In this document: positions 1 through 64,000 of the stretch, piece after piece
Position numbering within the stretch: the first letter of the stretch is position 1
How the letters are laid out: each line of letters starts with the position of its first letter
From: Collimonas sp. OK412
GTDB lineage: Bacteria > Pseudomonadota > Gammaproteobacteria > Burkholderiales > Burkholderiaceae_D
NCBI RefSeq assembly: GCF_900112135.1
Contig: NZ_FOLC01000005.1
Span: 1 to 64,000, forward strand
Reading direction: 5' to 3'
DNA: 64,000 nt
Notes under the pieces: generated by a model
Told to the model about the DNA's origin: nothing
The model's input: only the letters and a program-made list of their open reading frames with translations
Databases searched by the model: none
Position numbers and translations under genes: made by a program

Positions 1-413
1 CTCTGCTATCGCTCACTCAAAATACTGACAGGCCACTTCTTCTCAGAAGCGCCTATTTTCTTCTTTTGTGAACATTTAATGTTTTAAGTTATACGCTCCT
101 GATTTACATCAGCAGCGCTGCACTTCCATCAAACGCCCACACTTATCGACTGTTAATTGTTAAAGAACCTTCTACTTCGCGCCACCAGAACCCTGGTTCG
201 CGTCGCCGTCAAATCGTTTTGTTTGTCAGCAGCAGAGAGATGAGATTATGTGGCGTTTCCAGCTTTTCGTCAACTACTTTTTTACTACTCACCGAAAAAC
301 TTCTTAACACCTACAACACCCGCAAACCCCACTTTCCCCTCTCAAACTCCGCTCACAAAACAGCCCTAACTTCTCTTCGGCCATCTCGTTCATTTCGCGT
401 CGTTCTCAACGGG
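1..413 (-). other. Leader of an rRNA operon (16S gene lies off the left edge)
   Basis: Read on the minus strand, this segment resembles the transcribed spacer that precedes 16S rRNA in Betaproteobacteria: a boxA-like antitermination motif, then a conserved stretch containing AAGTGTGGGCGTTTGATGGA and an AT-rich part. The 16S start itself is not in the window, so the operon is inferred to begin just left of base 1. A strong rRNA-type promoter lies directly upstream at about 420-475. A similar motif also occurs in some 16S-23S spacers, but the promoter supports the leader reading. No protein-coding gene is credible here; the short open frames across it look like chance. Confidence 0.75.
158..169 (-). 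promoter_or_regulatory. boxA-like antitermination site of the rRNA leader
   Basis: The minus strand reads GGTTCTTTAACA, close to the boxA consensus TGCTCTTTAACA recognised by NusB/NusE in rRNA operons. It sits about 250 nt downstream of the proposed transcription start and inside the leader, where such sites are expected. Confidence 0.7.
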
Positions 414-419
414 AGGCGA

Positions 420-475
420 ACTATAGCAACCCTCCTTCTTCCCCGCAAGCCCTTTGTTAAATATATTTTCATTTA
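420..475 (-). promoter_or_regulatory. rRNA operon promoter with AT-rich upstream element
   Basis: On the minus strand there is a -35 hexamer TTGCGG (443-448), a 17-bp spacer and a -10 hexamer TATAGT (420-425), followed by a GC-rich discriminator. An A/T-rich tract at 449-475 fits an UP element, as is usual for stable-RNA promoters. It overlaps the 3' end of bioC, which reads the same way, so bioC transcription runs into the rRNA promoter. Confidence 0.7.
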
Positions 476-1417
476 CCTGTTTTTACCCAGGTTCCATTGC
501 ACGATCGACTCGCCGCCACTGGTGGTTTTGGGTACTGGCCGGAACGCATGGCCGTAGACGATTTCAAAAGTGAGCGGCAATTTGCCGTCCGGCCGGCGCC
601 CTGCTTCCAGCGCGGCCTTGATACGGGCCCCGGCGGCGCGCCCCAACAAACCGCGGCCTCGCGTCGCCAGCGGATTGCCGCCCCAGGCGCGGACATCGGC
701 CAGCAATTTCTCCACTGTGTCATAAGTAACCGTGATGCTTTCCATGTCCATGACCGGCGTCGAGAAACCGGCATTGACCAGCATGTCGCCAAAATCATGC
801 ATGTCGACGAAAGGCAGTACGTGCGCACCGTCATCGACGCCGGCAAAAGCATTACGCAATTCTTTGAATGTGTCGGGGCCGAAGCAGGAGAACATCAGCA
901 AGCCATCCACCCGCAATACGCGGCGCCATTCGGCGAACACCCGGTCTGGCTGCGGATGCCAGTGCAGGGCCAGGTTGGACCAGACCAGGTCGACCGTGTT
1001 TGGCGCCAGCGGCAGCTGCGCAAAATCGCCGCACACAAGGTCGGACGCCAGTTCATCGCTGTTGCCGGTAAACGGCAGCCACTTCTTTAACAGGCGATTG
1101 ACCGACAGCTGCGCCGTCTGGCGCTGCTCTTTTGCCATCGATAGCATGGCGGCAGACGCATCCAGTCCGATAATGGCGGCTTCGCTGAAGCGCTGCTGCA
1201 ACGTATATATATCCGGGCCGGCGCCGCAACCGGCATCCAGCACGCGCTGCGGGGCAAGTTTCACCAGGGCAAGACGCTCATGCATGCGGCTTGAAATTTC
1301 ACGGCGCATGAATTCGGATTCGCGCACCAGCGCAGGCTGGGCAAACAGCCGGCGTACCCGGCGCAGGTCGATCGGCGCACTTTGACTGGCTTCAAAAGGA
1401 GGGAGTGAGGTAGACAT
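473..1417 (-). CDS. bioC: BioC-type malonyl-ACP O-methyltransferase (SAM-dependent)
   Basis: A 314-residue class I methyltransferase. Motif I VLDAGCGAGPD (about residues 59-69) is the SAM-binding loop, and LVWSNLALHWHPQPD (about 125-140) matches the post-motif region typical of BioC-like enzymes. BioC methylates malonyl-ACP so that fatty acid synthesis can build the pimeloyl moiety of biotin. I chose the ATG at 1417 (MSTSLPPFE) because the open frame upstream of it is low-complexity and unlike the family. It is divergent from comF with about 110 bp between, and there are no other bio genes nearby. The methyltransferase call is firm; the precise BioC assignment is good but rests on family resemblance. 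Confidence 0.8.
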   Translation of the reverse strand: MSTSLPPFEASQSAPIDLRRVRRLFAQPALVRESEFMRREISSRMHERLALVKLAPQRVLDAGCGAGPDIYTLQQRFSEAAIIGLDASAAMLSMAKEQRQTAQLSVNRLLKKWLPFTGNSDELASDLVCGDFAQLPLAPNTVDLVWSNLALHWHPQPDRVFAEWRRVLRVDGLLMFSCFGPDTFKELRNAFAGVDDGAHVLPFVDMHDFGDMLVNAGFSTPVMDMESITVTYDTVEKLLADVRAWGGNPLATRGRGLLGRAAGARIKAALEAGRRPDGKLPLTFEIVYGHAFRPVPKTTSGGESIVQWNLGKNR

Positions 1418-1526
1418 CGGAATCCGGCAGGTGAGATGAAATGCGATAATCGCCAGTAGTTTACACGCTTGATAGCCTGTAGGCTGAGCGTACCGACATC
1501 CATCCGACCAGAACGGGATCCGCCCA

Positions 1527-2285
1527 GTGTTATTTCCCCAATTACGCCATTGGCCGCGACAGCAACTAGCCCGCATCCTGGCGGCCATGCCGTCCTGCTG
1601 CGCGCTATGCGGGCGCAACGGCAAGCGCATCATTTGCGATGGCTGCAGCGGGCGCTATTTTTCCGGCGGCCAGCCGCGCTGTAACCAATGCGCAAATCCG
1701 CTGCCCCGGTACGATGGCCATGGCCCGGCGTTATGCGGCAATTGCCTGAAACAGCCGCGCGCCTTCGACGCCACCATCGCAGCCTGCGACTATAGCGCGC
1801 CGGCGGACCAACTGGTCCTGGCGCTGAAATTCGGCGGCCGACTGGCGCTGGCGCCCGTATTTGCACACATGTTGTGCGACGCCAGCCGCATCAGCGATCA
1901 TCAGGGCCTGCCGGCGGATTTGCCGGATATCATGACGGCCGTGCCGCTCAGCGCCCAGCGCCTGCAGCAGCGCGGTTTCAACCAGGCGCTGGAAATAGCC
2001 AAACCCCTGGCGCGCCTGCTTGGGCTAGGCTTGCAGCACGGCTTGCTGTTGCGGCAACGCGATACCTTGCCGCAGTCGCTGGCGCCGGACCTGGAACAAA
2101 GGCGCCGCAACCTGCGCCAGGCGTTTATCGTGCCGCCGGCCGCCATCGCGCAGATACGCGGCCGCCACATAGGCGTAGTCGATGATGTCATGACTACCGG
2201 CGAAACACTGCATGCGCTGGCGCAAACGCTACGCCGGCATGGCGCCCGCCGCATTACCAATTTTGTTTTTGCAAGGACGCCATGA
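1527..2285 (+). CDS. comF: ComF family protein (phosphoribosyltransferase fold)
   Basis: A 252-residue ComF-like protein. The N-terminal part carries paired cysteines (CCALCGRNG, ICDGCSG, CNQCANP, CGNCLKQ) that look like a zinc-binding double-zinc-ribbon. The C-terminal half is a type I phosphoribosyltransferase domain with the PRPP loop VVDDVMTTGETL near residue 218. In naturally transformable bacteria ComF helps DNA uptake at the inner membrane; elsewhere its role is less clear. The GTG at 1527 gives the longest frame; the ATG at 1587 (MPSCCALCG) begins directly at the zinc ribbon and is a serious alternative. It is divergent from bioC and is followed 53 bp later by trmL. Confidence 0.85.
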   Translation: MLFPQLRHWPRQQLARILAAMPSCCALCGRNGKRIICDGCSGRYFSGGQPRCNQCANPLPRYDGHGPALCGNCLKQPRAFDATIAACDYSAPADQLVLALKFGGRLALAPVFAHMLCDASRISDHQGLPADLPDIMTAVPLSAQRLQQRGFNQALEIAKPLARLLGLGLQHGLLLRQRDTLPQSLAPDLEQRRRNLRQAFIVPPAAIAQIRGRHIGVVDDVMTTGETLHALAQTLRRHGARRITNFVFARTP

Positions 2286-2338
2286 CCATTCTTGCGATCC
2301 ATTGATTACCATTGATTACATACGTTAGGAGAATCACG

Positions 2339-2821
2339 TTGTTCCACGTCGTACTGGTTGAACCGGAAATACCGCCGAATACCGGCAACATCATCCGCCT
2401 GTGCGCCAACACCGGTGCGCAATTGCATCTGATTGAACCACTTGGCTTTCCCCTGGATGACAGCAAGATGCGCAGGGCCGGCCTGGATTATCACGATTAC
2501 GCCACCATGCAGGTGCATGCCGGCTGGGATGCCTTCGTAACCAGCATGCGCGCCGCCGGCGCCTACGATCCTAGCCGCATGTTCGCCATGACCACCCACG
2601 GCTCGACGCCGTTTGCCGATCTCAGCTTCCAGCCAGGCGATGTCTTTGTATTCGGCTCGGAAACGCGCGGGCTGGACCCGGCATTGCGCGAATCATTTGC
2701 CCCCTCGCAGCGCATCCGCCTGCCGATGCGGCCCGATAACCGCAGCCTGAACCTGTCCAATACCGTGGCGGTCGTGGTGTATGAGGCATGGCGCCAGAAC
2801 GGCTATAGCGGCGGAGCCTGA
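2339..2821 (+). CDS. trmL: tRNA (cytidine(34)-2'-O)-methyltransferase
   Basis: A 160-residue SPOUT-class methyltransferase that 2'-O-methylates the wobble base of tRNA-Leu isoacceptors using SAM. Family motifs are visible: EPEIPPNTGNIIRLCANTGA near the N terminus, FGSETRGLDP in the middle, and the knot region LPMRPDNRSLNLSNTVAVV near the C terminus. The start is the TTG at 2339 (MFHVVLVEPEIPPN), set by an AGGAG seven bases upstream (2327-2331); the upstream TTG at 2312 would place that ribosome site inside the gene. It follows comF on the same strand and probably shares its transcript. Confidence 0.9.
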   Translation: MFHVVLVEPEIPPNTGNIIRLCANTGAQLHLIEPLGFPLDDSKMRRAGLDYHDYATMQVHAGWDAFVTSMRAAGAYDPSRMFAMTTHGSTPFADLSFQPGDVFVFGSETRGLDPALRESFAPSQRIRLPMRPDNRSLNLSNTVAVVVYEAWRQNGYSGGA

Positions 2822-2958
2822 ATCGATTTCACTTGGTAAAGAGACAACCGCGCTGCGATTGTTATAATCCATCATCTTGCAAATAAGCATGATGTTTCCA
2901 GTCACTGCATTTTCTTCGATTTGCCGTTGGTATTTCCCAAATTAATCAGAGGTCCATC

Positions 2959-3435
2959 ATGTCTTTACGTTCCGTTTCCCTGCTTTTCTGCGCCCTCGCC
3001 CTCGGCGTCTCCGCCCATGCGCATGAATACGAACTCGGCAGCCTGCACATCGGCCATCCCTATGCACGCGCCACGGTGCCAGGCCAGCCAAGCGGCGGCG
3101 CCTTCCTGAGTATCGAAAACAAGGGCAAGGAGGCGGACAAATTGATAGGCGTCAGCTCACCGGCCGCCAAAAGCGCCGAGATCCACACCATGGCGATGGA
3201 TGGCAATGTCATGAAAATGCGTGAAGTCGGCGAGATTGCACTACCGCCGGCGAGCACCGTCGACATGACGCCGGGCCACGGCTATCACATCATGCTGATG
3301 GGCCTGGCGCAGCCGTTGAAGGCTGGCGACAAATTCCCGCTGACGCTGACCTTCCAAAAAGCCGGCAAAGTTGAAGTATCGGTATACGTCACCGACCTGA
3401 GCGGCAAGGCAGCCGACGCGCCGCACCAGCACTGA
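2959..3435 (+). CDS. Periplasmic copper chaperone, PCu(A)C family
   Basis: A 158-residue exported protein. Residues 1-22 form a signal peptide ending in SAHA. The mature part has the copper-binding pattern of PCu(A)C proteins: HTMAMDGNVMKM (His and Met ligands about residues 76-87) and, later, HGYHIMLMGL. These proteins carry Cu(I) in the periplasm, typically to cytochrome c oxidase. The C terminus ends HQH, which may add metal ligands. The gene is alone on its strand between trmL and the convergent rfaE2. No SCO or oxidase gene is adjacent. Confidence 0.88.
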   Translation: MSLRSVSLLFCALALGVSAHAHEYELGSLHIGHPYARATVPGQPSGGAFLSIENKGKEADKLIGVSSPAAKSAEIHTMAMDGNVMKMREVGEIALPPASTVDMTPGHGYHIMLMGLAQPLKAGDKFPLTLTFQKAGKVEVSVYVTDLSGKAADAPHQH

Positions 3436-3454
3436 AGACAAACGATGTACGCAT

Positions 3455-3492
3455 AAAAAAACCCCAAAAGTTGCTATCCAACTTTTGGGGTT
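3455..3492 (-). terminator. Intrinsic terminator after rfaE2
   Basis: A 14-bp stem (3460-3473 with 3479-3492) and a 5-nt loop, followed on the minus strand by a run of T (complement of the A run at 3455-3460). The T tract places it as the rfaE2 terminator, though the stem may also slow transcripts from the convergent chaperone gene. Confidence 0.85.
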
Positions 3493-3547
3493 CAGTTCAA
3501 ATCCGCGCTTTTTTTCACTTTGCCGACACCGACCTGACGATTGACCG

Positions 3548-4027
3548 TCAGGAACCTTGCCGCACCTTGTCCAGCAGCTTGCTGGTCGAGCGGTCATGCG
3601 CAAATGGGATCGCCACCACCTGCCCGCCATATGCCAGCACCGCCTGTCCCTCTGGAATGGCGTCCATCTGGTAATCGCCGCCTTTGACATATACCCCGGG
3701 CCGCGCTTCCTGCACGACTTCCAAGGCAGTATCTTCATCAAATTCAACCACCAGGCTGACGGCTTCCAGCGCTGCCAATACGGCCATGCGGTCGGCACAG
3801 GCATTGATCGGCCGGTCGTCGCCCTTGCCCAGGCGCTTGACCGAGGCGTCGGTATTCACCGCCACCACCAGTGCAGCGCCCTGCTCGCGCGCCTGCGCCA
3901 GGTATGTGACATGGCCACGGTGCAGGATATCGAATACGCCGTTGGTCAGCACCACCGGCTGCGGCAAGGCGGCCACACGGGATGTCAATTCAGCGCGGGT
4001 GCAAAGCTTGGTTTCAAATTTAGGCAT
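3548..4027 (-). CDS. rfaE2: D-glycero-beta-D-manno-heptose 1-phosphate adenylyltransferase
   Basis: A 159-residue nucleotidyltransferase corresponding to the C-terminal half of E. coli HldE, here a stand-alone protein as is usual in Betaproteobacteria. It makes ADP-heptose for the lipopolysaccharide inner core. The signature GVFDILHRGHVTYL contains the HxGH nucleotide-binding motif, and the C terminus has HDRSTSKLLDKVR, equivalent to the family RSTT..I..K motif. The start at 4027 (MPKFETKLC) fits the family; the open frame before it overlaps the terminator of the upstream gene. It has its own terminators on both sides, so it is probably transcribed alone. Confidence 0.92.
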   Translation of the reverse strand: MPKFETKLCTRAELTSRVAALPQPVVLTNGVFDILHRGHVTYLAQAREQGAALVVAVNTDASVKRLGKGDDRPINACADRMAVLAALEAVSLVVEFDEDTALEVVQEARPGVYVKGGDYQMDAIPEGQAVLAYGGQVVAIPFAHDRSTSKLLDKVRQGS

Positions 4028-4037
4028 GGCGAATATG

Positions 4038-4062
4038 AAAAAGCCGCAACAGCTGCGGCTTG
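4038..4062 (-). terminator. Intrinsic terminator between the ferritin-like gene and rfaE2
   Basis: On the minus strand AAGCCGCA, a short loop, then TGCGGCTTTTT. It lies downstream of the 4117-4974 gene and ends only about 10 bp before the rfaE2 start, so it would cut the upstream transcript just before rfaE2. The rfaE2 promoter must then overlap this hairpin or rely on read-through. Confidence 0.75.
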
Positions 4063-4116
4063 GAATCAAACAGGTTGTCTGCGGTCGCGGCGGCGCCAAA
4101 GCCTGCCGCCGTCACA

Positions 4117-4974
4117 TCAGGCTGCCGGAGCAGGCGTCAAGGCAGCAAGGCGGGCCACGACTTCCTTGCGATAGCGGTTCAGTTCCTGCACCGTATCGAA
4201 AGTGCGTTCAAACAGCAAAGACATATTGTGCAGGATGCGGTCGACCACCTTCTTTTCCCACACGCCGTCGAACTTGATCTGATCGTCCAGCCAGCGCTCC
4301 AGCCACTCCGGGTCCGGCAGGCGGCTCTGCACCGTGTCGTTCGGGAACAGCGACTGGTTCACGTGCAGGTTGGTCGGGTGCAGCGGTTTTTCGGTACGGC
4401 GGGCCGACGCCATCAACACGCCGATCTTGGCGAAAGCGGCAGAAGCGCTGTCGCCCACTTCAGACAAAGCCTTCTTCATGTAACGCAGGTAAGCGCCGCC
4501 ATGGCGCGCTTCGTCCTGGCTGATGATCTTGTAGATCTGCTTGATGACAGGCTCGGTGTGCCAGTCGGAGGCGCAACGGTACCAGTGGTTGAGGCGGATC
4601 TCGCCGCAGAAATGCATCATCAGGGTTTCCAGCGGCGGCGCCGGATCGAATTCGAAACGCACTTTGTCCAGCTCGGCTTCGGTAGGCACCAGTTCAGGGC
4701 GGAAACGGCGCAGGTATTCCATCAGCACAAGGGAATGCTTCTGCTCTTCAAAAAACCAGACCGACATGAAAGCGCAAAAATCGCTGTCGCCGTGGTTATC
4801 GCGCAAGAACATCTCGGTTGCAGGCAGCGCCGACCATTCCGTAATCGCATTCATACGAATAGTTTGAGCTTGTTCGTCGGACAGCTGGGTGGCGTCAAAC
4901 TTGTCCCATGGAATATCGGTCTCCATGTTCCAACGGACTTGTTCCAGCGATTTAAACAGTTCTGGATACAGCAT
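4117..4974 (-). CDS. Ferritin-like diiron protein, acyl-ACP desaturase type
   Basis: A 285-residue protein with the two helix motifs of diiron ferritin-like enzymes: FEEQKHSLVLMEYL (EExxH, about residues 78-91) and QDEARHGGAYLRYM (DExRH, about 163-176). The overall architecture matches soluble stearoyl/acyl-ACP desaturase-like proteins, which use O2 and a diiron site on acyl chains, but substrate cannot be read from sequence. The ATG at 4974 (MLYPELFKS) is preceded by an AAGG about eight bases upstream and is preferred over the TTG at 4989. The gene is monocistronic, with about 220 bp of upstream DNA and a terminator downstream. Confidence 0.75.
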   Translation of the reverse strand: MLYPELFKSLEQVRWNMETDIPWDKFDATQLSDEQAQTIRMNAITEWSALPATEMFLRDNHGDSDFCAFMSVWFFEEQKHSLVLMEYLRRFRPELVPTEAELDKVRFEFDPAPPLETLMMHFCGEIRLNHWYRCASDWHTEPVIKQIYKIISQDEARHGGAYLRYMKKALSEVGDSASAAFAKIGVLMASARRTEKPLHPTNLHVNQSLFPNDTVQSRLPDPEWLERWLDDQIKFDGVWEKKVVDRILHNMSLLFERTFDTVQELNRYRKEVVARLAALTPAPAA

Positions 4975-5192
4975 ACATACCTTAAGCAAGTGAGTTAACT
5001 GCTCGATTTTACCAAGAATTTGTTACAAGACCGTTTATAAACCGGCTGACGGCCGAGTTTTTCCTGAAAATCCTGCTCAAATCACAACAAAGTCAAGGTA
5101 TCACTTAGAGTTTTCCATCCAAGCACCGGTCTTTAATCATCGCACGTATCCGACGCGAGTCAAGCTATCCAAAAACCAGGCTTGTCATTACA

Positions 5193-5873
5193 TTATCTCG
5201 AAACAACCTTGGCCTTGCCTGAGCGCGGGACTGCCTTGTCGCCGGCAGCCGTACCGTTTTTCTTGCCGGCTGGCTTGGATGCCGCATTGCTTGCTTTGCT
5301 GCGCGGCTTGGCTGCCGGCTTCGCCTCGGTTTTAGCCGGCATGGCCATTTTTTCCGCGGCGGCTACGCTATTGACGGCTTGCTTGAACTGGTTCTGCAGC
5401 AAATCCCACCAGGCGTTGGAATTGCCCAGCGCAGGTTCCGGCATGCCGCTTGCCGCCGGCGGGCTTTCGGCTTCAGCCGCCGGCGCAGCTTGCGCTGGCG
5501 GAGCAACTGGTTCCTGCACCGGGTTCATGAATGAAAACGGAAAACCTGCCGCAGCCGCCCATGCGCTTGGACCGGGTTCGGCATCGCCGCTGTCTTGCCG
5601 ATCCGCGCTGGCCTGATTGACTGCCGCCATTGCCTGCAGCGCGGAAATGGTCCCGCTCTGCACTTCAAGCGCCTGTATCGTGGTGCGCAACATGTTCAGG
5701 TTGAGATTCAGCCACGACTCCACGGCTTTCAGGTCGCCGATCTTCTTGTTGATTTCTTCCACCGACAAGGTAGGAACAACCATGCCCGGCACGCCCATGC
5801 CGCCCCACATTTTCTTGATGAATTCGAGACTATCCTGCATTGCGTCGGCTCCTGGAATACTAGAACGGCTCAT
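5193..5873 (-). CDS. phaM: PhaM-family polyhydroxyalkanoate granule regulator
   Basis: A 226-residue protein. The N-terminal part (about 1-90), beginning MSRSSIPGADAMQDSLEFIK and containing MWGGMGVPGMVVPTLSVEEI, matches PhaM, which binds PHB synthase, activates it and attaches granules to the nucleoid. The middle is Ala/Pro-rich. The C-terminal 50 residues are rich in Lys/Ala/Pro (repeated AKP and SKA units) and should bind DNA. The ATG at 5873 has AGGAG seven bases upstream; the GTG one codon earlier is too close to it. It lies downstream of the LivK-like gene on the same strand with a 36-bp gap. No phaC or phaA gene is in the window. Confidence 0.85.
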   Translation of the reverse strand: MSRSSIPGADAMQDSLEFIKKMWGGMGVPGMVVPTLSVEEINKKIGDLKAVESWLNLNLNMLRTTIQALEVQSGTISALQAMAAVNQASADRQDSGDAEPGPSAWAAAAGFPFSFMNPVQEPVAPPAQAAPAAEAESPPAASGMPEPALGNSNAWWDLLQNQFKQAVNSVAAAEKMAMPAKTEAKPAAKPRSKASNAASKPAGKKNGTAAGDKAVPRSGKAKVVSR

Positions 5874-5909
5874 CACTTATCTCCTTCAGAGATCATTTAT
5901 CTACAACAG

Positions 5910-7232
5910 CTATCGACTTGCACCCGGGGTCGAAGCCTCATCCTGCGGACGCCGCATCTGGCAAGTACTGGGCGTCGCCGTTGCCGCCGGCGCCAGGTAA
6001 CGTTCGGTCTTGAAGCCGTAGCCGCTGCCTTCATTATCAAACCGGATACCGCCGTCGGCAAGCCTTTGCATCACGGCCACGTACAAGGGTTGTATCAGCT
6101 GATGATCGCTGGCGCGCATGCTGGCTTCATGGAATCGGCTCTTGTACTGCGCTCCTTCCAGGGCTCGCGCCACGGCGATCGCGTCAGTGGTCCGGGCTTT
6201 TTCGATGGCGGTTGCCAGCATGTCGATCATGACATCCATACGCAAAAACAGATAGTCATCTTTTGGCTGCGGATAACGCTGCCGGAAACTGCGGTAAAAC
6301 GCATCGCTGGCGGCATTGCCATCGACCGCGTTGGGGTGCCATTCCGCCACAGCGCGCACCGTGCCCACGCCGGCATCGCCGATGGCTGCCGGCGCTCCCA
6401 GGCTATTGGCATAGAAAGTGTAGAACTTGAGATGCAGCCCCGCCTCTTTCGCAGCTTTCACCAGCAAGGTCAGGTCGTTGCCCCAGTTGCCGGTGATAAC
6501 CGTATCGGCGCCGCTGGCGCGGATCTTGGCAATATAGGGCGCAAAATCCTTGACCTTGCCGATCGGGTGCAACTCATCGCCGACTATCCTGATATCCGGC
6601 CGCGCAGCCTGCAGCTGCCGGCGCGCAGCCTTGGCGACCTGCTGGCCGAAACTGTAGTCCTGGCCGATCAGGTAAACGCTTTTTGCCTTGCTGTCGGTTT
6701 TGATGACATCCACCAGCGCCTGCATGCGCATGTCGGCATTGGCGTCAAAACGAAAATGCCAGAAGCTGCATTTTTCGCCGGTCAAGACCGGATCGACCGC
6801 CGAGTAGTTCAGGAACAGCACCCGATTATCCGGGCTGCGGAGGTTATGCTTGTTGATCGCATCTACCAGCGCGCCGGCAACCGCGGAGCTGTTGCCCTCC
6901 AGCACGAACGGGATTTTCTGGTCGGTCAGTTGCTTCAGCTGCAATAACGCGTCCTCCACGCCTTGCTTGCTGTCAAACACGGTCAGGCTCAACAAATGTT
7001 TGCCATCTGGCAAGCGCACGCCGCCTCGCGCATTCACCTGCTCCACCGCAAACCGGATATTGCGCTCTACCGCTTCGCCCGCATTGGCGAAAGGCCCCGA
7101 CATGCCTTCGATCATGCCAAGCCGGATCGGCGGCAAGCCGGCCGGCGCGGCGGATGCGGCCGGCGCCTGGGCGCCCGTGGCCAGCGCGAATGCCAGGGCG
7201 ACGCTGGCAGCATGGGGGAAACGGTAAGGCAT
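5910..7232 (-). CDS. LivK-like ABC transporter substrate-binding protein
   Basis: A 440-residue periplasmic binding protein of the branched-chain amino acid / amide type (Peripla_BP_6 fold). Residues 1-28 form a signal peptide. The first beta strand IRLGMIEGMSGPFANAGEAV and later VYLIGQDYSFGQQVAKAAR are characteristic of the family. No permease or ATPase genes lie next to it, so it either works with a transporter encoded elsewhere or has a sensing role. The C terminus (about 415-440) is an unstructured Thr/Pro/Ser tail with one cysteine. It is divergent from the DUF3108 pair across about 100 bp. Confidence 0.85.
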   Translation of the reverse strand: MPYRFPHAASVALAFALATGAQAPAASAAPAGLPPIRLGMIEGMSGPFANAGEAVERNIRFAVEQVNARGGVRLPDGKHLLSLTVFDSKQGVEDALLQLKQLTDQKIPFVLEGNSSAVAGALVDAINKHNLRSPDNRVLFLNYSAVDPVLTGEKCSFWHFRFDANADMRMQALVDVIKTDSKAKSVYLIGQDYSFGQQVAKAARRQLQAARPDIRIVGDELHPIGKVKDFAPYIAKIRASGADTVITGNWGNDLTLLVKAAKEAGLHLKFYTFYANSLGAPAAIGDAGVGTVRAVAEWHPNAVDGNAASDAFYRSFRQRYPQPKDDYLFLRMDVMIDMLATAIEKARTTDAIAVARALEGAQYKSRFHEASMRASDHQLIQPLYVAVMQRLADGGIRFDNEGSGYGFKTERYLAPAATATPSTCQMRRPQDEASTPGASR

Positions 7233-7329
7233 CGGCGATCATTCTTGTTTGATGTAAATACAATATTTTACGTGGTTTATCGCCCGCCTCACTGTTGCCA
7301 AGCTTAATCCCGGCGGATACGTTTACACT

Positions 7330-8478
7330 ATGCGGATGTCGTCTTCTTCTGCACCATCCACAACGCCGAGTTATCCCTTTGCCAGCCGTAGCCGCTGGCT
7401 ATGGGTGCTATTGCTCACCTTGTTGCTGCACATACTCCTGATCGCCTGGGGCAACCGCCAATTCGGCGTGCCGGTGCCGGTCACCCGCCCCGAACCCGTG
7501 GTCATGGCCAACCTGACGCCTTTGCCTGCAGTCGAAAAACCGGTGCTGTTGCCCCAGGAGCCGAAGCCGAAGCCCAGCACCAAGCCAGCCCCCAAGGCAG
7601 CGCCAAAACCGCGGCCGGCCCCCGAACCGGCAGTGGAAGTGCCGGACACGCCCATCAGGGAAACCGTGACGCCGATCGTCAGCGCCGAGCCGGCCGCTCC
7701 GGCATCAACCGATCCGGCGGTTGGCACGGCTGCGGCCAGCGCCACCACTCCGCCGGCAACCGAACCAGTGGCGCAAGCCGAGGCGGCGCCCGCGGCCGGC
7801 AAGCACTACCAGACCAGTCCACCGCCGTCGGCAGAGCTGAAATACAATGTAGAAGCCTTGCAGAAGGGCCAGAATTATCACGGCAGCGGCAAAATCACCT
7901 GGCAAACCGATGGCGGGGGCTACACCATCAACGGCGAGGCCGGCGCCCTGTTCATTACCGTCCTTGATTTCAAAAGCGAAGGCGAAATCAACGGTTTTGG
8001 CATAGCGCCGGTGACTTATACGCAAAAACGCTTCCGCAAACCTGCTACCCAGACCATTTTTCATCGTGAACTGAACAATATCATTTTTTCATCGTCGCAG
8101 AACAGCTATCCACGCAGCGGCGGCGAACAGGACCGCGCCAGCGTGGTCTGGCAACTGGCCAGCATCGGCCGCGGCGACAGCGCGCAATTCGCTGCAGGTG
8201 CGGTGATCGACATATTCGTTGCCGGTCCGGTGGATGCGGAAACCTGGCGCATGCAGATCATCGGCCAGGAAAAGATTACGGTCGGCGGCGACGATTTCGA
8301 CGCCTGGCATGTAATTCGCATTCCACAGGCGGGCTCGCATGAGCAACGCCTGGATATCTGGCTGGCGCCGCAACAGGAATGGTATCCGGTCAAACTGCGC
8401 TTTACCGAAACCAACGGCGACTATCTGGACATGTCGCTGTCCAAGATGAAACGGCTGGATACGGCATCGGCAAATTGA
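7330..8478 (+). CDS. DUF3108-type protein with membrane anchor and TonB-like Pro linker
   Basis: A 382-residue protein in three parts: a single N-terminal membrane segment (about residues 20-38, WVLLLTLLLHILLIAWG), a Pro/Lys/Ala-rich linker (about 60-155, with PKPKPSTKPAPKAAPKPRP) like the periplasm-spanning linker of TonB, and a C-terminal globular domain (about 158-378). The globular domain is homologous along its length to the next gene: both carry KRFRKPAT/KRFRKEAT, FHR, GGEQDR, WQL and LDIWLAP..EWYPV. I recognise the domain as DUF3108; its function is unknown, with a possible envelope role. The TonB-like front end suggests it reaches across the periplasm. Confidence 0.75.
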   Translation: MRMSSSSAPSTTPSYPFASRSRWLWVLLLTLLLHILLIAWGNRQFGVPVPVTRPEPVVMANLTPLPAVEKPVLLPQEPKPKPSTKPAPKAAPKPRPAPEPAVEVPDTPIRETVTPIVSAEPAAPASTDPAVGTAAASATTPPATEPVAQAEAAPAAGKHYQTSPPPSAELKYNVEALQKGQNYHGSGKITWQTDGGGYTINGEAGALFITVLDFKSEGEINGFGIAPVTYTQKRFRKPATQTIFHRELNNIIFSSSQNSYPRSGGEQDRASVVWQLASIGRGDSAQFAAGAVIDIFVAGPVDAETWRMQIIGQEKITVGGDDFDAWHVIRIPQAGSHEQRLDIWLAPQQEWYPVKLRFTETNGDYLDMSLSKMKRLDTASAN

Positions 8479-8535
8479 TCTGCCTGAGGCATCGGATCAA
8501 GTATTTTGAAAACGGCATCATTTTTTTGGAAAACC

Positions 8536-9297
8536 ATGAAACCATCCTTACTCCGCCTATCCCTGGCCACCGCACTGTGCTGCAGCATGCTGACAGCTTC
8601 CGCAGCGGCCACCGATCACTCGGCGAGCAAGTACAAGATAGACCTGCCGCCGTCGGCTGACCTGACTTACGCGATCCAGGCCAAGCAGAGCGGCATTACG
8701 CTGGGCGGCGAAGGCAGCGTCAAATGGCAGGTGGACGACAAGCGTTTCAGCGTCAAGTCGGAAACCCGCGCCATGCTGTTTGGAAAAATCCTCGAAGCTT
8801 CCAGCGAAGGCGCCATCGACAGCTTTGGCCTGGCGCCGACCCAATTCGTCAACAAGCGTTTTCGCAAGGAAGCGACCACCACCACCTTCCATCGCGATAG
8901 CGGCACCATCGGCTTTTCCGAATCCAGCGAGAGTTATCCGATAAAAGGCGGCGAACAGGATCGCACCAGCATCATCTGGCAACTGATTTCGGTGGCGCGG
9001 GCAGCGCCGCAGCAGTTCAAGCCAGGTTCCGACTGGACCTTCTTTGTAGCCGGCATGCGCGATGCAGAGCCGTGGACGTTCAAGGTCATCAGCACTGAAA
9101 AAATCAAGACGCCGCTGGGTGACCTGGATACAGTCCACATTTTCAAGGCGCCGCCGCCGGACGCCAAGGACCAGCAGCTGGACATCTGGCTGGCGCCGTC
9201 CCTGGAATGGTATCCGGTGCGCTTGCGGTTTACCGATCCGAACAAGGACTTTGTCGAACAAACCCTGCAGCAGGTCAACAACAAGGCCGGCAAATAA
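8536..9297 (+). CDS. DUF3108-type secreted protein (paralogue of preceding gene)
   Basis: A 253-residue exported protein with a signal peptide (about 1-24, ending ASAAATD) and a DUF3108-like domain. It aligns with the C-terminal domain of the preceding gene from SADLTYAIQA onward, sharing KRFRKEATTTTFHR, GGEQDRTSIIWQL and LDIWLAPSLEWYPVRLRF. The ATG at 8536 follows a TTTGGAA ribosome site; the TTG at 8506 is upstream of it and is rejected. The two genes are 57 bp apart and look like a tandem duplication in which one copy gained or lost a membrane anchor and linker. Function is unknown. Confidence 0.75.
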   Translation: MKPSLLRLSLATALCCSMLTASAAATDHSASKYKIDLPPSADLTYAIQAKQSGITLGGEGSVKWQVDDKRFSVKSETRAMLFGKILEASSEGAIDSFGLAPTQFVNKRFRKEATTTTFHRDSGTIGFSESSESYPIKGGEQDRTSIIWQLISVARAAPQQFKPGSDWTFFVAGMRDAEPWTFKVISTEKIKTPLGDLDTVHIFKAPPPDAKDQQLDIWLAPSLEWYPVRLRFTDPNKDFVEQTLQQVNNKAGK

Positions 9298-9351
9298 GCC
9301 TGAAACCAAGGCATGCAATCCCTACTTGAATCTCTTTGAACAGTAAATCAC

Positions 9352-10062
9352 ATGACTACACCAAACGGCGCCATCGTCCTGTTTAGCGGCGGCCAGGACT
9401 CCACTACTTGCCTGGCTTGGGCTTTGTCGCGCTATGAGCGGGTCGAGACGATCGGCTTCGACTACGGCCAGCGGCATGCGGTCGAACTGACCGTGCGCCC
9501 GGTCCTGCTGCAGAAAATCCGCGCCCAGTTTCCGCAATGGGCCGGCAAGCTGGGTGAAGACCACTTGATCGACCTGTCGCTGATTTCGAAAATTTCATCG
9601 ACCGCGATGACCGAAGACGTTGAAATCGTGATGCAGGAAAACGGCCTGCCGAATACCTTCGTGCCAGGCCGCAACCTGCTGTTCATGACGGTAGCGGCCA
9701 CGGTTGCCTATCGGCGCGGCTTGAATGTGCTGGTGGGCGGCATGTGCGAAACCGATTTTTCCGGCTATCCCGATTGCCGCGACGACACCATGAAAGCCTT
9801 GCAGGTGGCGCTGAACCTTGGCATGGCGACCCAGCTCAAGCTGGAAACGCCGTTGATGTGGATCGACAAGTCGGAGACCTGGAAACTGGCGCAGGATCTC
9901 GGCGGCGACACCCTGGTCGACCTGATCCGGGCCGATACCCATACCTGCTACCTGGGCCAGCGCGGCGCGCTGCATGACTGGGGTTATGGCTGCGGCACCT
10001 GCCCGGCTTGCGCCTTGCGTGCGCGGGGATATCAGCAATTCAGGCAAGCCGCCGGCGCCTGA
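9352..10062 (+). CDS. queC: 7-cyano-7-deazaguanine synthase
   Basis: A 236-residue QueC, which converts 7-carboxy-7-deazaguanine to preQ0 with ammonia and ATP in queuosine biosynthesis. The PP-loop SGGQDSTTC is at residues 12-20, and the zinc-binding cysteines near the C terminus lie in [12 protein letters not shown] plus an upstream Cys in HTCYLGQR. Length is normal for the family. It follows the DUF3108 pair by 54 bp on the same strand and may be co-transcribed. queD and queE are not in the window. It ends at a strong bidirectional terminator. Confidence 0.95.
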
Positions 10063-10086
10063 TCCATCCGCGCACCGGCGCACAAA

Positions 10087-10126
10087 TAAAAACGGCCGAC
10101 AGATATTCATCTGCCGGCCGTTTTTT
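10087..10126. terminator. Bidirectional terminator between queC and the oxidoreductase gene
   Basis: The stem AACGGCCGaCAGAT pairs with ATCTGcCGGCCGTT around a 4-nt loop, with A runs on the left and T runs on the right, so it can end transcripts from both convergent genes. Confidence 0.9.
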
Positions 10127-10137
10127 ATCGTGTTCGA

Positions 10138-13100
10138 TCAAGCTGCGATCGAGCGCGACAACTCCGCCTTATGTTCCGGCGTGGGATGACCGAACTGATT
10201 GAGCAGCTGCGTTTCCTTGATGCGTGCTGCGGCCAGGTGCCGTTCCTTGACGTGGCCGTAACCGCGGATTTCCTCCGGGACGCTGGCGATTGCCACGGCA
10301 GCAGCCAGGTTATCTGCAGTCAATTGCGGCAACAAGGAAGCAACGATTTCCTTGTAGTGCACGATCAGGCCGCGCTCCTCCTTGCGCTCAGCCGTATACC
10401 CGAAAATATCCAGGGCGCCGCCGCGCAGGAATTTCAATTTGGCCAGCAGGCCAAAAGCACGCATCATCCACGGACCGAATTCCTGCTTGATCAGATGGCC
10501 GTGCACATCGTGCTTGGCCAGCAGCGGCGGCGCCAGGTGGAACTTGAGCTTGTAATCGCCTTCAAACATGCCGGCGATCTTGGCCTTGAAAGCACCGTCG
10601 GTATATAAACGCGCTACCTCGTATTCATCTTTGTAGGCCATCAGCTTGAACAGGTAGGTAGCAACCGCCAGGCTCAAGCGCTGTGCGCCACGTCCGCTTT
10701 CGGCGTGAGGCAGCTGCGCTTCGGCTGCCTGCACCTGCTCGACGAAGACGCGATACTGCTCCGCATATGCCGCATCCTGGTAAGACGTCAGGATAGCGAC
10801 GCGACGCTTGACCAGTTCATCCAGGTTCGGTGCGCGCTTGAATTCAATCACCTGCGCCGGCGTATCGCTGAGGCGGGTACGTTTTTCCAGCCCAGCCAGG
10901 TCGCAAGCCGCGGTACGGCCCCAGACGAAGGCTTGCTTGTTGAAGGCGACCTGCAAGGCGTTCAATTCAATCGCCCGCATCAGCGATGCCTCTAGCAACG
11001 GCACCCAGCCTTTTTGCCATGCATAACCGAGCATGAACATGTTGGTGGCGATGGCGTCGCCCATCAAGGCGGTGGCAATGCGGCCGGCGTCGATGAATTC
11101 CACGCGGTCGCTGCCGCACGCTGCGCGTATATCCTGCTCTGCGGCGGCATCGGGGAACTGCCAGTCCGGATTCTTGACGAAAGCGGCGGTAGGCGTGCGG
11201 GTTGCATTGATCGCAGCGAAGGTGCGTCCCTCGCCCATGCGCGACAAGGCATCGCGGCTGGCGCTGACAATCGAGTCGCAGCCGATCACCAGGTCGGCAT
11301 CGCCGGTGCCGACACGGGTCGAGTAGATATCGTCGGGATGATCGGCCAGCCGCACATGCGACATCACCGGCCCGCCCTTTTGCGCCAGGCCGCTCATGTC
11401 CAGCACCGAACAGCCTTTGCCTTCGACGTGGGCAGCCATGGCCAGGATCTGGCCGATGGTCACCACGCCGGTGCCGCCGATGCCGGTCACCAGGATGCCG
11501 AAAGGTTTTACCGTATTCGGCAGGACCGGCGACGGCAGGCTGGCCAGAGGGGCCGCAGCTGTCGCCGGCGTCGCGGCAATTTTGGCCGGCTTCTTCAAGC
11601 TGCCGCCTTCGACCGTGACGAAACTCGGGCAAAAACCGGTGACGCAGGAAAAGTCCTTGTTGCATGAAGACTGGTTGATCTGCCGCTTGCGGCCGAATTC
11701 GGTCTCCAGCGGTTCCACCGACAGGCAATTCGATTGCACGCTGCAATCGCCGCAGCCTTCGCATACCGCTTCATTGATCACGGCGCGTTTGGCCGGGTCC
11801 GGATATTCATTGCGTTTCCGGCGGCGGCGTTTTTCCGAAGCGCAGGTCTGGTCGTAAATCATCGCCGACGTGCCGCTGATCTCGCGCAGTTCACGCTGCA
11901 CGGCGTCGAGTTCGCTGCGATGGCGGATGGTGACGCCTGGCGCCCAGTCGGTGCCGGCGGCGTATTTGTCCGGCTCGTCGGTCACCACGATAATCGGCGT
12001 CACGCCTTCGGCGGCGATCTGGCGCGAAATCATGGCTGGGTCGAGCGGGCCGTCGAAAGCCTGGCCGCCGGTCATGGCGACCGCATCGTTGAACAGGATC
12101 TTGTAGGTGATGTTGACCTTGGCTGCGACCGAGGCGCGGATCGCCAGCAGGCCGGAGTGGAAATAGGTGCCGTCGCCCAGGTTGGCGAAGACGTGTTTTT
12201 CAGATGTAAATGGCGCCTGGCCGACCCAGGTCACGCCTTCGCCTCCCATATGGGTAAACGTCGACGATTCCCGGTCCATCCACAACACCATGTAGTGGCA
12301 GCCGATACCTGCCAGGCCACGGCTGCCGTCCGGCAGCTTGGTAGAGGTATTGTGCGGGCAGCCGGAACAGAAATGCGGGATGCGGTCCTTGTTCGGATCG
12401 GGCTTGCTGCTGATGTTGAGCAGCGCTTCCTTGGCTTCCAGGTATGCTACCCGCTGCTGCACCCGCTGCGCCACCGGATGGCCGGCGAAGTACTTCGAAA
12501 TACGTGTCGCAATCGCCCTGGCGATCTGCGCCGGATTCAATTCGTAGGTCGCCGGCAGCAGCCAATCGCCATGGCCTTCGCCGCTGCGGTTGCTCCATTC
12601 GCCGGTATCGTCGAACTTGCCGACTACGCGTGGCCGGACATCGTCGCGCCAGTTGTACAGTTCTTCCTTGACCTGGTATTCCAGGATCTGGCGTTTTTCT
12701 TCCACCACCAGGATTTCTTCCAGTCCTTGCGCAAATTCGCGCACGCCTTCCGCTTCCAGCGGCCAGGTCATGCCGATCTTGTACAGGCGGATGCCGATGT
12801 CGCGCGCCACGCTTTCATCGATGCCGAGGTCGGCCAGCGCCTGGCGCGTATCCAGGTAGGATTTGCCGGCGGTGATGATGCCGATCTTGGCAACCGGGCT
12901 GTCCCAGATGATCTGGTTGAGCTTGTTGACGCGCGCATAGGTCAGCGCGGCATACCATTTGTAGTTGTTCATCCGCGCTTCCTGTCCCAGCACGGTGTCC
13001 GGCAGGCGGATGTTCAAGCCGTCCGGCGGCAGTTCAAGATCGGCAGCGGTCGGCAGGACGATCTTGACGCGGTCCGGATCGAGATCGACCGAAGCGCCGG

Positions 13101-13779
13101 ACTCAACCAGGTCGGTCACGCATTTCATCGATACCCACAGGCCGGTATAACGGCTCATGGCCCAGCCATGCATGCCGTAATCGAGGTATTCCTGCACCGA
13201 GGACGGGTACAGCACCGGGATGCCGCATGCTTTCAGGATATGTTCGCTTTGATGGGCGGTGGTTGAGGATTTTGCAGCATGGTCATCGCCGGCCAGCACC
13301 AGCACGCCGCCATGCTGGGAAGTGCCGGCCATGTTTGCATGCTTGAAGACGTCGCCGCAGCGGTCAACGCCGGGCCCTTTGCCGTACCACATGCCGAATA
13401 CGCCGTCGTATTGGGCGCCCGGAAACAGGTTCACCTGCTGCGTGCCCCAGACACTGGTTGCTGCCAGGTCTTCGTTCATGCCGGGATGGAACTTGACGTG
13501 GTGCGCGTCGAGGTATTTTTTTGCCTTGGCGGCGGTCATGTCGACGCTGCCCAGCGGCGAACCGCGATAGCCGGTAACAAAGCCGGCGGTGTTCAAGCCT
13601 GCCAGGACATCGCGTTGCCGTTGCAGCATCGGCAAGCGGATGATGGCCTGTGTGCCCGTCATGAAAGCACGGCCACGCTCCAGCGTAAATTTGTCATCCA
13701 GGGAAATGCCGTCAGCTTCAGACGCTTGCGCCGATTGTGTAGGCAGCAAGGCTTGCGCCGATTTGAGTGGTGCGTTCAT
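10138..13779 (-). CDS. Indolepyruvate ferredoxin oxidoreductase family protein (fused alpha/beta/gamma)
   Basis: A 1213-residue fused 2-oxoacid:acceptor oxidoreductase. In order it shows an N-terminal pyrimidine-binding region (FVTGYRGSPLGSVD), a thiamine-diphosphate domain (about 440-620, with HFCSGCPHNTST, GIGCHYM and LGDGTYFHSGLLA), a cysteine-rich ferredoxin-like patch (about 690-740, CEGCGDCSVQSNCL and SSCNKDFSC) and a gamma-type domain (about 775 on, GILVTGIGGTGVVTIGQI). It oxidatively decarboxylates aryl-pyruvates from aromatic amino acid transamination. It lies opposite queC and on the same strand as phhA, also an aromatic amino acid catabolic gene, but has its own upstream promoter candidate. 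Confidence 0.93.
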   Translation of the reverse strand: MNAPLKSAQALLPTQSAQASEADGISLDDKFTLERGRAFMTGTQAIIRLPMLQRQRDVLAGLNTAGFVTGYRGSPLGSVDMTAAKAKKYLDAHHVKFHPGMNEDLAATSVWGTQQVNLFPGAQYDGVFGMWYGKGPGVDRCGDVFKHANMAGTSQHGGVLVLAGDDHAAKSSTTAHQSEHILKACGIPVLYPSSVQEYLDYGMHGWAMSRYTGLWVSMKCVTDLVESGASVDLDPDRVKIVLPTAADLELPPDGLNIRLPDTVLGQEARMNNYKWYAALTYARVNKLNQIIWDSPVAKIGIITAGKSYLDTRQALADLGIDESVARDIGIRLYKIGMTWPLEAEGVREFAQGLEEILVVEEKRQILEYQVKEELYNWRDDVRPRVVGKFDDTGEWSNRSGEGHGDWLLPATYELNPAQIARAIATRISKYFAGHPVAQRVQQRVAYLEAKEALLNISSKPDPNKDRIPHFCSGCPHNTSTKLPDGSRGLAGIGCHYMVLWMDRESSTFTHMGGEGVTWVGQAPFTSEKHVFANLGDGTYFHSGLLAIRASVAAKVNITYKILFNDAVAMTGGQAFDGPLDPAMISRQIAAEGVTPIIVVTDEPDKYAAGTDWAPGVTIRHRSELDAVQRELREISGTSAMIYDQTCASEKRRRRKRNEYPDPAKRAVINEAVCEGCGDCSVQSNCLSVEPLETEFGRKRQINQSSCNKDFSCVTGFCPSFVTVEGGSLKKPAKIAATPATAAAPLASLPSPVLPNTVKPFGILVTGIGGTGVVTIGQILAMAAHVEGKGCSVLDMSGLAQKGGPVMSHVRLADHPDDIYSTRVGTGDADLVIGCDSIVSASRDALSRMGEGRTFAAINATRTPTAAFVKNPDWQFPDAAAEQDIRAACGSDRVEFIDAGRIATALMGDAIATNMFMLGYAWQKGWVPLLEASLMRAIELNALQVAFNKQAFVWGRTAACDLAGLEKRTRLSDTPAQVIEFKRAPNLDELVKRRVAILTSYQDAAYAEQYRVFVEQVQAAEAQLPHAESGRGAQRLSLAVATYLFKLMAYKDEYEVARLYTDGAFKAKIAGMFEGDYKLKFHLAPPLLAKHDVHGHLIKQEFGPWMMRAFGLLAKLKFLRGGALDIFGYTAERKEERGLIVHYKEIVASLLPQLTADNLAAAVAIASVPEEIRGYGHVKERHLAAARIKETQLLNQFGHPTPEHKAELSRSIAA

Positions 13780-13898
13780 TCAGTCTCCGTGCCAAAAATT
13801 ATGTTTTTGATTGCACTGCGTGGAGGTTATCCTACGCGGTAAAACGTCTTCGCCTTGTGGGCAAACCGTCCTGTTTTTTTACTGCTCATTGCGCTCGC

Positions 13899-13927
13899 AC
13901 ATTATCACAAGCGGGTACTTCTCTCAA
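13899..13927 (-). promoter_or_regulatory. Candidate promoter of the indolepyruvate oxidoreductase gene
   Basis: On the minus strand TTGAGA (13922-13927), a 17-bp spacer and TAATGT (13899-13904) with TGTGA just before the -10. It leaves a leader of about 110 nt before the start at 13779. Sequence match only. Confidence 0.45.
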
Positions 13928-13963
13928 TGCACGCCGCAGCAAATAGCCCCGGAAAAACGGGCG

Positions 13964-14145
13964 TAACAACTGTAACAACTGGTAAATCAAATAGGAATGG
14001 GAATCAACTGGGCGTGTAATGGCACCTTGTCTGATATGGCTGAATACCTCCCCCAGGGCCAGTCATGTCGGGCATTCCTCCCTCTAGTGTTCCCATTATC
14101 ACTAGTTTGCGGATTCTGCCCTCCCCGGCAGAATCCGCTTTTTTA
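13964..14145 (+). ncRNA. Candidate small RNA ending in an intrinsic terminator
   Basis: No gene on the plus strand explains the strong plus-oriented terminator at 14109-14144. Upstream of it the sequence is self-complementary at a distance: AATGGGAA (about 13995-14004) can pair with TTCCCATT (about 14090-14097), and AGGAATG with CATTCCT (about 14073-14079), as in a long closed RNA. Three C-rich motifs (ACCTCCCCC, TTCCTCCCT and the terminator loop CTCCCC) could pair with Shine-Dalgarno sequences. The 9-bp unit TAACAACTG is repeated in tandem at 13964-13981. The 5' end is not resolved and I see no convincing -35/-10 for it. Confidence 0.45.
14109..14144 (+). terminator. Intrinsic terminator, plus-strand oriented
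   Basis: A 12-bp perfect stem GCGGATTCTGCC / GGCAGAATCCGC with a C-rich loop, followed on the plus strand by seven T. On the minus strand the stem is followed by AAACTAG, so it is a poor terminator for phhA, whose stop codon lies in the T tract. Confidence 0.85.
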
Positions 14146-15036
14146 TTTCAGCGCCAGGTTTGCTTCGCCAGGCAACAAAGTGTTCGCCGGCAACGGTTCC
14201 AGCGCCTTCAGCCGCTGGTACATCGGCGTGAAATCCGGCGCGGTATCGTTGAACAGCTGCTGGAAATCGTCAATCACGAAATACGTTTCCTGATAGGAAT
14301 CGATCTTGTACAAGGTCCGCATCACGCGTTCGACATCGAACGGCAGGCGCAGCGACGCCGGGCTGGTCAGGCAATGCTCGATTTCGCCGCCCGAGGACAG
14401 GATCCCGGCGCCGTACACGCGCAAGCCCTCGGGGCTCTGGATCAAGCCGAATTCGACGGTGTACCAGTACAGGCGCGCCAGCATCGACAGACCGTCCAGC
14501 TTCATCGCCTTCAGGGCGCCCTTGCCGTATTCCTGCAGGTGATCGGCAAAAATCGGGTTGAACAGCAGCGGCACATGGCCGAAAAAGTCATGGAATACAT
14601 CCGGTTCGACAATGTAGTCGAACTCTTCAGGATTGCGCAGCCAGACCGTAACCGGGAAACGACGGTTGGCCAGGTGCTCGAAGAAAGTATGGTCAGGCAC
14701 CAGGCCCGGCACCGCCACCAGGGTCCAGCCGGTAGCCTTGAACAGCAGGGCCGAACTGTCTTCAAAGCGCGGAATGCCGTCGCCGATGTTCAGCCTTTCC
14801 AGGCTTTCGATGAATACATCGCAAGCCCGTCCCGGAATCAGCTTGGCTTGCCGCTGGTACAGGCGGCGCCACAGCGTGTGCTGCTCCGGCGTGTAAGCAT
14901 CCCAGTCCTGCTTGACGACGTATTGCGCATCGATCTTGCTGTAATCGCCGCGCAACGCCGCGCCGTCCGATTTTTCAGCGACCGTGGCAAAAAAATCGTC
15001 GGTATTGACGCCCGCACTCTTTACCTTTGCATCCAT
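14143..15036 (-). CDS. phhA: Phenylalanine-4-hydroxylase
   Basis: A 297-residue pterin-dependent phenylalanine hydroxylase that makes tyrosine with Fe(II), O2 and tetrahydropterin. The iron site is clear: PDVFHDFFGHVPLL gives the two histidines and YWYTVEFGLI the glutamate. Length is normal for bacterial PhhA. The start at 15036 is preceded by an AGGA. It is divergent from an Lrp-type regulator 143 bp away, which likely controls it. No phhB (pterin dehydratase) is adjacent. Confidence 0.95.
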   Translation of the reverse strand: MDAKVKSAGVNTDDFFATVAEKSDGAALRGDYSKIDAQYVVKQDWDAYTPEQHTLWRRLYQRQAKLIPGRACDVFIESLERLNIGDGIPRFEDSSALLFKATGWTLVAVPGLVPDHTFFEHLANRRFPVTVWLRNPEEFDYIVEPDVFHDFFGHVPLLFNPIFADHLQEYGKGALKAMKLDGLSMLARLYWYTVEFGLIQSPEGLRVYGAGILSSGGEIEHCLTSPASLRLPFDVERVMRTLYKIDSYQETYFVIDDFQQLFNDTAPDFTPMYQRLKALEPLPANTLLPGEANLALK

Positions 15037-15179
15037 TTTCGTTTTCCTGAGCTAAACGCGCCGAGCGCTTGAATACCTACAGTATAGAGCTGAGTTGATG
15101 GCAGTTAATTGCAAAATTCGCCCTGTATAAAAAAATTTGCGCAATAATCATATGAAAATCATTCTCTTTAGGGTCATTT

Positions 15180-15698
15180 ATGCCAACGATTGCAATGGAT
15201 GCAACAGACCGTAAAATCCTGGCGATCTTGCAGGAGGACGGCCGCCTGAGCAACCAGGAAGTGGCCGAAAGGGTCAACCTGTCGCCGTCGCCATGCCTGC
15301 GCCGCATCAAGCAGCTGGAGCAGGCCGGCGTGATACGGCAATACGTGGCGCTGCTGGAGCCGGACAAGATCGGCCTGGGCCTGCTGGCCTACATCAATGT
15401 GCGCCTGGAAAAACATAGCGACCCGCAGTACCTGAGCGGCACCAAGGCCGCGGCGCAGCACCAGGCCATGTCGCCGCGCGCCTCTTTTTCAGCCGCAGTG
15501 GAACAATGGCCGGAAGTCGTTGTGTGCTACGCGATGACCGGCGAAATGGATTTCCTGCTGCGGGTGCATGTGGAAGACATGACCCATTTTTCGCGCTTCA
15601 TGATGGAGACCCTGCTACGCCATCCGGCGGTGCTGGATGTCAAATCGAGCTTTGCCCTGCAGCGTATCAAGGACACCACTGCACTGCCCTTGCTTTGA
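15180..15698 (+). CDS. Lrp/AsnC family transcriptional regulator
   Basis: A 172-residue Lrp/AsnC regulator. The N-terminal winged helix-turn-helix begins MDATDRKILAILQEDGRLSN and its recognition helix is LSPSPCLRRIKQLEQAGVI. The C-terminal RAM domain (about 80-165) contains VVVCYAMTGEMDFLLRVHV, typical of amino-acid-binding Lrp proteins. Start may be 15180 or the internal ATG at 15195. Its position divergent from phhA suggests it senses an aromatic amino acid and regulates phhA and perhaps itself; this is inference from position. Confidence 0.9.
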   Translation: MPTIAMDATDRKILAILQEDGRLSNQEVAERVNLSPSPCLRRIKQLEQAGVIRQYVALLEPDKIGLGLLAYINVRLEKHSDPQYLSGTKAAAQHQAMSPRASFSAAVEQWPEVVVCYAMTGEMDFLLRVHVEDMTHFSRFMMETLLRHPAVLDVKSSFALQRIKDTTALPLL

Positions 15699-15824
15699 AA
15701 GGACCTATGCGGGGCTACGGAAAGTGGTTACCAAATAGCGGTACATGAAGATTTCCTGAATGCGGATAAACAAGCGGAAATCATAGCGCAGAAGCGGTCC
15801 CGCGGTTTCTGCGGCGAGGCTGTT

Positions 15825-16535
15825 TCAATCGCGTTTGATGCCGGGCAAGCTGCCCAGCCATTTCAGCGCGGCGCGCAAGTTCGCCTTGAGTGTGTAATCG
15901 AGCGTCGCCACCTGTTCCTGGACGGCTTCCTGCAATACGCTGGCCGGGTTGGCCGGCGGCAGCTTCAGGTAGGCGTCGGCCTCGCCGTAGTCGCGATGGA
16001 TGGCCATGCCGGCTTTTTTTGCGATGTGCATCATCACTTTGTTTGACGACAGGCAGTGCATGTACAAGGTATCGATATCGACATTGCGGCAACGGATGGC
16101 GGCCCGTTCGAACAAACGGCTGCCGACTCCCATGCCGCGCGCAGAAGCGGCGACCGAAACACCGAACTCGGCCACCCGCTCCTTGGTGGTGGAAGCGCTC
16201 ACCGAGGGCATCGCTTCGCGCGGCGCAAACGCCAGGTGGCCGACGCCGAGCAAGCGCAATTTGCGGTCGTAGACGCCAAACACCGTATCGCGTGAAAAAT
16301 CGATATTTTCAACATAGCGGCTGACCAGTTCGTCCGACAATACCGAACCGAAGCGCAACAGGCGATCGCCGCTATTCAACGCCAGGAAATGGCGCAGCAA
16401 ACGCCAGCGAGCGCGGCGCGACAGTTCCTTGACGAATATTGTGGAGCGCGATGCCCTGGTTTTGTCCGCGCCGGCGCCGCCGGTTTTTCCCGGTACCTCG
16501 CTGGCGGAACCTGCCCTGGCATCTGTAGTGGTCAT
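15825..16535 (-). CDS. GNAT-family N-acetyltransferase
   Basis: A 236-residue protein with a GNAT acetyltransferase domain (about 45-190). The acetyl-CoA loop is visible in FGVSVAASARGMGVGSRLFERA, cut here as VAASARGMGVGSRLF, followed by LYMHCLSSNKVMMHIAKKAGM, the usual family end. The first 30 residues are low-complexity and the last 45 extend beyond the domain. Substrate is unknown. It is the last gene downstream of cca on the same strand (23-bp gap), so it may be co-transcribed with cca, GST and slt. Confidence 0.8.
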   Translation of the reverse strand: MTTTDARAGSASEVPGKTGGAGADKTRASRSTIFVKELSRRARWRLLRHFLALNSGDRLLRFGSVLSDELVSRYVENIDFSRDTVFGVYDRKLRLLGVGHLAFAPREAMPSVSASTTKERVAEFGVSVAASARGMGVGSRLFERAAIRCRNVDIDTLYMHCLSSNKVMMHIAKKAGMAIHRDYGEADAYLKLPPANPASVLQEAVQEQVATLDYTLKANLRAALKWLGSLPGIKRD

Positions 16536-16558
16536 CCTGGCTCTCCTGTTGGATAAGC

Positions 16559-17839
16559 TTACTCCGGATCAGGGCCGCCCGGGTCAGGGCCGCCCAGGTC
16601 AGGGCCGCCCGGACGGGGCCGTTGTGCTTGCACTACCTGCTCAACCATTTCGACACGCGCCGAATGGATGGCGTCGGGTATCCGTTGCGGCTGTTGCTGG
16701 AACATGCCGGCGATCACCCCGGCATTGACCGACTGCACCGCCTTCAGGACGGCCTGCAGATAAGCGAATTGCGGAAACGGCTTGCCGGCGTAACCGGTCC
16801 TGCCGCGGTAATCGCATTCAGTGGCGCGCAGCATATCGATGAAGCGCTGCGGCTTGCGAAAGGCGTCGCAGCGCCCCAAAAGATTGACGATGGTGTTCGC
16901 GCGCAGCTCGAACGCGCGGCCGACATTGCCGTGCTCACGCGTCGTCATCAGCGCCAGGTCGCGCACCTCGCCCGGCACCTTGAGGCGCTGGCATACCCGT
17001 TCCACCAGCTCCACGCCAAGCCCCTCGTGACCGTGGTGGCTAGGCCAGCCGGTAGCCGGCGTCGCGCCTTTGCCGAGATCATGCGCCAGCGCGGCAAAAC
17101 GCACCGGCAGCGCATAGTTTTCGCGGGCGGCGGTGTCCACCACCATCATCACGTGTACGCCGGTATCGATTTCCGGATGATATTTTTCCGGCTGCGGTAT
17201 GCCCCACAGGACATCCAGTTCCGGCAGGATGCGCGCCAAGGCGCCGCATGCGCGCAAGACCTCGAACATGCGCGACGGCTGCATTTCCATCAAGCCGCGC
17301 GCCAACTCCTGCCAAACCCGCTCCGGCACCAGCGCATCGACTTCGCCGGCGGCCACCATGCGCTGCATCAGCACATTGGTTTCCGGCGCCACGGTGAAAT
17401 CGGTAAAGCGCGCGGCAAACCTGGCCACGCGCAGGATGCGCACCGGGTCCTCGGCGAAAGCATCGGATACATGGCGGAATATCTTGTCCTGCAAATCCTG
17501 GCGGCCGTTGAATGGATCGGCTACCGTGCCGTCTTCGGCCCGTGCAATGGCGTTGATGGTCAGGTCGCGGCGCACCAGGTCCTGCTCCAGCGTGACGTCG
17601 GGATCGGTATGGAACACAAACCCCTTGTAGCCAGGTGCAGTCTTGCGCTCAGTGCGCGCCAGCGCATATTCCTCTTGCGTACTGGGATGCAGGAACACCG
17701 GGAAATCCTTGCCGACCGGGCGGAACCCCTGCGCCAGCATGTCTTCCGGCGTGGCGCCGACCACCACGTAGTCGCGGTCTTTCACCGGGAGTCCGAGCAA
17801 CTCGTCGCGTACCGCGCCGCCGACTGCAAAAACTTTCAT
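16559..17839 (-). CDS. cca: Multifunctional CCA tRNA nucleotidyltransferase
   Basis: A 426-residue class II CCA-adding enzyme that builds or repairs the 3' CCA of tRNAs. The nucleotidyltransferase head starts MKVFAVGGAVRDELLGLPVKD with the catalytic DRDYVV; the LVRRDLTINAIA and RILRVARFAARF motifs follow. The HD phosphohydrolase domain (about 225-330) has AALAHDLGKG and HHGHEG. The C terminus is unusual: it ends in a repeated GGPDP peptide made by a 15-bp tandem repeat, beyond the normal fold. It lies 18 bp before the GST stop on the same strand. Confidence 0.95.
   Translation of the reverse strand: MKVFAVGGAVRDELLGLPVKDRDYVVVGATPEDMLAQGFRPVGKDFPVFLHPSTQEEYALARTERKTAPGYKGFVFHTDPDVTLEQDLVRRDLTINAIARAEDGTVADPFNGRQDLQDKIFRHVSDAFAEDPVRILRVARFAARFTDFTVAPETNVLMQRMVAAGEVDALVPERVWQELARGLMEMQPSRMFEVLRACGALARILPELDVLWGIPQPEKYHPEIDTGVHVMMVVDTAARENYALPVRFAALAHDLGKGATPATGWPSHHGHEGLGVELVERVCQRLKVPGEVRDLALMTTREHGNVGRAFELRANTIVNLLGRCDAFRKPQRFIDMLRATECDYRGRTGYAGKPFPQFAYLQAVLKAVQSVNAGVIAGMFQQQPQRIPDAIHSARVEMVEQVVQAQRPRPGGPDLGGPDPGGPDPE
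16570..16614. repeat. 15-bp tandem repeat (three units) in the cca 3' end
   Basis: Three head-to-tail units of CAGGGCCGCCCGGGT with one or two differences each. They encode the Pro/Gly/Asp repeat at the end of the CCA enzyme. Short in-frame minisatellite, likely variable in copy number between strains. Confidence 0.85.
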
Positions 17840-17857
17840 GGCTGTTATTGAATCCCG

Positions 17858-18553
17858 TTAATCCGGCAGTACTTCGGTTTCCGCCAGCGCTTCCAGCATC
17901 CAGCGCGCCACGGCAGGATGCGCTTGCACCCGGTCGGCGTAAGCCTGCAAGGCCGGCGCCAGCGAAACGCCGTAGCTGCGGAAGCGCATCACCACCGGGG
18001 CGAAATAGGCGTCGGCAATCGAGAAAGCGCCAAACAAGAATTGATGGTGGCCGAATTCGGACAGGCAGGTTTCCCAGATTTCGACTACCCGCGCAATATC
18101 GGCCTGGGCGCCGGCGGTACGGCCGTATCCGGGCTTGTGCGTGCGGATATCCATCGGCATGTCCGAGCGCAACGCCGCGAAGCCGGAATGCATTTCCGCG
18201 CATATCGAACGAGCGGTAGCGCGCGCCAGCATGTCTTGCGGCCACATGCCGAGGTCGGGAAACTGCTCGGCCAGGTATTCGCAGATCGCCAGCGAATCCC
18301 AGATCGGCGTCTCGCCCACCATCAGGATCGGCACCCGGCCGCTGGCCGAATAGCGGCCGATCTGGTTCGCGGTATCGGCCTGGCGCAGCAGGATCTTGAG
18401 CTCTTTGAACGGGATCCCGAAGGCGGTCATCGCCACCCATGGCCGCATTGACCATGAAGAATAATTCTTGTTGGCGATGATCAGCAGCAAGCCGTCCGCG
18501 CCGGCTTTTTGCAAAGCGGCGGAAAGGCTGGGATCAAGCTCGGTGGTTTGCAT
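17858..18553 (-). CDS. Glutathione S-transferase family protein
   Basis: A 231-residue GST. The thioredoxin-like N-terminal domain shows IIANKNYSSWSMRPWVAMTAF, quoted here only to ANKNYSSWSMRPW, with the catalytic serine region, then GRVPILMVGETPIWDSLAI (the cis-Pro and the glutathione-binding Asp/Ser). The all-helical C-terminal domain follows, with FSIADAYFAPVVMRF. The zeta/theta-like SSWSMRPW motif is common in proteobacterial GSTs of unknown substrate. The ATG at 18553 has a GGAG six bases upstream; the TTG at 18571 is not needed. It starts 15 bp after the slt stop. Confidence 0.88.
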   Translation of the reverse strand: MQTTELDPSLSAALQKAGADGLLLIIANKNYSSWSMRPWVAMTAFGIPFKELKILLRQADTANQIGRYSASGRVPILMVGETPIWDSLAICEYLAEQFPDLGMWPQDMLARATARSICAEMHSGFAALRSDMPMDIRTHKPGYGRTAGAQADIARVVEIWETCLSEFGHHQFLFGAFSIADAYFAPVVMRFRSYGVSLAPALQAYADRVQAHPAVARWMLEALAETEVLPD

Positions 18554-18567
18554 AGGCGGCTCCAGTC

Positions 18568-20544
18568 TCAAGGCAAGGCCGATTCGACAAATCCCTTGGG
18601 CGCGACGGTGCCCAGGCGCGCTTTCAGGGATTGCGGCTTGCCGTCGAACAGGGCAGCATAATAAGTCGCGTTGGACAGCACATTCTTGACATAGCCGCGG
18701 GTTTCGCCGAACGGGATCGATTCCGCAAAAACCGCGCCTTCAACCGTGCCCGGCAAGGTCGAACGCCAGGCGCGCGGCCGGCCGGGACCGGCATTGTAGG
18801 CCGCCGACGCCAGCGCTTGCGAACCATCCAGGTCGGCCAGCACCATGCTCAGGTAATTGGTGCCCAGCAGGATGTTGGTGTTGACGTCGGAAATCTGGTC
18901 GTTGGTAAAACCGCTCAAGCCGATTTTTTTAGCAACCCAGCGCGCCGTCGCCGGCATCACCTGCATCAGGCCGCTGGCGCCGACATTCGAGCGCGCGCTC
19001 CTGATAAAACGCGATTCTTGCCGGATCACGCCATAGACCCAGGCCATGTCGAGCCCCAGGTTCTGGGTATTGGTAGTCATCACGTCCCGATGGGGCGACG
19101 GGAAACGCTGGCTGAAATCGATTTCAACCTTGGTGCGGTCGGAAGTATTCACCATGCGGTCCAGGACATTGTTCTGGCGGGCGAATTCGGCGGCGGTCAG
19201 CAACTGGCGATCCGTCATCTTGCGCAGCTCCCAGTTCCACTCGCGCACGCCTTCGAAACGCAGGTTCATGTCAAAAAAGCGCAGCGCACGGCGGAAACCT
19301 TGGTTATTTGTCATCGGCGCCATTTCGGCCGGACTGAAGGCCTGGGTGGAAGGCACCGCGATGATTTTCTGGCCCAGTTCTTCCAGCGCCAGCTGGCCGT
19401 AGAAATTGGTCTGGTCGGCGATCGACTCGAACTGCTGCTGCGCTTGCTCGGTTTTACCCAGGACCTGGTCGGCCCGGGCTTGCCAGTAGATCCAGGCCGG
19501 ATCGCTGCGCAAAGCCTCCGGCATTGCCTCGATACCGCTACGCACCAGTTTCCAGTCGCTGGCGCGCAGGGCGGAGCGGACGCGCCATTGATAAGCGTCG
19601 CCCGACAATACCGCATTGCTCTTCACCTGGCGCCAGTAATCGATGGCTTGCGGTTCCAGCTTGAGCGCCGACTGCAGCGCTACCTGCGCCCATGCCAGCG
19701 AACGCTCGGCCGAAGTCAGCTGGTCGGACCCGGCGCTCAGCGCCGCGGCTGCGCGGCCGCTATCGCTCTTGGCCACCCGCCCTAAAGCCAGTATGAATAA
19801 TTCGTGGCTGCTGCGGCCGGCGCCGGGACCGCGCGCAAGCACCAGTGCCGACTTGTCGATGGCTTGCGCCACCTGGGAGTCGTCGGCGTCGATATACGGC
19901 GTCATGCGGCGCGCAACAGCGGCAAAGCCGGCCTCTACCGCTTGCCGGATCTGGAACCACACGTCATCGGCGCTGAACTGGTCGTTCTGGGCCAATATGC
20001 CGATCAGGCCAGTGCAGCCCTGCCCGTAATCCTTAGGCGTGGTCAGCAAGGCGCGCGCTTCATTGGCGACGTTCACGCCTTTCAAGGCGGCCGACATCAG
20101 TGCATAGCATTTCAGCTGGGTGTCGTCGTCGAGTACGAATTTCGGATATTGCTCGTCGAAGGTGTTCCAGTCGCCGGCCTTGCCCAGCTCCAGCAGCCAG
20201 TCGTTGCGCAGACGGTCGGCGATCGCGCTGCCGTCGTAGCGCGCCAGGTAGTCGCGGATATCCGATTGCGGCGCGACCAGGTCCTTGATCAGCGGTTTCA
20301 GGCGGTAATAATCGACATAGGAAGGAATGTCATAATCACTTAAAGTAGAAGCCAGCAGCTCCGCTTTATCCGCATTGTTGGCGCGGGCGGCATCGCGCAG
20401 GGCCAGGAAACTATCGTCCTGGCCGGCGTAGCTGGCTGCGGTGGCGCCATTTGCGGAACGTTTCTGGGCATAAGCAGCGCTTGTCATCACAGCGGAGGAA
20501 GCCACGGCGACGGCGATAACAGCAAGCCATTTCTTTTTGAACAT
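18568..20544 (-). CDS. slt: Soluble lytic murein transglycosylase
   Basis: A 658-residue Slt70-like periplasmic enzyme that cleaves the MurNAc-GlcNAc bond to leave 1,6-anhydro ends. A signal peptide occupies about residues 1-27 (ending AYAQ). A long alpha-helical superhelix follows, and the C-terminal lysozyme-like domain carries the catalytic glutamate in GVIRQESRFIRSARS and the motifs GLMQVMPATARW and SAAYNAGPGRPRAW. It is the first gene of the slt-GST-cca-GNAT run on the minus strand and is divergent from the formyl-THF cyclo-ligase gene with only about 30 bp between them. Confidence 0.93.
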   Translation of the reverse strand: MFKKKWLAVIAVAVASSAVMTSAAYAQKRSANGATAASYAGQDDSFLALRDAARANNADKAELLASTLSDYDIPSYVDYYRLKPLIKDLVAPQSDIRDYLARYDGSAIADRLRNDWLLELGKAGDWNTFDEQYPKFVLDDDTQLKCYALMSAALKGVNVANEARALLTTPKDYGQGCTGLIGILAQNDQFSADDVWFQIRQAVEAGFAAVARRMTPYIDADDSQVAQAIDKSALVLARGPGAGRSSHELFILALGRVAKSDSGRAAAALSAGSDQLTSAERSLAWAQVALQSALKLEPQAIDYWRQVKSNAVLSGDAYQWRVRSALRASDWKLVRSGIEAMPEALRSDPAWIYWQARADQVLGKTEQAQQQFESIADQTNFYGQLALEELGQKIIAVPSTQAFSPAEMAPMTNNQGFRRALRFFDMNLRFEGVREWNWELRKMTDRQLLTAAEFARQNNVLDRMVNTSDRTKVEIDFSQRFPSPHRDVMTTNTQNLGLDMAWVYGVIRQESRFIRSARSNVGASGLMQVMPATARWVAKKIGLSGFTNDQISDVNTNILLGTNYLSMVLADLDGSQALASAAYNAGPGRPRAWRSTLPGTVEGAVFAESIPFGETRGYVKNVLSNATYYAALFDGKPQSLKARLGTVAPKGFVESALP

Positions 20545-20577
20545 ATAACTGCCAACCTTATTTTACGAGTGCGAACG

Positions 20578-21174
20578 ATGACGCCTAGCATAGCATGTGA
20601 TGCCAGTGATGCAACACCTGGACCGGACAAAGCGCAGCTGCGGCGTACCTTGCTGGCAACGCGCCAGGCTATCGACCCGGCGCACCGCCGCGATTGGGAT
20701 GCTGAACTTGGAAAACGGGTAATCGCCTGGGCTACCGGCTGGAGCCAGGCGCATCCGGAGGGCACGCTAGGCGTCTATTGGCCGATCCGCGGCGAGCCGG
20801 ATCTGCGCCCTGCCTACGACGAACTGGCGGCGCGCGGCATGCGCCTGGCGTTGCCGGTGGTGACAGGCGTCGACAGCCCGCTGCGCTTTGTCAGCTGGAT
20901 CCCGGGAGAAGCCATGGTCAAGGATGGATTCGGCGTCGCCATACCGGCCAGCTATGTGACCGTCATGCCGCAGGCCCTGCTGATTCCCTGCGTAGGCTTT
21001 AACCGGAACAAGATACGGCTGGGTTACGGCGGCGGATTTTACGACCGGACGCTGGCGCCGCTTTCGCGGCCGCAGACAGTCGGCATCGCCTACTCCTGCG
21101 GGCTGGCGGAATTTGACGGCGCAGCGCACGATATCGCGCTGGACGCCGTCATCACTGAAGCGGCCGATTTATAG
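20578..21174 (+). CDS. fau: 5-formyltetrahydrofolate cyclo-ligase
   Basis: About 198 residues. It converts 5-formyl-THF to 5,10-methenyl-THF with ATP. The signature near the C terminus, GFNRNKIRLGYGGGFYDRTL, is diagnostic, and DKAQLRRTLLATRQAI near the N terminus is the usual basic opening. Start is the ATG at 20578 or the GTG at 20569; neither has a clear ribosome site because the slt start is so close. In many proteobacteria the 6S RNA gene precedes this gene, but the 33-bp gap here leaves no room. It overlaps the 3' end of the convergent metF by a few bases. Confidence 0.93.
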   Translation: MTPSIACDASDATPGPDKAQLRRTLLATRQAIDPAHRRDWDAELGKRVIAWATGWSQAHPEGTLGVYWPIRGEPDLRPAYDELAARGMRLALPVVTGVDSPLRFVSWIPGEAMVKDGFGVAIPASYVTVMPQALLIPCVGFNRNKIRLGYGGGFYDRTLAPLSRPQTVGIAYSCGLAEFDGAAHDIALDAVITEAADL

Positions 21175-22023
21175 CTTGAGGCGCTGCCAGATGGCGATGG
21201 TCGCCGGCGACTGGTTCAGCGTATAGAAATGCAAGCCGGGCGCGCCGCCCGCCAGCAAGCGTTCGCACAGCTGGGTCACGACATCCAGGCCGAAGGCTCG
21301 GATCGAATCCGTATCGTCGCCGTAGCTGGCGAGCTTGAGACGGATCCAGCGCGGGATCTCGGTACCGCACATGTCGGAAAAACGCATCAGCTGCGAGTAG
21401 TTGGTGATCGGCATGATGCCGGCGACTACCGGTACTGCCGCACCCAGTTTCTGCGCTTCGTCGACAAAACGGAAATACGCATCGGCATTGTAGAAATATT
21501 GCGTGATGGCGCCGTTGGCTCCTGCCTTGACCTTACTGACAAAACGCTGCACGTCGTCTTGCGGCGACTTCGCTTGCGGATGCATTTCAGGATAGGCGGC
21601 GACTTCGATATGGAACCAGTCGCCGGTTTCCGCGCGGATGAATTCCACCAGCTCGTTGGCGTAGCGGAACTCGCCGGAAGAAATATCCATCGCACCGTAA
21701 CCGCTGGGCAAATCGCCGCGCAACGCCACCAGGCGCTTGATGCCATGGTCCTTGTATTGTGCCAGGATCGCGCGCAGCGATTCGCGCGAGCTGCCCAGGC
21801 AGGACAGGTGCGGCGCAGCCTCATGGCCCTCGCTGCGGATGTCGAGCACCGTATCCAGCGTCCCCTTCTGGGTCGAGCCGCCGGCGCCGAAAGTGACCGA
21901 AAAATACCGTGGGTGCAGCTCGGCCAGCTTGGCGCGCGTCACCCGCAGTTTTTCGGCGCCTTCGGGTGTCTTGGGCGGGAAAAACTCAATGCTGAAATTC
22001 TTTTGAGCGTTTTTTTGTGACAT
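21169..22023 (-). CDS. metF: 5,10-methylenetetrahydrofolate reductase
   Basis: A 284-residue MetF flavoprotein that makes 5-methyl-THF for methionine synthesis. The N terminus has SIEFFPPKTPEGAEKL, the family opening, with later VTFGAGGSTQKGTLD and RGDLPSGYGAM. It closes the methyl cycle begun by metK and ahcY upstream on the same strand; a small membrane protein gene lies in between and ends one base before metF starts, so the three are probably one transcript. Confidence 0.95.
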   Translation of the reverse strand: MSQKNAQKNFSIEFFPPKTPEGAEKLRVTRAKLAELHPRYFSVTFGAGGSTQKGTLDTVLDIRSEGHEAAPHLSCLGSSRESLRAILAQYKDHGIKRLVALRGDLPSGYGAMDISSGEFRYANELVEFIRAETGDWFHIEVAAYPEMHPQAKSPQDDVQRFVSKVKAGANGAITQYFYNADAYFRFVDEAQKLGAAVPVVAGIMPITNYSQLMRFSDMCGTEIPRWIRLKLASYGDDTDSIRAFGLDVVTQLCERLLAGGAPGLHFYTLNQSPATIAIWQRLKL

Positions 22024-22368
22024 CTAATTCTTCTTCAGTAGCAAGGTGGAAAGTGCCCACGAAACGATGCTGTACAAGATGGCGCCACCGACCGCCGACC
22101 AGAAACTCGCCACGTAAAACCCGCTCACCAGGTGCGACACCAGCCAGAACATCAGGCCGTTGATGATGAAGATGAACAAGCCCAGCGTCAGCAAAGTCGC
22201 CGGCAAGGTCAGCAGCAGCAGGATCGGACGGATCAGGGTGTTGACGAAGCCCAGCACCAGCGCCGCGATCAGCGCCGCGCCGAAGCTGGCGAACTGCACC
22301 GAATGCATCAGATACGGCACCGCCAGCAAGGCCAGGGTATTAATCAGCCAGGTAATCAGTAAGCGCAT
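22024..22368 (-). CDS. Small membrane protein, phage holin family (type 4_2)
   Basis: A 114-residue very hydrophobic protein with about four membrane segments (about 5-22, 28-45, 55-75, 85-108). It matches the widespread phage-holin-like family represented by MRLLITWLINTLALLAVPYL; no lysis function is implied because the family is common in bacterial chromosomes, often beside methionine-cycle genes. It sits between ahcY and metF and ends directly at the metF start, so it is likely translated from the same message. Role unknown. Confidence 0.8.
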   Translation of the reverse strand: MRLLITWLINTLALLAVPYLMHSVQFASFGAALIAALVLGFVNTLIRPILLLLTLPATLLTLGLFIFIINGLMFWLVSHLVSGFYVASFWSAVGGAILYSIVSWALSTLLLKKN

Positions 22369-22395
22369 CGTGTGTTCCTCTTGGAGTTGCGGGAC

Positions 22396-22423
22396 CTGCG
22401 CACCGGCGCTTGCCGGTGCGCAG
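22396..22423 (-). other. 12-bp GC-rich hairpin after ahcY
   Basis: A perfect 12-bp stem CTGCGCACCGGC with loop AAGC (minus strand) directly downstream of the ahcY stop. There is no T tract, so it is more likely an mRNA-stabilising or partial attenuating hairpin than a full terminator, which would let metF be transcribed. Confidence 0.6.
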
Positions 22424-22430
22424 CCGGCGG

Positions 22431-23873
22431 TTAGTAGCGGTAATGTTCCGGCTTGTAAGGACCGGTTTGCTTGACGCCGATATAAGCAGCCTGCTCTTCG
22501 GTCAAGACCGACAGCTGCGCATTCAGTTTTTTCAGCTGCAGGCGCGCGACTTTTTCATCCAGGTGTTTTGGCAAGGTGTATACGCCGACCGGATAGGCCT
22601 TGGTATTGACGAACAATTCAATCTGGGCGATGGTCTGGTTGGCGAACGACGAACTCATCACATACGACGGGTGGCCGGTACCGCAACCCAGGTTCACCAG
22701 ACGGCCCTCGGCCAGCAAGATGATGCGCTTGCCGTCCGGGAAAATGACGTGGTCGACTTGCGGCTTGATGTTTTCCCAGGTGTATTGCTTCAGCGCGGCG
22801 ACTTCGATTTCATTGTCGAAATGGCCGATGTTGCAGACAATCGCCTGGTCCTTCATCTTTTGCATGTGGTCATGGGTGATCACATGGTAGTTGCCGGTGC
22901 AGGTGACGAAGATGTCGCCGTGCTCGGCTGCGTATTCCATGGTCACGACGCGATAGCCTTCCATCGCTGCCTGCAGGGCGCAGATCGGATCGACTTCTGT
23001 CACCCAGACTTGCGCCGACAGGGCGCGCATGGCTTGCGCCGAACCCTTGCCGACGTCGCCGTAACCGGCGATGACGGCGACCTTGCCGGCGATCATGACG
23101 TCGGTGGCGCGCTTGATGCCGTCGACCAGCGATTCGCGGCAGCCGTACAGGTTGTCGAACTTGGACTTGGTGACCGAATCGTTGACGTTAATCGCCGGGA
23201 AAGCCAGCTTGCCTTCCTTGTGCATCTGGTACAGGCGGTGCACGCCGGTAGTGGTTTCTTCCGTCACGCCCTTGATCTGGGCCAGGCGCGTCGAATACCA
23301 GTTTGGCGCCGTCGCCAGCTTTTTCTTGATCGCGTTGAACAGGCAGATTTCCTCTTCAGAGCCTGGATTGTTCAAGACCGAAATGTCTTTTTCTGCACGG
23401 GTGCCAAAGTGCAGCAGCAGTGTTGCGTCACCGCCGTCATCCAGGATCATGTTGGCTTGCTGTTCGCCCGGCCATTCGAAAATGCGGTGCGTGAAATCCC
23501 AGTAGTCGTCCAGCGATTCGCCCTTGAAGGCGAACACAGGCGTGCCGGCTGCGGCAATCGCGGCGGCGGCGTGGTCCTGGGTCGAATAGATATTGCAGGA
23601 TGCCCAGCGCACCTTGGCGCCCAATGCTTCCAGGGTCTGGATCAGCACCGCGGTCTGGATCGTCATGTGGATCGAACCGGTGATACGTGCGCCCTTGAGC
23701 GGTTGGGCAGCGGCGAATTCTTCGCGGATCGCCATCAGGCCCGGCATTTCGGTTTCGGCGATCTTGATTTCCTTGTCGCCCCAGGCGGACAAGCTGATAT
23801 CGGCAACCACGTAATCGTTGGCGGTGGAAGTTGTCGAGGAATGTGTAGATGCGTTCATGACTGCGGCGTTCAT
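22431..23873 (-). CDS. ahcY: Adenosylhomocysteinase
   Basis: A 480-residue SAH hydrolase that splits S-adenosylhomocysteine to adenosine and homocysteine, relieving inhibition of methyltransferases. Family marks are visible: [36 protein letters not shown], the NAD-binding [16 protein letters not shown], and the C-terminal end [10 protein letters not shown]. It has the extra internal segment found in many proteobacterial enzymes. The ATG at 23873 is preceded by a strong GGAGG five bases away; the GTG at 23876 is too close. A SAH riboswitch lies in the leader, so expression should rise with SAH. Confidence 0.97.
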
Positions 23874-23903
23874 CACGCCCTCCTTTCGTTAGAAAAAAAG
23901 TAA

Positions 23904-23970
23904 CGTGAGCGCAGTTGCAAAATGACTGTACCAAGCCTGGCAGACCGTGTCTGTCGCAACGCTCCTTGGA
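23904..23970 (-). promoter_or_regulatory. SAH riboswitch upstream of ahcY
   Basis: On the minus strand the 5' part CCAAGGAGCGTTGCGAC is followed by a short hairpin, GCCAGGCTTGG and then, after a linker, GCAACTGCGCTCAC. CCAAG pairs with CTTGG (P1), and GAGCGTTGC can pair with GCAACTGCGCTC, the H-type pseudoknot stem of the SAH riboswitch class. Position immediately before ahcY and about 30 nt from its ribosome site fits an ON switch that senses SAH. Recognised by pattern only. Confidence 0.85.
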
Positions 23971-23984
23971 TACGAGCCGCCATT

Positions 23985-24228
23985 TTAAACCTAGATTCGG
24001 TAGTTGGACAGGTGCGAGTGTGCTTTTTTCCGGTTCTCTGGCTAGGCGCGACGACGACGCGGACTACATTCCGCTAGGAGGAGCAACGACGCCAGAGAGC
24101 CGGAAAAATGTGCAATCGCATCTGTAGCGCTCTCGGCAAAAAAATAAACCCAATTAAATGAGAGAAAATCAGATTTTATGTTGCCGTCCAAAGACAAGCG
24201 AGCGATCAACTGCCGAATCTAGGTTTAA
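23985..24228. mobile_element. MITE-like element with 22-bp terminal inverted repeats
   Basis: Inverted repeats of 22 bp with one mismatch lie at 23985-24006 and 24207-24228, each ending in TTAA. They begin TTAAACCTAGATTCGG. The 244-bp interior has no credible gene but holds a long imperfect palindrome: 18-bp arms at 24025-24042 and 24091-24108 (one mismatch), further pairing TGCGA/TCGCA outside them, and a small hairpin GCGGA/TCCGC inside. The shape fits a non-autonomous transposable element or a large cruciform repeat. It lies 15 bp upstream of the SAH riboswitch. TTAA at both ends could be a target duplication. Confidence 0.6.
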
Positions 24229-24258
24229 GCAAACGGCAAGCTTTCGGCTAGATGAAGC

Positions 24259-24291
24259 GCTTATTCCGGCTATCCGGCTTGGCGAATAAGC
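24259..24291 (-). other. Hairpin directly after the perM-like gene
   Basis: Arms GCTTATTC (24259-24266) and GAATAAGC (24284-24291) with an inner CCGG pairing, one base beyond the perM-like stop codon. No T tract follows on the minus strand. Probably the 3' end structure of the perM message. Confidence 0.5.
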
Positions 24292-24292
24292 C

Positions 24293-25360
24293 TCAGACCC
24301 AGCCCATTTCGTGCAACTCGCTCTTGATATAAGCATAGTAAATCGGCGCCGCCACCAGCCCCGGCAAGCCGAACGCGGCTTCGGTCAGAACCATCACCAG
24401 CAGCAATTCCCAGCTGCGCGCGTTGATCTGCGATCCTACAATGCGCGCGTTCAGGAAATATTCCAGCTTGTGGATCACGATCAGGAACACCAGCGCCGCC
24501 GCCGCCACATAGATAGACACCGACAACGCAACCAGCACGATCAGCGTATTTGAAATCAGGTTGCCAATCACCGGCAGCAAACCCGCCAGGAACGTGACGA
24601 CGATCATGGTCTTGGTCAACGGCAGGTGGATGCCGCCGAGCCGCAACACCACCAGCAGGAAAATCGCCGTCAGCGCAGTGTTCAACAGGGAAATCTTGAC
24701 CTGGGCGAACACCACGCGGTGAAACGCGTCTGCCAGCAGGTGCGCTCGTCCCAGCAGCTCGGCGGCCAGCGGCTGCAGCAGCGGCATCGGATGCGCAGCA
24801 TTCAGGGCCACCATGGCGCCCAGCACCATGCCGACCAGCACGTGGACAAATACCTGCACCGCTTCCTTGCCGGCCAGCTGCACATCGCCGCGATGCGATT
24901 GCAGCCAGTCGCTGATGATCTCGCGGATGTCGTCGATATCGTCCGGCAGGTACTGCTGCAGCCAGGCCGGCAACTGGGTGCGGGCCTGGTCCACCACCAC
25001 CATCAGCTTCCCTTGCAGCACCTGGATACGATCCGGGCCGCCATGGAAAAAGGCCACCAGGCCGACAATCGCCAGCGTCAGCGCGCCGATGATGATGGCC
25101 GACAGGAACACCACCGAAATCAGGTGTGCGCGCTGGCTGGTCAGGCGGCGCTGCACCAGGGGCGTCAGCGTGCGCACCAGCTCGTAGACCAGCAGGCCGG
25201 CCAGCAGCGCCGTCAGCATGTGCAAGGTCATCACCAGGAACAGCGCCGTGAGCGCGACCAGCCAGGCGGCCAGGCGGAAACGCGGCAAGGTGGTCACCAC
25301 GGGACGCAGAAGCGGACCATCGGCGGATGAATCGGAAACGGATTGGGGGGCAGAGGCCAT
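24293..25360 (-). CDS. AI-2E family transporter (PerM-like permease)
   Basis: A 355-residue polytopic membrane protein of the AI-2E/PerM family. After a short cytoplasmic N terminus there are hydrophobic segments at about 32-50, 50-70, 85-110, and a cluster of five in the C-terminal half, with the conserved ends GLLPVIGNLISNT and EAAFGLPGLVAAPIYYAYIK. The family includes exporters and Na+/H+ antiporters; the name AI-2 transporter should not be taken literally. The start at 25360 (MASAPQSVSD) is chosen because the upstream frame runs through the hairpin after metK. It sits between metK and ahcY on the same strand. Confidence 0.8.
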   Translation of the reverse strand: MASAPQSVSDSSADGPLLRPVVTTLPRFRLAAWLVALTALFLVMTLHMLTALLAGLLVYELVRTLTPLVQRRLTSQRAHLISVVFLSAIIIGALTLAIVGLVAFFHGGPDRIQVLQGKLMVVVDQARTQLPAWLQQYLPDDIDDIREIISDWLQSHRGDVQLAGKEAVQVFVHVLVGMVLGAMVALNAAHPMPLLQPLAAELLGRAHLLADAFHRVVFAQVKISLLNTALTAIFLLVVLRLGGIHLPLTKTMIVVTFLAGLLPVIGNLISNTLIVLVALSVSIYVAAAALVFLIVIHKLEYFLNARIVGSQINARSWELLLVMVLTEAAFGLPGLVAAPIYYAYIKSELHEMGWV

Positions 25361-25457
25361 GGCGGACTTGTTTCTTTTATCGTAGTCACTGAGGTGGTCA
25401 GTGTAGCAAGTCGCTACCATCGTGCAAAGCACGATTCCGGCATCGCCGATGTTTGGT

Positions 25458-25500
25458 CCGGCATGGCGGGGAAATGGCACATCCATCCCCGCCATGCCGG
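25458..25500 (-). other. 15-bp hairpin after metK
   Basis: Arms CCGGCATGGCGGGGA (25458-25472) and its perfect complement (25486-25500), starting about 10 bp after the metK stop. No T tract follows in either direction. A second small hairpin ATCGTGC/GCACGAT lies at 25419-25435. Likely the 3' end of the metK message, possibly a leaky terminator before the perM-like gene. Confidence 0.6.
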
Positions 25501-25510
25501 CGGGCGGCAA

Positions 25511-26671
25511 TTACAGGGCGGCGGCTTTCAAGGCAGCGGCCTTGTCGGTGCGTTCCCAGGTGAATTCCGGCTCTTCGCGGCCGAAATGGCCGTAGGCTGC
25601 GGTCTTCTGGTAGATAGGGCGCAGCAGGTCCAGCATCTGCACGATGCCTTTAGGACGCAGGTCGAAATGTTCCAGCACCAGCTGCGCCAGTTTCTCGTCG
25701 CTGATCTTGCCGGTGCCGAAGGTGGTCACCATCACCGAGGTCGGTTTGGCGATGCCGATGGCGTACGATACCTGGATCTGGCAGCGGGTCGCCAGCCCGG
25801 CGGCCACGATGTTCTTGGCTACATAACGGCCGGCGTAGGCTGCCGAGCGGTCGACCTTGGACGGGTCCTTGCCGGAGAATGCGCCACCGCCGTGAGGCGC
25901 GGCGCCGCCGTAGGTATCGACAATGATCTTGCGTCCGGTCAGGCCGCAATCGCCTTGCGGGCCGCCGATGACGAAACGGCCGGTCGGGTTGATCAGGTAG
26001 CGGGTGTTTTGCAGCCATTCCTTCGGCACCACCGGCTTGATGATTTCTTCGATCGCCGCTTCTTCGATCGCCTTGTGCTGCATCTCAGGCGCGTGCTGGG
26101 TCGACAGCACCACGGTGTCGATCGCCACCGGCACGCCATCCACGTATTTCAACGTGACTTGCGACTTGGCGTCCGGGCGCAGCCACGGCAGGCGGCCGTC
26201 CTTGCGCAGCTGCGACTGGCGTTCGACGATCCGGTGCGCGTAATAGATCGCGGCCGGCATCAGTTCCGGCGTTTCATCGCAGGCATAACCGAACATCAGG
26301 CCCTGGTCGCCGGCGCCCTGGTCGAGATCGATGCCCTTGCCTTCATCCACGCCCTGGGCGATATCTGGCGATTGCTTGTCGTAGCCGACCAGCACCGAGC
26401 AACTCTTGTAGTCGATGCCATAGTCGGCGTTGTCGTAGCCGATACGCTTGATGGTTTCGCGCGCGACGGCGATGTAATCGACGTTGGCGAAAGTGGTGAC
26501 TTCACCCGCCAGCACGACCAGGCCGGTATTGCACAGGGTTTCGGCGGCGACCCGGGCTTGCGGGTCTTGGGTAAAGATGGCGTCGAGGATCGCGTCGGAA
26601 ATCTGGTCCGCGACTTTGTCGGGATGACCCTCGGAAACGGATTCGGAAGTAAAGAGGTATTCATGTGCCAT
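25511..26671 (-). CDS. metK: S-adenosylmethionine synthetase
   Basis: A 386-residue MetK that forms SAM from methionine and ATP. It opens with [20 protein letters not shown], has [20 protein letters not shown] and the glycine-rich [19 protein letters not shown], all signatures of the family. The start codon is placed by AGGAG seven bases upstream. It heads the SAM-cycle block metK-perM-ahcY-metF. Its leader of about 120 nt is unusually structured and can sequester the ribosome site (see the leader entry). It is divergent from the LpxL-type gene. Confidence 0.97.
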
Positions 26672-26790
26672 AACAGGCTCCTACAAAAAAAACAGTGGTG
26701 ACCATGTCGCAGTCAAACCTGTTGAGCCTGCGACGCTTTAGCGAAATTTGTATGCCGCCTCGCAAGTTGTCTATTAACTCGGCGGATAAT
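26672..26790 (-). promoter_or_regulatory. Structured metK leader with anti-Shine-Dalgarno segment (candidate riboswitch)
   Basis: On the minus strand the leader holds CAGGCTCAACAGG (26718-26730). CAGGCTC is complementary to GAGCCTG (26674-26680), which overlaps the metK ribosome site and start; AACAGG is also complementary to the adjacent CCTGTT. The same segment is partly used by a competing 7-bp hairpin GTCGCAG/CTGCGAC (26728-26734 with 26706-26712). A second hairpin, CCGCC...GGCGG with AGTT/AACT inside, lies further upstream. This is the logic of a translational OFF switch. It does not match the SAM-I, SAM-II, SAM-III or SAM/SAH patterns as I remember them. Confidence 0.5.
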
Positions 26791-26797
26791 GCTAATT

Positions 26798-26827
26798 ACT
26801 ATATATTAAGATAATTCTGGCAAGCAA
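26798..26827 (-). promoter_or_regulatory. Candidate metK promoter
   Basis: On the minus strand TTGCTT (26822-26827), an 18-bp spacer and TATAGT (26798-26803) in AT-rich DNA. It would start transcription near 26790 and give a leader of about 119 nt. Confidence 0.55.
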
Positions 26828-26949
26828 TCTATCCGCTTTCCAAAATCACCTTGCAACGATATTCGGTTTTCAAACTATTGTGCTATTTTACGCCTCTTGA
26901 AAAAAATCGGCAAAATCCACCCTCTTTTAGCTCTTGATGAGCTCCGCCA

Positions 26950-27813
26950 ATGCTTGTAACACTCTTCCGCCTGCTGTCGACGCTCCCTTTATTTTTCTTG
27001 CATGCAATAGGGACGCTGGGCGGCTGGCTAGTATACCTGGCCTCGGCTTCGTATCGCAGCAAATTGAAGGACAACCTGTTCCGGGCCGGTTATCAAGCGG
27101 CTTTGCCGCAGGCGATCAGCGAATCCGGCAAGAGCATGTTCGAGCTGCCGTTCATCTGGTGCGCCGAGCCGCAGCGGGTGCTGCGCACCGCCACCATCGA
27201 GAACTGGGAACTGGCGCAAGCAGCGCTGGACGCCAAGACCGGCGTGATCTTCCTGACCCCGCACCTGGGCTGCTTTGAAATCATCGCCCAAGCGATCGCC
27301 ACCAAGACTCCGCTTACCGCGCTGTACCGGCCGCCGCGCAAAGCTGCGCTCAAACCCTTGATCGAAGGCGCGCGCGGGCGACACAACCTGTTGCTGGCGC
27401 CGGCCAACCTGGCCGGCGTGCGCACTTTGTTCAAGGCGCTCAAGAAGGGTCAGGCGATCGGCTTGCTGCCGGACCAAGTGCCGCAAAACGGCGAAGGCAT
27501 ATGGGCCGATTTTTTCGGTCGGCCAGCCTACACCATGACCTTGCCGGCCAAGCTGCAGCAGATGAGCGGCGCGCCGATCATCCTGTCTTATGCTGAGCGC
27601 CTACCGCACGGCCGCGGTTACGTGATCCGCTTCGTGCCTTTCGATGAAACCCCTGGCCACACCCCGGAGCAGCGCACGCTGGCCATCAACCTGGCCATGG
27701 AGAAACTGATCGCGCGCTGCCCGGCACAATACATCTGGAGCTACAACCGCTACAAGACGCCGCCTGGAGTCGAGGCGCCGCCGGCATCCGCCGCACAGGA
27801 GCCGCAGGCATGA
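26950..27813 (+). CDS. LpxL/HtrB-type lysophospholipid (lipid A) acyltransferase
   Basis: A 287-residue acyltransferase with an N-terminal membrane anchor (about 5-28). The catalytic HX4E motif is HLGCFE in LTPHLGCFEIIAQAI (about residue 102), followed by LYRPPRKAALKPLIEGARG and GLLPDQVPQNGEGIWADFFG, typical of the lipid A late acyltransferase family. It should add a secondary acyl chain to lipid A on the cytoplasmic face of the inner membrane. It overlaps the next, homologous gene by ATGA, so both are translationally coupled. Confidence 0.88.
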   Translation: MLVTLFRLLSTLPLFFLHAIGTLGGWLVYLASASYRSKLKDNLFRAGYQAALPQAISESGKSMFELPFIWCAEPQRVLRTATIENWELAQAALDAKTGVIFLTPHLGCFEIIAQAIATKTPLTALYRPPRKAALKPLIEGARGRHNLLLAPANLAGVRTLFKALKKGQAIGLLPDQVPQNGEGIWADFFGRPAYTMTLPAKLQQMSGAPIILSYAERLPHGRGYVIRFVPFDETPGHTPEQRTLAINLAMEKLIARCPAQYIWSYNRYKTPPGVEAPPASAAQEPQA

Positions 27814-28697
27814 GGGCCCTGCTCGGCATGCTGTGGCTGGCGCATTTCCTGCCGCTGTGGATCCTGGGCCCGGTCGGCGAAGCCCTTGGCTCGCTGCTGT
27901 TTATCATCATGAAACCGCGGCGGCATATCACGCTGACCAATCTCCGGCTGTGTTTTCCAGACATGACTGAAGCCGAGCGCGTGGTGCTGGCGCGCCGGCA
28001 CTTCCAGGCTTACTCGCGCAGCGTGCTGGAGCGCAGCGTGCTGTGGTGGGCTTCGGAGAGCCGCTTGCGGCGGCTGATCAAGATCGAATCGGACCTGCCG
28101 CTCAGCACGCTGCAGGCCGGCCCGACCATCCTGCTGTGCCCGCATTTCGTTTGCCTGGAAATCCCCGGCATCGCCCTGGTGCTGAATTCCTCGCTGTCGA
28201 TCTGCACCATCTATACGCGCCAGCAAGATGCAGTGACCGATGCCGCGCTGCTGAAGGGCCGCTCGCGTTTCCGCCCGGTCAAGCTGTTTACCCGCGAGCA
28301 AGGAGTCAAACCGATTATCCGCGCCATGCGCGAAGGTTTTCCTTTCATCATGCTGCCGGACATGGACTTCGGCTTGAAGGACGCCGAGTTCGTGCCGTTT
28401 TTCGGCATCCCGACGGCGACGCTGACCGCCACCGCCCGCATTGCCGCCGCCACCAAGGCCAGCGTGGTGCCGATGATCGCGACTTTCCTGCCCGGCTACA
28501 AAGGCTGGAAAGTGACCTTTTATCCGGCATGGGAAAACTATCCGGGCGACGACATGACAGAGGCTACCCGCCGCATGAACGCATTCATCGAAGCCCGCAT
28601 CCTGGAAGCGCCGGCCGAGTATTTCTGGGCTCACAAGCGCTTCAAGACACGCCCGCCTGGCGATCCCGATGTTTATTCGCCGCCGGCTGGGCCGTAA
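27810..28697 (+). CDS. LpxL/LpxM-type lipid A acyltransferase, second copy
   Basis: A 295-residue paralogue of the preceding gene. The HX4E motif is HFVCLE in LCPHFVCLEIPGIAL (about residue 112); MLPDMDFGLKDAEFVPFFG is the counterpart of the second family motif and TATLTATARIAAATKASVVP follows. The two enzymes probably add the two secondary acyl chains of lipid A, as LpxL and LpxM do. Its ATG overlaps the stop of the first gene. It is followed 45 bp later by dapF. Confidence 0.88.
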   Translation: MRALLGMLWLAHFLPLWILGPVGEALGSLLFIIMKPRRHITLTNLRLCFPDMTEAERVVLARRHFQAYSRSVLERSVLWWASESRLRRLIKIESDLPLSTLQAGPTILLCPHFVCLEIPGIALVLNSSLSICTIYTRQQDAVTDAALLKGRSRFRPVKLFTREQGVKPIIRAMREGFPFIMLPDMDFGLKDAEFVPFFGIPTATLTATARIAAATKASVVPMIATFLPGYKGWKVTFYPAWENYPGDDMTEATRRMNAFIEARILEAPAEYFWAHKRFKTRPPGDPDVYSPPAGP

Positions 28698-28742
28698 TTC
28701 AACAGTGCTGCGCGCCGGCGCCGTTTCCACCATAATGTACGC

Positions 28743-29606
28743 ATGAAACTCAAATTCACGAAAATGCATGGTGCAGGCAATGATTTCGTTGTCATCGACG
28801 CCATTCACCAGCATGTCGATTTCACTCCGGCGCAATGGCAGCAACTGGGCGACCGCCGTTTTGGCGTGGGCGCCGACCAGATGCTGGTGGTGGAAAAATC
28901 GCAGGCGGACGGCGTCGATTTCCGCTATCGGATATACAACGTCGACGGCGGCGAAGTTGAGCAATGCGGCAACGGCGCTCGTGCATTCGTCAAGTTTGTC
29001 ACCGACAAGGGTTTGACCGACAAGCGTGCGATACGGGTTGAAACCATGTCCGGCATCATTGAACCAAAGCTGGAAGACGACGGCCGCATCACGGTAGATA
29101 TGGGCGCGCCTATCCTGGCGCCCGCTGCAGTGCCGTTTGACGCCAGCAACCTGGACAGCCGCGCGATGGGCGACGATACCCTGTGGCCGCTGGACATCCA
29201 GGGCAGGCAGGTCTGGATCTCGGTGGTTTCCATGGGCAATCCGCATGCGGTGCAAGTGGTCGACGACAGCGAAGCGGCGCCAGTCCTGACCGACGGCCCT
29301 CTGATCGAACACCACCCGCGTTTTCCAAATCGCGTCAATGCCGGTTTCCTGCAGGTTGTCGATCGCCACCATGCCAAGCTGCGCGTATTTGAACGCGGCG
29401 CCGGCGAAACGCTGGCTTGCGGCACCGGCGCTTGCGCCGCAGTGGTGGCAGGAATACGCCGCGGTTTGCTGGATTCGCCGGTCAAGGTGCAGACCCATGG
29501 CGGCGAATTGTCGATTGCCTGGGCCGGCGACCGGCAGCCGGTATTGATGACCGGTCCGGCTGTATCGGTATTCGAGGGCGAAATTGAAATCGGCGACGCC
29601 GGCTGA
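28743..29606 (+). CDS. dapF: Diaminopimelate epimerase
   Basis: A 287-residue DapF that interconverts LL- and meso-diaminopimelate for lysine and peptidoglycan synthesis, without cofactor. Both catalytic cysteines are present in the standard contexts: [14 protein letters not shown] (about residue 80) and [14 protein letters not shown] (about residue 229). The N terminus [16 protein letters not shown] is the family signature. It follows the acyltransferase pair and ends 5 bp from the convergent Sel1-repeat gene, with no terminator visible between them. Confidence 0.96.
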
Positions 29607-29611
29607 GCTTG

Positions 29612-31219
29612 TCAGTCGGCGTCGGCCTCTAACTCCACCGCCGGCAGCGCCGTCTTGAAACGGTAAAGGCGTTGCCGGTAATTTCCTTCAGGCCCGTTCG
29701 GGCCGCAGTCCACATCTTCAAACAAACGTGCAATCCGGCTCAGGGCCTGGCGCTCGTCGCCGGTCTGGATCTGGATCAAGCGCCGCTTGCTGCGCGCGTA
29801 CAGGGTACGAATGTCGACCACCAGGCAGTGGCCGCAATCAGCCTGGTTCAGATCCAGCAACAGCGCTTCCGGCCGGCTCAGGCCGAACAGGGTGGCCAAT
29901 TCGATGCGCGCCGCCAGGAACGGATGCGCCTTGACCTGCTCGCGTGTCAGCTGCTGCCTGGCGGCCTCGGCCCATGGCGCCGGCCGCGCGCCGTCGGCAA
30001 TCTTGTCCAATAAGTCGGCTGCCTCGCGACTGCCCTGAGCAGCTGCCTTTTGCAGCCAATACACCGCGCGCACATCGTTGGCGAGTTGCTCGCGGCGATT
30101 GCGCCAGGCGCTCAGGCCGCACTCCAGCTGCGCCGCGCAATGGCCCATTTCAGCGGCGTGCTCCAGGTGACGCTGCATATCCACCAGATTGCGCTGGGAA
30201 AATTCGGACTTCAGATAAATCCGCGACAAGGCATACCAGGCATCCGCCAATCCGGCTTCGCCGGCCAGCGTCAGCCAGCGGATTGCTTTTTTGTAATTTG
30301 CGGAACCGCTCCCCACCAGCAACCTCTGGCCGTCGCTGTTCATGCGGGCATACCACAAGCCCAGCGCCAGTTGTGCAGCCTTGTCGTCGCCATACGCCGC
30401 CAGTTCAAGAAACTGCTGCACCTCGGCTGCATCGAAGGCATCGCTGGTCTGCAATATCTGGGCGCAACGCAGCAGCAGAGACAGGTTTTCCTCGCCAAGC
30501 TGGCGCGCCAGGGTTTCCGACGGCACATTCAATTGCGCCAGGATGTCGACATATTGCTCCGACAGCACTCTGGCCAGCGGCAATGCTCTTTCCAGGAAGA
30601 CCGGCCAGTCGGCTTTTTCCCAGGCCAGTTGCGCCAGCGATTGCTGCGCCTGCATCACGCCGGCATCTGCGGCGCGCGCAGTCCACTTCAGCGTAGCGTC
30701 CTGCTCCGTCTTGTTTTCAGCCTTCGTATCGCTGACAGGCACCGCCGGCGACTGCCGGCCGACCGTGACCGCCGGTGCGCTGTCGGCATGCTGCGCCAAC
30801 AGCCACTGGGCCTCGGCAACGCCTGCGTTGGCAGCGGTTTCCAATACCTTGATCACCTTGGCGCGCAGTCCCGGCAGTACCTGCTCACCGCCAAGCTGGC
30901 CGTTGCCGGTCAATACCAGTTGCGCCAGCACCAGGCCCGCCTGCATCACGCCGGCATCAAAAGCCCGTTCATACCAGACGCAGATGGCCAAAGGATCCGC
31001 AGCGGCACGCGCCACTTCCAATGGAATATGGCTGCCGATCAGCATCCAGGCTTCGGACTCCTGTTGTTGCGCGGCACGATCCAGCCAGTGCAGCGCAGTC
31101 GAGAAGCTTTGCGGCAAGCCATTGCCGCCAAACAGATAACGGGTACCTAAAGCCAGCTGTGCTGCGCCTTGCCCTGCGCGAGCGGCGCGGATAATCGCTA
31201 GGTCCTCACGTTTAGCCAT
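29612..31219 (-). CDS. Sel1/TPR-type repeat protein
   Basis: A 535-residue protein made largely of Sel1-like helical repeats. Typical units are GAAQLALGTRYLFGGNGLPQ, AGVAEAQWLLAQHA, DDKAAQLALGLWYARMN, GLADAWYALSRIYLKSEF and GHCAAQLECGLSAWRN. There is no signal peptide, so it is probably cytoplasmic and acts in protein-protein contacts. The last 130 residues form a different domain with LFGLSRPEALLLDLNQADCG and a CGHC pair, which may bind metal or nucleic acid; I do not recognise it. Partners are unknown. Confidence 0.8.
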   Translation of the reverse strand: MAKREDLAIIRAARAGQGAAQLALGTRYLFGGNGLPQSFSTALHWLDRAAQQQESEAWMLIGSHIPLEVARAAADPLAICVWYERAFDAGVMQAGLVLAQLVLTGNGQLGGEQVLPGLRAKVIKVLETAANAGVAEAQWLLAQHADSAPAVTVGRQSPAVPVSDTKAENKTEQDATLKWTARAADAGVMQAQQSLAQLAWEKADWPVFLERALPLARVLSEQYVDILAQLNVPSETLARQLGEENLSLLLRCAQILQTSDAFDAAEVQQFLELAAYGDDKAAQLALGLWYARMNSDGQRLLVGSGSANYKKAIRWLTLAGEAGLADAWYALSRIYLKSEFSQRNLVDMQRHLEHAAEMGHCAAQLECGLSAWRNRREQLANDVRAVYWLQKAAAQGSREAADLLDKIADGARPAPWAEAARQQLTREQVKAHPFLAARIELATLFGLSRPEALLLDLNQADCGHCLVVDIRTLYARSKRRLIQIQTGDERQALSRIARLFEDVDCGPNGPEGNYRQRLYRFKTALPAVELEADAD

Positions 31220-31562
31220 AAAGTATTCATTATAAAAACCTAAATTATGCTCGATAAATCAATTAAGTTTTATTTTTGGCCGTTTTTTGCAATCTACGCG
31301 TCTTTTACGCTACATGGATTTACAAATCAACCATATCTGACTACACACGCTAATGGAAGCCCAGGTCCAGAAGTCTTTCGGGGAAGGAACATGAAAAACA
31401 CACAACAGTTGCGAAAATACAACGAATTTCATTATTAACACTAATTTCCACAAAATAACAAATAACCAACTGACAAAACAGCATTCTTTTATGTCAACTC
31501 CGTTTAATGTTCGCGGCTCCGGCAAAAAGCTCAGTTGCCGATCATCAAATCAAGGACGTTAA
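31220..31562 (+). other. AT-rich upstream region of the first porin gene
   Basis: This 343-bp gap is clearly more AT-rich than its neighbours and should hold the porin promoter and regulatory sites; I could not assign a single convincing -35/-10 pair. It contains a 15-codon open frame with a good ribosome site (31391-31438). The porin itself has an AAGGACG site just before its ATG. Confidence 0.5.
31391..31438 (+). CDS. Possible 15-residue leader peptide before the porin gene
   Basis: ATG at 31391 preceded by GGGGAAGGAAC, a good ribosome site, encoding MKNTQQLRKYNEFHY and then TAA. It opens like a porin start (MKN...) and could be a leader peptide or the remains of a duplicated porin 5' end. 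There is no other support. Confidence 0.25.
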   Translation: MKNTQQLRKYNEFHY

Positions 31563-32684
31563 ATGAAAAAATCACTCATCGCATTGGCCGCACTCGGCAC
31601 AATCGCCAGCGCCGCACAAGCGCAAAGCTCGGTCACCATCTACGGCACCGTCGATACCGGCATTACTTTCTCGAACCACAACGCCAGAACCGGCACTGCC
31701 AGCAACGGCAACAAGTTCGGCGTTGGCTCGGGCAACATCGACACTTCGCGCCTCGGCTTCAAGGGCACCGAAGACCTGGGTGGCGGCCTGAAAGCTTTGT
31801 TCCAACTGGAAACCGGCTTCAAAAACGATACCGGCGCGTTCGACGGCCAAGGTTTTGCGCGCAAATCGGTGGTTGGCCTGGCCGGCAACTTCGGTACAGT
31901 GACGCTGGGTCGCCAGTCCGACATCCTGGACGATGCTGGCCATGCATTCACGTCTGTCAAAGACTTCGGCAATTTCGTTGGCAGCCCGCACGCCCTGGAT
32001 CGCCTTGAAGGCATCCGCACCCAAAATTCGATCCGCTACGACAGCATGAACCTGAGCGGCTTCACCGGCAGCCTGATTTACGGCTTCGGCGAACAAGCCG
32101 GCCATACGACAGCAGGCCAATCCTTCGGCGCCGGCGGCACTTACGCTAACGGCCCGCTGGGACTGTACGCTGGCTACTACCAATCGAAGTTTGGCGCCAC
32201 TCCTAGCGACACGCTGATTTCCAGCGTCACGGCCCTGACTGGCCTGACGCCAGCCCAACTGTCCGCCGCCAACCTTGACGGCACTACAGTTAACAAGACA
32301 TTCAGCCTGGGCGCCAGCTATCAAGCCGGTCCAGCACGCCTGTATGGCAACTGGTCGCGCGTCAACGTGCCTGACTTGCTCAAGCAAAATGTTTTCGAAC
32401 TGGGCGCAGACTATGCCGTGACAGCACCGATGCACCTGCTGGCAGCGGTTCAGCACACAAAAACATCGATCGACGGCAGCCAAGGCTCCAAGCCATCGGT
32501 GACCCAGTTCAACCTGGGCCTGGACTATTACCTGTCCAAGCGTACCGACCTGTATACCCTGGCTTCCTACGCAAAGGGCCGCAATGGCGCGCTGGTTGGC
32601 GACCTTTCCGCTCCTGCAGTACAGGGCGACAATGGCAACAGCAGCCAGACCGCGATTGCTGTCGGCATCCGCCACAAGTTCTAA
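31563..32684 (+). CDS. Gram-negative general porin (first of tandem pair)
   Basis: A 373-residue outer-membrane porin of the betaproteobacterial 16-strand trimeric type. Signal peptide is residues 1-20 (MKKSLIALAALGTIASAAQA). The first strands SSVTIYGTVDTGI and SRLGFKGTEDLGGGLKALFQ and the C-terminal GIRHKF with the final Phe recognised by the BAM complex are all present. It is followed by a second, closely related porin after about 500 bp. Codon choice is GC-rich, like ordinary genes here, unlike the second copy. Confidence 0.95.
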   Translation: MKKSLIALAALGTIASAAQAQSSVTIYGTVDTGITFSNHNARTGTASNGNKFGVGSGNIDTSRLGFKGTEDLGGGLKALFQLETGFKNDTGAFDGQGFARKSVVGLAGNFGTVTLGRQSDILDDAGHAFTSVKDFGNFVGSPHALDRLEGIRTQNSIRYDSMNLSGFTGSLIYGFGEQAGHTTAGQSFGAGGTYANGPLGLYAGYYQSKFGATPSDTLISSVTALTGLTPAQLSAANLDGTTVNKTFSLGASYQAGPARLYGNWSRVNVPDLLKQNVFELGADYAVTAPMHLLAAVQHTKTSIDGSQGSKPSVTQFNLGLDYYLSKRTDLYTLASYAKGRNGALVGDLSAPAVQGDNGNSSQTAIAVGIRHKF

Positions 32685-32693
32685 TGCACTTGG

Positions 32694-32750
32694 ACTTTAT
32701 TGTCGCTTGACAATAAAGTCGGTTGCATCGAGGGGGCTTGCATGCCCCCT
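32694..32750 (+). terminator. Two tandem hairpins after the first porin
   Basis: The first hairpin has 11-bp arms ACTTTATTGTC and its complement (32694-32719); the second is AGGGGGC/GCCCCCT (32731-32750). Neither has a T tract, so termination would be partial or factor-assisted, or the hairpins protect the abundant message. Confidence 0.5.
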
Positions 32751-33185
32751 CTCCTCCTGGTTCGACGCATCAATCGCTACGGCCGGGAAGAAGAGTCGCC
32801 TGCACGTAGCCCGACATTATTTAAAAATAGAAGATTTTGACGTACATTGTCGCCAAAACCTGCCTTAAAAAAAATTGGAAATAGCAATTTTCAGATGCAC
32901 TGGTGCCTCATGCATCTTTAGCATGCCAGATAGCAAATAATATCCCCTCCGTTTTTTTTGCCTCCCCAGCAAGCCGTTTGGAAAAGCACAACCAGCCCAG
33001 TGCGCGGGCTTGCGCTGCCTCGTGTCACAAAAATACAACAGAATTAACAATCTTCTCCAATTTCGACCAATTTATAGCATCACAGGAAACCAAACCGCCA
33101 GCATAGCCAGCGAGACACCTTAATGTTCATCCATCCGGCAAGATGTACGGATCCTTAAGACAGTTTTCTAAATAAAGGACGTCAA
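32751..33185 (+). other. Region between the two porin genes
   Basis: About 435 bp with no credible gene. It holds an AT-rich hairpin AAAATTG/CAATTTT near 32872-32892 and a hairpin AGATGCA/TGCATCT near 32894-32918, a T run at 32953-32960, then the leader of the second porin. The last 20 bases resemble those before the first porin (AAAGGACGT just before ATG). Likely contains the second porin promoter and regulatory RNA or protein sites. Confidence 0.45.
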
Positions 33186-34358
33186 ATGAAGAAATCACTA
33201 ATCGCACTGGCCGTACTCGGCGCAATCGCAGGTGCAGCACAAGCTCAAAGCTCCGTCACTATCTACGGTATCGTCGACACTGGCATCGTTTACACAAGCA
33301 AAGCTGTAACCGCAACTGGCGGCACAGGCAGCAAATTCAGCGTTAACTCCGGCGTTATCCAAGGTTCGCGTCTGGGTTTCAAGGGCGTTGAAGATCTGGG
33401 CGGCGGTCTGAAGGCTCTGTTCCAATTGGAAGCTGGCTTCAACAACGACACTGGCGCATTGAACGGCCAAGACAAGGGCGCAACTAACCTGTTCCGTCGT
33501 AAATCGGTAGTCGGCCTGGGCGGCAACTTCGGTTCCGTTCTGCTGGGTCGTCAAACTGACATCCTGGACGACGTCAGCCAATGGACTTCGGTTCAAGATT
33601 TCGGTGGCGTAACTGGTTCCGTCGGTCACAACCTGAACCGTTTGGAAGGTACACGCACCAACAACTCGATCCGTTACAACACACCAGATCTGTCCGGCTT
33701 CACAGCTAGCGCAATCTACGGTTTCGGCGAAGCAGCTGGTCAAACTTCGAACGGTCAATCGTTCGGTCTGGGCGGTCAGTACGCTAACGGCCCACTGGGT
33801 CTGTTCGCTGCTTACTACCAATCGAAACTGGGCACTATTGGCGGTACTAACGCCAGCGACACTTCGATCCTCGGCAACACGTCATTCGCTGGTCACGGCG
33901 CTGCCGGCGACACAGCTCTGAAGACATTCAGCCTGGGCGCTAGCTACCAAGTCGGCCCTGCACGTCTGTATGGTAACTGGTCGCGTACCAAGCAACCTCT
34001 GGCATACGCGACAACTACAGGCGTCCTGACAAATGGCGGCTTCACAGTTGGCAGCTTCAACAACACCAAGGCTGACATCTTCGAACTGGGCGTGAACTAC
34101 GCTGTTACAGCTCCTCTGCACCTGTTGGCTAGCGTTCAGTACAACAAGCTGACATTTGCTGATGCTGGTTCCGCCAAGGGTAAGCTGACCCAAATCAACC
34201 TGGGTACTGACTACTTCCTGTCGAAGCGTACTGACCTGTATGCATTCGTTTCGAACCTGCGCGCTAAGGATGCTGTCAATCCAGGCGTGTATGGCGACAG
34301 CCTCGGCAACACTGGCAACCAAACAGCAGTTGCTGTTGGTATCCGCCACAAGTTCTAA
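33186..34358 (+). CDS. Gram-negative general porin (second of tandem pair, high-expression codon use)
   Basis: A 390-residue porin, close paralogue of the preceding one along its whole length: signal peptide MKKSLIALAVLGAIAGAAQA, strands SSVTIYGIVDTGIV and SRLGFKGVEDLGGGLKALFQ, and the same C-terminal GIRHKF. Codon use differs from its neighbours: many GGT, GCT, ACT, CGT and AAC codons instead of the GC-ending ones, as in the most strongly expressed genes. This suggests it is the major porin of the cell. It ends at a strong intrinsic terminator. Confidence 0.96.
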   Translation: MKKSLIALAVLGAIAGAAQAQSSVTIYGIVDTGIVYTSKAVTATGGTGSKFSVNSGVIQGSRLGFKGVEDLGGGLKALFQLEAGFNNDTGALNGQDKGATNLFRRKSVVGLGGNFGSVLLGRQTDILDDVSQWTSVQDFGGVTGSVGHNLNRLEGTRTNNSIRYNTPDLSGFTASAIYGFGEAAGQTSNGQSFGLGGQYANGPLGLFAAYYQSKLGTIGGTNASDTSILGNTSFAGHGAAGDTALKTFSLGASYQVGPARLYGNWSRTKQPLAYATTTGVLTNGGFTVGSFNNTKADIFELGVNYAVTAPLHLLASVQYNKLTFADAGSAKGKLTQINLGTDYFLSKRTDLYAFVSNLRAKDAVNPGVYGDSLGNTGNQTAVAVGIRHKF

Positions 34359-34414
34359 TTTAAGCTGGCCGAACCCGCAGCAGCAAGCGGGCCAGGTTGC
34401 TTGACTAGAGATGT

Positions 34415-34450
34415 AAAAGGCCCACATGGCTTGCCATGTGGGCCTTTTTT
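34415..34450 (+). terminator. Intrinsic terminator after the second porin
   Basis: A stem of about 15 bp (AAGGCCCACATGGC with its complement) with a 2-4 nt loop, followed by six T on the plus strand and preceded by four A, so it can also act on the other strand. Confidence 0.92.
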
Positions 34451-34538
34451 ATTGCCCGCCGGTCTGGGCGTCAGGTTGTCACGCACCGGTATAGCGGTGT
34501 ACCCTTGATCATTCTCTTTTTTCATCACCGATACACAC

Positions 34539-35204
34539 ATGAGCTTCCAACCTGATCCCGATACTGTCGCCCAATATCTGATCGACTCTCCCCATTTTTT
34601 TGAAGAACATGCCGAACTGCTTGCCAAGATCCGCCTCAGCAGTCCGCTGCTGGGCCGGGCCGTATCGCTGCAAGAACGGCAAATGGAAGTGCTGCGCGAG
34701 AAAATCAAGGTACAGGATCTGCGCCTGGCCGACATGATGCGCAATGCCCAGGAAAACGATACAAGCTCGCACAAGCTGCATGCCTGGACCCGCAGCTTGC
34801 TGCTGGCCCGCAACGATGTTGATCTGCCGCACACGCTGGTCGACGGCCTGCGCACCGGTTTTGCGGTGCCACAAGCCACCCTGCGCCTGTGGGGCGTGGC
34901 GGAGGATTATTCTCATACATGGTTTGCGGCGGAAGCATCCGAAGACGCCAAGATTTTCGCGAATGGCCTGAACCTGCCGTTTTGCGGCAGCAACAACGAT
35001 TTCGAAGCAGCCTCCTGGCTAGAACAGGATATCCAGTCCGTCGCCATGCTGCCGCTGCGCAGCAGCACCGCCACCCCGGCAACCTTCGGCCTGCTCGTGC
35101 TGGGCTCCCCCGATCCGCAACGCTTCAGCGCCGACATGGCGACCGATTTCCTGGTGCAGATTGGCGAGACTGCAAGCGCGGCGCTGGCCTGCCTGCTCGA
35201 ATAA
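34539..35204 (+). CDS. DUF484 family protein
   Basis: A 221-residue DUF484 protein. The N-terminal helical part has VAQYLIDSPHFFEEHAELLA and SLQERQMEVLREKIKVQDLR, which is the family signature; the C-terminal part is GAF-like. DUF484 proteins are nearly always encoded just before xerC, as here (8-bp gap), but their biochemical function is not known. A link to recombination or chromosome segregation is inferred only from that conserved pairing. Confidence 0.88.
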   Translation: MSFQPDPDTVAQYLIDSPHFFEEHAELLAKIRLSSPLLGRAVSLQERQMEVLREKIKVQDLRLADMMRNAQENDTSSHKLHAWTRSLLLARNDVDLPHTLVDGLRTGFAVPQATLRLWGVAEDYSHTWFAAEASEDAKIFANGLNLPFCGSNNDFEAASWLEQDIQSVAMLPLRSSTATPATFGLLVLGSPDPQRFSADMATDFLVQIGETASAALACLLE

Positions 35205-35212
35205 CTTCGATC

Positions 35213-36187
35213 GTGAGCGCCGGCGCCAACCAGTCTTATCTCAGCGGCTACCTGGATAGCCTGGCCGGCCAGCGGCAGCTGTCAGCGCATACCATCAGCA
35301 ACTATGGCCGCGACCTGAAAGAGCTGGCAAGCCTGACTCAAGCATTGGGAGATAACTGGGAGTTCGCCGCCGTCACCCATTTCCACATCCGTAAATTTGC
35401 CGCGCAACTGCATTCCCGCGGTTTGAATCCCAGTTCGATCGCACGTAAACTTTCGGCCTGGCGCGGATTTTTCGAATGGCTGGCGGAGCAGACCACGCTC
35501 GCCAGCAATCCTGTCGAAGGCGTCAAAGCGCCCAAACGCGCCAAACCGCTGCCGAAAGCGATGGCTGCGGATGACGCGATACACCTGGTCGCCAGCGGCA
35601 ACCCGCTGGCCGATGCCGGCTCCAGCATGGCGTTATGCAACCAGGCGATGTTTGAATTGCTGTATTCCAGCGGCCTGCGAGTCTCGGAACTGGCGGGGCT
35701 GGACCTGCGCTACAGCCGCCAGGCAGACCATGAATCGGCCGGCTGGATCGACCTCGACGCCGCCGAAGTGACAGTCACTGGGAAAGGTGGCAAGATGCGC
35801 AGCGTACCGGTAGGAAAACCGGCAATACAAGCCATTGCTGCCTGGCTGCCGCAACGTGCGGCATTGCTCAAGAGCGGCCAAGGCAAACATGCAGCAGCCT
35901 TATTCCTGACCGAACGCGGCACGCGCGTCTCGCCGCGCGTGGTCCAGCTGCGCTTGAAGCACCATGCGCAGTCGCTTGGCATCGCCAGCAACGTCCATCC
36001 CCACGTACTGCGCCATTCGTTCGCCTCGCACATGCTGCAGGGTTCGGGCGACTTGCGCGCAGTGCAAGAACTGCTGGGCCATGCGTCGATTGCCGCCACC
36101 CAGGTTTACACCTCGCTGGATTTCCAGCGCCTGGCGCAGGTATATGACGCCGCCCATCCGCGGGCAAAAAAAATCACCGAGAAATAG
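35213..36187 (+). CDS. xerC: Site-specific tyrosine recombinase XerC
   Basis: A 324-residue tyrosine recombinase. With XerD it resolves chromosome dimers at dif. The N-terminal SAM-like core-binding domain covers about 1-95, and the catalytic residues are all present: Arg in YSSGLRVSELAGLDL, Lys in VTGKGGKMRSVPVG, HxxR in HPHVLRHSFASHML, His in LLGHASIAATQ and the nucleophile Tyr in VYTSLDFQRL. The start is the GTG at 35213 (VSAGANQSYLSGYLD), eight bases after the DUF484 stop; the longer frame upstream is a shadow of DUF484. Confidence 0.94.
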   Translation: MSAGANQSYLSGYLDSLAGQRQLSAHTISNYGRDLKELASLTQALGDNWEFAAVTHFHIRKFAAQLHSRGLNPSSIARKLSAWRGFFEWLAEQTTLASNPVEGVKAPKRAKPLPKAMAADDAIHLVASGNPLADAGSSMALCNQAMFELLYSSGLRVSELAGLDLRYSRQADHESAGWIDLDAAEVTVTGKGGKMRSVPVGKPAIQAIAAWLPQRAALLKSGQGKHAAALFLTERGTRVSPRVVQLRLKHHAQSLGIASNVHPHVLRHSFASHMLQGSGDLRAVQELLGHASIAATQVYTSLDFQRLAQVYDAAHPRAKKITEK

Positions 36188-36235
36188 ACAGCAGGCACGC
36201 CGCGAACGACGGCCGTTTGGAACATAAACCACATC

Positions 36236-36260
36236 AAATATGCAACTGAATTGCATTTCA
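36236..36260 (+). promoter_or_regulatory. Candidate Zur/Fur-type palindrome before the regulator gene
   Basis: AT-rich inverted repeat AAATATGCAACTGAATTGCA followed by TTTCA: arms ATGCAA and TTGCAT with A/T-rich flanks. It lies about 40-60 bp upstream of the Fur-family gene start, where an autoregulatory operator is expected. The match to a known Zur consensus cannot be checked here. Confidence 0.45.
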
Positions 36261-36295
36261 GGCATAATTGAAGCCTTAGCTACCGACATTGCCAT

Positions 36296-36889
36296 ATGAA
36301 CCCAGGCCCAAAATCCAAATCTGCAGCGACCGCTGCCGCCGCCAGCTCTCGTCCGCATGCGGCAGCATTGGCCGAGGCGCAGCTGCGCGAGGCTGCGCTG
36401 CGCATCACCCCTGCCCGCATCAAGGTACTCGCTACCCTGCTGGAAGCGCGCTGCGCTTTTTCGCATCAGGACATGCAAGACCAGTTTGTCGAGATGGACC
36501 GGGTGACCTTGTATCGCGCCCTCGACTGCCTGACAGACGCCGGCCTGGCGCACAAGATTGCCGGCGACGACCGTGTATTCCGCTATAGCGCCGGCACCGA
36601 ACACAGCGAGTCCAGCCACTCCGGCCACGCGGCACATCACGCCCAGCACCAGCACGGTCATTTCAAATGCACCCGCTGCGCCAAGGTATTCTGCCTGGAC
36701 GGCAGCGGCGATGCCGGTTTCCTCGACAGCATACTGGCGCTCGGCGACAGCCATGCCGGCAACAGCACCACGCCGGCCAAGCTGCGCAAGCAGCTGCAGC
36801 AAGCTTTGCAGGACACGCTGGGCAAAGGTTTCCAGGGTCATGAGATAGAACTGACCATCAAGGGCTGGTGCGCCGACTGCGCGCATTAA
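36296..36889 (+). CDS. zur: Fur-family regulator, Zur-like
   Basis: A 197-residue Fur-superfamily repressor. After a low-complexity Ala/Ser N terminus comes the winged helix (LRITPARIKVLATLLEARCA and MDRVTLYRALDCLTDAGLAH). The dimerisation half has a His-rich segment HSGHAAHHAQHQHGHFKC and two Cys pairs, CTRCAKVFC and CADC, for metal binding. Zur rather than Fur is inferred from the company it keeps: a COG0523 GTPase with a His-rich loop, DksA, and a ZnuD-like receptor follow on the same strand. It would repress them when zinc is sufficient. Confidence 0.8.
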   Translation: MNPGPKSKSAATAAAASSRPHAAALAEAQLREAALRITPARIKVLATLLEARCAFSHQDMQDQFVEMDRVTLYRALDCLTDAGLAHKIAGDDRVFRYSAGTEHSESSHSGHAAHHAQHQHGHFKCTRCAKVFCLDGSGDAGFLDSILALGDSHAGNSTTPAKLRKQLQQALQDTLGKGFQGHEIELTIKGWCADCAH

Positions 36890-36959
36890 TCTGCCGTAGC
36901 GGCTTGCCCGTCCCATCCCTCCCGGCTTCATATCGTTTTTTACTTTTCCGGATCCCACC

Positions 36960-38000
36960 ATGGCACTTATACCAACCACCATCCTGACCGGTTTTCTCGG
37001 CGCCGGGAAAACCACTTTGCTCAACCGCATCCTGCAGCAGCAGCACGGCCATAAAATCGCCGTGATTGAAAACGAGTTTGGCCAGGAAAATATCGACAAT
37101 GAAATCCTGGTGCAAGACAGCACCGAACAAATCGTTGAAATGAACAACGGCTGCATCTGCTGCACGGTGCGCGGCGACCTGATCGTCGCCTTGACCACGC
37201 TGGCGCGCCGCCGCACCGCAGGCGAACTGAATTTCGACCGGGTGATCATCGAGACCACCGGCATGGCCAATCCAGGACCGGTGGCGCAAACCTTCTTTGT
37301 CGACGACGAAGTAGCGATGCACTTCATGCTCGACGCCATCGTCACCGTGGTGGACGCAAAACACGCGATGATGCAGCTCGACCAGCAGGAAGAAGCGCAA
37401 CGCCAGGTCGGTTTCGCCGACAAGCTGCTGCTCTCCAAGACCGACCTGGTGACACCGGAAGAAGTGGCCGCCCTGACCAGCCGCCTGAAGCGCATCAATC
37501 CGCGTGCGCCTGTCATTACCCTTGATCCGCAACATACGCCGATAGAAGAAATCCTGGACATCCGCGGCTTCAACCTCAACGCCAAGCTGGAAATCGATCC
37601 TGACTTTTTGGCAACCGAGGAAGCGCACGCCCACGAGCATAGCGGCGACGACTGCGACCATCCGTCCCACCACCACCATGACCACCACCACGCGCATCAC
37701 GACGATGAGATCGCCGCTTTTGTTTTCAAAAGTGAAAGGCCGTTCGATACCGCGCGCCTGGATGAATTCCTGGGCGGCCTGGTGCAGGTCTACGGACCGC
37801 GCATGTTGCGCTACAAAGGCGTATTGTTGATGGATGGGGCCGACCGCAAGGTGGTGTTTCAAGGCGTGCACCAGATCATGGGCAGCGATGTCGGCGGCAA
37901 ATGGGACGCAAATGAGACACGCGGCAGCAAAATGGTCTTCATTGGCAAGAATCTGCCGAAAGACATCTTTATTCGCGGTTTGGAGCAATGTTTGGTATAA
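36960..38000 (+). CDS. COG0523 (CobW/ZigA-type) GTPase, zinc metallochaperone candidate
   Basis: A 346-residue G3E GTPase. The Walker A GFLGAGKTTLL is at residues 11-21, the metal-binding CXCC motif at 65-68 in NNGCICCTVRGD, and SKTDLV gives the guanine specificity site. Residues about 221-250 form a loop with more than a dozen histidines (HPSHHHHDHHHAHHDDE), a strong zinc or nickel ligand region. The C-terminal CobW domain follows. Such proteins deliver zinc to client enzymes under zinc starvation. It lies 70 bp after the Zur-like gene. Confidence 0.88.
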   Translation: MALIPTTILTGFLGAGKTTLLNRILQQQHGHKIAVIENEFGQENIDNEILVQDSTEQIVEMNNGCICCTVRGDLIVALTTLARRRTAGELNFDRVIIETTGMANPGPVAQTFFVDDEVAMHFMLDAIVTVVDAKHAMMQLDQQEEAQRQVGFADKLLLSKTDLVTPEEVAALTSRLKRINPRAPVITLDPQHTPIEEILDIRGFNLNAKLEIDPDFLATEEAHAHEHSGDDCDHPSHHHHDHHHAHHDDEIAAFVFKSERPFDTARLDEFLGGLVQVYGPRMLRYKGVLLMDGADRKVVFQGVHQIMGSDVGGKWDANETRGSKMVFIGKNLPKDIFIRGLEQCLV

Positions 38001-38083
38001 ACTATGGCAGTTTTGCGCTGGGAAATCACTGGATAGCGGGCCAATCACACCATTGCTTGGCCGCTGATTTAAGGGAGAGGACC

Positions 38084-39007
38084 ATGAACCTGACCGTTAA
38101 AAAGACCGTTGCCAAGAAGGCACCGGCCTCGCTAGGCAAATCGACGCCGAAAGCCCGGCAGGCTGCTGCTCCCACCAGCAGTAAGGTTAAGAGCGCAGTG
38201 AAGAGCACTGCAAAAAGCGCGGCCAGCCGCGTAAAAGTCGCTGAAAAACCGGCAAAACTTTCCGCCAAGGCGCCGCGGAAGACCGAGCCTCCCGTTGCCA
38301 CCGCAAGCAAGGCGGTTCCCAAAGTTGCCAAACCCAGTCCCAAACCTGTTGTAAAATCCCTAGCCAAGAAAACGGCGATTGCCAAGTCATCCTCCGCTGC
38401 GGCGGCAGACAAGGCAGCGCGCAATACCCAGGCCAGTAGTTCTGTAACAAAGAAACTGAGTTCCCCAACGGCCAGATCCGTCGCTAGCAGCACCAGCAAC
38501 AAGCCCGCAAGCGCCGGATTAACGGATAAAATTGAAAAAAACGTCGTATCGAAAGCAAGCGAAGTGGCTACTAAAACAACCAAACCAACATCTGATTCCA
38601 TTCTGTTGACCGAAGAGCAAATCCTCAAGATGAGCGAAAAGGACTACATGAATGAAGCGCAACTGGCTTTCTTCAAGGCGCGTTTGCAGCAGCTAGAAAT
38701 CGACCTGCTCAAGAACGCCGGAGAAACCACGGAACACTTGCGCGAAACCGTCCTGGTGCCGGATCCCGCGGACCGCGCCACCATCGAAGAAGAACATGCG
38801 CTGGAACTGCGTACCCGTGACCGCGAGCGCAAGCTGCTGAAGAAAGTGCAGCAATCGATCGCATCGATCGACGCCGGCGAATACGGCTGGTGCGAAGAAA
38901 CCGGCGAACCGATCGGCATTCCACGTTTGCTGGCGCGCCCGACCGCCACCCTGTCGCTGGAAGCGCAACAACGCCGCGAACTGAAACAAAAGCTTTACGG
39001 CGATTGA
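38084..39007 (+). CDS. dksA: DksA with long Lys/Ala-rich N-terminal extension and single zinc-finger Cys
   Basis: A 307-residue DksA. Residues about 1-175 are a disordered Lys/Ala/Ser/Pro extension. The DksA core begins near 180 (ILLTEEQILKMSEKDYMNEA), with the coiled-coil tip VPDPADRATIEEE carrying the acidic residues that reach the RNA polymerase secondary channel. In the C-terminal motif WCEETGEPIGIPRLLARPTA only one of the four classical zinc cysteines remains (about Cys270), so it should work without zinc. It modulates RNA polymerase with ppGpp. ATG at 38084 has AAGGGAGAGG upstream. The position in a zinc-limitation cluster suits a zinc-free form. Confidence 0.9.
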   Translation: MNLTVKKTVAKKAPASLGKSTPKARQAAAPTSSKVKSAVKSTAKSAASRVKVAEKPAKLSAKAPRKTEPPVATASKAVPKVAKPSPKPVVKSLAKKTAIAKSSSAAAADKAARNTQASSSVTKKLSSPTARSVASSTSNKPASAGLTDKIEKNVVSKASEVATKTTKPTSDSILLTEEQILKMSEKDYMNEAQLAFFKARLQQLEIDLLKNAGETTEHLRETVLVPDPADRATIEEEHALELRTRDRERKLLKKVQQSIASIDAGEYGWCEETGEPIGIPRLLARPTATLSLEAQQRRELKQKLYGD

Positions 39008-39120
39008 TTCCCGGAGCGGTCCGGCTGCGGGAAAACACTAGCCAGAGCAACGGCCTTGCTTCCCCTGCCTGACCGCTGTCGCTTTTCCTGCTGTCGTGTC
39101 CCGCTTATCCAGATTCCTTG

Positions 39121-39504
39121 ATGCCAGCCCAAGCCCTCCGTTCGAGACGCTTCCAGCACGCTGCCCCGGCGCCAGTGCTGGCGCTTGTGCTGATATGCAC
39201 GATCCTGTTCTCGCAATGGCTGGGACTGACGCATAGCATTGTCCATGCGGCCTGGGAAAACAAGCAGTCGACCAGCCTGACGCACATCACGTCGGTAATC
39301 GAACGCGTCATCGAAGGCGGCGGCAAAGCGCATCACTCTTGCGCAGCGTTCGACGACGCCACCCTGGCGGCGGCGATCTACTCGGTCCCCCTGAACCTGC
39401 CGCCCCTGCCTGGCAAACACCTGTTGGCCTTGTGGCAGGCGTTCGCTTCCTGGCACGCCCCGTTCACCTGCCACTTTTCACCGCGCGCACCACCTCGTTC
39501 CTGA
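39121..39504 (+). CDS. Small hydrophobic-anchored protein, DUF2946-like
   Basis: A 127-residue protein with one N-terminal membrane or signal segment (about 17-36, PVLALVLICTILFSQWLGL), followed by LTHSIVHA and the motif HHSCAAFDDATLAAAI, which resembles DUF2946 proteins often found next to TonB-dependent metal receptors. Start is the ATG at 39121. The position between dksA and the ZnuD-like receptor suggests a role in metal uptake. Function is not known. Confidence 0.6.
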   Translation: MPAQALRSRRFQHAAPAPVLALVLICTILFSQWLGLTHSIVHAAWENKQSTSLTHITSVIERVIEGGGKAHHSCAAFDDATLAAAIYSVPLNLPPLPGKHLLALWQAFASWHAPFTCHFSPRAPPRS

Positions 39505-39656
39505 CAGGACGCAGCCAACCGCTTCGCTTATCCCGAAGCATCACACCATTTATCGCCGTCGCCCGGATGCCAGACCACGCGGGATCGATCGCGTTCTGAC
39601 GCGCGTATTCCGCATCGATCCGGAAGCCGACGGCCATTACCTGTCTAGGAATCATC

Positions 39657-41678
39657 ATGCTTGCCCAACGTACGCTGTTATCCAGCGCGGTCCTGTCCGC
39701 GCTGGCCGTTCTATCGTCTACCGCATCGGCCCAGGCCGACACTGCCGAGCAGGCCAAGGCCTTGCCGCCCATCGTGGTCAGCGCCAGCCCGCTCAATGCC
39801 AATGTCGACACCCAGATCCTGGCTCCGGCCAAGGTATTGTTCGGTGAAGAATTACGCAACAAGACCGGCGCTTCGCTGGGCGACACCTTGTCGCAGGAAC
39901 TCGGCGTGTCGGCATCCGGCTTCGGCGCCGGCGCCTCCCGTCCGATCATCCGCGGCATGGAAGGTCCACGCGTCAAGATCCTGCAAAACGGCATGTCGGT
40001 GGCCGATGTCTCCAGCCTGTCCAACGACCACGCGGTAGCCACTGAAGCGGCGATTGCACGCCAGATTGAAATCCTGCGCGGCCCGGCCGCGTTGCTGTAT
40101 GGTTCCGGCGCCATCGGCGGCCTGGTCAACGTCGTCAATGACCGCATCCCTACCGAACTGCAAAAAGGAATCAGCGGCGAGGCTGAGGCCCGCTATGGCA
40201 GCGGCGACAACGGCAGAAGCACGTCGCTGGTGCTGGACGGTTCTACCGGCCCGATAGGCATGCACCTGGACGGCAACTGGCGCGACACCGGCAACTACAA
40301 GATCCCGGAACACGCCAACCGCAACGACGCCGGTTCCGCGTCGGGCCGCCTGCCAAATTCCTTCACCCACGAAACCGGAGTCGGGGCCGGCGCGTCCTAT
40401 ATTGCGTCCTGGGGCTATATCGGCGCCTCCGTGGCAACCCTGGATGACCACTACGGCATCCCCACCGCGGAAAAATCCTTTATCGACCTGCATCAAACCC
40501 GCTACGACATTGCCGGCCAGATCGACAACCCGCTGGCCGGTTTCGAAAAGCTGACGTTCAAGCTCGGACACACCGACTACACCCACACCGAGAAACAGGA
40601 AAACGGCACGCCGAATACGATCTTCTCCAACAAGTCAACTGAGAGCCGCTGGGAACTCGCGCACAAGCCGTTAGCCGGCTGGCACGGCACCTTCGGCATG
40701 CAGACCGAAGACACGCGCTTCTCGGCCCTGGCGGCCGAGAGCGGCTTGCCGGATACCGTGCCGCGCACCAAATCGACTTCGATCGCGGCATTCCTGGTGG
40801 AAGAGCGCAACTTCGGCCCGGTGCTGGCCAGCGCCGGTTTGCGCCTTGAATCGGTGAAGCGCCGCCCCGAAGCGGAATCCGGCTTCGCCGACCGCAAGTT
40901 CAACCTGGCGTCCTATTCGGCCGGCGCCCTGTGGAGCTTCCTGCCAGGATATGGCTTCGGCCCTACGGTGTCGATCGCGCAGCGGGCGCCCGCGGCCGAA
41001 GAACTGTATTCAAACGGTCCGCACGAATCCACCGCCACGTTCGATATCGGCGATCCGGCTTTGAAAAAGGAGATTTCGCGCAATATCGAACTGACCTTGC
41101 AAAAAACCAGCGGACTGATCCGCTGGAAAGCCAACCTGTTCCAGAACCACGTCAGCAACTATGTGTTTGGCCGCAACGCCGGCACGGTTGACGACAGCGG
41201 CGCACCTGATCCGGCCGGAGAATTCACCGAGCGTTTCTGGTCGCAGGCAGACGCTACCATCCGCGGCGCCGAGGCTGAACTCAGCTACAACCTGCGCGGC
41301 GAGGGCTTGTCGATACGCGGCTTCGCCGATACCTCGCGCGGCCGGCTGGATAACATGGGCAACCTGCCCTTGCAGCCGGCTAGCCGCTATGGCGTTGATC
41401 TCGGTTATGCGCAGGGCGCGTGGCGCAGCGGCCTCACTATCCTGCGCGCGCAGCAGCAGGATCGGCTGGCGACCTTTGAGAACAGCGTGACGCCGGGCTA
41501 CACCAAGATCGACGCCAACCTTTCTTACACCCAGCAAGTCGGTTCGCTGCAGCTCACCTGGTTTGCCTTGGCCAAAAACCTGTTGAACCAGGATATCCGC
41601 CTGGCGACCTCGGTATTGAAAGATGTCGCACCGCAGCCGGGACGCAGCTTCATCCTTGGCGTACGCACCAAGTTCTAA
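39657..41678 (+). CDS. znuD: TonB-dependent outer-membrane receptor, ZnuD-like
   Basis: A 673-residue TonB-dependent receptor. Signal peptide about 1-25, a TonB-box-like stretch PPIVVSASPL, plug domain (about 45-165, with ASRPIIRGMEGPRVKILQNG and LYGSGAIGGLVNVV), then the 22-strand barrel ending in FILGVRTKF. The barrel motif APAAEELYSNGPHESTATFD is typical of the ZnuD zinc-uptake group. It lacks the long His-rich loop of neisserial ZnuD. Together with the Zur-like regulator and the COG0523 GTPase it forms a zinc acquisition set; regulation by Zur is inferred, and no clear Zur box was seen directly before it. Confidence 0.88.
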   Translation: MLAQRTLLSSAVLSALAVLSSTASAQADTAEQAKALPPIVVSASPLNANVDTQILAPAKVLFGEELRNKTGASLGDTLSQELGVSASGFGAGASRPIIRGMEGPRVKILQNGMSVADVSSLSNDHAVATEAAIARQIEILRGPAALLYGSGAIGGLVNVVNDRIPTELQKGISGEAEARYGSGDNGRSTSLVLDGSTGPIGMHLDGNWRDTGNYKIPEHANRNDAGSASGRLPNSFTHETGVGAGASYIASWGYIGASVATLDDHYGIPTAEKSFIDLHQTRYDIAGQIDNPLAGFEKLTFKLGHTDYTHTEKQENGTPNTIFSNKSTESRWELAHKPLAGWHGTFGMQTEDTRFSALAAESGLPDTVPRTKSTSIAAFLVEERNFGPVLASAGLRLESVKRRPEAESGFADRKFNLASYSAGALWSFLPGYGFGPTVSIAQRAPAAEELYSNGPHESTATFDIGDPALKKEISRNIELTLQKTSGLIRWKANLFQNHVSNYVFGRNAGTVDDSGAPDPAGEFTERFWSQADATIRGAEAELSYNLRGEGLSIRGFADTSRGRLDNMGNLPLQPASRYGVDLGYAQGAWRSGLTILRAQQQDRLATFENSVTPGYTKIDANLSYTQQVGSLQLTWFALAKNLLNQDIRLATSVLKDVAPQPGRSFILGVRTKF

Positions 41679-42073
41679 GCCGGAAAAACGGGATTGCGAG
41701 GCCAGCAAAACGCCAGGCAACAAGCTGCCGCGCGGTCCCGGTCGGCGCCGGAAGCCGTAGATAGAATGATCGTTCTCATCACTCGATAGTCAAAAAACAT
41801 GACATATTTATGTCGCAACTTAGGGGGTCTGGACATACTTCCTGAGTTGCTTTGTGTTACCTTTAGAGGTGTCGATTGATCGTGCTTTTTTAGCGTAATA
41901 ATGAGCAAAAGCGGGAGCAGTCTCAAAACAAAAATGTAGCCATGAACATAGCAGGCGCCATGGCAAATGCGATGATAAAAACGCAATGCGCGGAACCGGT
42001 GCCGGAACAGGCGCACCATTCCAGTACATATAAAATCGCAGCTTTGATAGCAACTTACTTTCGGGATTAACAC
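41679..42073 (+). other. 395-bp gap between znuD and the STAS protein gene
   Basis: No credible gene. It contains a palindrome-like motif GATAGAATGATCGTTCTCAT near 41759-41779, resembling operators of Fur or TetR proteins, and an AT-rich stretch from about 41770 to 41940. The last 60 bases have ATATAAAAT and an otherwise weak ribosome site before the GTG start at 42074. Probably holds the promoter of the STAS gene. Confidence 0.4.
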
Positions 42074-43456
42074 GTGGGGATTTTCTCGCTCTTCGGCAAA
42101 AATAATCGTCCAAACGGCGCACCGCCGGCGGATGACAAAGTACCAGCCGCAGCAGACAATCAAGCGCCGGTTCTATTTGGTGAAAACCATGAGCGGCTGA
42201 ACAACTCGATCACGCTGCGCGATGGTGCCGCACGCAGCACCACGACCATGAAGATCGATGCGATCGAATCGGAAATGTCGTCCGAGTTCGTGCATCTGCC
42301 GCCCTCTGCCAAGCCGGCCGGTCCGGACAGCGTGGCGCCGGTCACGCTTACCCAGGGCAACACCACCCAGTTGACGCTGCCCGTGATGAGCAGGACCACG
42401 GAATACCTGGATGACCAGTCGCGCAGCGGCAGCATCGAAGTGTCGGTATCCGATACCCCGGAAGTGATTGAAGAGGCCGCAGTGCTGTTCGCCAGCGACC
42501 AGAACGACATCGCCGAAGCGCTCCTGTTAAGCGCCATCGCCGAAAACAATCTCGGCTCGTCCACCCACATTGTCTGGTGGATGCTGCTGGACCTGTACCA
42601 GATCACCGGCAAGCAGCAGGAATTCGACAACCTGTCGGTCGACTTCGCCAACAAGTTTGAAACCTCGCCGCCGACCTGGATCGATATCATGACCCTCGAT
42701 CCACAAGCAAAAACCCAGGAAAAGGCAGGTGCGCCGCCAGCCGTGGCCTTCTCCGGCAAGCTCGACGCCAACATCAGCAAGCAGCTGGAGCGCGCGCAAA
42801 AACTGAGCGTCACCCATCCTGCCGTGCGTCTCGAGTTTACCCGGGTCAGCTCAGTCGACCCGATCGGCTGCGGCCTGCTGCTGCGCATGCTGAAAAAACT
42901 GCAAAAATCCGGGCTGGACCTGATACTGGTCGGCGCCGACGAACTGGCCGACAAGATCCGCGAGATCCTGCTGGTCGGACGGCGCGACGAAACCGCCGCG
43001 CCCTGGCTGCTGCTGCTGGAAATCCTGCATCTGCTCAACCAGGAACAGGCCTACGAAGACGCCAGCATAGATTATTCGATCACGTTTGAAGTCTCGCCGC
43101 CGCCGTTTGTCGCCCCCCACTCCAAGATCATCACGGCGGCCGAAGACAACAATACCCAAGGCGTAAGCCTCAACGGCAACAACAGCCTGCTCTTGCCGGT
43201 GCTGATCGAAGGCCGGACCGAAGAGCTGCTGACCAAGATCCAGACCCACGCCAACGCCCACAGTCCTGCAATCATCGATTGCTCGCGCCTGGTCAGGGTC
43301 GACTTCAGCGCCGCCGGCGAACTGCTCAACGGACTGTCATTACTCGCCAGCAACGGCAATGCGATCGAGTTTCACAACGTCAACCACTTGGTGACTGCCC
43401 TGTTCAAGGTAGTCGGCATACAGGAAATTGTCCGCGTGGTACCGCGCAAAAATTAA
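42074..43456 (+). CDS. Double STAS-domain protein with duplicated helical modules
   Basis: A 460-residue protein that I can name only by domain. It has two STAS-like domains (about 215-300, with VRLEFTRVSSVDPIGCGLLL, and about 368-458, with AIIDCSRLVRVDFSAAGELL). Each is preceded by a similar helical module: WWMLLDLYQITGKQQEFDNL with ANKFETSPPTW, and WLLLLEILHLLNQEQAYEDA with SITFEVSPPPF. So the protein is an internal duplication of helix-plus-STAS. The first 120 residues are low-complexity. STAS domains usually bind partners in signalling; no kinase or phosphatase is nearby. The start is GTG. Confidence 0.65.
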   Translation: MGIFSLFGKNNRPNGAPPADDKVPAAADNQAPVLFGENHERLNNSITLRDGAARSTTTMKIDAIESEMSSEFVHLPPSAKPAGPDSVAPVTLTQGNTTQLTLPVMSRTTEYLDDQSRSGSIEVSVSDTPEVIEEAAVLFASDQNDIAEALLLSAIAENNLGSSTHIVWWMLLDLYQITGKQQEFDNLSVDFANKFETSPPTWIDIMTLDPQAKTQEKAGAPPAVAFSGKLDANISKQLERAQKLSVTHPAVRLEFTRVSSVDPIGCGLLLRMLKKLQKSGLDLILVGADELADKIREILLVGRRDETAAPWLLLLEILHLLNQEQAYEDASIDYSITFEVSPPPFVAPHSKIITAAEDNNTQGVSLNGNNSLLLPVLIEGRTEELLTKIQTHANAHSPAIIDCSRLVRVDFSAAGELLNGLSLLASNGNAIEFHNVNHLVTALFKVVGIQEIVRVVPRKN

Positions 43457-43659
43457 GTTTTTAACAAAAACCACCCTCTGCAGTCAAAAAAACAACGCTA
43501 AATCCACGTAATTCAGCGCTTGTAATCAGACCGGCCGTCCCCATTTTTTTGGGACAGTATCGATTTGTCATTCGATAACGAAATACATGCGAGCAGGCGC
43601 CCCGCGCCCCGCATGCGCGGCCAGACTATCCCGGGCCGCACTTTCTGAGGCTAGCAAAA
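43457..43659 (+). other. hslVU upstream region
   Basis: This 203-bp gap carries a good sigma-32 promoter match (43519-43546) and, overlapping it, a small hairpin GTCCC/GGGAC around a T run. No gene. Confidence 0.6.
43519..43546 (+). promoter_or_regulatory. Sigma-32 (heat-shock) type promoter for hslVU
   Basis: CTTGTAA (43519-43525), a 13-bp spacer and CCCCATTT (43539-43546), close to the sigma-32 consensus CTTGAAA-N13-CCCCATNT. It lies about 115 bp before hslV, a classical heat-shock operon. Confidence 0.75.
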
Positions 43660-44196
43660 ATGGAACAATTTCACGGCACCACCATCCTTTCGGTACGGCG
43701 CGGCAACAGCGTTGCATTGGGCGGGGATGGCCAGGTCACTCTCGGCAACGTGGTCATGAAGGGCACGGCCCGCAAAGTCCGCAAGTTATATCAAGGCAAG
43801 GTACTGGTCGGTTTCGCCGGCGGCACCGCGGATGCCTTCACCCTGCTCGACCTGTTCGAGGCAAAACTGGAAAAACACCAAGGCAACCTGATGCGGGCAT
43901 CGGTCGACCTGGCCAAGGAATGGCGCACCGACCGCATGCTGCGCCGGCTGGAAGCGATGCTGCTGACCGCCGACCGCGAAACCACGCTGGTAATCACCGG
44001 CAACGGCGATGTGCTGGAGCCTACCGACGGCATTGGTGCGATCGGCTCGGGCGGCACTTTTGCCCAGTCGGCCGCCAAGGCGCTGCAGGAAAACACCGAA
44101 TTGCCGCCGGCCGATATCGTCAAGAAATCGCTGGTGATTGCCGGCGAGCTCTGCATCTACACCAACCAGTCGCACATCATCGAAACTCTCGATTAA
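43660..44196 (+). CDS. hslV: ATP-dependent protease peptidase subunit HslV
   Basis: A 178-residue HslV. The first residues [20 protein letters not shown] show the catalytic threonine (TT after HG), exposed by removal of the leader. [12 protein letters not shown]-like strand [20 protein letters not shown] and [19 protein letters not shown] are family marks. Twelve subunits form a two-ring proteolytic core that is activated by HslU. It is followed 11 bp later by hslU and preceded by a sigma-32-like promoter. Confidence 0.97.
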
Positions 44197-44207
44197 GACC
44201 CAACACC

Positions 44208-45572
44208 ATGAACATGACTCCCCAAGAAATCGTTTCAGAACTGGACAAACACGTAGTCGGCCAGGATCGCGCCAAGCGCGCTGTGGCGATCGCATTGCGT
44301 AACCGCTGGCGCCGGCAGCAGATCGCGGAACCGCTGCGCCACGAAATCACGCCGAAGAATATCCTCATGATCGGGCCTACCGGCGTCGGCAAGACCGAGA
44401 TCGCGCGGCGCCTGGCCAAGCTGGCCGATGCTCCCTTCATCAAGATCGAAGCCACCAAGTTTACCGAAGTGGGCTACGTCGGACGCGATGTCGATACCAT
44501 CATCCGCGACTTGATCGACATCGGCATCAAGCAAACCCGCGAAGCTGAGATGCGCAAGGTCCGCACCCGTGCGGAAGACGCCGCCGAAGACCGGGTGATC
44601 GACATCCTGGTGCCGCCGGCGCGCGATTTCGGCTTTCATCCCGAACAGGATCCAGGCAACAACGAAGGCAATGGCGACAAAGGCGGCAAGGATGGGAATA
44701 CCCGCCAGACTTTCCGCAAGCGGCTGCGCGAAGGCGCACTCGACGACAAGGAAATCGAGATAGAACTGTCGGAAGCTGCGTCGCAGATGGAAATCATGGC
44801 GCCGCCCGGCATGGAGGAAATGACCGAGCAGATCAAATCCATGTTTTCCGGCATCGGCAGCAACCGCAAGAAAAACCGCAAGATCAAGATCAAGGATGCG
44901 ATGAAAGTCCTGATCGAGGAAGAAGCCGCCAAGCTGGTCAACGAAGACGAACTGAAGCAGAAAGCCATCAGCAACGTTGAGCAAAACGGCATCGTGTTCC
45001 TGGACGAGATCGACAAGATCGCTACCCGCTCGCAAAACAGCGGCGGCGCCGATGTCTCGCGCGCCGGCGTGCAGCGCGACTTGCTGCCGCTGGTGGAAGG
45101 CACTACCGTCAACACCAAGTACGGCATGATCAAGACCGACCATATCCTGTTCATTGCTTCCGGCGCTTTCCACCTGGCCAAGCCCTCGGACCTGATCCCG
45201 GAACTGCAAGGCCGTTTCCCGATCCGGGTCGAACTCGATTCCTTGTCGATCAGCGATTTCGAAAGAATCATGACCGGCACCGACGCTTGCCTGACCAAGC
45301 AGTACGAAGCTTTGCTGGCCACCGAAGGCGTCACGCTGGAGTTTGCCAAGGAAGGTGTGCAGCGGCTGGCGGAAATCGCTTTCTCGGTCAACGAGAAAAC
45401 CGAGAATATCGGCGCGCGCCGGCTGTACACGGTGATGGAAAAACTGCTGGAAGAAATCTCGTTTTCGGCGACCAACGCCACCGAAAAAACCATGGTGATC
45501 GATGCGGCTTATGTCGATGAGCGCCTGGGCGCCCTGGTGGTGAACGAAGACTTGTCGCGTTATGTGCTGTAA
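44208..45572 (+). CDS. hslU: ATP-dependent protease ATPase subunit HslU
   Basis: A 454-residue AAA+ unfoldase that feeds HslV. It starts [20 protein letters not shown], has Walker [20 protein letters not shown] (about 58-74), the pore loop GYVGRDV, Walker [12 protein letters not shown], a variable I-domain (about 110-245) and the C-terminal end LSRYVL, whose last residues insert into HslV. The ATG at 44208 is 11 bp after hslV; a longer frame in the same phase upstream is a shadow of hslV. It ends opposite gspC. Confidence 0.97.
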
Positions 45573-45584
45573 GCGGTAGCATTG

Positions 45585-45606
45585 CCGCCGGGCTGGTCCC
45601 CGGCGG
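45585..45606 (+). other. GC-rich hairpin after hslU
   Basis: Stem CCGCCGGG/CCCGGCGG with a 6-nt loop 12 bp after the hslU stop; no T tract. Probably the 3' end structure of the hslVU message. Confidence 0.5.
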
Positions 45607-45703
45607 TAAGCCGCTAGCCGATGGAACAGGCCCGTTATTTATTGCTTGAGCAGTCTAAAACGGGAATGTTTTTGATGGTCTTCAGCTTTTATCAATTACG
45701 GCC

Positions 45704-46255
45704 CTATTTATCCTGCACCGGCACCGCCGGCTGTTCCGGCGGCAGATCCTGGTTAGGCGCCTGCTGCATCATCTGGGCCGGCGCCGGCACTGGCGAAGCG
45801 CCGCCCAGTCCCGACTTGGTGCGCGCATCTTCCGGCAGCATCACACGCTTCAGGACCCCGCCCTCGGATAACAAGACATAGCTTGCGTGCACTTCCTTGA
45901 CGCTGGTTCCCGGCAGCAGCTCCTTGCCCTGCCGTACCGCCTGCGCCGGCTTGCCGTCGGCGCTCAGGATCGCCACGCTTTCGCCGTCTTGTTTCGCCGC
46001 GACCACGCCCAGCAGCTGGTAGTTGCTGGCAACCGTCACCGTGCCGCGGCCGCCGAACAGTCCCGCCGCGAGCGAAACATCGATCTGCGCCTGTTCCGCC
46101 TGCGGCGGCGCGGTCACCGCGCGCAGCTGCGGTTTGATCAGTTGCATCACCCAGTATGCCGTGCAGGCGCACAGCAGCATGAACAGCAGCAGGCTGAGGA
46201 ATTCCGGCAGGCGCTTGCTTTGGCGGCCGAGTTTTTTTGTTATTTGCAGTTTCAC
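45704..46255 (-). CDS. gspC: Type II secretion protein GspC
   Basis: A 183-residue inner-membrane protein with one N-terminal membrane segment (about 18-42, LSLLLFMLLCACTAYWVM), a homology-region domain (about 60-150) with AAGLFGGRG, SNYQLLGVVAA and VLLSEGGVLKRVMLP, and a short Pro/Gln-rich tail without PDZ domain. GspC links the inner-membrane platform to the secretin GspD. The GTG start has an AGGA six bases upstream. It is the last gene of the gsp operon, 18 bp after gspF; in many operons it is first. Confidence 0.88.
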   Translation of the reverse strand: MKLQITKKLGRQSKRLPEFLSLLLFMLLCACTAYWVMQLIKPQLRAVTAPPQAEQAQIDVSLAAGLFGGRGTVTVASNYQLLGVVAAKQDGESVAILSADGKPAQAVRQGKELLPGTSVKEVHASYVLLSEGGVLKRVMLPEDARTKSGLGGASPVPAPAQMMQQAPNQDLPPEQPAVPVQDK

Positions 46256-46273
46256 GCTTTTCCTGACTTTGTC

Positions 46274-47494
46274 CTAACGCACCAACTGGTTGATTTCAAT
46301 AATCGGCATCAGCACCGCCAGCACGATCAACAGCACCACTACCCCCATCGCCAGGATCAGGGCCGGCTCCAGCAAGCCGGCGATGGTCATGGCGCGCCGT
46401 TCCAAATCCTGTTCCTGGGCGCTGGCGGCGCGCTCCAGCATGGCGGGCAATTCACCGGTCACTTCGCCGGCCCGTATCATGTGGATCAGCATCGGCGGAA
46501 AATGTTTGTGTGCCGCCAGCGCACGCGCCAGGCCCACCCCTTCGCGCACGCTGGTGGCGGCAGTGTCGACCTGCTGCCGCATGGCGACGTTGGACAGCGT
46601 ATCGCGGCTGGTTTGCAGCGCTTTCAGGATCGGCACGCCCGAGCCGGTGGTAATTGCCAGCGTACTGGCAAAACGGGCGGTATTCAAGCTGCGCTCGAAT
46701 TTCCCGTACAGCGGCGCATTCAGCAGCCAGGTATGCCAGCGCATCTTGGTCGCCGGGTTTTTCAGCGCCATGCGCCAGCTGTAGAACAGCACAATCACCA
46801 CGATCAGGACGATCCAGCCATAGTTGCGGACAAAGTCGGAAGTGGCCAGCATCATCACTGTCAGCATCGGCAATTTCTGCTTGGTATTGGCGAACACCGA
46901 CACGATCTGCGGCACCACATAGGTCAACAGGAAAATCACGATCACGAAGGCCACCACGGTCACGATCGCCGGATAGGTAAACGCCAGCTTCACCTTTTGC
47001 ACCAGCGAATTGCGGCGCTCGATGTAATCGGCCAGCCGCGACAGCACGCGCGACAGCTGGCCGATCTGTTCACCGGATGCAACCAGCGCCCGGTAGATTT
47101 CGGCGAAATCGCGCGGATGGCCGGCCAGCGCACTGGACAGGGAAGCGCCGCCCATGACGTCGGACCGGATCGATGCGATCAGGTCGCGCTGGTAATTGCG
47201 CTCCGACTGTTCCAGCAGCGCCGTCAAAGCCTGCTCCAGCGGCAGGCTGGCTTCCAGCAGGCTGGCCAGCTGGCGTGTAAACAAGGCGATTTCCACCGTC
47301 GACAGATGTTCGCCGAAACCACGCCGTTTCAGGTTGCCGGCAGCGTCCACCTGCTGCGCGATGGCTTCCACCGTCAGCGGCAGCAAACCCTGGGCGCGCA
47401 GGTCGGCACGCGCCATCTTGGCGCTGTCCGCATTCACCACGCCCTTGGCGGTGCTGCCGGCGGCGTCTACCGCTTCGTAACGAAATGCTGGCAC
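46274..47494 (-). CDS. gspF: Type II secretion inner-membrane platform protein GspF
   Basis: A 406-residue GspF with the two repeated cytoplasmic domains and three membrane helices of the family. It begins PAFRYEAVDAAGSTAKGVV, has ALFTRQLASLLEASLPLEQA and the second-repeat equivalent FASTLAITTGSGVPILKALQ, and ends ALILAMGVVVLLIVLAVLMP plus a short tail. It anchors the platform around the GspE ATPase. GTG start with GAGG upstream. A 44-bp gap separates it from gspE. Confidence 0.95.
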   Translation of the reverse strand: MPAFRYEAVDAAGSTAKGVVNADSAKMARADLRAQGLLPLTVEAIAQQVDAAGNLKRRGFGEHLSTVEIALFTRQLASLLEASLPLEQALTALLEQSERNYQRDLIASIRSDVMGGASLSSALAGHPRDFAEIYRALVASGEQIGQLSRVLSRLADYIERRNSLVQKVKLAFTYPAIVTVVAFVIVIFLLTYVVPQIVSVFANTKQKLPMLTVMMLATSDFVRNYGWIVLIVVIVLFYSWRMALKNPATKMRWHTWLLNAPLYGKFERSLNTARFASTLAITTGSGVPILKALQTSRDTLSNVAMRQQVDTAATSVREGVGLARALAAHKHFPPMLIHMIRAGEVTGELPAMLERAASAQEQDLERRAMTIAGLLEPALILAMGVVVLLIVLAVLMPIIEINQLVR

Positions 47495-47538
47495 TCTGGT
47501 CCTCTACTCTTCGCTGGTTTTTCAGTCATTCTTTTCGG

Positions 47539-48990
47539 TCATTCTTTGGTGACCCGCAGCAGTTCGGCCTGGGTCGTGATGCCTTCGCTCAGCCAGCGTT
47601 CGCCATCCTGGCGCATGGTGCGCATGCCGTTGCGCAGCGCTACCTGCTGGATCTCGGCTTCCGACGCCCGGTTATGGATCTGCGCCGTAATTTCATCGGT
47701 AGTCAGCAATAGTTCGTAGACGCCGACCCGGCCGTGGTAGCCGGTGTGGCCGCATTGTTCGCAACCGACCGTATGCCACAGTTCGCCGTCGTGACGGCGG
47801 CAATGGGTGCACAGTTTCCGCACCAGGCGCTGCGCCACCACTCCGAGCAGGGAAGACGACAGCAGGAAGGGTTCGATCCCCATGTCCAGCAAACGCGTCA
47901 CCGCGGCGGCAGAATCGTTGGTGTGCAAGGTCGCCAGCACCAGATGGCCGGTCAGCGAAGCCTGTACTGCAATCTGCGCGGTTTCCAGGTCGCGGATTTC
48001 ACCGATCATGATGACGTCGGGATCCTGCCGCAGGATAGCCCGCAGGGCCTTGGCGAAAGTCATGTCGATGCGCGCATTGACCTGGGTCTGGCCGACGCCG
48101 GCCAGTTCATACTCGATCGGGTCTTCCACCGTCAGGATATTGGTGCTGCTGGTGTTCAGGCGCGACAGCGCGGCGTACAGCGTGGTGGTCTTGCCCGAGC
48201 CGGTCGGCCCCGTGACCAGCACGATGCCGTGCGGCTGCGCGATCAGGCGGTCGAACTGGGGCAGGACTGCGGGGCTCATGCCGAGGTGCTGCAGGTCAAG
48301 CCGGCCCGCTTCCTTGTCCAGCAGACGCAACACAGCGCGTTCGCCGTGGCCGGTGGGCAAGGTCGACACCCGCACGTCGACCGGCTTGCCGCCGACACGC
48401 AAGGTAATCCGTCCATCCTGCGGCAGGCGTTTTTCGGCGATGTCGAGCTGCGCCATGATCTTGATACGGGAAATCAGCGAGGCATGGACTCCCTTCTTTG
48501 GCCGCACCACATCGCGCAGGCTGCCGTCGATGCGGAAACGCACTACCGAAATCTGCTCGAACGGTTCGATGTGGATATCGGAAGCGCCTTCCCGCAGTGC
48601 TTGTGTCAGCAACACATTGATCATGCGGATCACCGGCGCATCGTCGGACGATTCCAGCAAGTCCTCGATCGCCGGCATGTCTTGCATCAGCTTGGCGAGG
48701 TCCAGATCGGATTCGAATTCGTCCACCACCTGGGCGGCGTCGCCGCCGGCGCCGGCATAGGCCCTGGCGATCGCCTCGTCGAGTTCCTCGCGCGACAGCG
48801 TACGGAACTTGACGCGGCCGAAGCGGCGGCTGGCCTCAGCGATCGCGCTAGGCTTGGTTGCCTCGGAAATCCATAACTCGACCGCGTTGTCGGCGCCGTT
48901 GGCATCCTCGATACGCTGCGCCAGCAATGAAAAATCGCGGGCGAAAGCGTAGGGCAGCAGGCGCGTATCGGTCATCCTGGGATCGCTCAT
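47539..48990 (-). CDS. gspE: Type II secretion ATPase GspE
   Basis: A 483-residue GspE that powers pseudopilus assembly. The Walker A VTGPTGSGKTTTLYAAL lies at about residue 255; the aspartate and histidine boxes (EDPIEYELAG, LRQDPDVIMIGEIRDLETA, LTGHLVLATLHTND) follow. A zinc site is present with Cys pairs LCTHCRRHD and GCEQCGHTG near residue 400. Its ATG overlaps the gspD stop as ATGA, so the two are translationally coupled. Confidence 0.96.
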   Translation of the reverse strand: MSDPRMTDTRLLPYAFARDFSLLAQRIEDANGADNAVELWISEATKPSAIAEASRRFGRVKFRTLSREELDEAIARAYAGAGGDAAQVVDEFESDLDLAKLMQDMPAIEDLLESSDDAPVIRMINVLLTQALREGASDIHIEPFEQISVVRFRIDGSLRDVVRPKKGVHASLISRIKIMAQLDIAEKRLPQDGRITLRVGGKPVDVRVSTLPTGHGERAVLRLLDKEAGRLDLQHLGMSPAVLPQFDRLIAQPHGIVLVTGPTGSGKTTTLYAALSRLNTSSTNILTVEDPIEYELAGVGQTQVNARIDMTFAKALRAILRQDPDVIMIGEIRDLETAQIAVQASLTGHLVLATLHTNDSAAAVTRLLDMGIEPFLLSSSLLGVVAQRLVRKLCTHCRRHDGELWHTVGCEQCGHTGYHGRVGVYELLLTTDEITAQIHNRASEAEIQQVALRNGMRTMRQDGERWLSEGITTQAELLRVTKE

Positions 48991-51272
48991 GGCGCTCTGT
49001 CATTCAAGAGGCCTGGCGCAGGAACGGTCGCCGGTTTTGGCATCTGCAGCTGCGGCTGCGGCTGCTCGAGAGCAGGCTGGTGCTGTCCGTCCGGCACAGC
49101 CTGCTTGCGCAGATCGATGAATGGGCCGCCGTCTTCCAGCTTGGAGGTCACCGACGAGCCGAAATCGGTCAGGATGCTCTTGTCCGGCTGTACCTTGATC
49201 TGCTGCTTGCGCATGTAATCGTAACGATCGACGGCCAGCAGGTTGCTGGTGTCTTTGTCGCGCACGATGATCGGACGCAGAAATATCATCAGGTTGGTTT
49301 TTTCGCGGGAACCGGACTGGTATTTGAAAAGATTCCCGATAAACGGCAAATCGCCCAGCAGCGGGACTTTTTGCACGCCGTTCTGGTTGTTGTCGCCGAT
49401 CAAGCCGCCCAAGGCGATGATCTCGCCATCGTCGATCACGACATTCGTATCCAGCGAACGCTTGGTCGTCGTCGGGCCATTGGTAGCGCCCGCAGTGCCG
49501 GCAACGACTGCCGATACTTCTTGCGAAATTTCCAGGCGAACCGTTCCGCCTTCCGAAATATGCGGCTTGATCTTCAATGCCGTGCCGACGTCCTTGCGCT
49601 CGATAGTGGTGAACGGGCTGCTGGTGCCGGCTCCCGTGGTCAAGGTGGAACCAGTGACAAATGGCACGTTCTGGCCGACGATGATCTTGGCTTCCTCGTT
49701 ATCCAGCGTCAGCAGGTTCGGCATCGACAGCACATTGCTGCCGGTGGTCGAGTTCAAGGCGCTGGCCAAGGCGCCCAAACCGATCTTGCCGGCGATCTGG
49801 CGGAATATGCCGAGCTGCAAGCCGCTGCCGACAGTCGGTACCGACGTGGTGGTGCCGGTATTGATCGCCTGGCCGATAGCTGTGTTGAACAGGTTGCCGC
49901 TGGTGATGCCGGTGTTGGTGCCGGTAAAGCCGGTGCCGCCGCCGACCCGGTAATTACTGTTCGAATCTCCGCTCAAGGCCAGCCATTGCACGCCGATTTC
50001 GCTCGCCGCGCTATCCGTGACCTCGACGATCAAGGCTTCCACATATACCTGGGCACGCCGCTGGTCGAGCTGGTCGATCACGCCGCGGATATTGCGGTAG
50101 ACCGGTTCGCTGGCGGTGATGATCAGGGTATTGGTAGAGTCGTCGGCCTGGATAAAACCGGCGGCGCCGCTGCCGCTGCCGGAAGACTGGGACGCGCTGT
50201 CGGAAGACGGCGACGACGGCGTCGATGGTGCAGTCGAATTGTTATTGGAACCCAGCGCGCTGCTGCCGCTCGACCCCTGCAGCATGCCGCCGGAACTGCT
50301 GCTGGAACTCTTCGCCTGGCTGATGTTCGACATCGACGTATCCTGCGACACAATCGCGCGCAAGGTCTTGGCCAGTTTCACGGCGTCGGCGTTTTTCAGG
50401 TAAACCACATGCACGTTGCCGGCGTTGGCGGTCGGCTGGTCGAGCTTGGCGATCAGCGACTTGGCCAGGTTGGCGCGGCCTGCCGACGGCGCCCGCACCA
50501 CCACCGAATTGGTCCGCGAGTCAGCCATGATCATGGTGCGCGCGCTATCGCTGGCGCCCGGCGCGGCAGAGCCCGAATCGAGCAGCTTGCTCGCCATCAC
50601 GGCGATATCGCTGGCCACCGCGTAGCGCACCGGAATCACATCAAGGTCATTGACCGCCGGCACATCGAGCGCCGCGATCATTTTTCCCAGCCGCTGCAGG
50701 TTTTCCGCGTAATCGGTCACCACCAGCGTGTTGTTGCCCGGATTGGCGTTGATGGTGTTGTTGGGTGAAATCAGCGGCCGCAGCACCGGCAGGATATTGG
50801 TTGCCGATTCATAGTTCAGCGAAAAAATCTGGGTGGCGATCTGGTCGCCGCGGACGCTGGCCGGGCGGGTTGGCGCCACTTGCAGCTTGGCGTCGGCTTC
50901 CGGCACCACTTTCACAAAACCGTCGCCGCGCACCACGGCATAGCCTTGCAGGCGCAGGGTCGAGGCCAGCAGGTCGAAAGCCTGGGTTTTGCTCAGCGGC
51001 TTTTCCGACACCAGGTTGATGCTGCCCTTGACGCGCGGATCGACAATGAAAGTCGTGTTGGTGTACTGGCCGACCGCCTTGATTACCGACTCGATGTCGG
51101 CGCCGACGAAATTCATCACAGCCTGGCCGCTCGCGCCCTCGGTGGCAGTTCCGGAGGTGCCCAGCACCGGCTGCGCTGCGACGGCAGTGGCGCAGGTCAG
51201 CAAGGCGATGGCGGCGGCGCTGCGCCAGTTGCATGTACTTGAAAGTAGTGCGGAATACATTTTATCTTTCAT
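48987..51272 (-). CDS. gspD: Type II secretion secretin GspD
   Basis: A 761-residue outer-membrane secretin. Signal peptide about 1-33 (ending AVAAQ). N0 domain (NFVGADIESVIKAVGQYTN), then N1-N3 domains with long Ser-rich linker (about 310-350), then the secretin core with VPLLGDLPFIGNLFKYQSGS, LMIFLRPIIVRD and the gate region around 500-560. It forms the multimeric gated channel. The start overlaps the gspN stop (ATGA). The C terminus has a Pro/Gln tail (about 720-761) and no obvious pilotin-binding S-domain can be assigned. Confidence 0.95.
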   Translation of the reverse strand: MKDKMYSALLSSTCNWRSAAAIALLTCATAVAAQPVLGTSGTATEGASGQAVMNFVGADIESVIKAVGQYTNTTFIVDPRVKGSINLVSEKPLSKTQAFDLLASTLRLQGYAVVRGDGFVKVVPEADAKLQVAPTRPASVRGDQIATQIFSLNYESATNILPVLRPLISPNNTINANPGNNTLVVTDYAENLQRLGKMIAALDVPAVNDLDVIPVRYAVASDIAVMASKLLDSGSAAPGASDSARTMIMADSRTNSVVVRAPSAGRANLAKSLIAKLDQPTANAGNVHVVYLKNADAVKLAKTLRAIVSQDTSMSNISQAKSSSSSSGGMLQGSSGSSALGSNNNSTAPSTPSSPSSDSASQSSGSGSGAAGFIQADDSTNTLIITASEPVYRNIRGVIDQLDQRRAQVYVEALIVEVTDSAASEIGVQWLALSGDSNSNYRVGGGTGFTGTNTGITSGNLFNTAIGQAINTGTTTSVPTVGSGLQLGIFRQIAGKIGLGALASALNSTTGSNVLSMPNLLTLDNEEAKIIVGQNVPFVTGSTLTTGAGTSSPFTTIERKDVGTALKIKPHISEGGTVRLEISQEVSAVVAGTAGATNGPTTTKRSLDTNVVIDDGEIIALGGLIGDNNQNGVQKVPLLGDLPFIGNLFKYQSGSREKTNLMIFLRPIIVRDKDTSNLLAVDRYDYMRKQQIKVQPDKSILTDFGSSVTSKLEDGGPFIDLRKQAVPDGQHQPALEQPQPQLQMPKPATVPAPGLLNDRAP

Positions 51273-52057
51273 GATTTGAACTCTAGTCCGATAACATTTC
51301 TGCCATTCACCTGGCGACGCTGACCGAGCAAACTGAGCAAGGTCGCCAACTTTTCCTCTTGTCCTGCCGCCGCTTCCGCAGTGCCCGAAAACTGAAAACG
51401 GCCGTCTTGCAGTTTTCCGCTGCCGTTCAACAGCATGGCTCCGCCCAGGGTCGCCAGCGTCAATCTTGCCTGCCTGCCCTGCCAGTCAAAGCGCAGCCGA
51501 TAGCTACCGAGCGGCTTGACCGGCGACAAGCGCGACGCCATCGCCAGCAGGTCCAGCGTCATCACGCCGTTGATATCCACTCCGCCGGCGCTGTTGCGCG
51601 CCAGCGTCAGCGGTTGCCAGCCCAGCTGCATCTTGCCCGACGGCTGCAAAGTGTTCAAGGGCGCGCCCAGCGCCGCCAGGCGCTCGGCCGGCAAAACCAT
51701 GCTGGCCGGGCTGATGCTCCACGCACTCCAGCTGCCGCGGATGCTGACCGCGGCCGACAACACTTGCGCATTCTCCAGCGTCGCGTCGACCCGTCCCAGC
51801 AAAACCAGCGGCGACAGGCGCCACGCGAACCGCCCCGGCAATAACGCCGTCACGGCATCCTTGCCGCTGGGCGCGGCGCCGATGAAGGCCGAACCGCGCC
51901 ACAAGGAACCTTGGGCGTCGCCTAGCGTCAGCCTGCCTCCGGTGCGGCTTTCCAGCAGCGGCGCCAGCCAGGCAGCCGGTAAAAAGACCGACACCGTGAC
52001 CAGCGTACTCAGCAACGCCACCGCCGCCCACACCAATACTCTACTCAAGCCACGCAT
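51269..52057 (-). CDS. gspN: Type II secretion protein GspN
   Basis: A 262-residue inner-membrane-anchored protein with an N-terminal membrane segment (about 6-28, VLVWAAVALLSTLVTVSVF). The rest is the GspN beta-rich periplasmic domain (RTGGRLTLGDAQGSLWRGSA and LRFDWQGRQARLTLATLGGA). GspN is present only in some type II systems and its role is unclear. The ATG at 52057 has AGGA seven bases upstream; the GTG at 52093 is the alternative. It ends overlapping the gspD start. Confidence 0.82.
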   Translation of the reverse strand: MRGLSRVLVWAAVALLSTLVTVSVFLPAAWLAPLLESRTGGRLTLGDAQGSLWRGSAFIGAAPSGKDAVTALLPGRFAWRLSPLVLLGRVDATLENAQVLSAAVSIRGSWSAWSISPASMVLPAERLAALGAPLNTLQPSGKMQLGWQPLTLARNSAGGVDINGVMTLDLLAMASRLSPVKPLGSYRLRFDWQGRQARLTLATLGGAMLLNGSGKLQDGRFQFSGTAEAAAGQEEKLATLLSLLGQRRQVNGRNVIGLEFKS

Positions 52058-52102
52058 CAAATTTCCTGGAAGCCGGATAACAACGCCAGCCACATGCGGC
52101 CA

Positions 52103-52642
52103 TTACTCATGCTTTTGCTGCCACAACGTGACCGTGGCATTGACGATGCCCGGCTGCGCATTCGCACCGCCGGCCGCACTGACATTGGCGTCTACCACTT
52201 GCCAATGAGCATTCTTCTGCGCATCGTCGAGCCAGTCTAGCAGCCCGGCAAATGCTACTGCCGACAACTGCACCTTGGCCATGTCGCCGCTGAGCGTCAC
52301 GCTTTGCGGAGTCAAACCTTTGGTTTTCAATGCTGTTTCGACCGCCTCCTTGCTGAGCGGCGCAGCCGGCCGTTCAGCCAGCTGGCCGGACAGGGACGCC
52401 GCCTTGGCTGTCAACGACTGCAATTCAGCGGCTTGCTGGCGCAACGCAGGCAAGTCTTTCTGCAAGCGGGCGCGGCCGCTCAGCGCAGGGTCCAGCAAAA
52501 GCAGGTAAATCACGGCGACCAGGATCAGCGCGCCGGCCGCGCCTAGCAGGCGGCGTTCGCGCTGGTTTCTTTGCGCCCAATACTGGCTTGCAGGGGTGCT
52601 GATTTTTTCCCAGGATTGCTGTAGCTGGTTACGTGTCGACAT
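52103..52642 (-). CDS. gspM: Type II secretion protein GspM
   Basis: A 179-residue protein with one membrane segment (about 34-53, LLGAAGALILVAVIYLLLLD) and a short periplasmic ferredoxin-like domain (about 100-179, with VTLSGDMAKVQLSAVAFAGL). GspM partners GspL in the inner-membrane platform. Its ATG overlaps the gspL stop as TAATG, with a GGGAG about nine bases upstream. A start 8 codons earlier (52666) would lie inside gspL. Confidence 0.85.
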   Translation of the reverse strand: MSTRNQLQQSWEKISTPASQYWAQRNQRERRLLGAAGALILVAVIYLLLLDPALSGRARLQKDLPALRQQAAELQSLTAKAASLSGQLAERPAAPLSKEAVETALKTKGLTPQSVTLSGDMAKVQLSAVAFAGLLDWLDDAQKNAHWQVVDANVSAAGGANAQPGIVNATVTLWQQKHE

Positions 52643-53928
52643 TACTTGCGGCTCCCGATCTGCCATGCGCCGCTAGCCGGCTTGCTCAGTGTTAATTGGC
52701 TGCTCTCCAGCACGCTCTTGACCTGCGCTTCCGCCGCATCGGCGTCGGCCGGGTTTTTCAAGCGCACCAGCAAATGATGGTCGCGATATTCGACGCTGCT
52801 GATGGCCGCGATGTCCGCGCTTTGCGGCGATCCGGCCCAGGCCGCGCCGAATATGGACGCCAGCGCCAGGAAATCGTCAGGCGCCAGCTGGCCGCCGTCG
52901 CGCTGCGCGGCGGCGATCTTTTGCCTGGTCTGGGCAATCGGATCAACGATCACGGTTTCTTTTGGAAAGGCCGCGCGATAACTCTGCATCATGTCGGCGC
53001 GCAGGCTGGCGGCTTCGCGCCGCATGCGCAGCCAGTCGTAATTGAGGCTGACGACATTCACCAGCAGCACGGCTGCCGCCAATCCCAGCGGCCAGCGCCA
53101 GCGGCGCCAGCTGAACTCGGTGCCGGCTGCGCTCGCGGTCAGGCCGCTCATCAGGTCAACGCCGGTGCGCGCCAGGTCCTGGGCGCCCGGTATCCAGTGC
53201 GACCAGTCGTCGGCCAGCACCGTCACTTGCGGCTGCGCCAGTTCCTGGTACTGCGCCAGGCTGGACTGCGGCACATACAAGGTGACCGGCAGCTGCGGCA
53301 CAATTGCCGCCATGCTGTCCAGGACGCCTTGCGCCACGGACTGTCCGGAAGCGGGCGACAAGGACCAGCCCAACCCCTGTTCGGCCGAGGTGCGCAAGGC
53401 GACGTCGATGTCGCCGCCATGATCGGTAATGGCTGCAGCGGCCGTGTCCGGTTCGCGCAGGGGCAGGCAGAGCTGGGCCGGCCAGGCTTGCAGATTGTGC
53501 GCGCCCAGCGCCAGCAGGGTCTTGACCAGCAGCTCCAGCCAGTCTCGCTGGACCACGGCGATCAGGCGCTGCTTGTCCTCAACCTGCGCAGCGGCCCGGC
53601 CGCTGCGCTTGCGCCCGGCTACGATCACGCAGTCAAAGGGATCGACCAGCAGTTGTTCTTCCACCAGGTTCGGCAACGCCAGCTTCAGTTTGGCGTCGGA
53701 TAGCGGCGGCACCTGCAATTGCAGCAGGTTAACGTCGGCCGCGGCCAGCAGCACCACCACACGCGTTGCGCCGGCAATAACCTCGGCCAGGCCCGACAGC
53801 TGCTCGGCGCCCTGGCGTTCGATGCGGCCGCTGTCGGCCACCAGCGCGAAGCGGCAATCGGGCATGGCCACTGCCGCCGCGCTATCGAGCGTGGCCCTGG
53901 CGGGTAAGCGGATATATAAGGTACTCAA
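52642..53928 (-). CDS. gspL: Type II secretion protein GspL
   Basis: A 428-residue GspL. The cytoplasmic part (about 1-270) binds GspE and has an actin-like fold; a single membrane helix follows (about 275-295, WPLGLAAAVLLVNVVSLNY), then a periplasmic ferredoxin-like domain. It begins STLYIRLPARATLDSAAAVA. The start is a TTG at 53928 with GGAAG about eight bases upstream. It follows gspK by 14 bp and is joined to gspM by TAATG. Confidence 0.88.
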   Translation of the reverse strand: MSTLYIRLPARATLDSAAAVAMPDCRFALVADSGRIERQGAEQLSGLAEVIAGATRVVVLLAAADVNLLQLQVPPLSDAKLKLALPNLVEEQLLVDPFDCVIVAGRKRSGRAAAQVEDKQRLIAVVQRDWLELLVKTLLALGAHNLQAWPAQLCLPLREPDTAAAAITDHGGDIDVALRTSAEQGLGWSLSPASGQSVAQGVLDSMAAIVPQLPVTLYVPQSSLAQYQELAQPQVTVLADDWSHWIPGAQDLARTGVDLMSGLTASAAGTEFSWRRWRWPLGLAAAVLLVNVVSLNYDWLRMRREAASLRADMMQSYRAAFPKETVIVDPIAQTRQKIAAAQRDGGQLAPDDFLALASIFGAAWAGSPQSADIAAISSVEYRDHHLLVRLKNPADADAAEAQVKSVLESSQLTLSKPASGAWQIGSRK

Positions 53929-53942
53929 AACGCATCTTCCAT

Positions 53943-54926
53943 TTATTGTTCTCTAATCCACACTATAGTGCTGCCGGCCCGGTTATTGGTAGGACGCTGT
54001 ATCAAGGATACGGTATTGAGACCCGCGCGCCCCATTCGAATCTTGCCGTACACCAAAAAAAAGTTGCTGGCGACCGCCACATTGGCGTTCGCCGAAAAAG
54101 TTTTCCCGAACAGGTTTGACATTTGCGTCGATAAATTCGCCGTATCGAGAAACGGCGCCGTACGCCGTGCGGCGATCAGCGTATTCGCCTCCGCCAGTGA
54201 CAAATCGGCAAAACGGGCCGCCAGCACCTCCGCCGGCGCGGTATTCGCATTGATCGGCATGGCGGCGCCGGCCAAAGGCAGCACCACGACAAAGTCTTGC
54301 AATTGCTTCACCATGGCCGGGGTATAGCCGGGCACCGACAACAGGTCGTCCACCTGCAGCAAGGGCAAAGCGCTGCTGTCCGACTTGGCTGCGGTCTGCT
54401 GCCCGGCGGGATTGACGATCGGCTGGCTTTTGGCGATGGCTTGCGCAGTGGCGGTCGCCAGGCCGGTCGGCAGGTGCAGGTAGCCCAGCAGGCGCTTGAA
54501 CACCGCCACCTCGTCGGGAATCGGCACGCCGTTCTGACTCAGGTTGTTCAGGTTGTAGCGCGACTGGGCGTCGACAATGCTGCCGGACAGGATGGCGTCA
54601 CCGGCATCGCCGGCCGGCTGGCCGTCTTCCACGTACTGGTCAAGGCGGGTATCGGCCAGCGGCGCGGCCCACGGCTGTCCCAGGTGGTCGTAGTTGAATT
54701 GGCGGCCGCTGGCGCGCAAGATCATGCTGGCCCAATCCAGGGCGCCGCGCATGATCCAGTCTTTCTGCAGCTGCAAGCGCTGGTTCTCGATCGAGCGCAC
54801 CTGCACCTGCTGCTGCCAGAACAGGCTGGCGACGATGGTCACCGCCAGCGTCGTCAGCAGCAAGGCGGTCACCACCGCGACGCCGCGTTGTGCGTAATGC
54901 ATCGGCGGCCGCCGCGTCCGGCTCAT
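53943..54926 (-). CDS. gspK: Type II secretion minor pseudopilin GspK
   Basis: A 327-residue GspK, the largest minor pseudopilin, thought to cap the pseudopilus tip. After a short basic leader (MSRTRRPPMHYAQRG) comes the hydrophobic helix VAVVTALLLTTLAVTIVASL. GspK lacks the usual Glu at position 5 of the mature form, and here too no Glu follows the helix start. The large globular domain contains SRYNLNNLSQNG. The start overlaps the gspJ stop (ATGA). Confidence 0.9.
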   Translation of the reverse strand: MSRTRRPPMHYAQRGVAVVTALLLTTLAVTIVASLFWQQQVQVRSIENQRLQLQKDWIMRGALDWASMILRASGRQFNYDHLGQPWAAPLADTRLDQYVEDGQPAGDAGDAILSGSIVDAQSRYNLNNLSQNGVPIPDEVAVFKRLLGYLHLPTGLATATAQAIAKSQPIVNPAGQQTAAKSDSSALPLLQVDDLLSVPGYTPAMVKQLQDFVVVLPLAGAAMPINANTAPAEVLAARFADLSLAEANTLIAARRTAPFLDTANLSTQMSNLFGKTFSANANVAVASNFFLVYGKIRMGRAGLNTVSLIQRPTNNRAGSTIVWIREQ

Positions 54927-55573
54927 GACGCCCCCAGCAGGAAGGTCTTGGCCATGGTGCTGTTGTCATGGCCGCGCAGCTGCAGGGCGACTTGCAGGCC
55001 GGTCCAGCGGTTGGCGTTGACGTTGGTGCTGTCCTGGCTGCCAGTGCCGGCGGCCGCGGCGGATGGCCGCCAGCCCTGGCCGTCGCTGCCCCACAATTGC
55101 ATCTGCATGCTGGCGATATCCGACTGCAGCAGCACTGCCTGGCTGCTGTCGCCGGCATCGTTGAGGGAGCTCTGCCACATGCTGTCGAGCTGGTTCAGGT
55201 CGCGCGTGGGCGCCGACTCCTGGCGCGTCAGGCGGCCGTCGCGCAGACGGTAGTCGATGACCTGGACACGGGTCGGCTGCTGGTCGGCAAACACCAGCCG
55301 CACCATCAGCAGGCGCCCCGGCTGCGCCAGCAAGGTGGGACGCGCCGACATCAGGCTGAGCGGAGCGATCTGGGCGCAATCGCTTTGCAGCTGCGCAAAC
55401 GTCAGCTGCATGCCGCGCGTCTGCTCCATTTCGGTGGTCAGCGCAACCCGCGACCGCACGATCCCGTCCAGCCCGCGCCAGCCGAGTATCGCCACCATCG
55501 CCAGGATGGTGATCGCAATGATCATCTCAACCAGCGTAAAGCCGGACGAGCCGTTTTTGCTGCTAACGCGCAT
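54923..55573 (-). CDS. gspJ: Type II secretion minor pseudopilin GspJ
   Basis: A 216-residue minor pseudopilin. The prepilin peptidase site is SSGFTLVEMIIAITILAMVA (Gly before Phe, Glu at +5), then the family-typical WRGLDGIVRSRVALTTEMEQ. It joins GspI and GspK in the tip complex. Its start lies within the last codons of gspI (11-bp overlap). Confidence 0.92.
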   Translation of the reverse strand: MRVSSKNGSSGFTLVEMIIAITILAMVAILGWRGLDGIVRSRVALTTEMEQTRGMQLTFAQLQSDCAQIAPLSLMSARPTLLAQPGRLLMVRLVFADQQPTRVQVIDYRLRDGRLTRQESAPTRDLNQLDSMWQSSLNDAGDSSQAVLLQSDIASMQMQLWGSDGQGWRPSAAAAGTGSQDSTNVNANRWTGLQVALQLRGHDNSTMAKTFLLGAS

Positions 55574-55955
55574 TCGGCACCACCTGCGACAAGTTGATGA
55601 TGCGCCGGTCCGAGCTGGCGTCGGCGAACACCGCTACTTCGACCCGCCGGAAATACGGATTCGGCGTGCCGGACACCTTTTCTTCGCAACGCAGCGGCAA
55701 GTCGCCTTGCGGGCAATCGAAGCTGCGATTGCCGATCGAGGGCCATTCATGGCCGAGACGGATCTGGGTCAGCCGGTTTTCCGCCGACCAGTTCGCCATC
55801 ATGGCGGCGCGCAATCCGCTGCTGTTCTGCGTCAGGCTGCCGACCGCACGCAGGCTGGCGCCCAGCGCCGTGCCGACAATGACCAGCGCCACCAGCACTT
55901 CCAGCAAGGTAAAACCGGCTTGATGACGATGGGGAGGCGGTTTCGGCGTAAACAT
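55563..55955 (-). CDS. gspI: Type II secretion minor pseudopilin GspI
   Basis: A 130-residue minor pseudopilin with a leader MFTPKPPPHRHQAG and the processing site GFTLLEVLVALVIVGTALGA (Glu at +5). The short globular part contains MANWSAENRLTQIRLG, usual for GspI. Its ATG directly follows the gspH stop. Confidence 0.92.
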   Translation of the reverse strand: MFTPKPPPHRHQAGFTLLEVLVALVIVGTALGASLRAVGSLTQNSSGLRAAMMANWSAENRLTQIRLGHEWPSIGNRSFDCPQGDLPLRCEEKVSGTPNPYFRRVEVAVFADASSDRRIINLSQVVPNAR

Positions 55956-56711
55956 TTATTCGACCGCAAAATGACCGATGCCATCGGCGCGGATGACGAC
56001 GCTGCTGTCGCCGCTGGCCATGGTCAGCGCAAACGGCTTGTCGACCGGTTCGCGGCCGAAGGTGATGCGCAGCGTATCCGGCGCCGACGCTTCGGTCGGC
56101 GCCGGATTCATCGATAGCTGCATGGGCGTGCGTTTGAATTCGCGCTGGCGCAGCATGTCGTCCTGGGTCAGCGCCTGCCAGCCGCTTTCTTCGCGCACCA
56201 GGAAACGGTAGCCGTTGGCGTCGGCTTCGAAAGCGGTGGGACGGTTGCGCAAGATGGCTTCTTCGCGCGTCAATTGCAGCAGCAAGGCGATGCGCTGCGC
56301 ATCGTTCTGCATGACCTGCCGATCGCTGCGAAAGGCGTTAAGCGAGACCACGCCCAGCGTGATGCCGGCAATCACCACCACCACCAGCAGTTCCAGCAGG
56401 GTAAAACCCTGGCGCAGATTGCGATGCGCCAGAGGGGCGTGTTGACCTATGATTTGGGAGTGCGAACGCGCGGCAGGCGTTGCGTGCCTAGGCGCAGCGA
56501 CGCGACGTAGCGGCTCATTTGTCAACTGCGCGGCAAGGATGCGGATGGCCGCCCCCTGCAACAACGGCATGCGACGCCTGCAGCCGTTCCCGAAGGGTTC
56601 AAAGCAAAACGTGCGCTGGCCGCGTTGCATGGCTTGCAGGGGCGACCTGCCCCTGCTACGCCACGCGCCTTGCCACCACACGTTTTGCTTTGAACGCATC
56701 TCCCAAATCAT
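55956..56711 (-). CDS. gspH: Minor pseudopilin GspH, 5' end interrupted by an inserted element
   Basis: The pseudopilin part is intact: GFTLLELLVVVVIAGITLGV with Gly at -1 and Glu at +5, then a GspH-like globular domain ending ADGIGHFAVE. But the open frame as it stands is 251 residues, because its ATG (56711) lies inside the right inverted repeat of a 293-bp inserted element and about 93 residues of element sequence come first, so the leader would be 102 residues. No ATG or GTG lies in frame between the element and the processing site; a TTG exists at 56525. Without the element the frame reads MSPLAHRNLRQG before FTLLELL, starting at the gspG stop (TAATG). Whether a working GspH is still made is doubtful. 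Confidence 0.7.
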   Translation of the reverse strand: MIWEMRSKQNVWWQGAWRSRGRSPLQAMQRGQRTFCFEPFGNGCRRRMPLLQGAAIRILAAQLTNEPLRRVAAPRHATPAARSHSQIIGQHAPLAHRNLRQGFTLLELLVVVVIAGITLGVVSLNAFRSDRQVMQNDAQRIALLLQLTREEAILRNRPTAFEADANGYRFLVREESGWQALTQDDMLRQREFKRTPMQLSMNPAPTEASAPDTLRITFGREPVDKPFALTMASGDSSVVIRADGIGHFAVE

Positions 56712-56726
56712 AGGTCAACACGCCCC
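56434..56726. mobile_element. 293-bp element with perfect 27-bp terminal inverted repeats, inserted in gspH
   Basis: Perfect 27-bp inverted repeats at 56434-56460 and 56700-56726, starting GGGGCGTGTTGACC. Inside the right half are nested inverted repeats: 17-bp arms at 56597-56613 and 56679-56695 (containing CAAAGCAAAACGTG) and a central hairpin GCAGGGGC/GCCCCTGC (56636-56656). No transposase frame is present, so it is non-autonomous (MITE-like or a repeat unit). Flanks share only TCT, so a target duplication is not clear. It begins 8 bp after the gspG stop. Confidence 0.7.
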
Positions 56727-56733
56727 GGAGACA

Positions 56734-57198
56734 TTACAAGTCCCACGAACCGATGTCGGCATCATTACCTTCGCCGCCCGGCTGGCCATCCGCACCGTAA
56801 GAGAATATGTCGACTTCGCCCTTGATGCCGGGCGACAGGTATTGATAAGGAGTGCCCCACGGATCCTTCGGCAGCTTGTCGATATAACCGCCGCTCTTCC
56901 AGCCGTTGGCGGCCGGTCCGTTGGTGGGCTTGGCGACCAGCGCCTGCAAGCCTTGTTCGGTGGTCGGGTAGCGCTGGTTGTCCAGCTTGTACAGCTTGAG
57001 CGCCTGCATCAAGGTGCCGATATCCTGGCGCGCGGCCTGGATCCGCGCATCGTCGGTGCGTCCCATCAGCTTGGGCACCACCAATGCCGCCAGGATCCCC
57101 ATGATCACCACCACCACCATGATTTCAATCAGCGTGAAGCCGCGTTGCATGGCAAGCGTGGAACGGCGCCGAAGGGCAGGAAACATTGTGCTATGCAT
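56734..57198 (-). CDS. gspG: Type II secretion major pseudopilin GspG
   Basis: A 154-residue major pseudopilin. Processing site QRGFTLIEIMVVVVIMGILA (Gly-Phe, Glu at +5), then VPKLMGRTDDARIQAARQDI and the C-terminal calcium-loop region DIFSYGADGQPGGEGNDADI, all standard for GspG. The start at 57198 has AGGA six bases upstream and gives a 20-residue leader; an ATG at 57150 would give a leader of 4. It is the first gene of the operon, with a TATAAT box upstream. Confidence 0.95.
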   Translation of the reverse strand: MHSTMFPALRRRSTLAMQRGFTLIEIMVVVVIMGILAALVVPKLMGRTDDARIQAARQDIGTLMQALKLYKLDNQRYPTTEQGLQALVAKPTNGPAANGWKSGGYIDKLPKDPWGTPYQYLSPGIKGEVDIFSYGADGQPGGEGNDADIGSWDL

Positions 57199-57242
57199 TT
57201 CTTTCCTTATCAAAAAAACCATGAACATGTTTGGAAAGGGCG

Positions 57243-57272
57243 ATTATATGCCGCAATCGTTGCAAATAAGCA
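57243..57272 (-). promoter_or_regulatory. Candidate promoter of the gsp operon
   Basis: On the minus strand a perfect TATAAT (57243-57248) lies about 45 bp before the gspG start; a weak -35 (GCTTAT/CTTATT) precedes it at 16-18 bp. The weak -35 suggests an activator may be needed. Confidence 0.5.
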
Positions 57273-57412
57273 CGAGAGAGGCACTTAATTCTGACCAGTG
57301 TATCTATCCAGGTTTTGTCATTGATTCGACACAAAGAAATGATACTACTTCAAACGCGCACTGCGACATTGCATCGCCGTGCCCGATCCGCAAAAAAACC
57401 GGCGGCCGCGAG

Positions 57413-58429
57413 TTACGCCGCCTCTTCGCGCGGATTGCGCGACAACAGCAGTTCCATCACGGACTGCAGCGAATCGCCGTCGAATAAAACGCCGGCCACC
57501 GCATTGGTGATCGGCATGTCGACCCCGCATTCCCGGGCCAGGGCGCGCACTGCCGCGGCGCATCGCACACCCTCGGCGACATGGCCGAGTTCGGTGACGA
57601 TGGTAGCCAGCGGCTTGCCTTGCGCCAAGCCCAGCCCGACCCGGCGGTTGCGCGACAGGTCGCCGGTGCAGGTCAGTATCAGGTCGCCGACCCCGGACAA
57701 GCCCATGAAGGTCTCGCTGCGGCCGCCGAGGGCGATGCCGAGCCGCGTAATTTCCGCCAGGCCGCGGGTGATCAAGGCGGCCCGCGCATTCAAGCCGAGC
57801 CCGAGGCCGTCCGCCACGCCGGTGGCGATCGCCAGGATATTCTTTACCGCGCCGCCGACTTCGACACCGACCACGTCGTCGGTCGAATAGACGCGGATAT
57901 TGTCGCCGTGGACCGCCGCCACTACCTGCTCGCACAACCCGGCGTGGGCGCTGGCGACCGACAAGGCGCAAGGCAGCCCGCGCGCGACTTCTTGCGCAAA
58001 AGACGGCCCGGACAGCGCCGCAGCCGGAACTGCATCGCCCAGCACCTGGCGCACGATCTGGTGCGGCAGCAGGCGCGTGCTTTCTTCAAAGCCCTTGCAT
58101 AGCCAGACGATATTGGGAATGGGAAAAGCTTGCAGCTGCTGCGCCAGTTCGCGCAAACCGGCGACGGAAGAGGCGACGATCAGCAATGCTTCGCTCTGCT
58201 TCGCCTGTGCAGCGGTGGTTACGTGCGCCAGCGCCTGCGAAAAATCGGCGCTGAGAGCCAGCGTGTCGGGCAAGCCGAAACCGGGCAGGTAAACGGTATT
58301 TTCGCGCTGCGCGGCGGCGGCGGCCATGGCGGCCGGATTACGTCCCCACAACAGCACGTCATGGCGCTGCGCCAATGCGATAGCCAGCGCGGTGCCCCAT
58401 GCGCCGGCGCCTAGTATGGTGATGTTCAT
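57413..58429 (-). CDS. gpsA: Glycerol-3-phosphate dehydrogenase [NAD(P)+]
   Basis: A 338-residue GpsA that makes sn-glycerol-3-phosphate from dihydroxyacetone phosphate for phospholipid synthesis. The Rossmann motif [19 protein letters not shown] opens the protein; [40 protein letters not shown] and [20 protein letters not shown] are family signatures. Start taken at the ATG 58429 (MNITILGAG); no strong ribosome site is visible. It lies downstream of secB and the SH3 protein on the same strand, as in many Burkholderiales. Confidence 0.95.
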
Positions 58430-58497
58430 GGATGGGATGGGTTCAGAAGACACGGCCGGCCATCAAACGTGTAAAACCAACATGGGCGAGGCAAAGG

Positions 58498-58956
58498 TCA
58501 ATCGCCCCATACCTCGGTCGCCTTCACATAACCGGCCTGGCCGTCGCGATGACGCACCTTGGCCCAGCCGGAGGCTACCGGATCGACCAGTTCCAGCAAC
58601 ACGCCTTTGTCGGCGGTAAACACCACAGCCGCGGCATCGTCAGGATTGGCCCGGATCTTGGCGTTGGCAACGCTGACCTGCAGGTTGCGCTTGGCGACCA
58701 GGCCTTTCGACTGCAGCCACGACAAATCGCCGCTGGCATCGCGCACTTTAGTCCATTCGCCGTACGTCAGCACCACTTCGACCGGCATGCCGCGCGGCGC
58801 AACCGCTACCCGCCGGCCTTTTTCGGACGGCGCATCGTACAGCACCACCGGCGCCGCGCCGACCGCCTTGAAATCGAGCGCGTGGGCAGAACCGGCAACG
58901 CCGAGCAAGCTGGCCGACGACAAAGCGATGGAACCGGCTATGCGTGCAAAATTCAT
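58498..58956 (-). CDS. Exported SH3-domain protein
   Basis: A 152-residue protein with a signal peptide (about 1-26, ending SAHA) and bacterial SH3 (SH3b) repeats: VVLYDAPSEKGRRVAVAPRG with YGEWTKVRDASGDLSWLQSK, and NAKIRANPDDAAAVVFTADK with ASGWAKVRHRDGQAGYVKAT. Such proteins bind peptidoglycan or cell-wall enzymes in the periplasm. It sits between secB and gpsA on the same strand. Confidence 0.82.
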   Translation of the reverse strand: MNFARIAGSIALSSASLLGVAGSAHALDFKAVGAAPVVLYDAPSEKGRRVAVAPRGMPVEVVLTYGEWTKVRDASGDLSWLQSKGLVAKRNLQVSVANAKIRANPDDAAAVVFTADKGVLLELVDPVASGWAKVRHRDGQAGYVKATEVWGD

Positions 58957-59072
58957 CTGTTGCTCTCCAGTTGCGAGAATACTTCCGGGGCGGGCCGGCG
59001 CATCCGTGCCTGCCGCCGTCTGGCGCCAGGCAGGATGAAACTATGCGGCCCTGCCCCGCTTGCCGTGCAAAA

Positions 59073-59576
59073 TCAGTTGATCGCCGACGTGCCGTCAACC
59101 GCGATGCTGTCGCCGCTGCCCTTTTGCTGTTGCTCGGCCAGCGCTTGCAGGCGTTGTTGATAGAACACTTCGAAATTGATTTCAGCCAGGTGGATAGGCG
59201 GGAAACCGGCGCGCGTGATGGCGTCTGCCAGGTTGGCGCGCAGATAAGGGTAGACGATGTTCGGGCAGCCTATGCCGAGCAACGGATCCAGCTGTTCGGT
59301 AGGAATGTTGCGCAATTCGAAAATGCCGGCTTGCTTGCCCTCGACCAGGAACGCTACCTTGTCTTTCACCTTGGCGGTGACGGTAACCGTGACAGTCGAC
59401 TCGAAAATGCCTTCGGCCAGCGCTTCGGCGCCGACATCCACCGCTACTTCGATCTGCGGTGCTTCCTGTTCGAGGAAAATGGCCGGCGAATTCGGTTGTT
59501 CAAGCGACAAATCTTTCAGGTAAACGCGTTGAATCTGGAACACCGGTTGTTCAACTTGTTGGTTCTCTTCAGCCAT
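59073..59576 (-). CDS. secB: Protein-export chaperone SecB
   Basis: A 167-residue SecB tetrameric chaperone that keeps precursors unfolded for SecA. Family marks are [20 protein letters not shown], the [20 protein letters not shown]-like region and [20 protein letters not shown] with [20 protein letters not shown]. The gene order rhodanese-grxC-secB-(SH3)-gpsA is a common one in Betaproteobacteria. Confidence 0.96.
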
Positions 59577-59699
59577 GACACTCTTTCAGTTAACATTTAA
59601 ATTAGCCGGACGGCAGACAAGCCATCCGGCCAGCTATCAGTACAATCCGCAACAATACCTGAATCGCAGGACTAATTGACGAAAATTAGTTGCCGAAAA

Positions 59700-59963
59700 T
59701 CAGGCGCTTTGCAGCAGGGGCTCCAGCTTGCCATCGCGATCAAGCGCATGCAAGTCGTCAAAACCGCCGACATGGGTCGCGCCGATATAAATTTGCGGCA
59801 CGGTGCGGCGGCCAGTCTTTTGCATCATCGTGTCGCGCTGCGCCGGATCGAGGTCAATCCGGATCTTCTCGATACTTTCCACGCCTTTTGCCTTCAGCAG
59901 CTGTTCGGCGCGAATGCAATACGGGCACACGGCGGTGCTATACATTAGTACATGGGCGGTCAT
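59700..59963 (-). CDS. grxC: Glutaredoxin 3
   Basis: An 87-residue glutaredoxin with the dithiol active site VCPYCIRAEQLL and the glutathione-binding motifs RRTVPQIYIG and GFDDLHALDRDGKL. It reduces disulfides with glutathione. It lies between the rhodanese gene and secB on the same strand. Confidence 0.94.
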   Translation of the reverse strand: MTAHVLMYSTAVCPYCIRAEQLLKAKGVESIEKIRIDLDPAQRDTMMQKTGRRTVPQIYIGATHVGGFDDLHALDRDGKLEPLLQSA

Positions 59964-60011
59964 GGTTGTTCCTTGTGCTGGCTGAGCCGGATCCAGGGGA
60001 TCCCGGCTGCG

Positions 60012-60413
60012 TTATTTGACGGTAGGCAGACCCTGGGTCTGCCAGGCAGCGATCCCGCCTTCCAGGTTATAGGCCTGGGCAAACCCGGCCTGGCCCAGCA
60101 GGGCGACGGCTTTGGTCGCCTGGTTGCCAGTCTGGCATACCACCAGCACGTTCTTTGCTTTAAACTTCTCCAGTTCAACCATGCGCTGCGGCAAGTCCTT
60201 CAAGGGAATATTCTTGGCGTCGATCAGGTGGGCGGCGGCAAAAGCCGCGCTGTCGCGCACGTCCAGCACCAGTGTCTTGCCCTGGTTGATCAGCTGGGTA
60301 GCCTGCAAGGTCGACACCCGGTTGCCGCGTTTTTGCAACAAGGGCAGCAACAGTGCGCCACCCGATAAAACTGCTACTGCGAACAGAAAAATGTTATCAA
60401 TCAAGAATTTCAC
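60012..60413 (-). CDS. Membrane-anchored rhodanese-like protein
   Basis: A 133-residue protein with an N-terminal membrane segment (about 5-25, FLFAVAVLSGGALLLPLL) and a single rhodanese domain. The active-site loop CQTGNQATKA has the catalytic cysteine, and LVLDVRDSAAFAAAHLIDAK is the typical opening. Likely a sulfurtransferase on the inner membrane; the sulfur acceptor is unknown. GTG start. It begins the rhodanese-grxC-secB run and is divergent from gpmA. Confidence 0.88.
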   Translation of the reverse strand: MKFLIDNIFLFAVAVLSGGALLLPLLQKRGNRVSTLQATQLINQGKTLVLDVRDSAAFAAAHLIDAKNIPLKDLPQRMVELEKFKAKNVLVVCQTGNQATKAVALLGQAGFAQAYNLEGGIAAWQTQGLPTVK

Positions 60414-60602
60414 GTTGATCCAATGGTATTAGTTAATCCCGCCATTATAAAATAGAAGCTGAGGCGCCATTCAATTCGTATCGGGTCCCGCGAAAAAACC
60501 TTTGCGCCCCATTTACCCTGCCACCATGTAAATGCGGAGTCCTTGGCTGAATTCCAATGGCGGACAATAGATTTCTTACTCTTAGTTAGCAAACTTACCA
60601 CT

Positions 60603-61349
60603 ATGTACAAGATCGTATTGATGCGCCACGGCGAATCCACCTGGAACCTGGCCAACCGTTTCACCGGCTGGGTCGACGTCGACCTTACCGAAAAAGGCGT
60701 GGCGGAAGCCAGGCAGGCCGGCCAGCTGCTGCGCGAAGCCGGTTTCACTTTCGACCTGGCCTACACCTCGGTATTGAAACGCGCGATCCGCACCCTGTGG
60801 GGCACGCTCGACGAGATGGACCTGATGTGGCTGCCGGTCCGGCACCACTGGCGCCTGAACGAACGCCACTATGGCGCCTTGCAAGGCTTGAACAAGGCGG
60901 AAACCGCTGCCAAATACGGCGATGAACAAGTCATGGTGTGGCGCCGCAGCTATGACACGCCGCCGATGCCGCTGGAAGCGGACGATCCGCGCACTTCCTA
61001 CAACGACCCGCGCTACGCCGGCCTGAAGCGCGAAGAGATCCCGCTGACCGAGTGCCTGAAAGACACGGTGGCGCGCGTATTGCCATTCTGGAACGACGAA
61101 ATCGCGCCATCCATCCGCAGCGGCAAGCGCATCATCATTTCAGCCCACGGCAACAGCTTGCGCGCCCTGATCAAGATGCTGGACGGCATCAGCGACCAGG
61201 ATATCGTCGGCCTCAACATCCCCAACGGCCAGCCGCTGGTCTATGAACTGGACGCCGACCTGAAGCCGATCAAGAGTTATTACCTTGGCGACCAGGCGGC
61301 GATAGCAGCGGCGATGAACGCCGTCGCCAGCCAGGGGAAAGCGAAATAA
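60603..61349 (+). CDS. gpmA: 2,3-bisphosphoglycerate-dependent phosphoglycerate mutase
   Basis: A 248-residue dPGM that interconverts 3- and 2-phosphoglycerate in glycolysis. The phosphohistidine motif [11 protein letters not shown] opens the protein, with later [16 protein letters not shown], and [15 protein letters not shown] with the second catalytic histidine. The start is ATG 60603 ([11 protein letters not shown]); the frame upstream is not conserved in kind. The stop overlaps the proposed envC start by ATAA, so the two are coupled. Confidence 0.96.
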
Positions 61350-62863
61350 ATATCTCGCTGGACAAGCTCTTCGGCAGCAGCAAGCTCAGTCGCGCCATCG
61401 GCCGTCCGCCGGCGGCGTGGCCGCTGGCGCTGCTGCTGGCGGCGACGCTGGCGGCAGCCCTGCCCGCGGACGCCGGCGCCACCGCCAAGATCACCGAGCG
61501 CAGCAAGCAAAAACAGGCGGCAGAAGCGCAGCGTGCCGACCTGCGGCAAAAGCTGGACAACCTCAAGCGCGACATCAGCCAGACCGAGACCGAGAAAGAC
61601 AACGCCAGCGACGCCCTGGCCGATTCCGAAGCCGCGGTTTCCAAGGCCACCCGCTCTTTGCGCGATCTGAGCGCAGAACAAAAGCAGACCGAAGCCAAAC
61701 TGGCCAAGCTGGCGAAACAGCATGACGAGCTGAGCAAGACCGTGGCTTCGCAGCAGGCCCAGCTGGCCAATTTGCTGCGCCAGCAGTACGTCGCCGGCAA
61801 CGAAGACCGCATCAAGCTGCTGCTGTCCGGCGACAACCCGAACCGCATCAACCGCGACCTGCAGTACATGGGGTATGTTTCGCAGGCGCAAGCGCGGCTG
61901 CTGGAATCGCTGCGCGCCAACCTTGCCGCAGTGGAAGCCAACCAGACCGAAGCCCAGGACGCCAAGGACGACCTCGACGAAATCGCCCAGGAACAGCGCG
62001 ACCAGAAAAACCTGCTGGAAAAGGAAAAGTCCAAGCGCGCTACCTTGCTGACCCAGCTCTCCAGCAAACTGGCGAGCCAGCGCAAGGAAGCCGGCAACAT
62101 CCAGCGCGACGACCAGCGCCTGTCGGGCCTGGTCGACAAGCTGGCGGAACTGATCGAAGCGCAAAAGAAAGCCGAGGCCGCAGCCCGCGAGAAATTGCGC
62201 CAGCAGCAACTGGCCCAGGCGCAAGCCAAGGCCCAAGCCCAGGCTGCGCGCGAACGCGAACGCCAGCGCCTGCTGGAACAGCAGCGCGCGGCCCAGGCTG
62301 GGAAACCGCCGGCTGCCGGGCCTGCCCCGGCGGGACCGAAAGTCCCCAATCCGGACGCAATCGACGATGACCAGCCGCCGCCGGCAGTAGCCGCAACCCC
62401 GACGCCCGCCCCGGCGCCGCTGGCGCGCAATGAACTGACGCCGGAAGCCGACAACGCCTACGGCAAGCCCTTCGAATCCCTGCGCGGCCAGCTCCGGCTG
62501 CCGGTGCGCGGCGACGTCATGGCGCGCTTCGGCAGCAAGCGCGGCGACGGCCCGAGCTGGAAAGGCTTGTTCATCCGCACCCCGGAAGGCAGCGAAGTGA
62601 AGGCGGTGGCTGCCGGCCGGGTGGTGTTTTCCGACTGGCTGCGCGGCTTCGGCAATCTGATCATTGTCGACCACGGCAACCAGTACATGACGATTTACGG
62701 TAATAATCAGGCATTATTGAAGCGTCCCGGAGATGCCGTGAAAGCCGGCGACGTCATTGCCAGCGCCGGCAACAGCGGCGGCAATGAACAATCGGGTTTA
62801 TACTTTGAGATTCGGCATCAAGGCCGTGCGTTTGACCCACTCGGATGGGTAACTACTAGGTGA
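61346..62863 (+). CDS. envC: Murein hydrolase activator EnvC family protein, apparent ATA start
   Basis: A 505-residue EnvC-like protein that activates cell-division amidases. It has a signal peptide ([20 protein letters not shown], about 25-43), a long coiled coil (about 50-285, with [20 protein letters not shown]), a Pro/Ala linker and a C-terminal LytM/M23 domain (about 375-505: [33 protein letters not shown]). No ATG, GTG or TTG lies in frame before the signal peptide; the first is TTG 61658, inside the coiled coil. ATA at 61346 has AGGGGA seven bases upstream and overlaps the gpmA stop. A sequencing error or mutated start is the alternative. Confidence 0.8.
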
Positions 62864-62866
62864 AAC

Positions 62867-64000
62867 ATGGGCAGTAAACTCAAGAATATCGGTCTGATCA
62901 GTTTAGGCGTCATTGCAGGGATAGGCGCCTCCATCCAGTTCGACGCCATTGCGCAGAAAAGCGCCGCAGCGCCATTGCCGCTGGAGGAATTGCGGCAGCT
63001 GGCCGATATTTTCGGCCTGATCAAGTCCGATTACGTGGAACCGGCCGACGACAAGAAACTGCTGACCGAAGCCATTTCCGGCATGGTAGCCTCGCTCGAC
63101 CCGCATTCCGCCTACCTGGACAAGAAGGCTTACAAGGAACTGCGCGAGAGCACCCAAGGCAAGTTTGTCGGCCTCGGCATCGAAGTCGGCATGGAAGACG
63201 GCTACATCAAGGTAGTGTCGCCGATCGAGGATTCCCCAGCCTACCGCGCCGGGATCAAGGCGGGCGACCTGATCACCCGCCTCGACGCCACCCCGGTCAA
63301 GGGCCTGACCCTGGAGCAGGCGGTCAAGCGCATGCGCGGCGAGCCTAACACCAAGATCAGCCTGACCATCTCGCGCAAGGAAGAAGACAAGCCGTTGATC
63401 TTCAACATCACGCGCCAGGAAATCCGTGTGCAAAGCGTGAAAGGCAAAGTCGTCGAACCGGGTTATGCCTGGCTGCGCGTGACCCAGTTCCAGGAACCGA
63501 CGGTGGATGACATGGCCAAGAAAATCGCCGCCATCTATGCCCAGGAACCGAACCTGAAGGGCCTGGTATTGGATTTGCGCAACGATCCGGGCGGCGTATT
63601 GCCAGGCGCGATCGGCGTGTCCGCCGCCTTCCTGCCCAAGGATGCGGTGGTGGTCACCACCAACGGCCAGCTGCCGAGCTCCAAGGCTTCGTTCTACGCC
63701 AAGCGCGAGTATTACGCCAATCCGGGCAATGATCCGCTGGCGCGCCTGCCGGAAGCGCTGAAGAAGGTGCCGATGGTGGTGCTGGTCAATACCGGTTCCG
63801 CTTCCGCCTCGGAAATCGTGGCCGGCGCCTTGCAAGACTACAAGCGCGCCACCATCATGGGCACGCAAACCTTCGGCAAGGGTTCGGTGCAATCGGTGAT
63901 CGCCCTGCCGCCGGACCGCAACACCGCGGTCAAGCTGACCACCGCCCGCTACTACACGCCGAACGGCCGCTCGATCCAGGCCAAGGGCATCGTGCCGGAT
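62867..64000 (+). CDS. ctpA: C-terminal processing protease, S41 family (partial, cut by window end)
   Basis: The first 378 residues of a periplasmic tail-specific protease; the gene continues beyond the window. An N-terminal membrane or signal segment (about 5-25) is followed by a conserved helical part, a PDZ domain (about 85-170, FVGLGIEVGMEDGYIKVVSP and AGIKAGDLITRLDATPVKG) and the S41 catalytic domain with the Ser in VLVNTGSASASEIVAGALQD and the Lys in TFGKGSVQSV. It follows envC by 3 bp and is probably co-transcribed with gpmA and envC, a common betaproteobacterial order. Confidence 0.93.
   Translation, partial: MGSKLKNIGLISLGVIAGIGASIQFDAIAQKSAAAPLPLEELRQLADIFGLIKSDYVEPADDKKLLTEAISGMVASLDPHSAYLDKKAYKELRESTQGKFVGLGIEVGMEDGYIKVVSPIEDSPAYRAGIKAGDLITRLDATPVKGLTLEQAVKRMRGEPNTKISLTISRKEEDKPLIFNITRQEIRVQSVKGKVVEPGYAWLRVTQFQEPTVDDMAKKIAAIYAQEPNLKGLVLDLRNDPGGVLPGAIGVSAAFLPKDAVVVTTNGQLPSSKASFYAKREYYANPGNDPLARLPEALKKVPMVVLVNTGSASASEIVAGALQDYKRATIMGTQTFGKGSVQSVIALPPDRNTAVKLTTARYYTPNGRSIQAKGIVPD

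Follow-up and report, generated by a model that had tools for sequence, protein, structure and literature searches.

Insertion of a palindromic MITE at the start of gspH in a Collimonas type II secretion operon, and paired changes in the arms of the MITE family

The gsp operon and its 293-bp insert

The window analyzed here, a 64,000-nucleotide stretch of Collimonas sp. OK412 DNA, carries a type II secretion operon on its minus strand. A Pfam search gave the order gspG, gspH, gspI, a prepilin-like gene (N-methylation motif only) and gspK. T2SSG was found in gspG (56734-57228), GspH together with the N-methylation motif in the gspH frame, and T2SSI in gspI (55563-55955), the next gene downstream; other gsp names were assigned by reading the translations of open reading frames. 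Elsewhere in the window, at 23900-23974 of the minus strand, there is an SAH riboswitch aptamer (RF01057, 59.7 bits).

The TAA stop of gspG overlaps the original gspH ATG as TAATG (56736-56732), and gspL and gspM overlap in the same way, both as described in the first-pass annotation. After the eighth base of gspH the gene is interrupted by a 293-bp element (56434-56726, written on the plus strand), or a 291-bp core (56435-56725) if the outer G/C pair is left out. As had been claimed, the element is bounded by perfect inverted repeats around an interior of about 240 bp with nested repeats: the left (56434-56460, plus strand) and right (56700-56726, minus strand) terminal repeats are 27 nt each, 100% complementary and 239 nt apart, and an inner repeat of 29 nt (86%) lies at 56592-56620/56672-56700. 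The predicted fold of the 293 nt is three-armed, with a closed stem and two hairpins. In the family consensus structure these correspond to hairpin A (56464-56589, alignment columns 30-173) and hairpin B (56597-56695, columns 181-283), both given on the plus strand. The fold is far beyond chance, since none of 200 shuffles equaled it either for the minus strand folded as RNA (-196.4 kcal/mol, z -13.4) or for the plus strand folded as DNA (-113.7, z -12.5). The list of open reading frames contains no transposase-like frame within the element.

Both expected effects on the reading frame are present in the sequence. The original ATG (56734-56732) is followed by a TGA after eight codons (56708-56734, minus strand), within the right repeat. 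An ATG of the same repeat (56711-56709) opens a chimeric gspH frame of 251 amino acids (55956-56711, minus strand), in which 102 residues, mostly derived from the element, precede FTLLE. The TGA and the new ATG overlap as ATGA.

The insert is absent from relatives

Each of the 15 genomes searched in the genus carries gspG, and in each of the 14 relatives gspH starts directly after the gspG stop, the overlap being TAATG in 10, TAATAATG in three and TAGGAATG in one. The motif NTG GCG CAT CGC lies 9 nt from the first base of the first ATG in all 14 relatives; in the window these landmarks are exactly 293 nt further apart. The proposal that a mobile element splits gspH had named this junction beforehand as the comparison that could refute it. 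The comparison favored insertion, as the 293 bp is present in no relative (0/14), and a genome search with the repeat, which found matches at many further sites, favored a mobile element. The NTG of the motif, a second in-frame start three codons on, is ATG in 13 of the 14 relatives and GTG in one, and reads CTG in the window. One detail had to be revised: the 12-residue GspH leader taken as canonical is shorter than the leaders of the 13 relatives counted, which span 16 to 25 codons. As a separate observation, the gspH of G001 (L072), a 1.7-Mb genome in which the MITE match is absent, appears by eye to end soon after the hydrophobic helix.

Judging from these alignments, the insert is almost certainly a copy of a non-autonomous palindromic miniature element (MITE), found in Collimonas and some of its Burkholderiales kin, that entered gspH at codon 3 on the lineage of this species. 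It separates the native gspH start from the prepilin frame.

Copies and distribution of the MITE family

Matches to the element were found in 14 of the 15 genus genomes, its own included, and none in the small genome G001. A wider search found matches in 21 of 100 genomes (own included), seven of them outside the genus; in these seven the matches were mostly short pieces, with longer ones in G040 and G056. The exact pattern of one end occurred in 84 stretches of a collection of 84,980 species. Among the 80 matches listed, 58 were from Collimonas and 22 from others, 11 of them Burkholderiales and 11 outside the order; the latter may be chance matches. A plasmid or phage carrier was considered and rejected, as the plasmid and phage collections gave no match to the element.

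Copy ends read GGGC(C/G)TGTT and usually lie next to a duplicated TA. From the best matches and the one-end pattern search, with recognizable ends required, we compiled 96 copies with both ends defined (52-361 bp), a few of them from other genera. The window copy (291-293 bp) has the short length typical of MITEs (about 100-400 bp, no transposase gene), terminal inverted repeats are common to the 96 copies, and copies are dispersed over 14 of 15 genus genomes. Among the papers listed by a literature search we found no report of such a MITE family in Collimonas; the family is new, its kind already known. By description, not by its ends, it may be likened to the Chunjie MITE of Geobacter uraniireducens, which is likewise short, palindromic, non-autonomous and present in many copies, including one within an operon (PMC10969869). 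The Collimonas element belongs to another genus, and its copy instead falls in a coding start and makes a chimeric frame.

Frames open for at least 300 nt on both flanks were seen for 23 of 86 copies (10 of the 96 were dropped for short flanks) versus 129 of 232 control positions, a comparison that counts open frames rather than genes and uses 800 bp for copies and 500 bp for controls. Copies thus tend to avoid coding sequence, which makes the gspH site unusual, and a general habit of inserting into genes gained no support.

Two further observations concern shared sites. Family copies lie at nearly one site in two species (L261 920-1201 in G003 and L266 860-1125 in G008, the latter the same place as L317), a possible insertion hot spot. 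A common insertion in G003 (L267 831-1191) and G014 (L276 832-1096) is absent in the other 13 genus genomes listed, nearer relatives included; it could be ancestral with losses, or reflect recombination or parallel insertion.

Target site and TA duplication

Of the 96 copies, 65 have TA on both flanks, 19 on a single flank and 12 on neither. The 65 copies flanked by TA on both sides show a YTAR preference, the base before TA being a pyrimidine in 57 and the one after it a purine in 62. One empty site (L030) served to check the target duplication: three of 13 relatives (L336, L338 and L339) align flush there and show one TA, compared with two in the filled site. A fourth relative (L337) also has one TA there, and the remaining ones are more diverged or have no TA. 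Target-site duplication is therefore a property of the family, but not of the window copy, whose edges read AG/GGGCG...CGCCC/CG around the 291-bp core, with no TA on either flank.

In eight of the 12 TA-less copies, at seven sites, the core is preceded by G and followed by C: the window copy, L052, L261, L267 and L276 (one site), L273, L280 and L056. At the L056 site, six relatives (L353, L354 and L359-L362) align flush and read TTTAAC, four others (L355, L357, L358 and L363) read TTTAAC too, and the filled sites read TTTG-element-CAAC. Such a site would result either from blunt insertion, if the core is taken to include an additional G and C, or from a TA duplication in which G:C replaced the inner A:T pair on both sides. 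At the L267 site the filled form equals core plus two relative to all 13 unfilled relatives listed, like gspH. At the L261 site this holds only against G012, the nearest relative, the differences to the others being larger, and at L052 the filled form is core plus three or more. For the window copy we weighed mutation of TA/TA flanks, insertion without duplication and a matched replacement of A:T by G:C at the inner target pair; the last fits cleanly at the L056 site only. Because a TA model yields no YTAR context for the window copy, it leaves the flanks there unexplained. Either the window insertion lost its TA duplication or it arose in another way.

Search for a parent element

A transposase supplied in trans and duplicating TA presumably mobilized the MITE. 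IS5-family (IS427-like) insertion sequences duplicate TA in a YTAR target. Such an element is a possible mobilizing parent, as the MITE shows the same duplication and preference (the IS side of this comparison being general background), but no element combining a transposase with MITE ends was found among the loci searched. For most loci the search spanned about 3 kb. Inverted ends 500-4000 bp apart amounted to two pairs, both rejected as parent transposon ends since only 12 and 14 of the 27 arm letters match. Of 20 stretches examined, 19 contained TAGGGCCTGTT without mismatch, and inverted partners were present in just 2 of the 19, at distances of 59 and 37 bp; reversed-pattern controls suggest that some lone ends may be chance.

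On the transposase side the search covered one family, DUF4096, whose profile gave 111 matches in 15 genomes (3-17 per genome, 1 in G001). No TA-flanked ends were seen near the 30 of these matches that were examined as loci (L383-L412). Under looser rules the best inverted repeats at the 30 loci matched at 13-16 of 18 positions; the highest scoring (L404, 16/18) was discarded as a parent because its ends are unlike those of the MITE. Three element-like end pairs near DUF4096 matches were also discarded, each pairing two unrelated ends. Two DUF4096 matches that were read out are 157-aa open reading frames in which, over the part read, no further portion of a transposase was seen; the DUF4096 matches are possibly domesticated transposase fragments.

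These results also bear on the earlier suggestion that the element excises or inverts and so acts as a reversible switch of type II secretion. The perfect ends would suit such behavior, and the insertion common to G003 and G014 (loci L267 and L373), absent in the other genomes examined, nearer relatives of each included, fits precise loss, as it does independent events or recombination. However, since both 27-nt ends have the same sequence, inversion of the palindrome would change nothing there, and no transposase was found in the searches made. The suggestion gained no direct support from the one assembly of the strain, in which a mixed state could not show, and we regard a switch as extremely unlikely.

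Consequences for GspH

The 149 codons of mature gspH are intact, with no stop. The dN/dS values of gspH against G003, G012 and G004 are 0.08, 0.10 and 0.13, compared with 0.04-0.05 among those three. Lineage-specific changes of gspH comprise two synonymous and two non-synonymous codons (five and three in the comparison lineage G011), and those of gspG three and none (four and none in G011). At most, dN/dS of gspH is slightly raised, and the codons are too few to decide. Intact codons and a low dN/dS do not look like a long-dead gene, which counts against an impaired GspH.

The open frame through the element might be taken as a sign of selection. We rejected this, as dinucleotide shuffles stay open as often: the window copy, when shuffled, remains free of stops over 90% or more in 301 of 400 cases, and across the family a stop-free run of more than 90% of the length occurs in 33 of 49 copies and 676 of 980 shuffles. 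Base composition predicts an open frame, so that no selection is needed to account for it.

Considering the layout of starts and stops, we lean towards GspH being weakened or lost, with coupled re-initiation as a residual source, as the likeliest consequence. Ribosomes finishing gspG could start at the overlapping gspH ATG and stop after eight codons. They could then re-start at the overlapping ATG in the MITE end and read through the element into gspH; the product, carrying a 102-residue leader, would be scarce at best. Because ribosomes would stay on the message, the insertion would not necessarily silence the gsp genes downstream.

A serious rival, though we consider it the less likely outcome, is that the MITE has been co-opted: the element would supply both start and leader, and GspH with the 102-residue leader would be made, cut between Gly and Phe by prepilin peptidase, and work. 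The frame is indeed open in phase with gspH and begins at the ATGA overlap, and the intact mature codons with their low dN/dS, described above, speak for it. Leader peptides can vary in length and stay cytoplasmic (PMC10191384), and cases of MITEs fused in frame have been described (PMC10969869). On the other hand, the open frame is what composition predicts, the new ATG sits in the 27-bp stem with no clear ribosome-binding site by eye, and 102 residues far exceed the 16-25 codons of the 13 relatives. Impairment of GspH therefore seems to us the more probable result.

MITEs in operons and in-frame gene fusions were known before, the latter for Rickettsia palindromic elements and other MITEs (PMC10969869, PMC5896051). 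As in gspH, a palindromic repeat lies within a gene and is open in frame; gspH, the one case examined here, differs in that the insert disconnects the native start and carries a new one in its own terminal repeat. As an overall explanation, a MITE insertion that cut off the gspH start and likely weakened GspH, with mobilization in trans, is very probable. A puzzling gene, GspH with a 102-residue leader, would thus be explained as a transposon insertion.

Covariation of the element arms

To our mind the more interesting part is the covariation of the ends rather than the gspH insertion. We aligned 49 copies of 240-300 bp out of 67, dropping 18 shorter or longer ones; L213, of unsettled orientation, was used as read. 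In the 26-bp end stem, standard pairs occupy 98.7% of cells, compared with 87.6% in shuffles and 29-51% when the arms are slid. Double changes affect 15 of the 26 pairs (7.4 expected) and 137 cells (31 expected), the shuffles ignoring relatedness among copies. Further pair types are less striking (27 versus 23.8, a value reached by 19 of 500 shuffles). A 13-nt variable segment occurs in 34 states among the 49 copies, with a mean difference of 4.0 between copies and 0.29 between the arms of one copy; a copy's own arms match exactly in 37 of 49.

Copies had originally been picked by end pattern and arm match, which could favor matched arms. When the arm filter was dropped, 66 pairs among members of 240-300 bp matched at 23-26 of 26 positions and none at 17-22; the other 26 pairings, which reach 16 at most, seem to join a true end to a chance site or to have chance sites at both ends. 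As no full-length copies with badly matched arms were added, the pattern is not a product of the filter, and we rejected copy selection as its cause, with the proviso that the outer 9 nt still had to be recognizable.

Covariation extends to the whole fold, with double changes in 46 of 99 consensus pairs. This raises the alternative that selection acts on an RNA fold and that the element is no transposon but an attenuator or a gene for a structured RNA. When the written strand is considered, G-T exceeds A-C in hairpin A (79 to 1, with 66 of the 79 from two columns) and hairpin B (62 to 14, with 46 of the 62 from one column). This excess, mostly due to three columns, counts against a pure DNA-level view. 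In the end stem, by contrast, G-T (11 cells) and A-C (12) are equal, so that neither strand is favored, and the copies are dispersed with TA flanks. Rfam gave no match at the element at the gathering score, and a relaxed search only two miRNAs and one snoRNA, far below cut-offs. Selection for an RNA fold thus appears very unlikely as the basis of the element.

Paired changes, few intermediates and the lack of strand bias in the end stem of the 49 copies point to DNA-level, hairpin-templated correction. Tentatively, and with less than even confidence, we suggest that such copying from arm to arm keeps the family near-perfect and reaches the target bases (TA...TA to TG...CA at L056), the gspH copy supplying an arm-borne start. 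If so, the two arms of every copy change together as it drifts, and the copies form a natural many-copy set for measuring arm-by-arm correction of DNA hairpins. Template switching, as presented in two papers, homogenizes inverted repeats through compensatory changes, so that arms stay complementary without intermediates, as in the Collimonas MITE (PMC8794818, PMC8604942). The subjects there are RNA genes and yeast coding sequences, whereas the present data come from a single bacterial MITE in its dozens of copies.

Seven orthologous insertion pairs, at five sites, allow a direct comparison. Four of them (three sites) differ in one arm and two show no change; the one-arm differences mean that correction is neither instant nor universal. 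One pair has a both-arm change: the orthologous copies L278 793-987 and L093 1487-1681 differ by a single change that is present in both arms.
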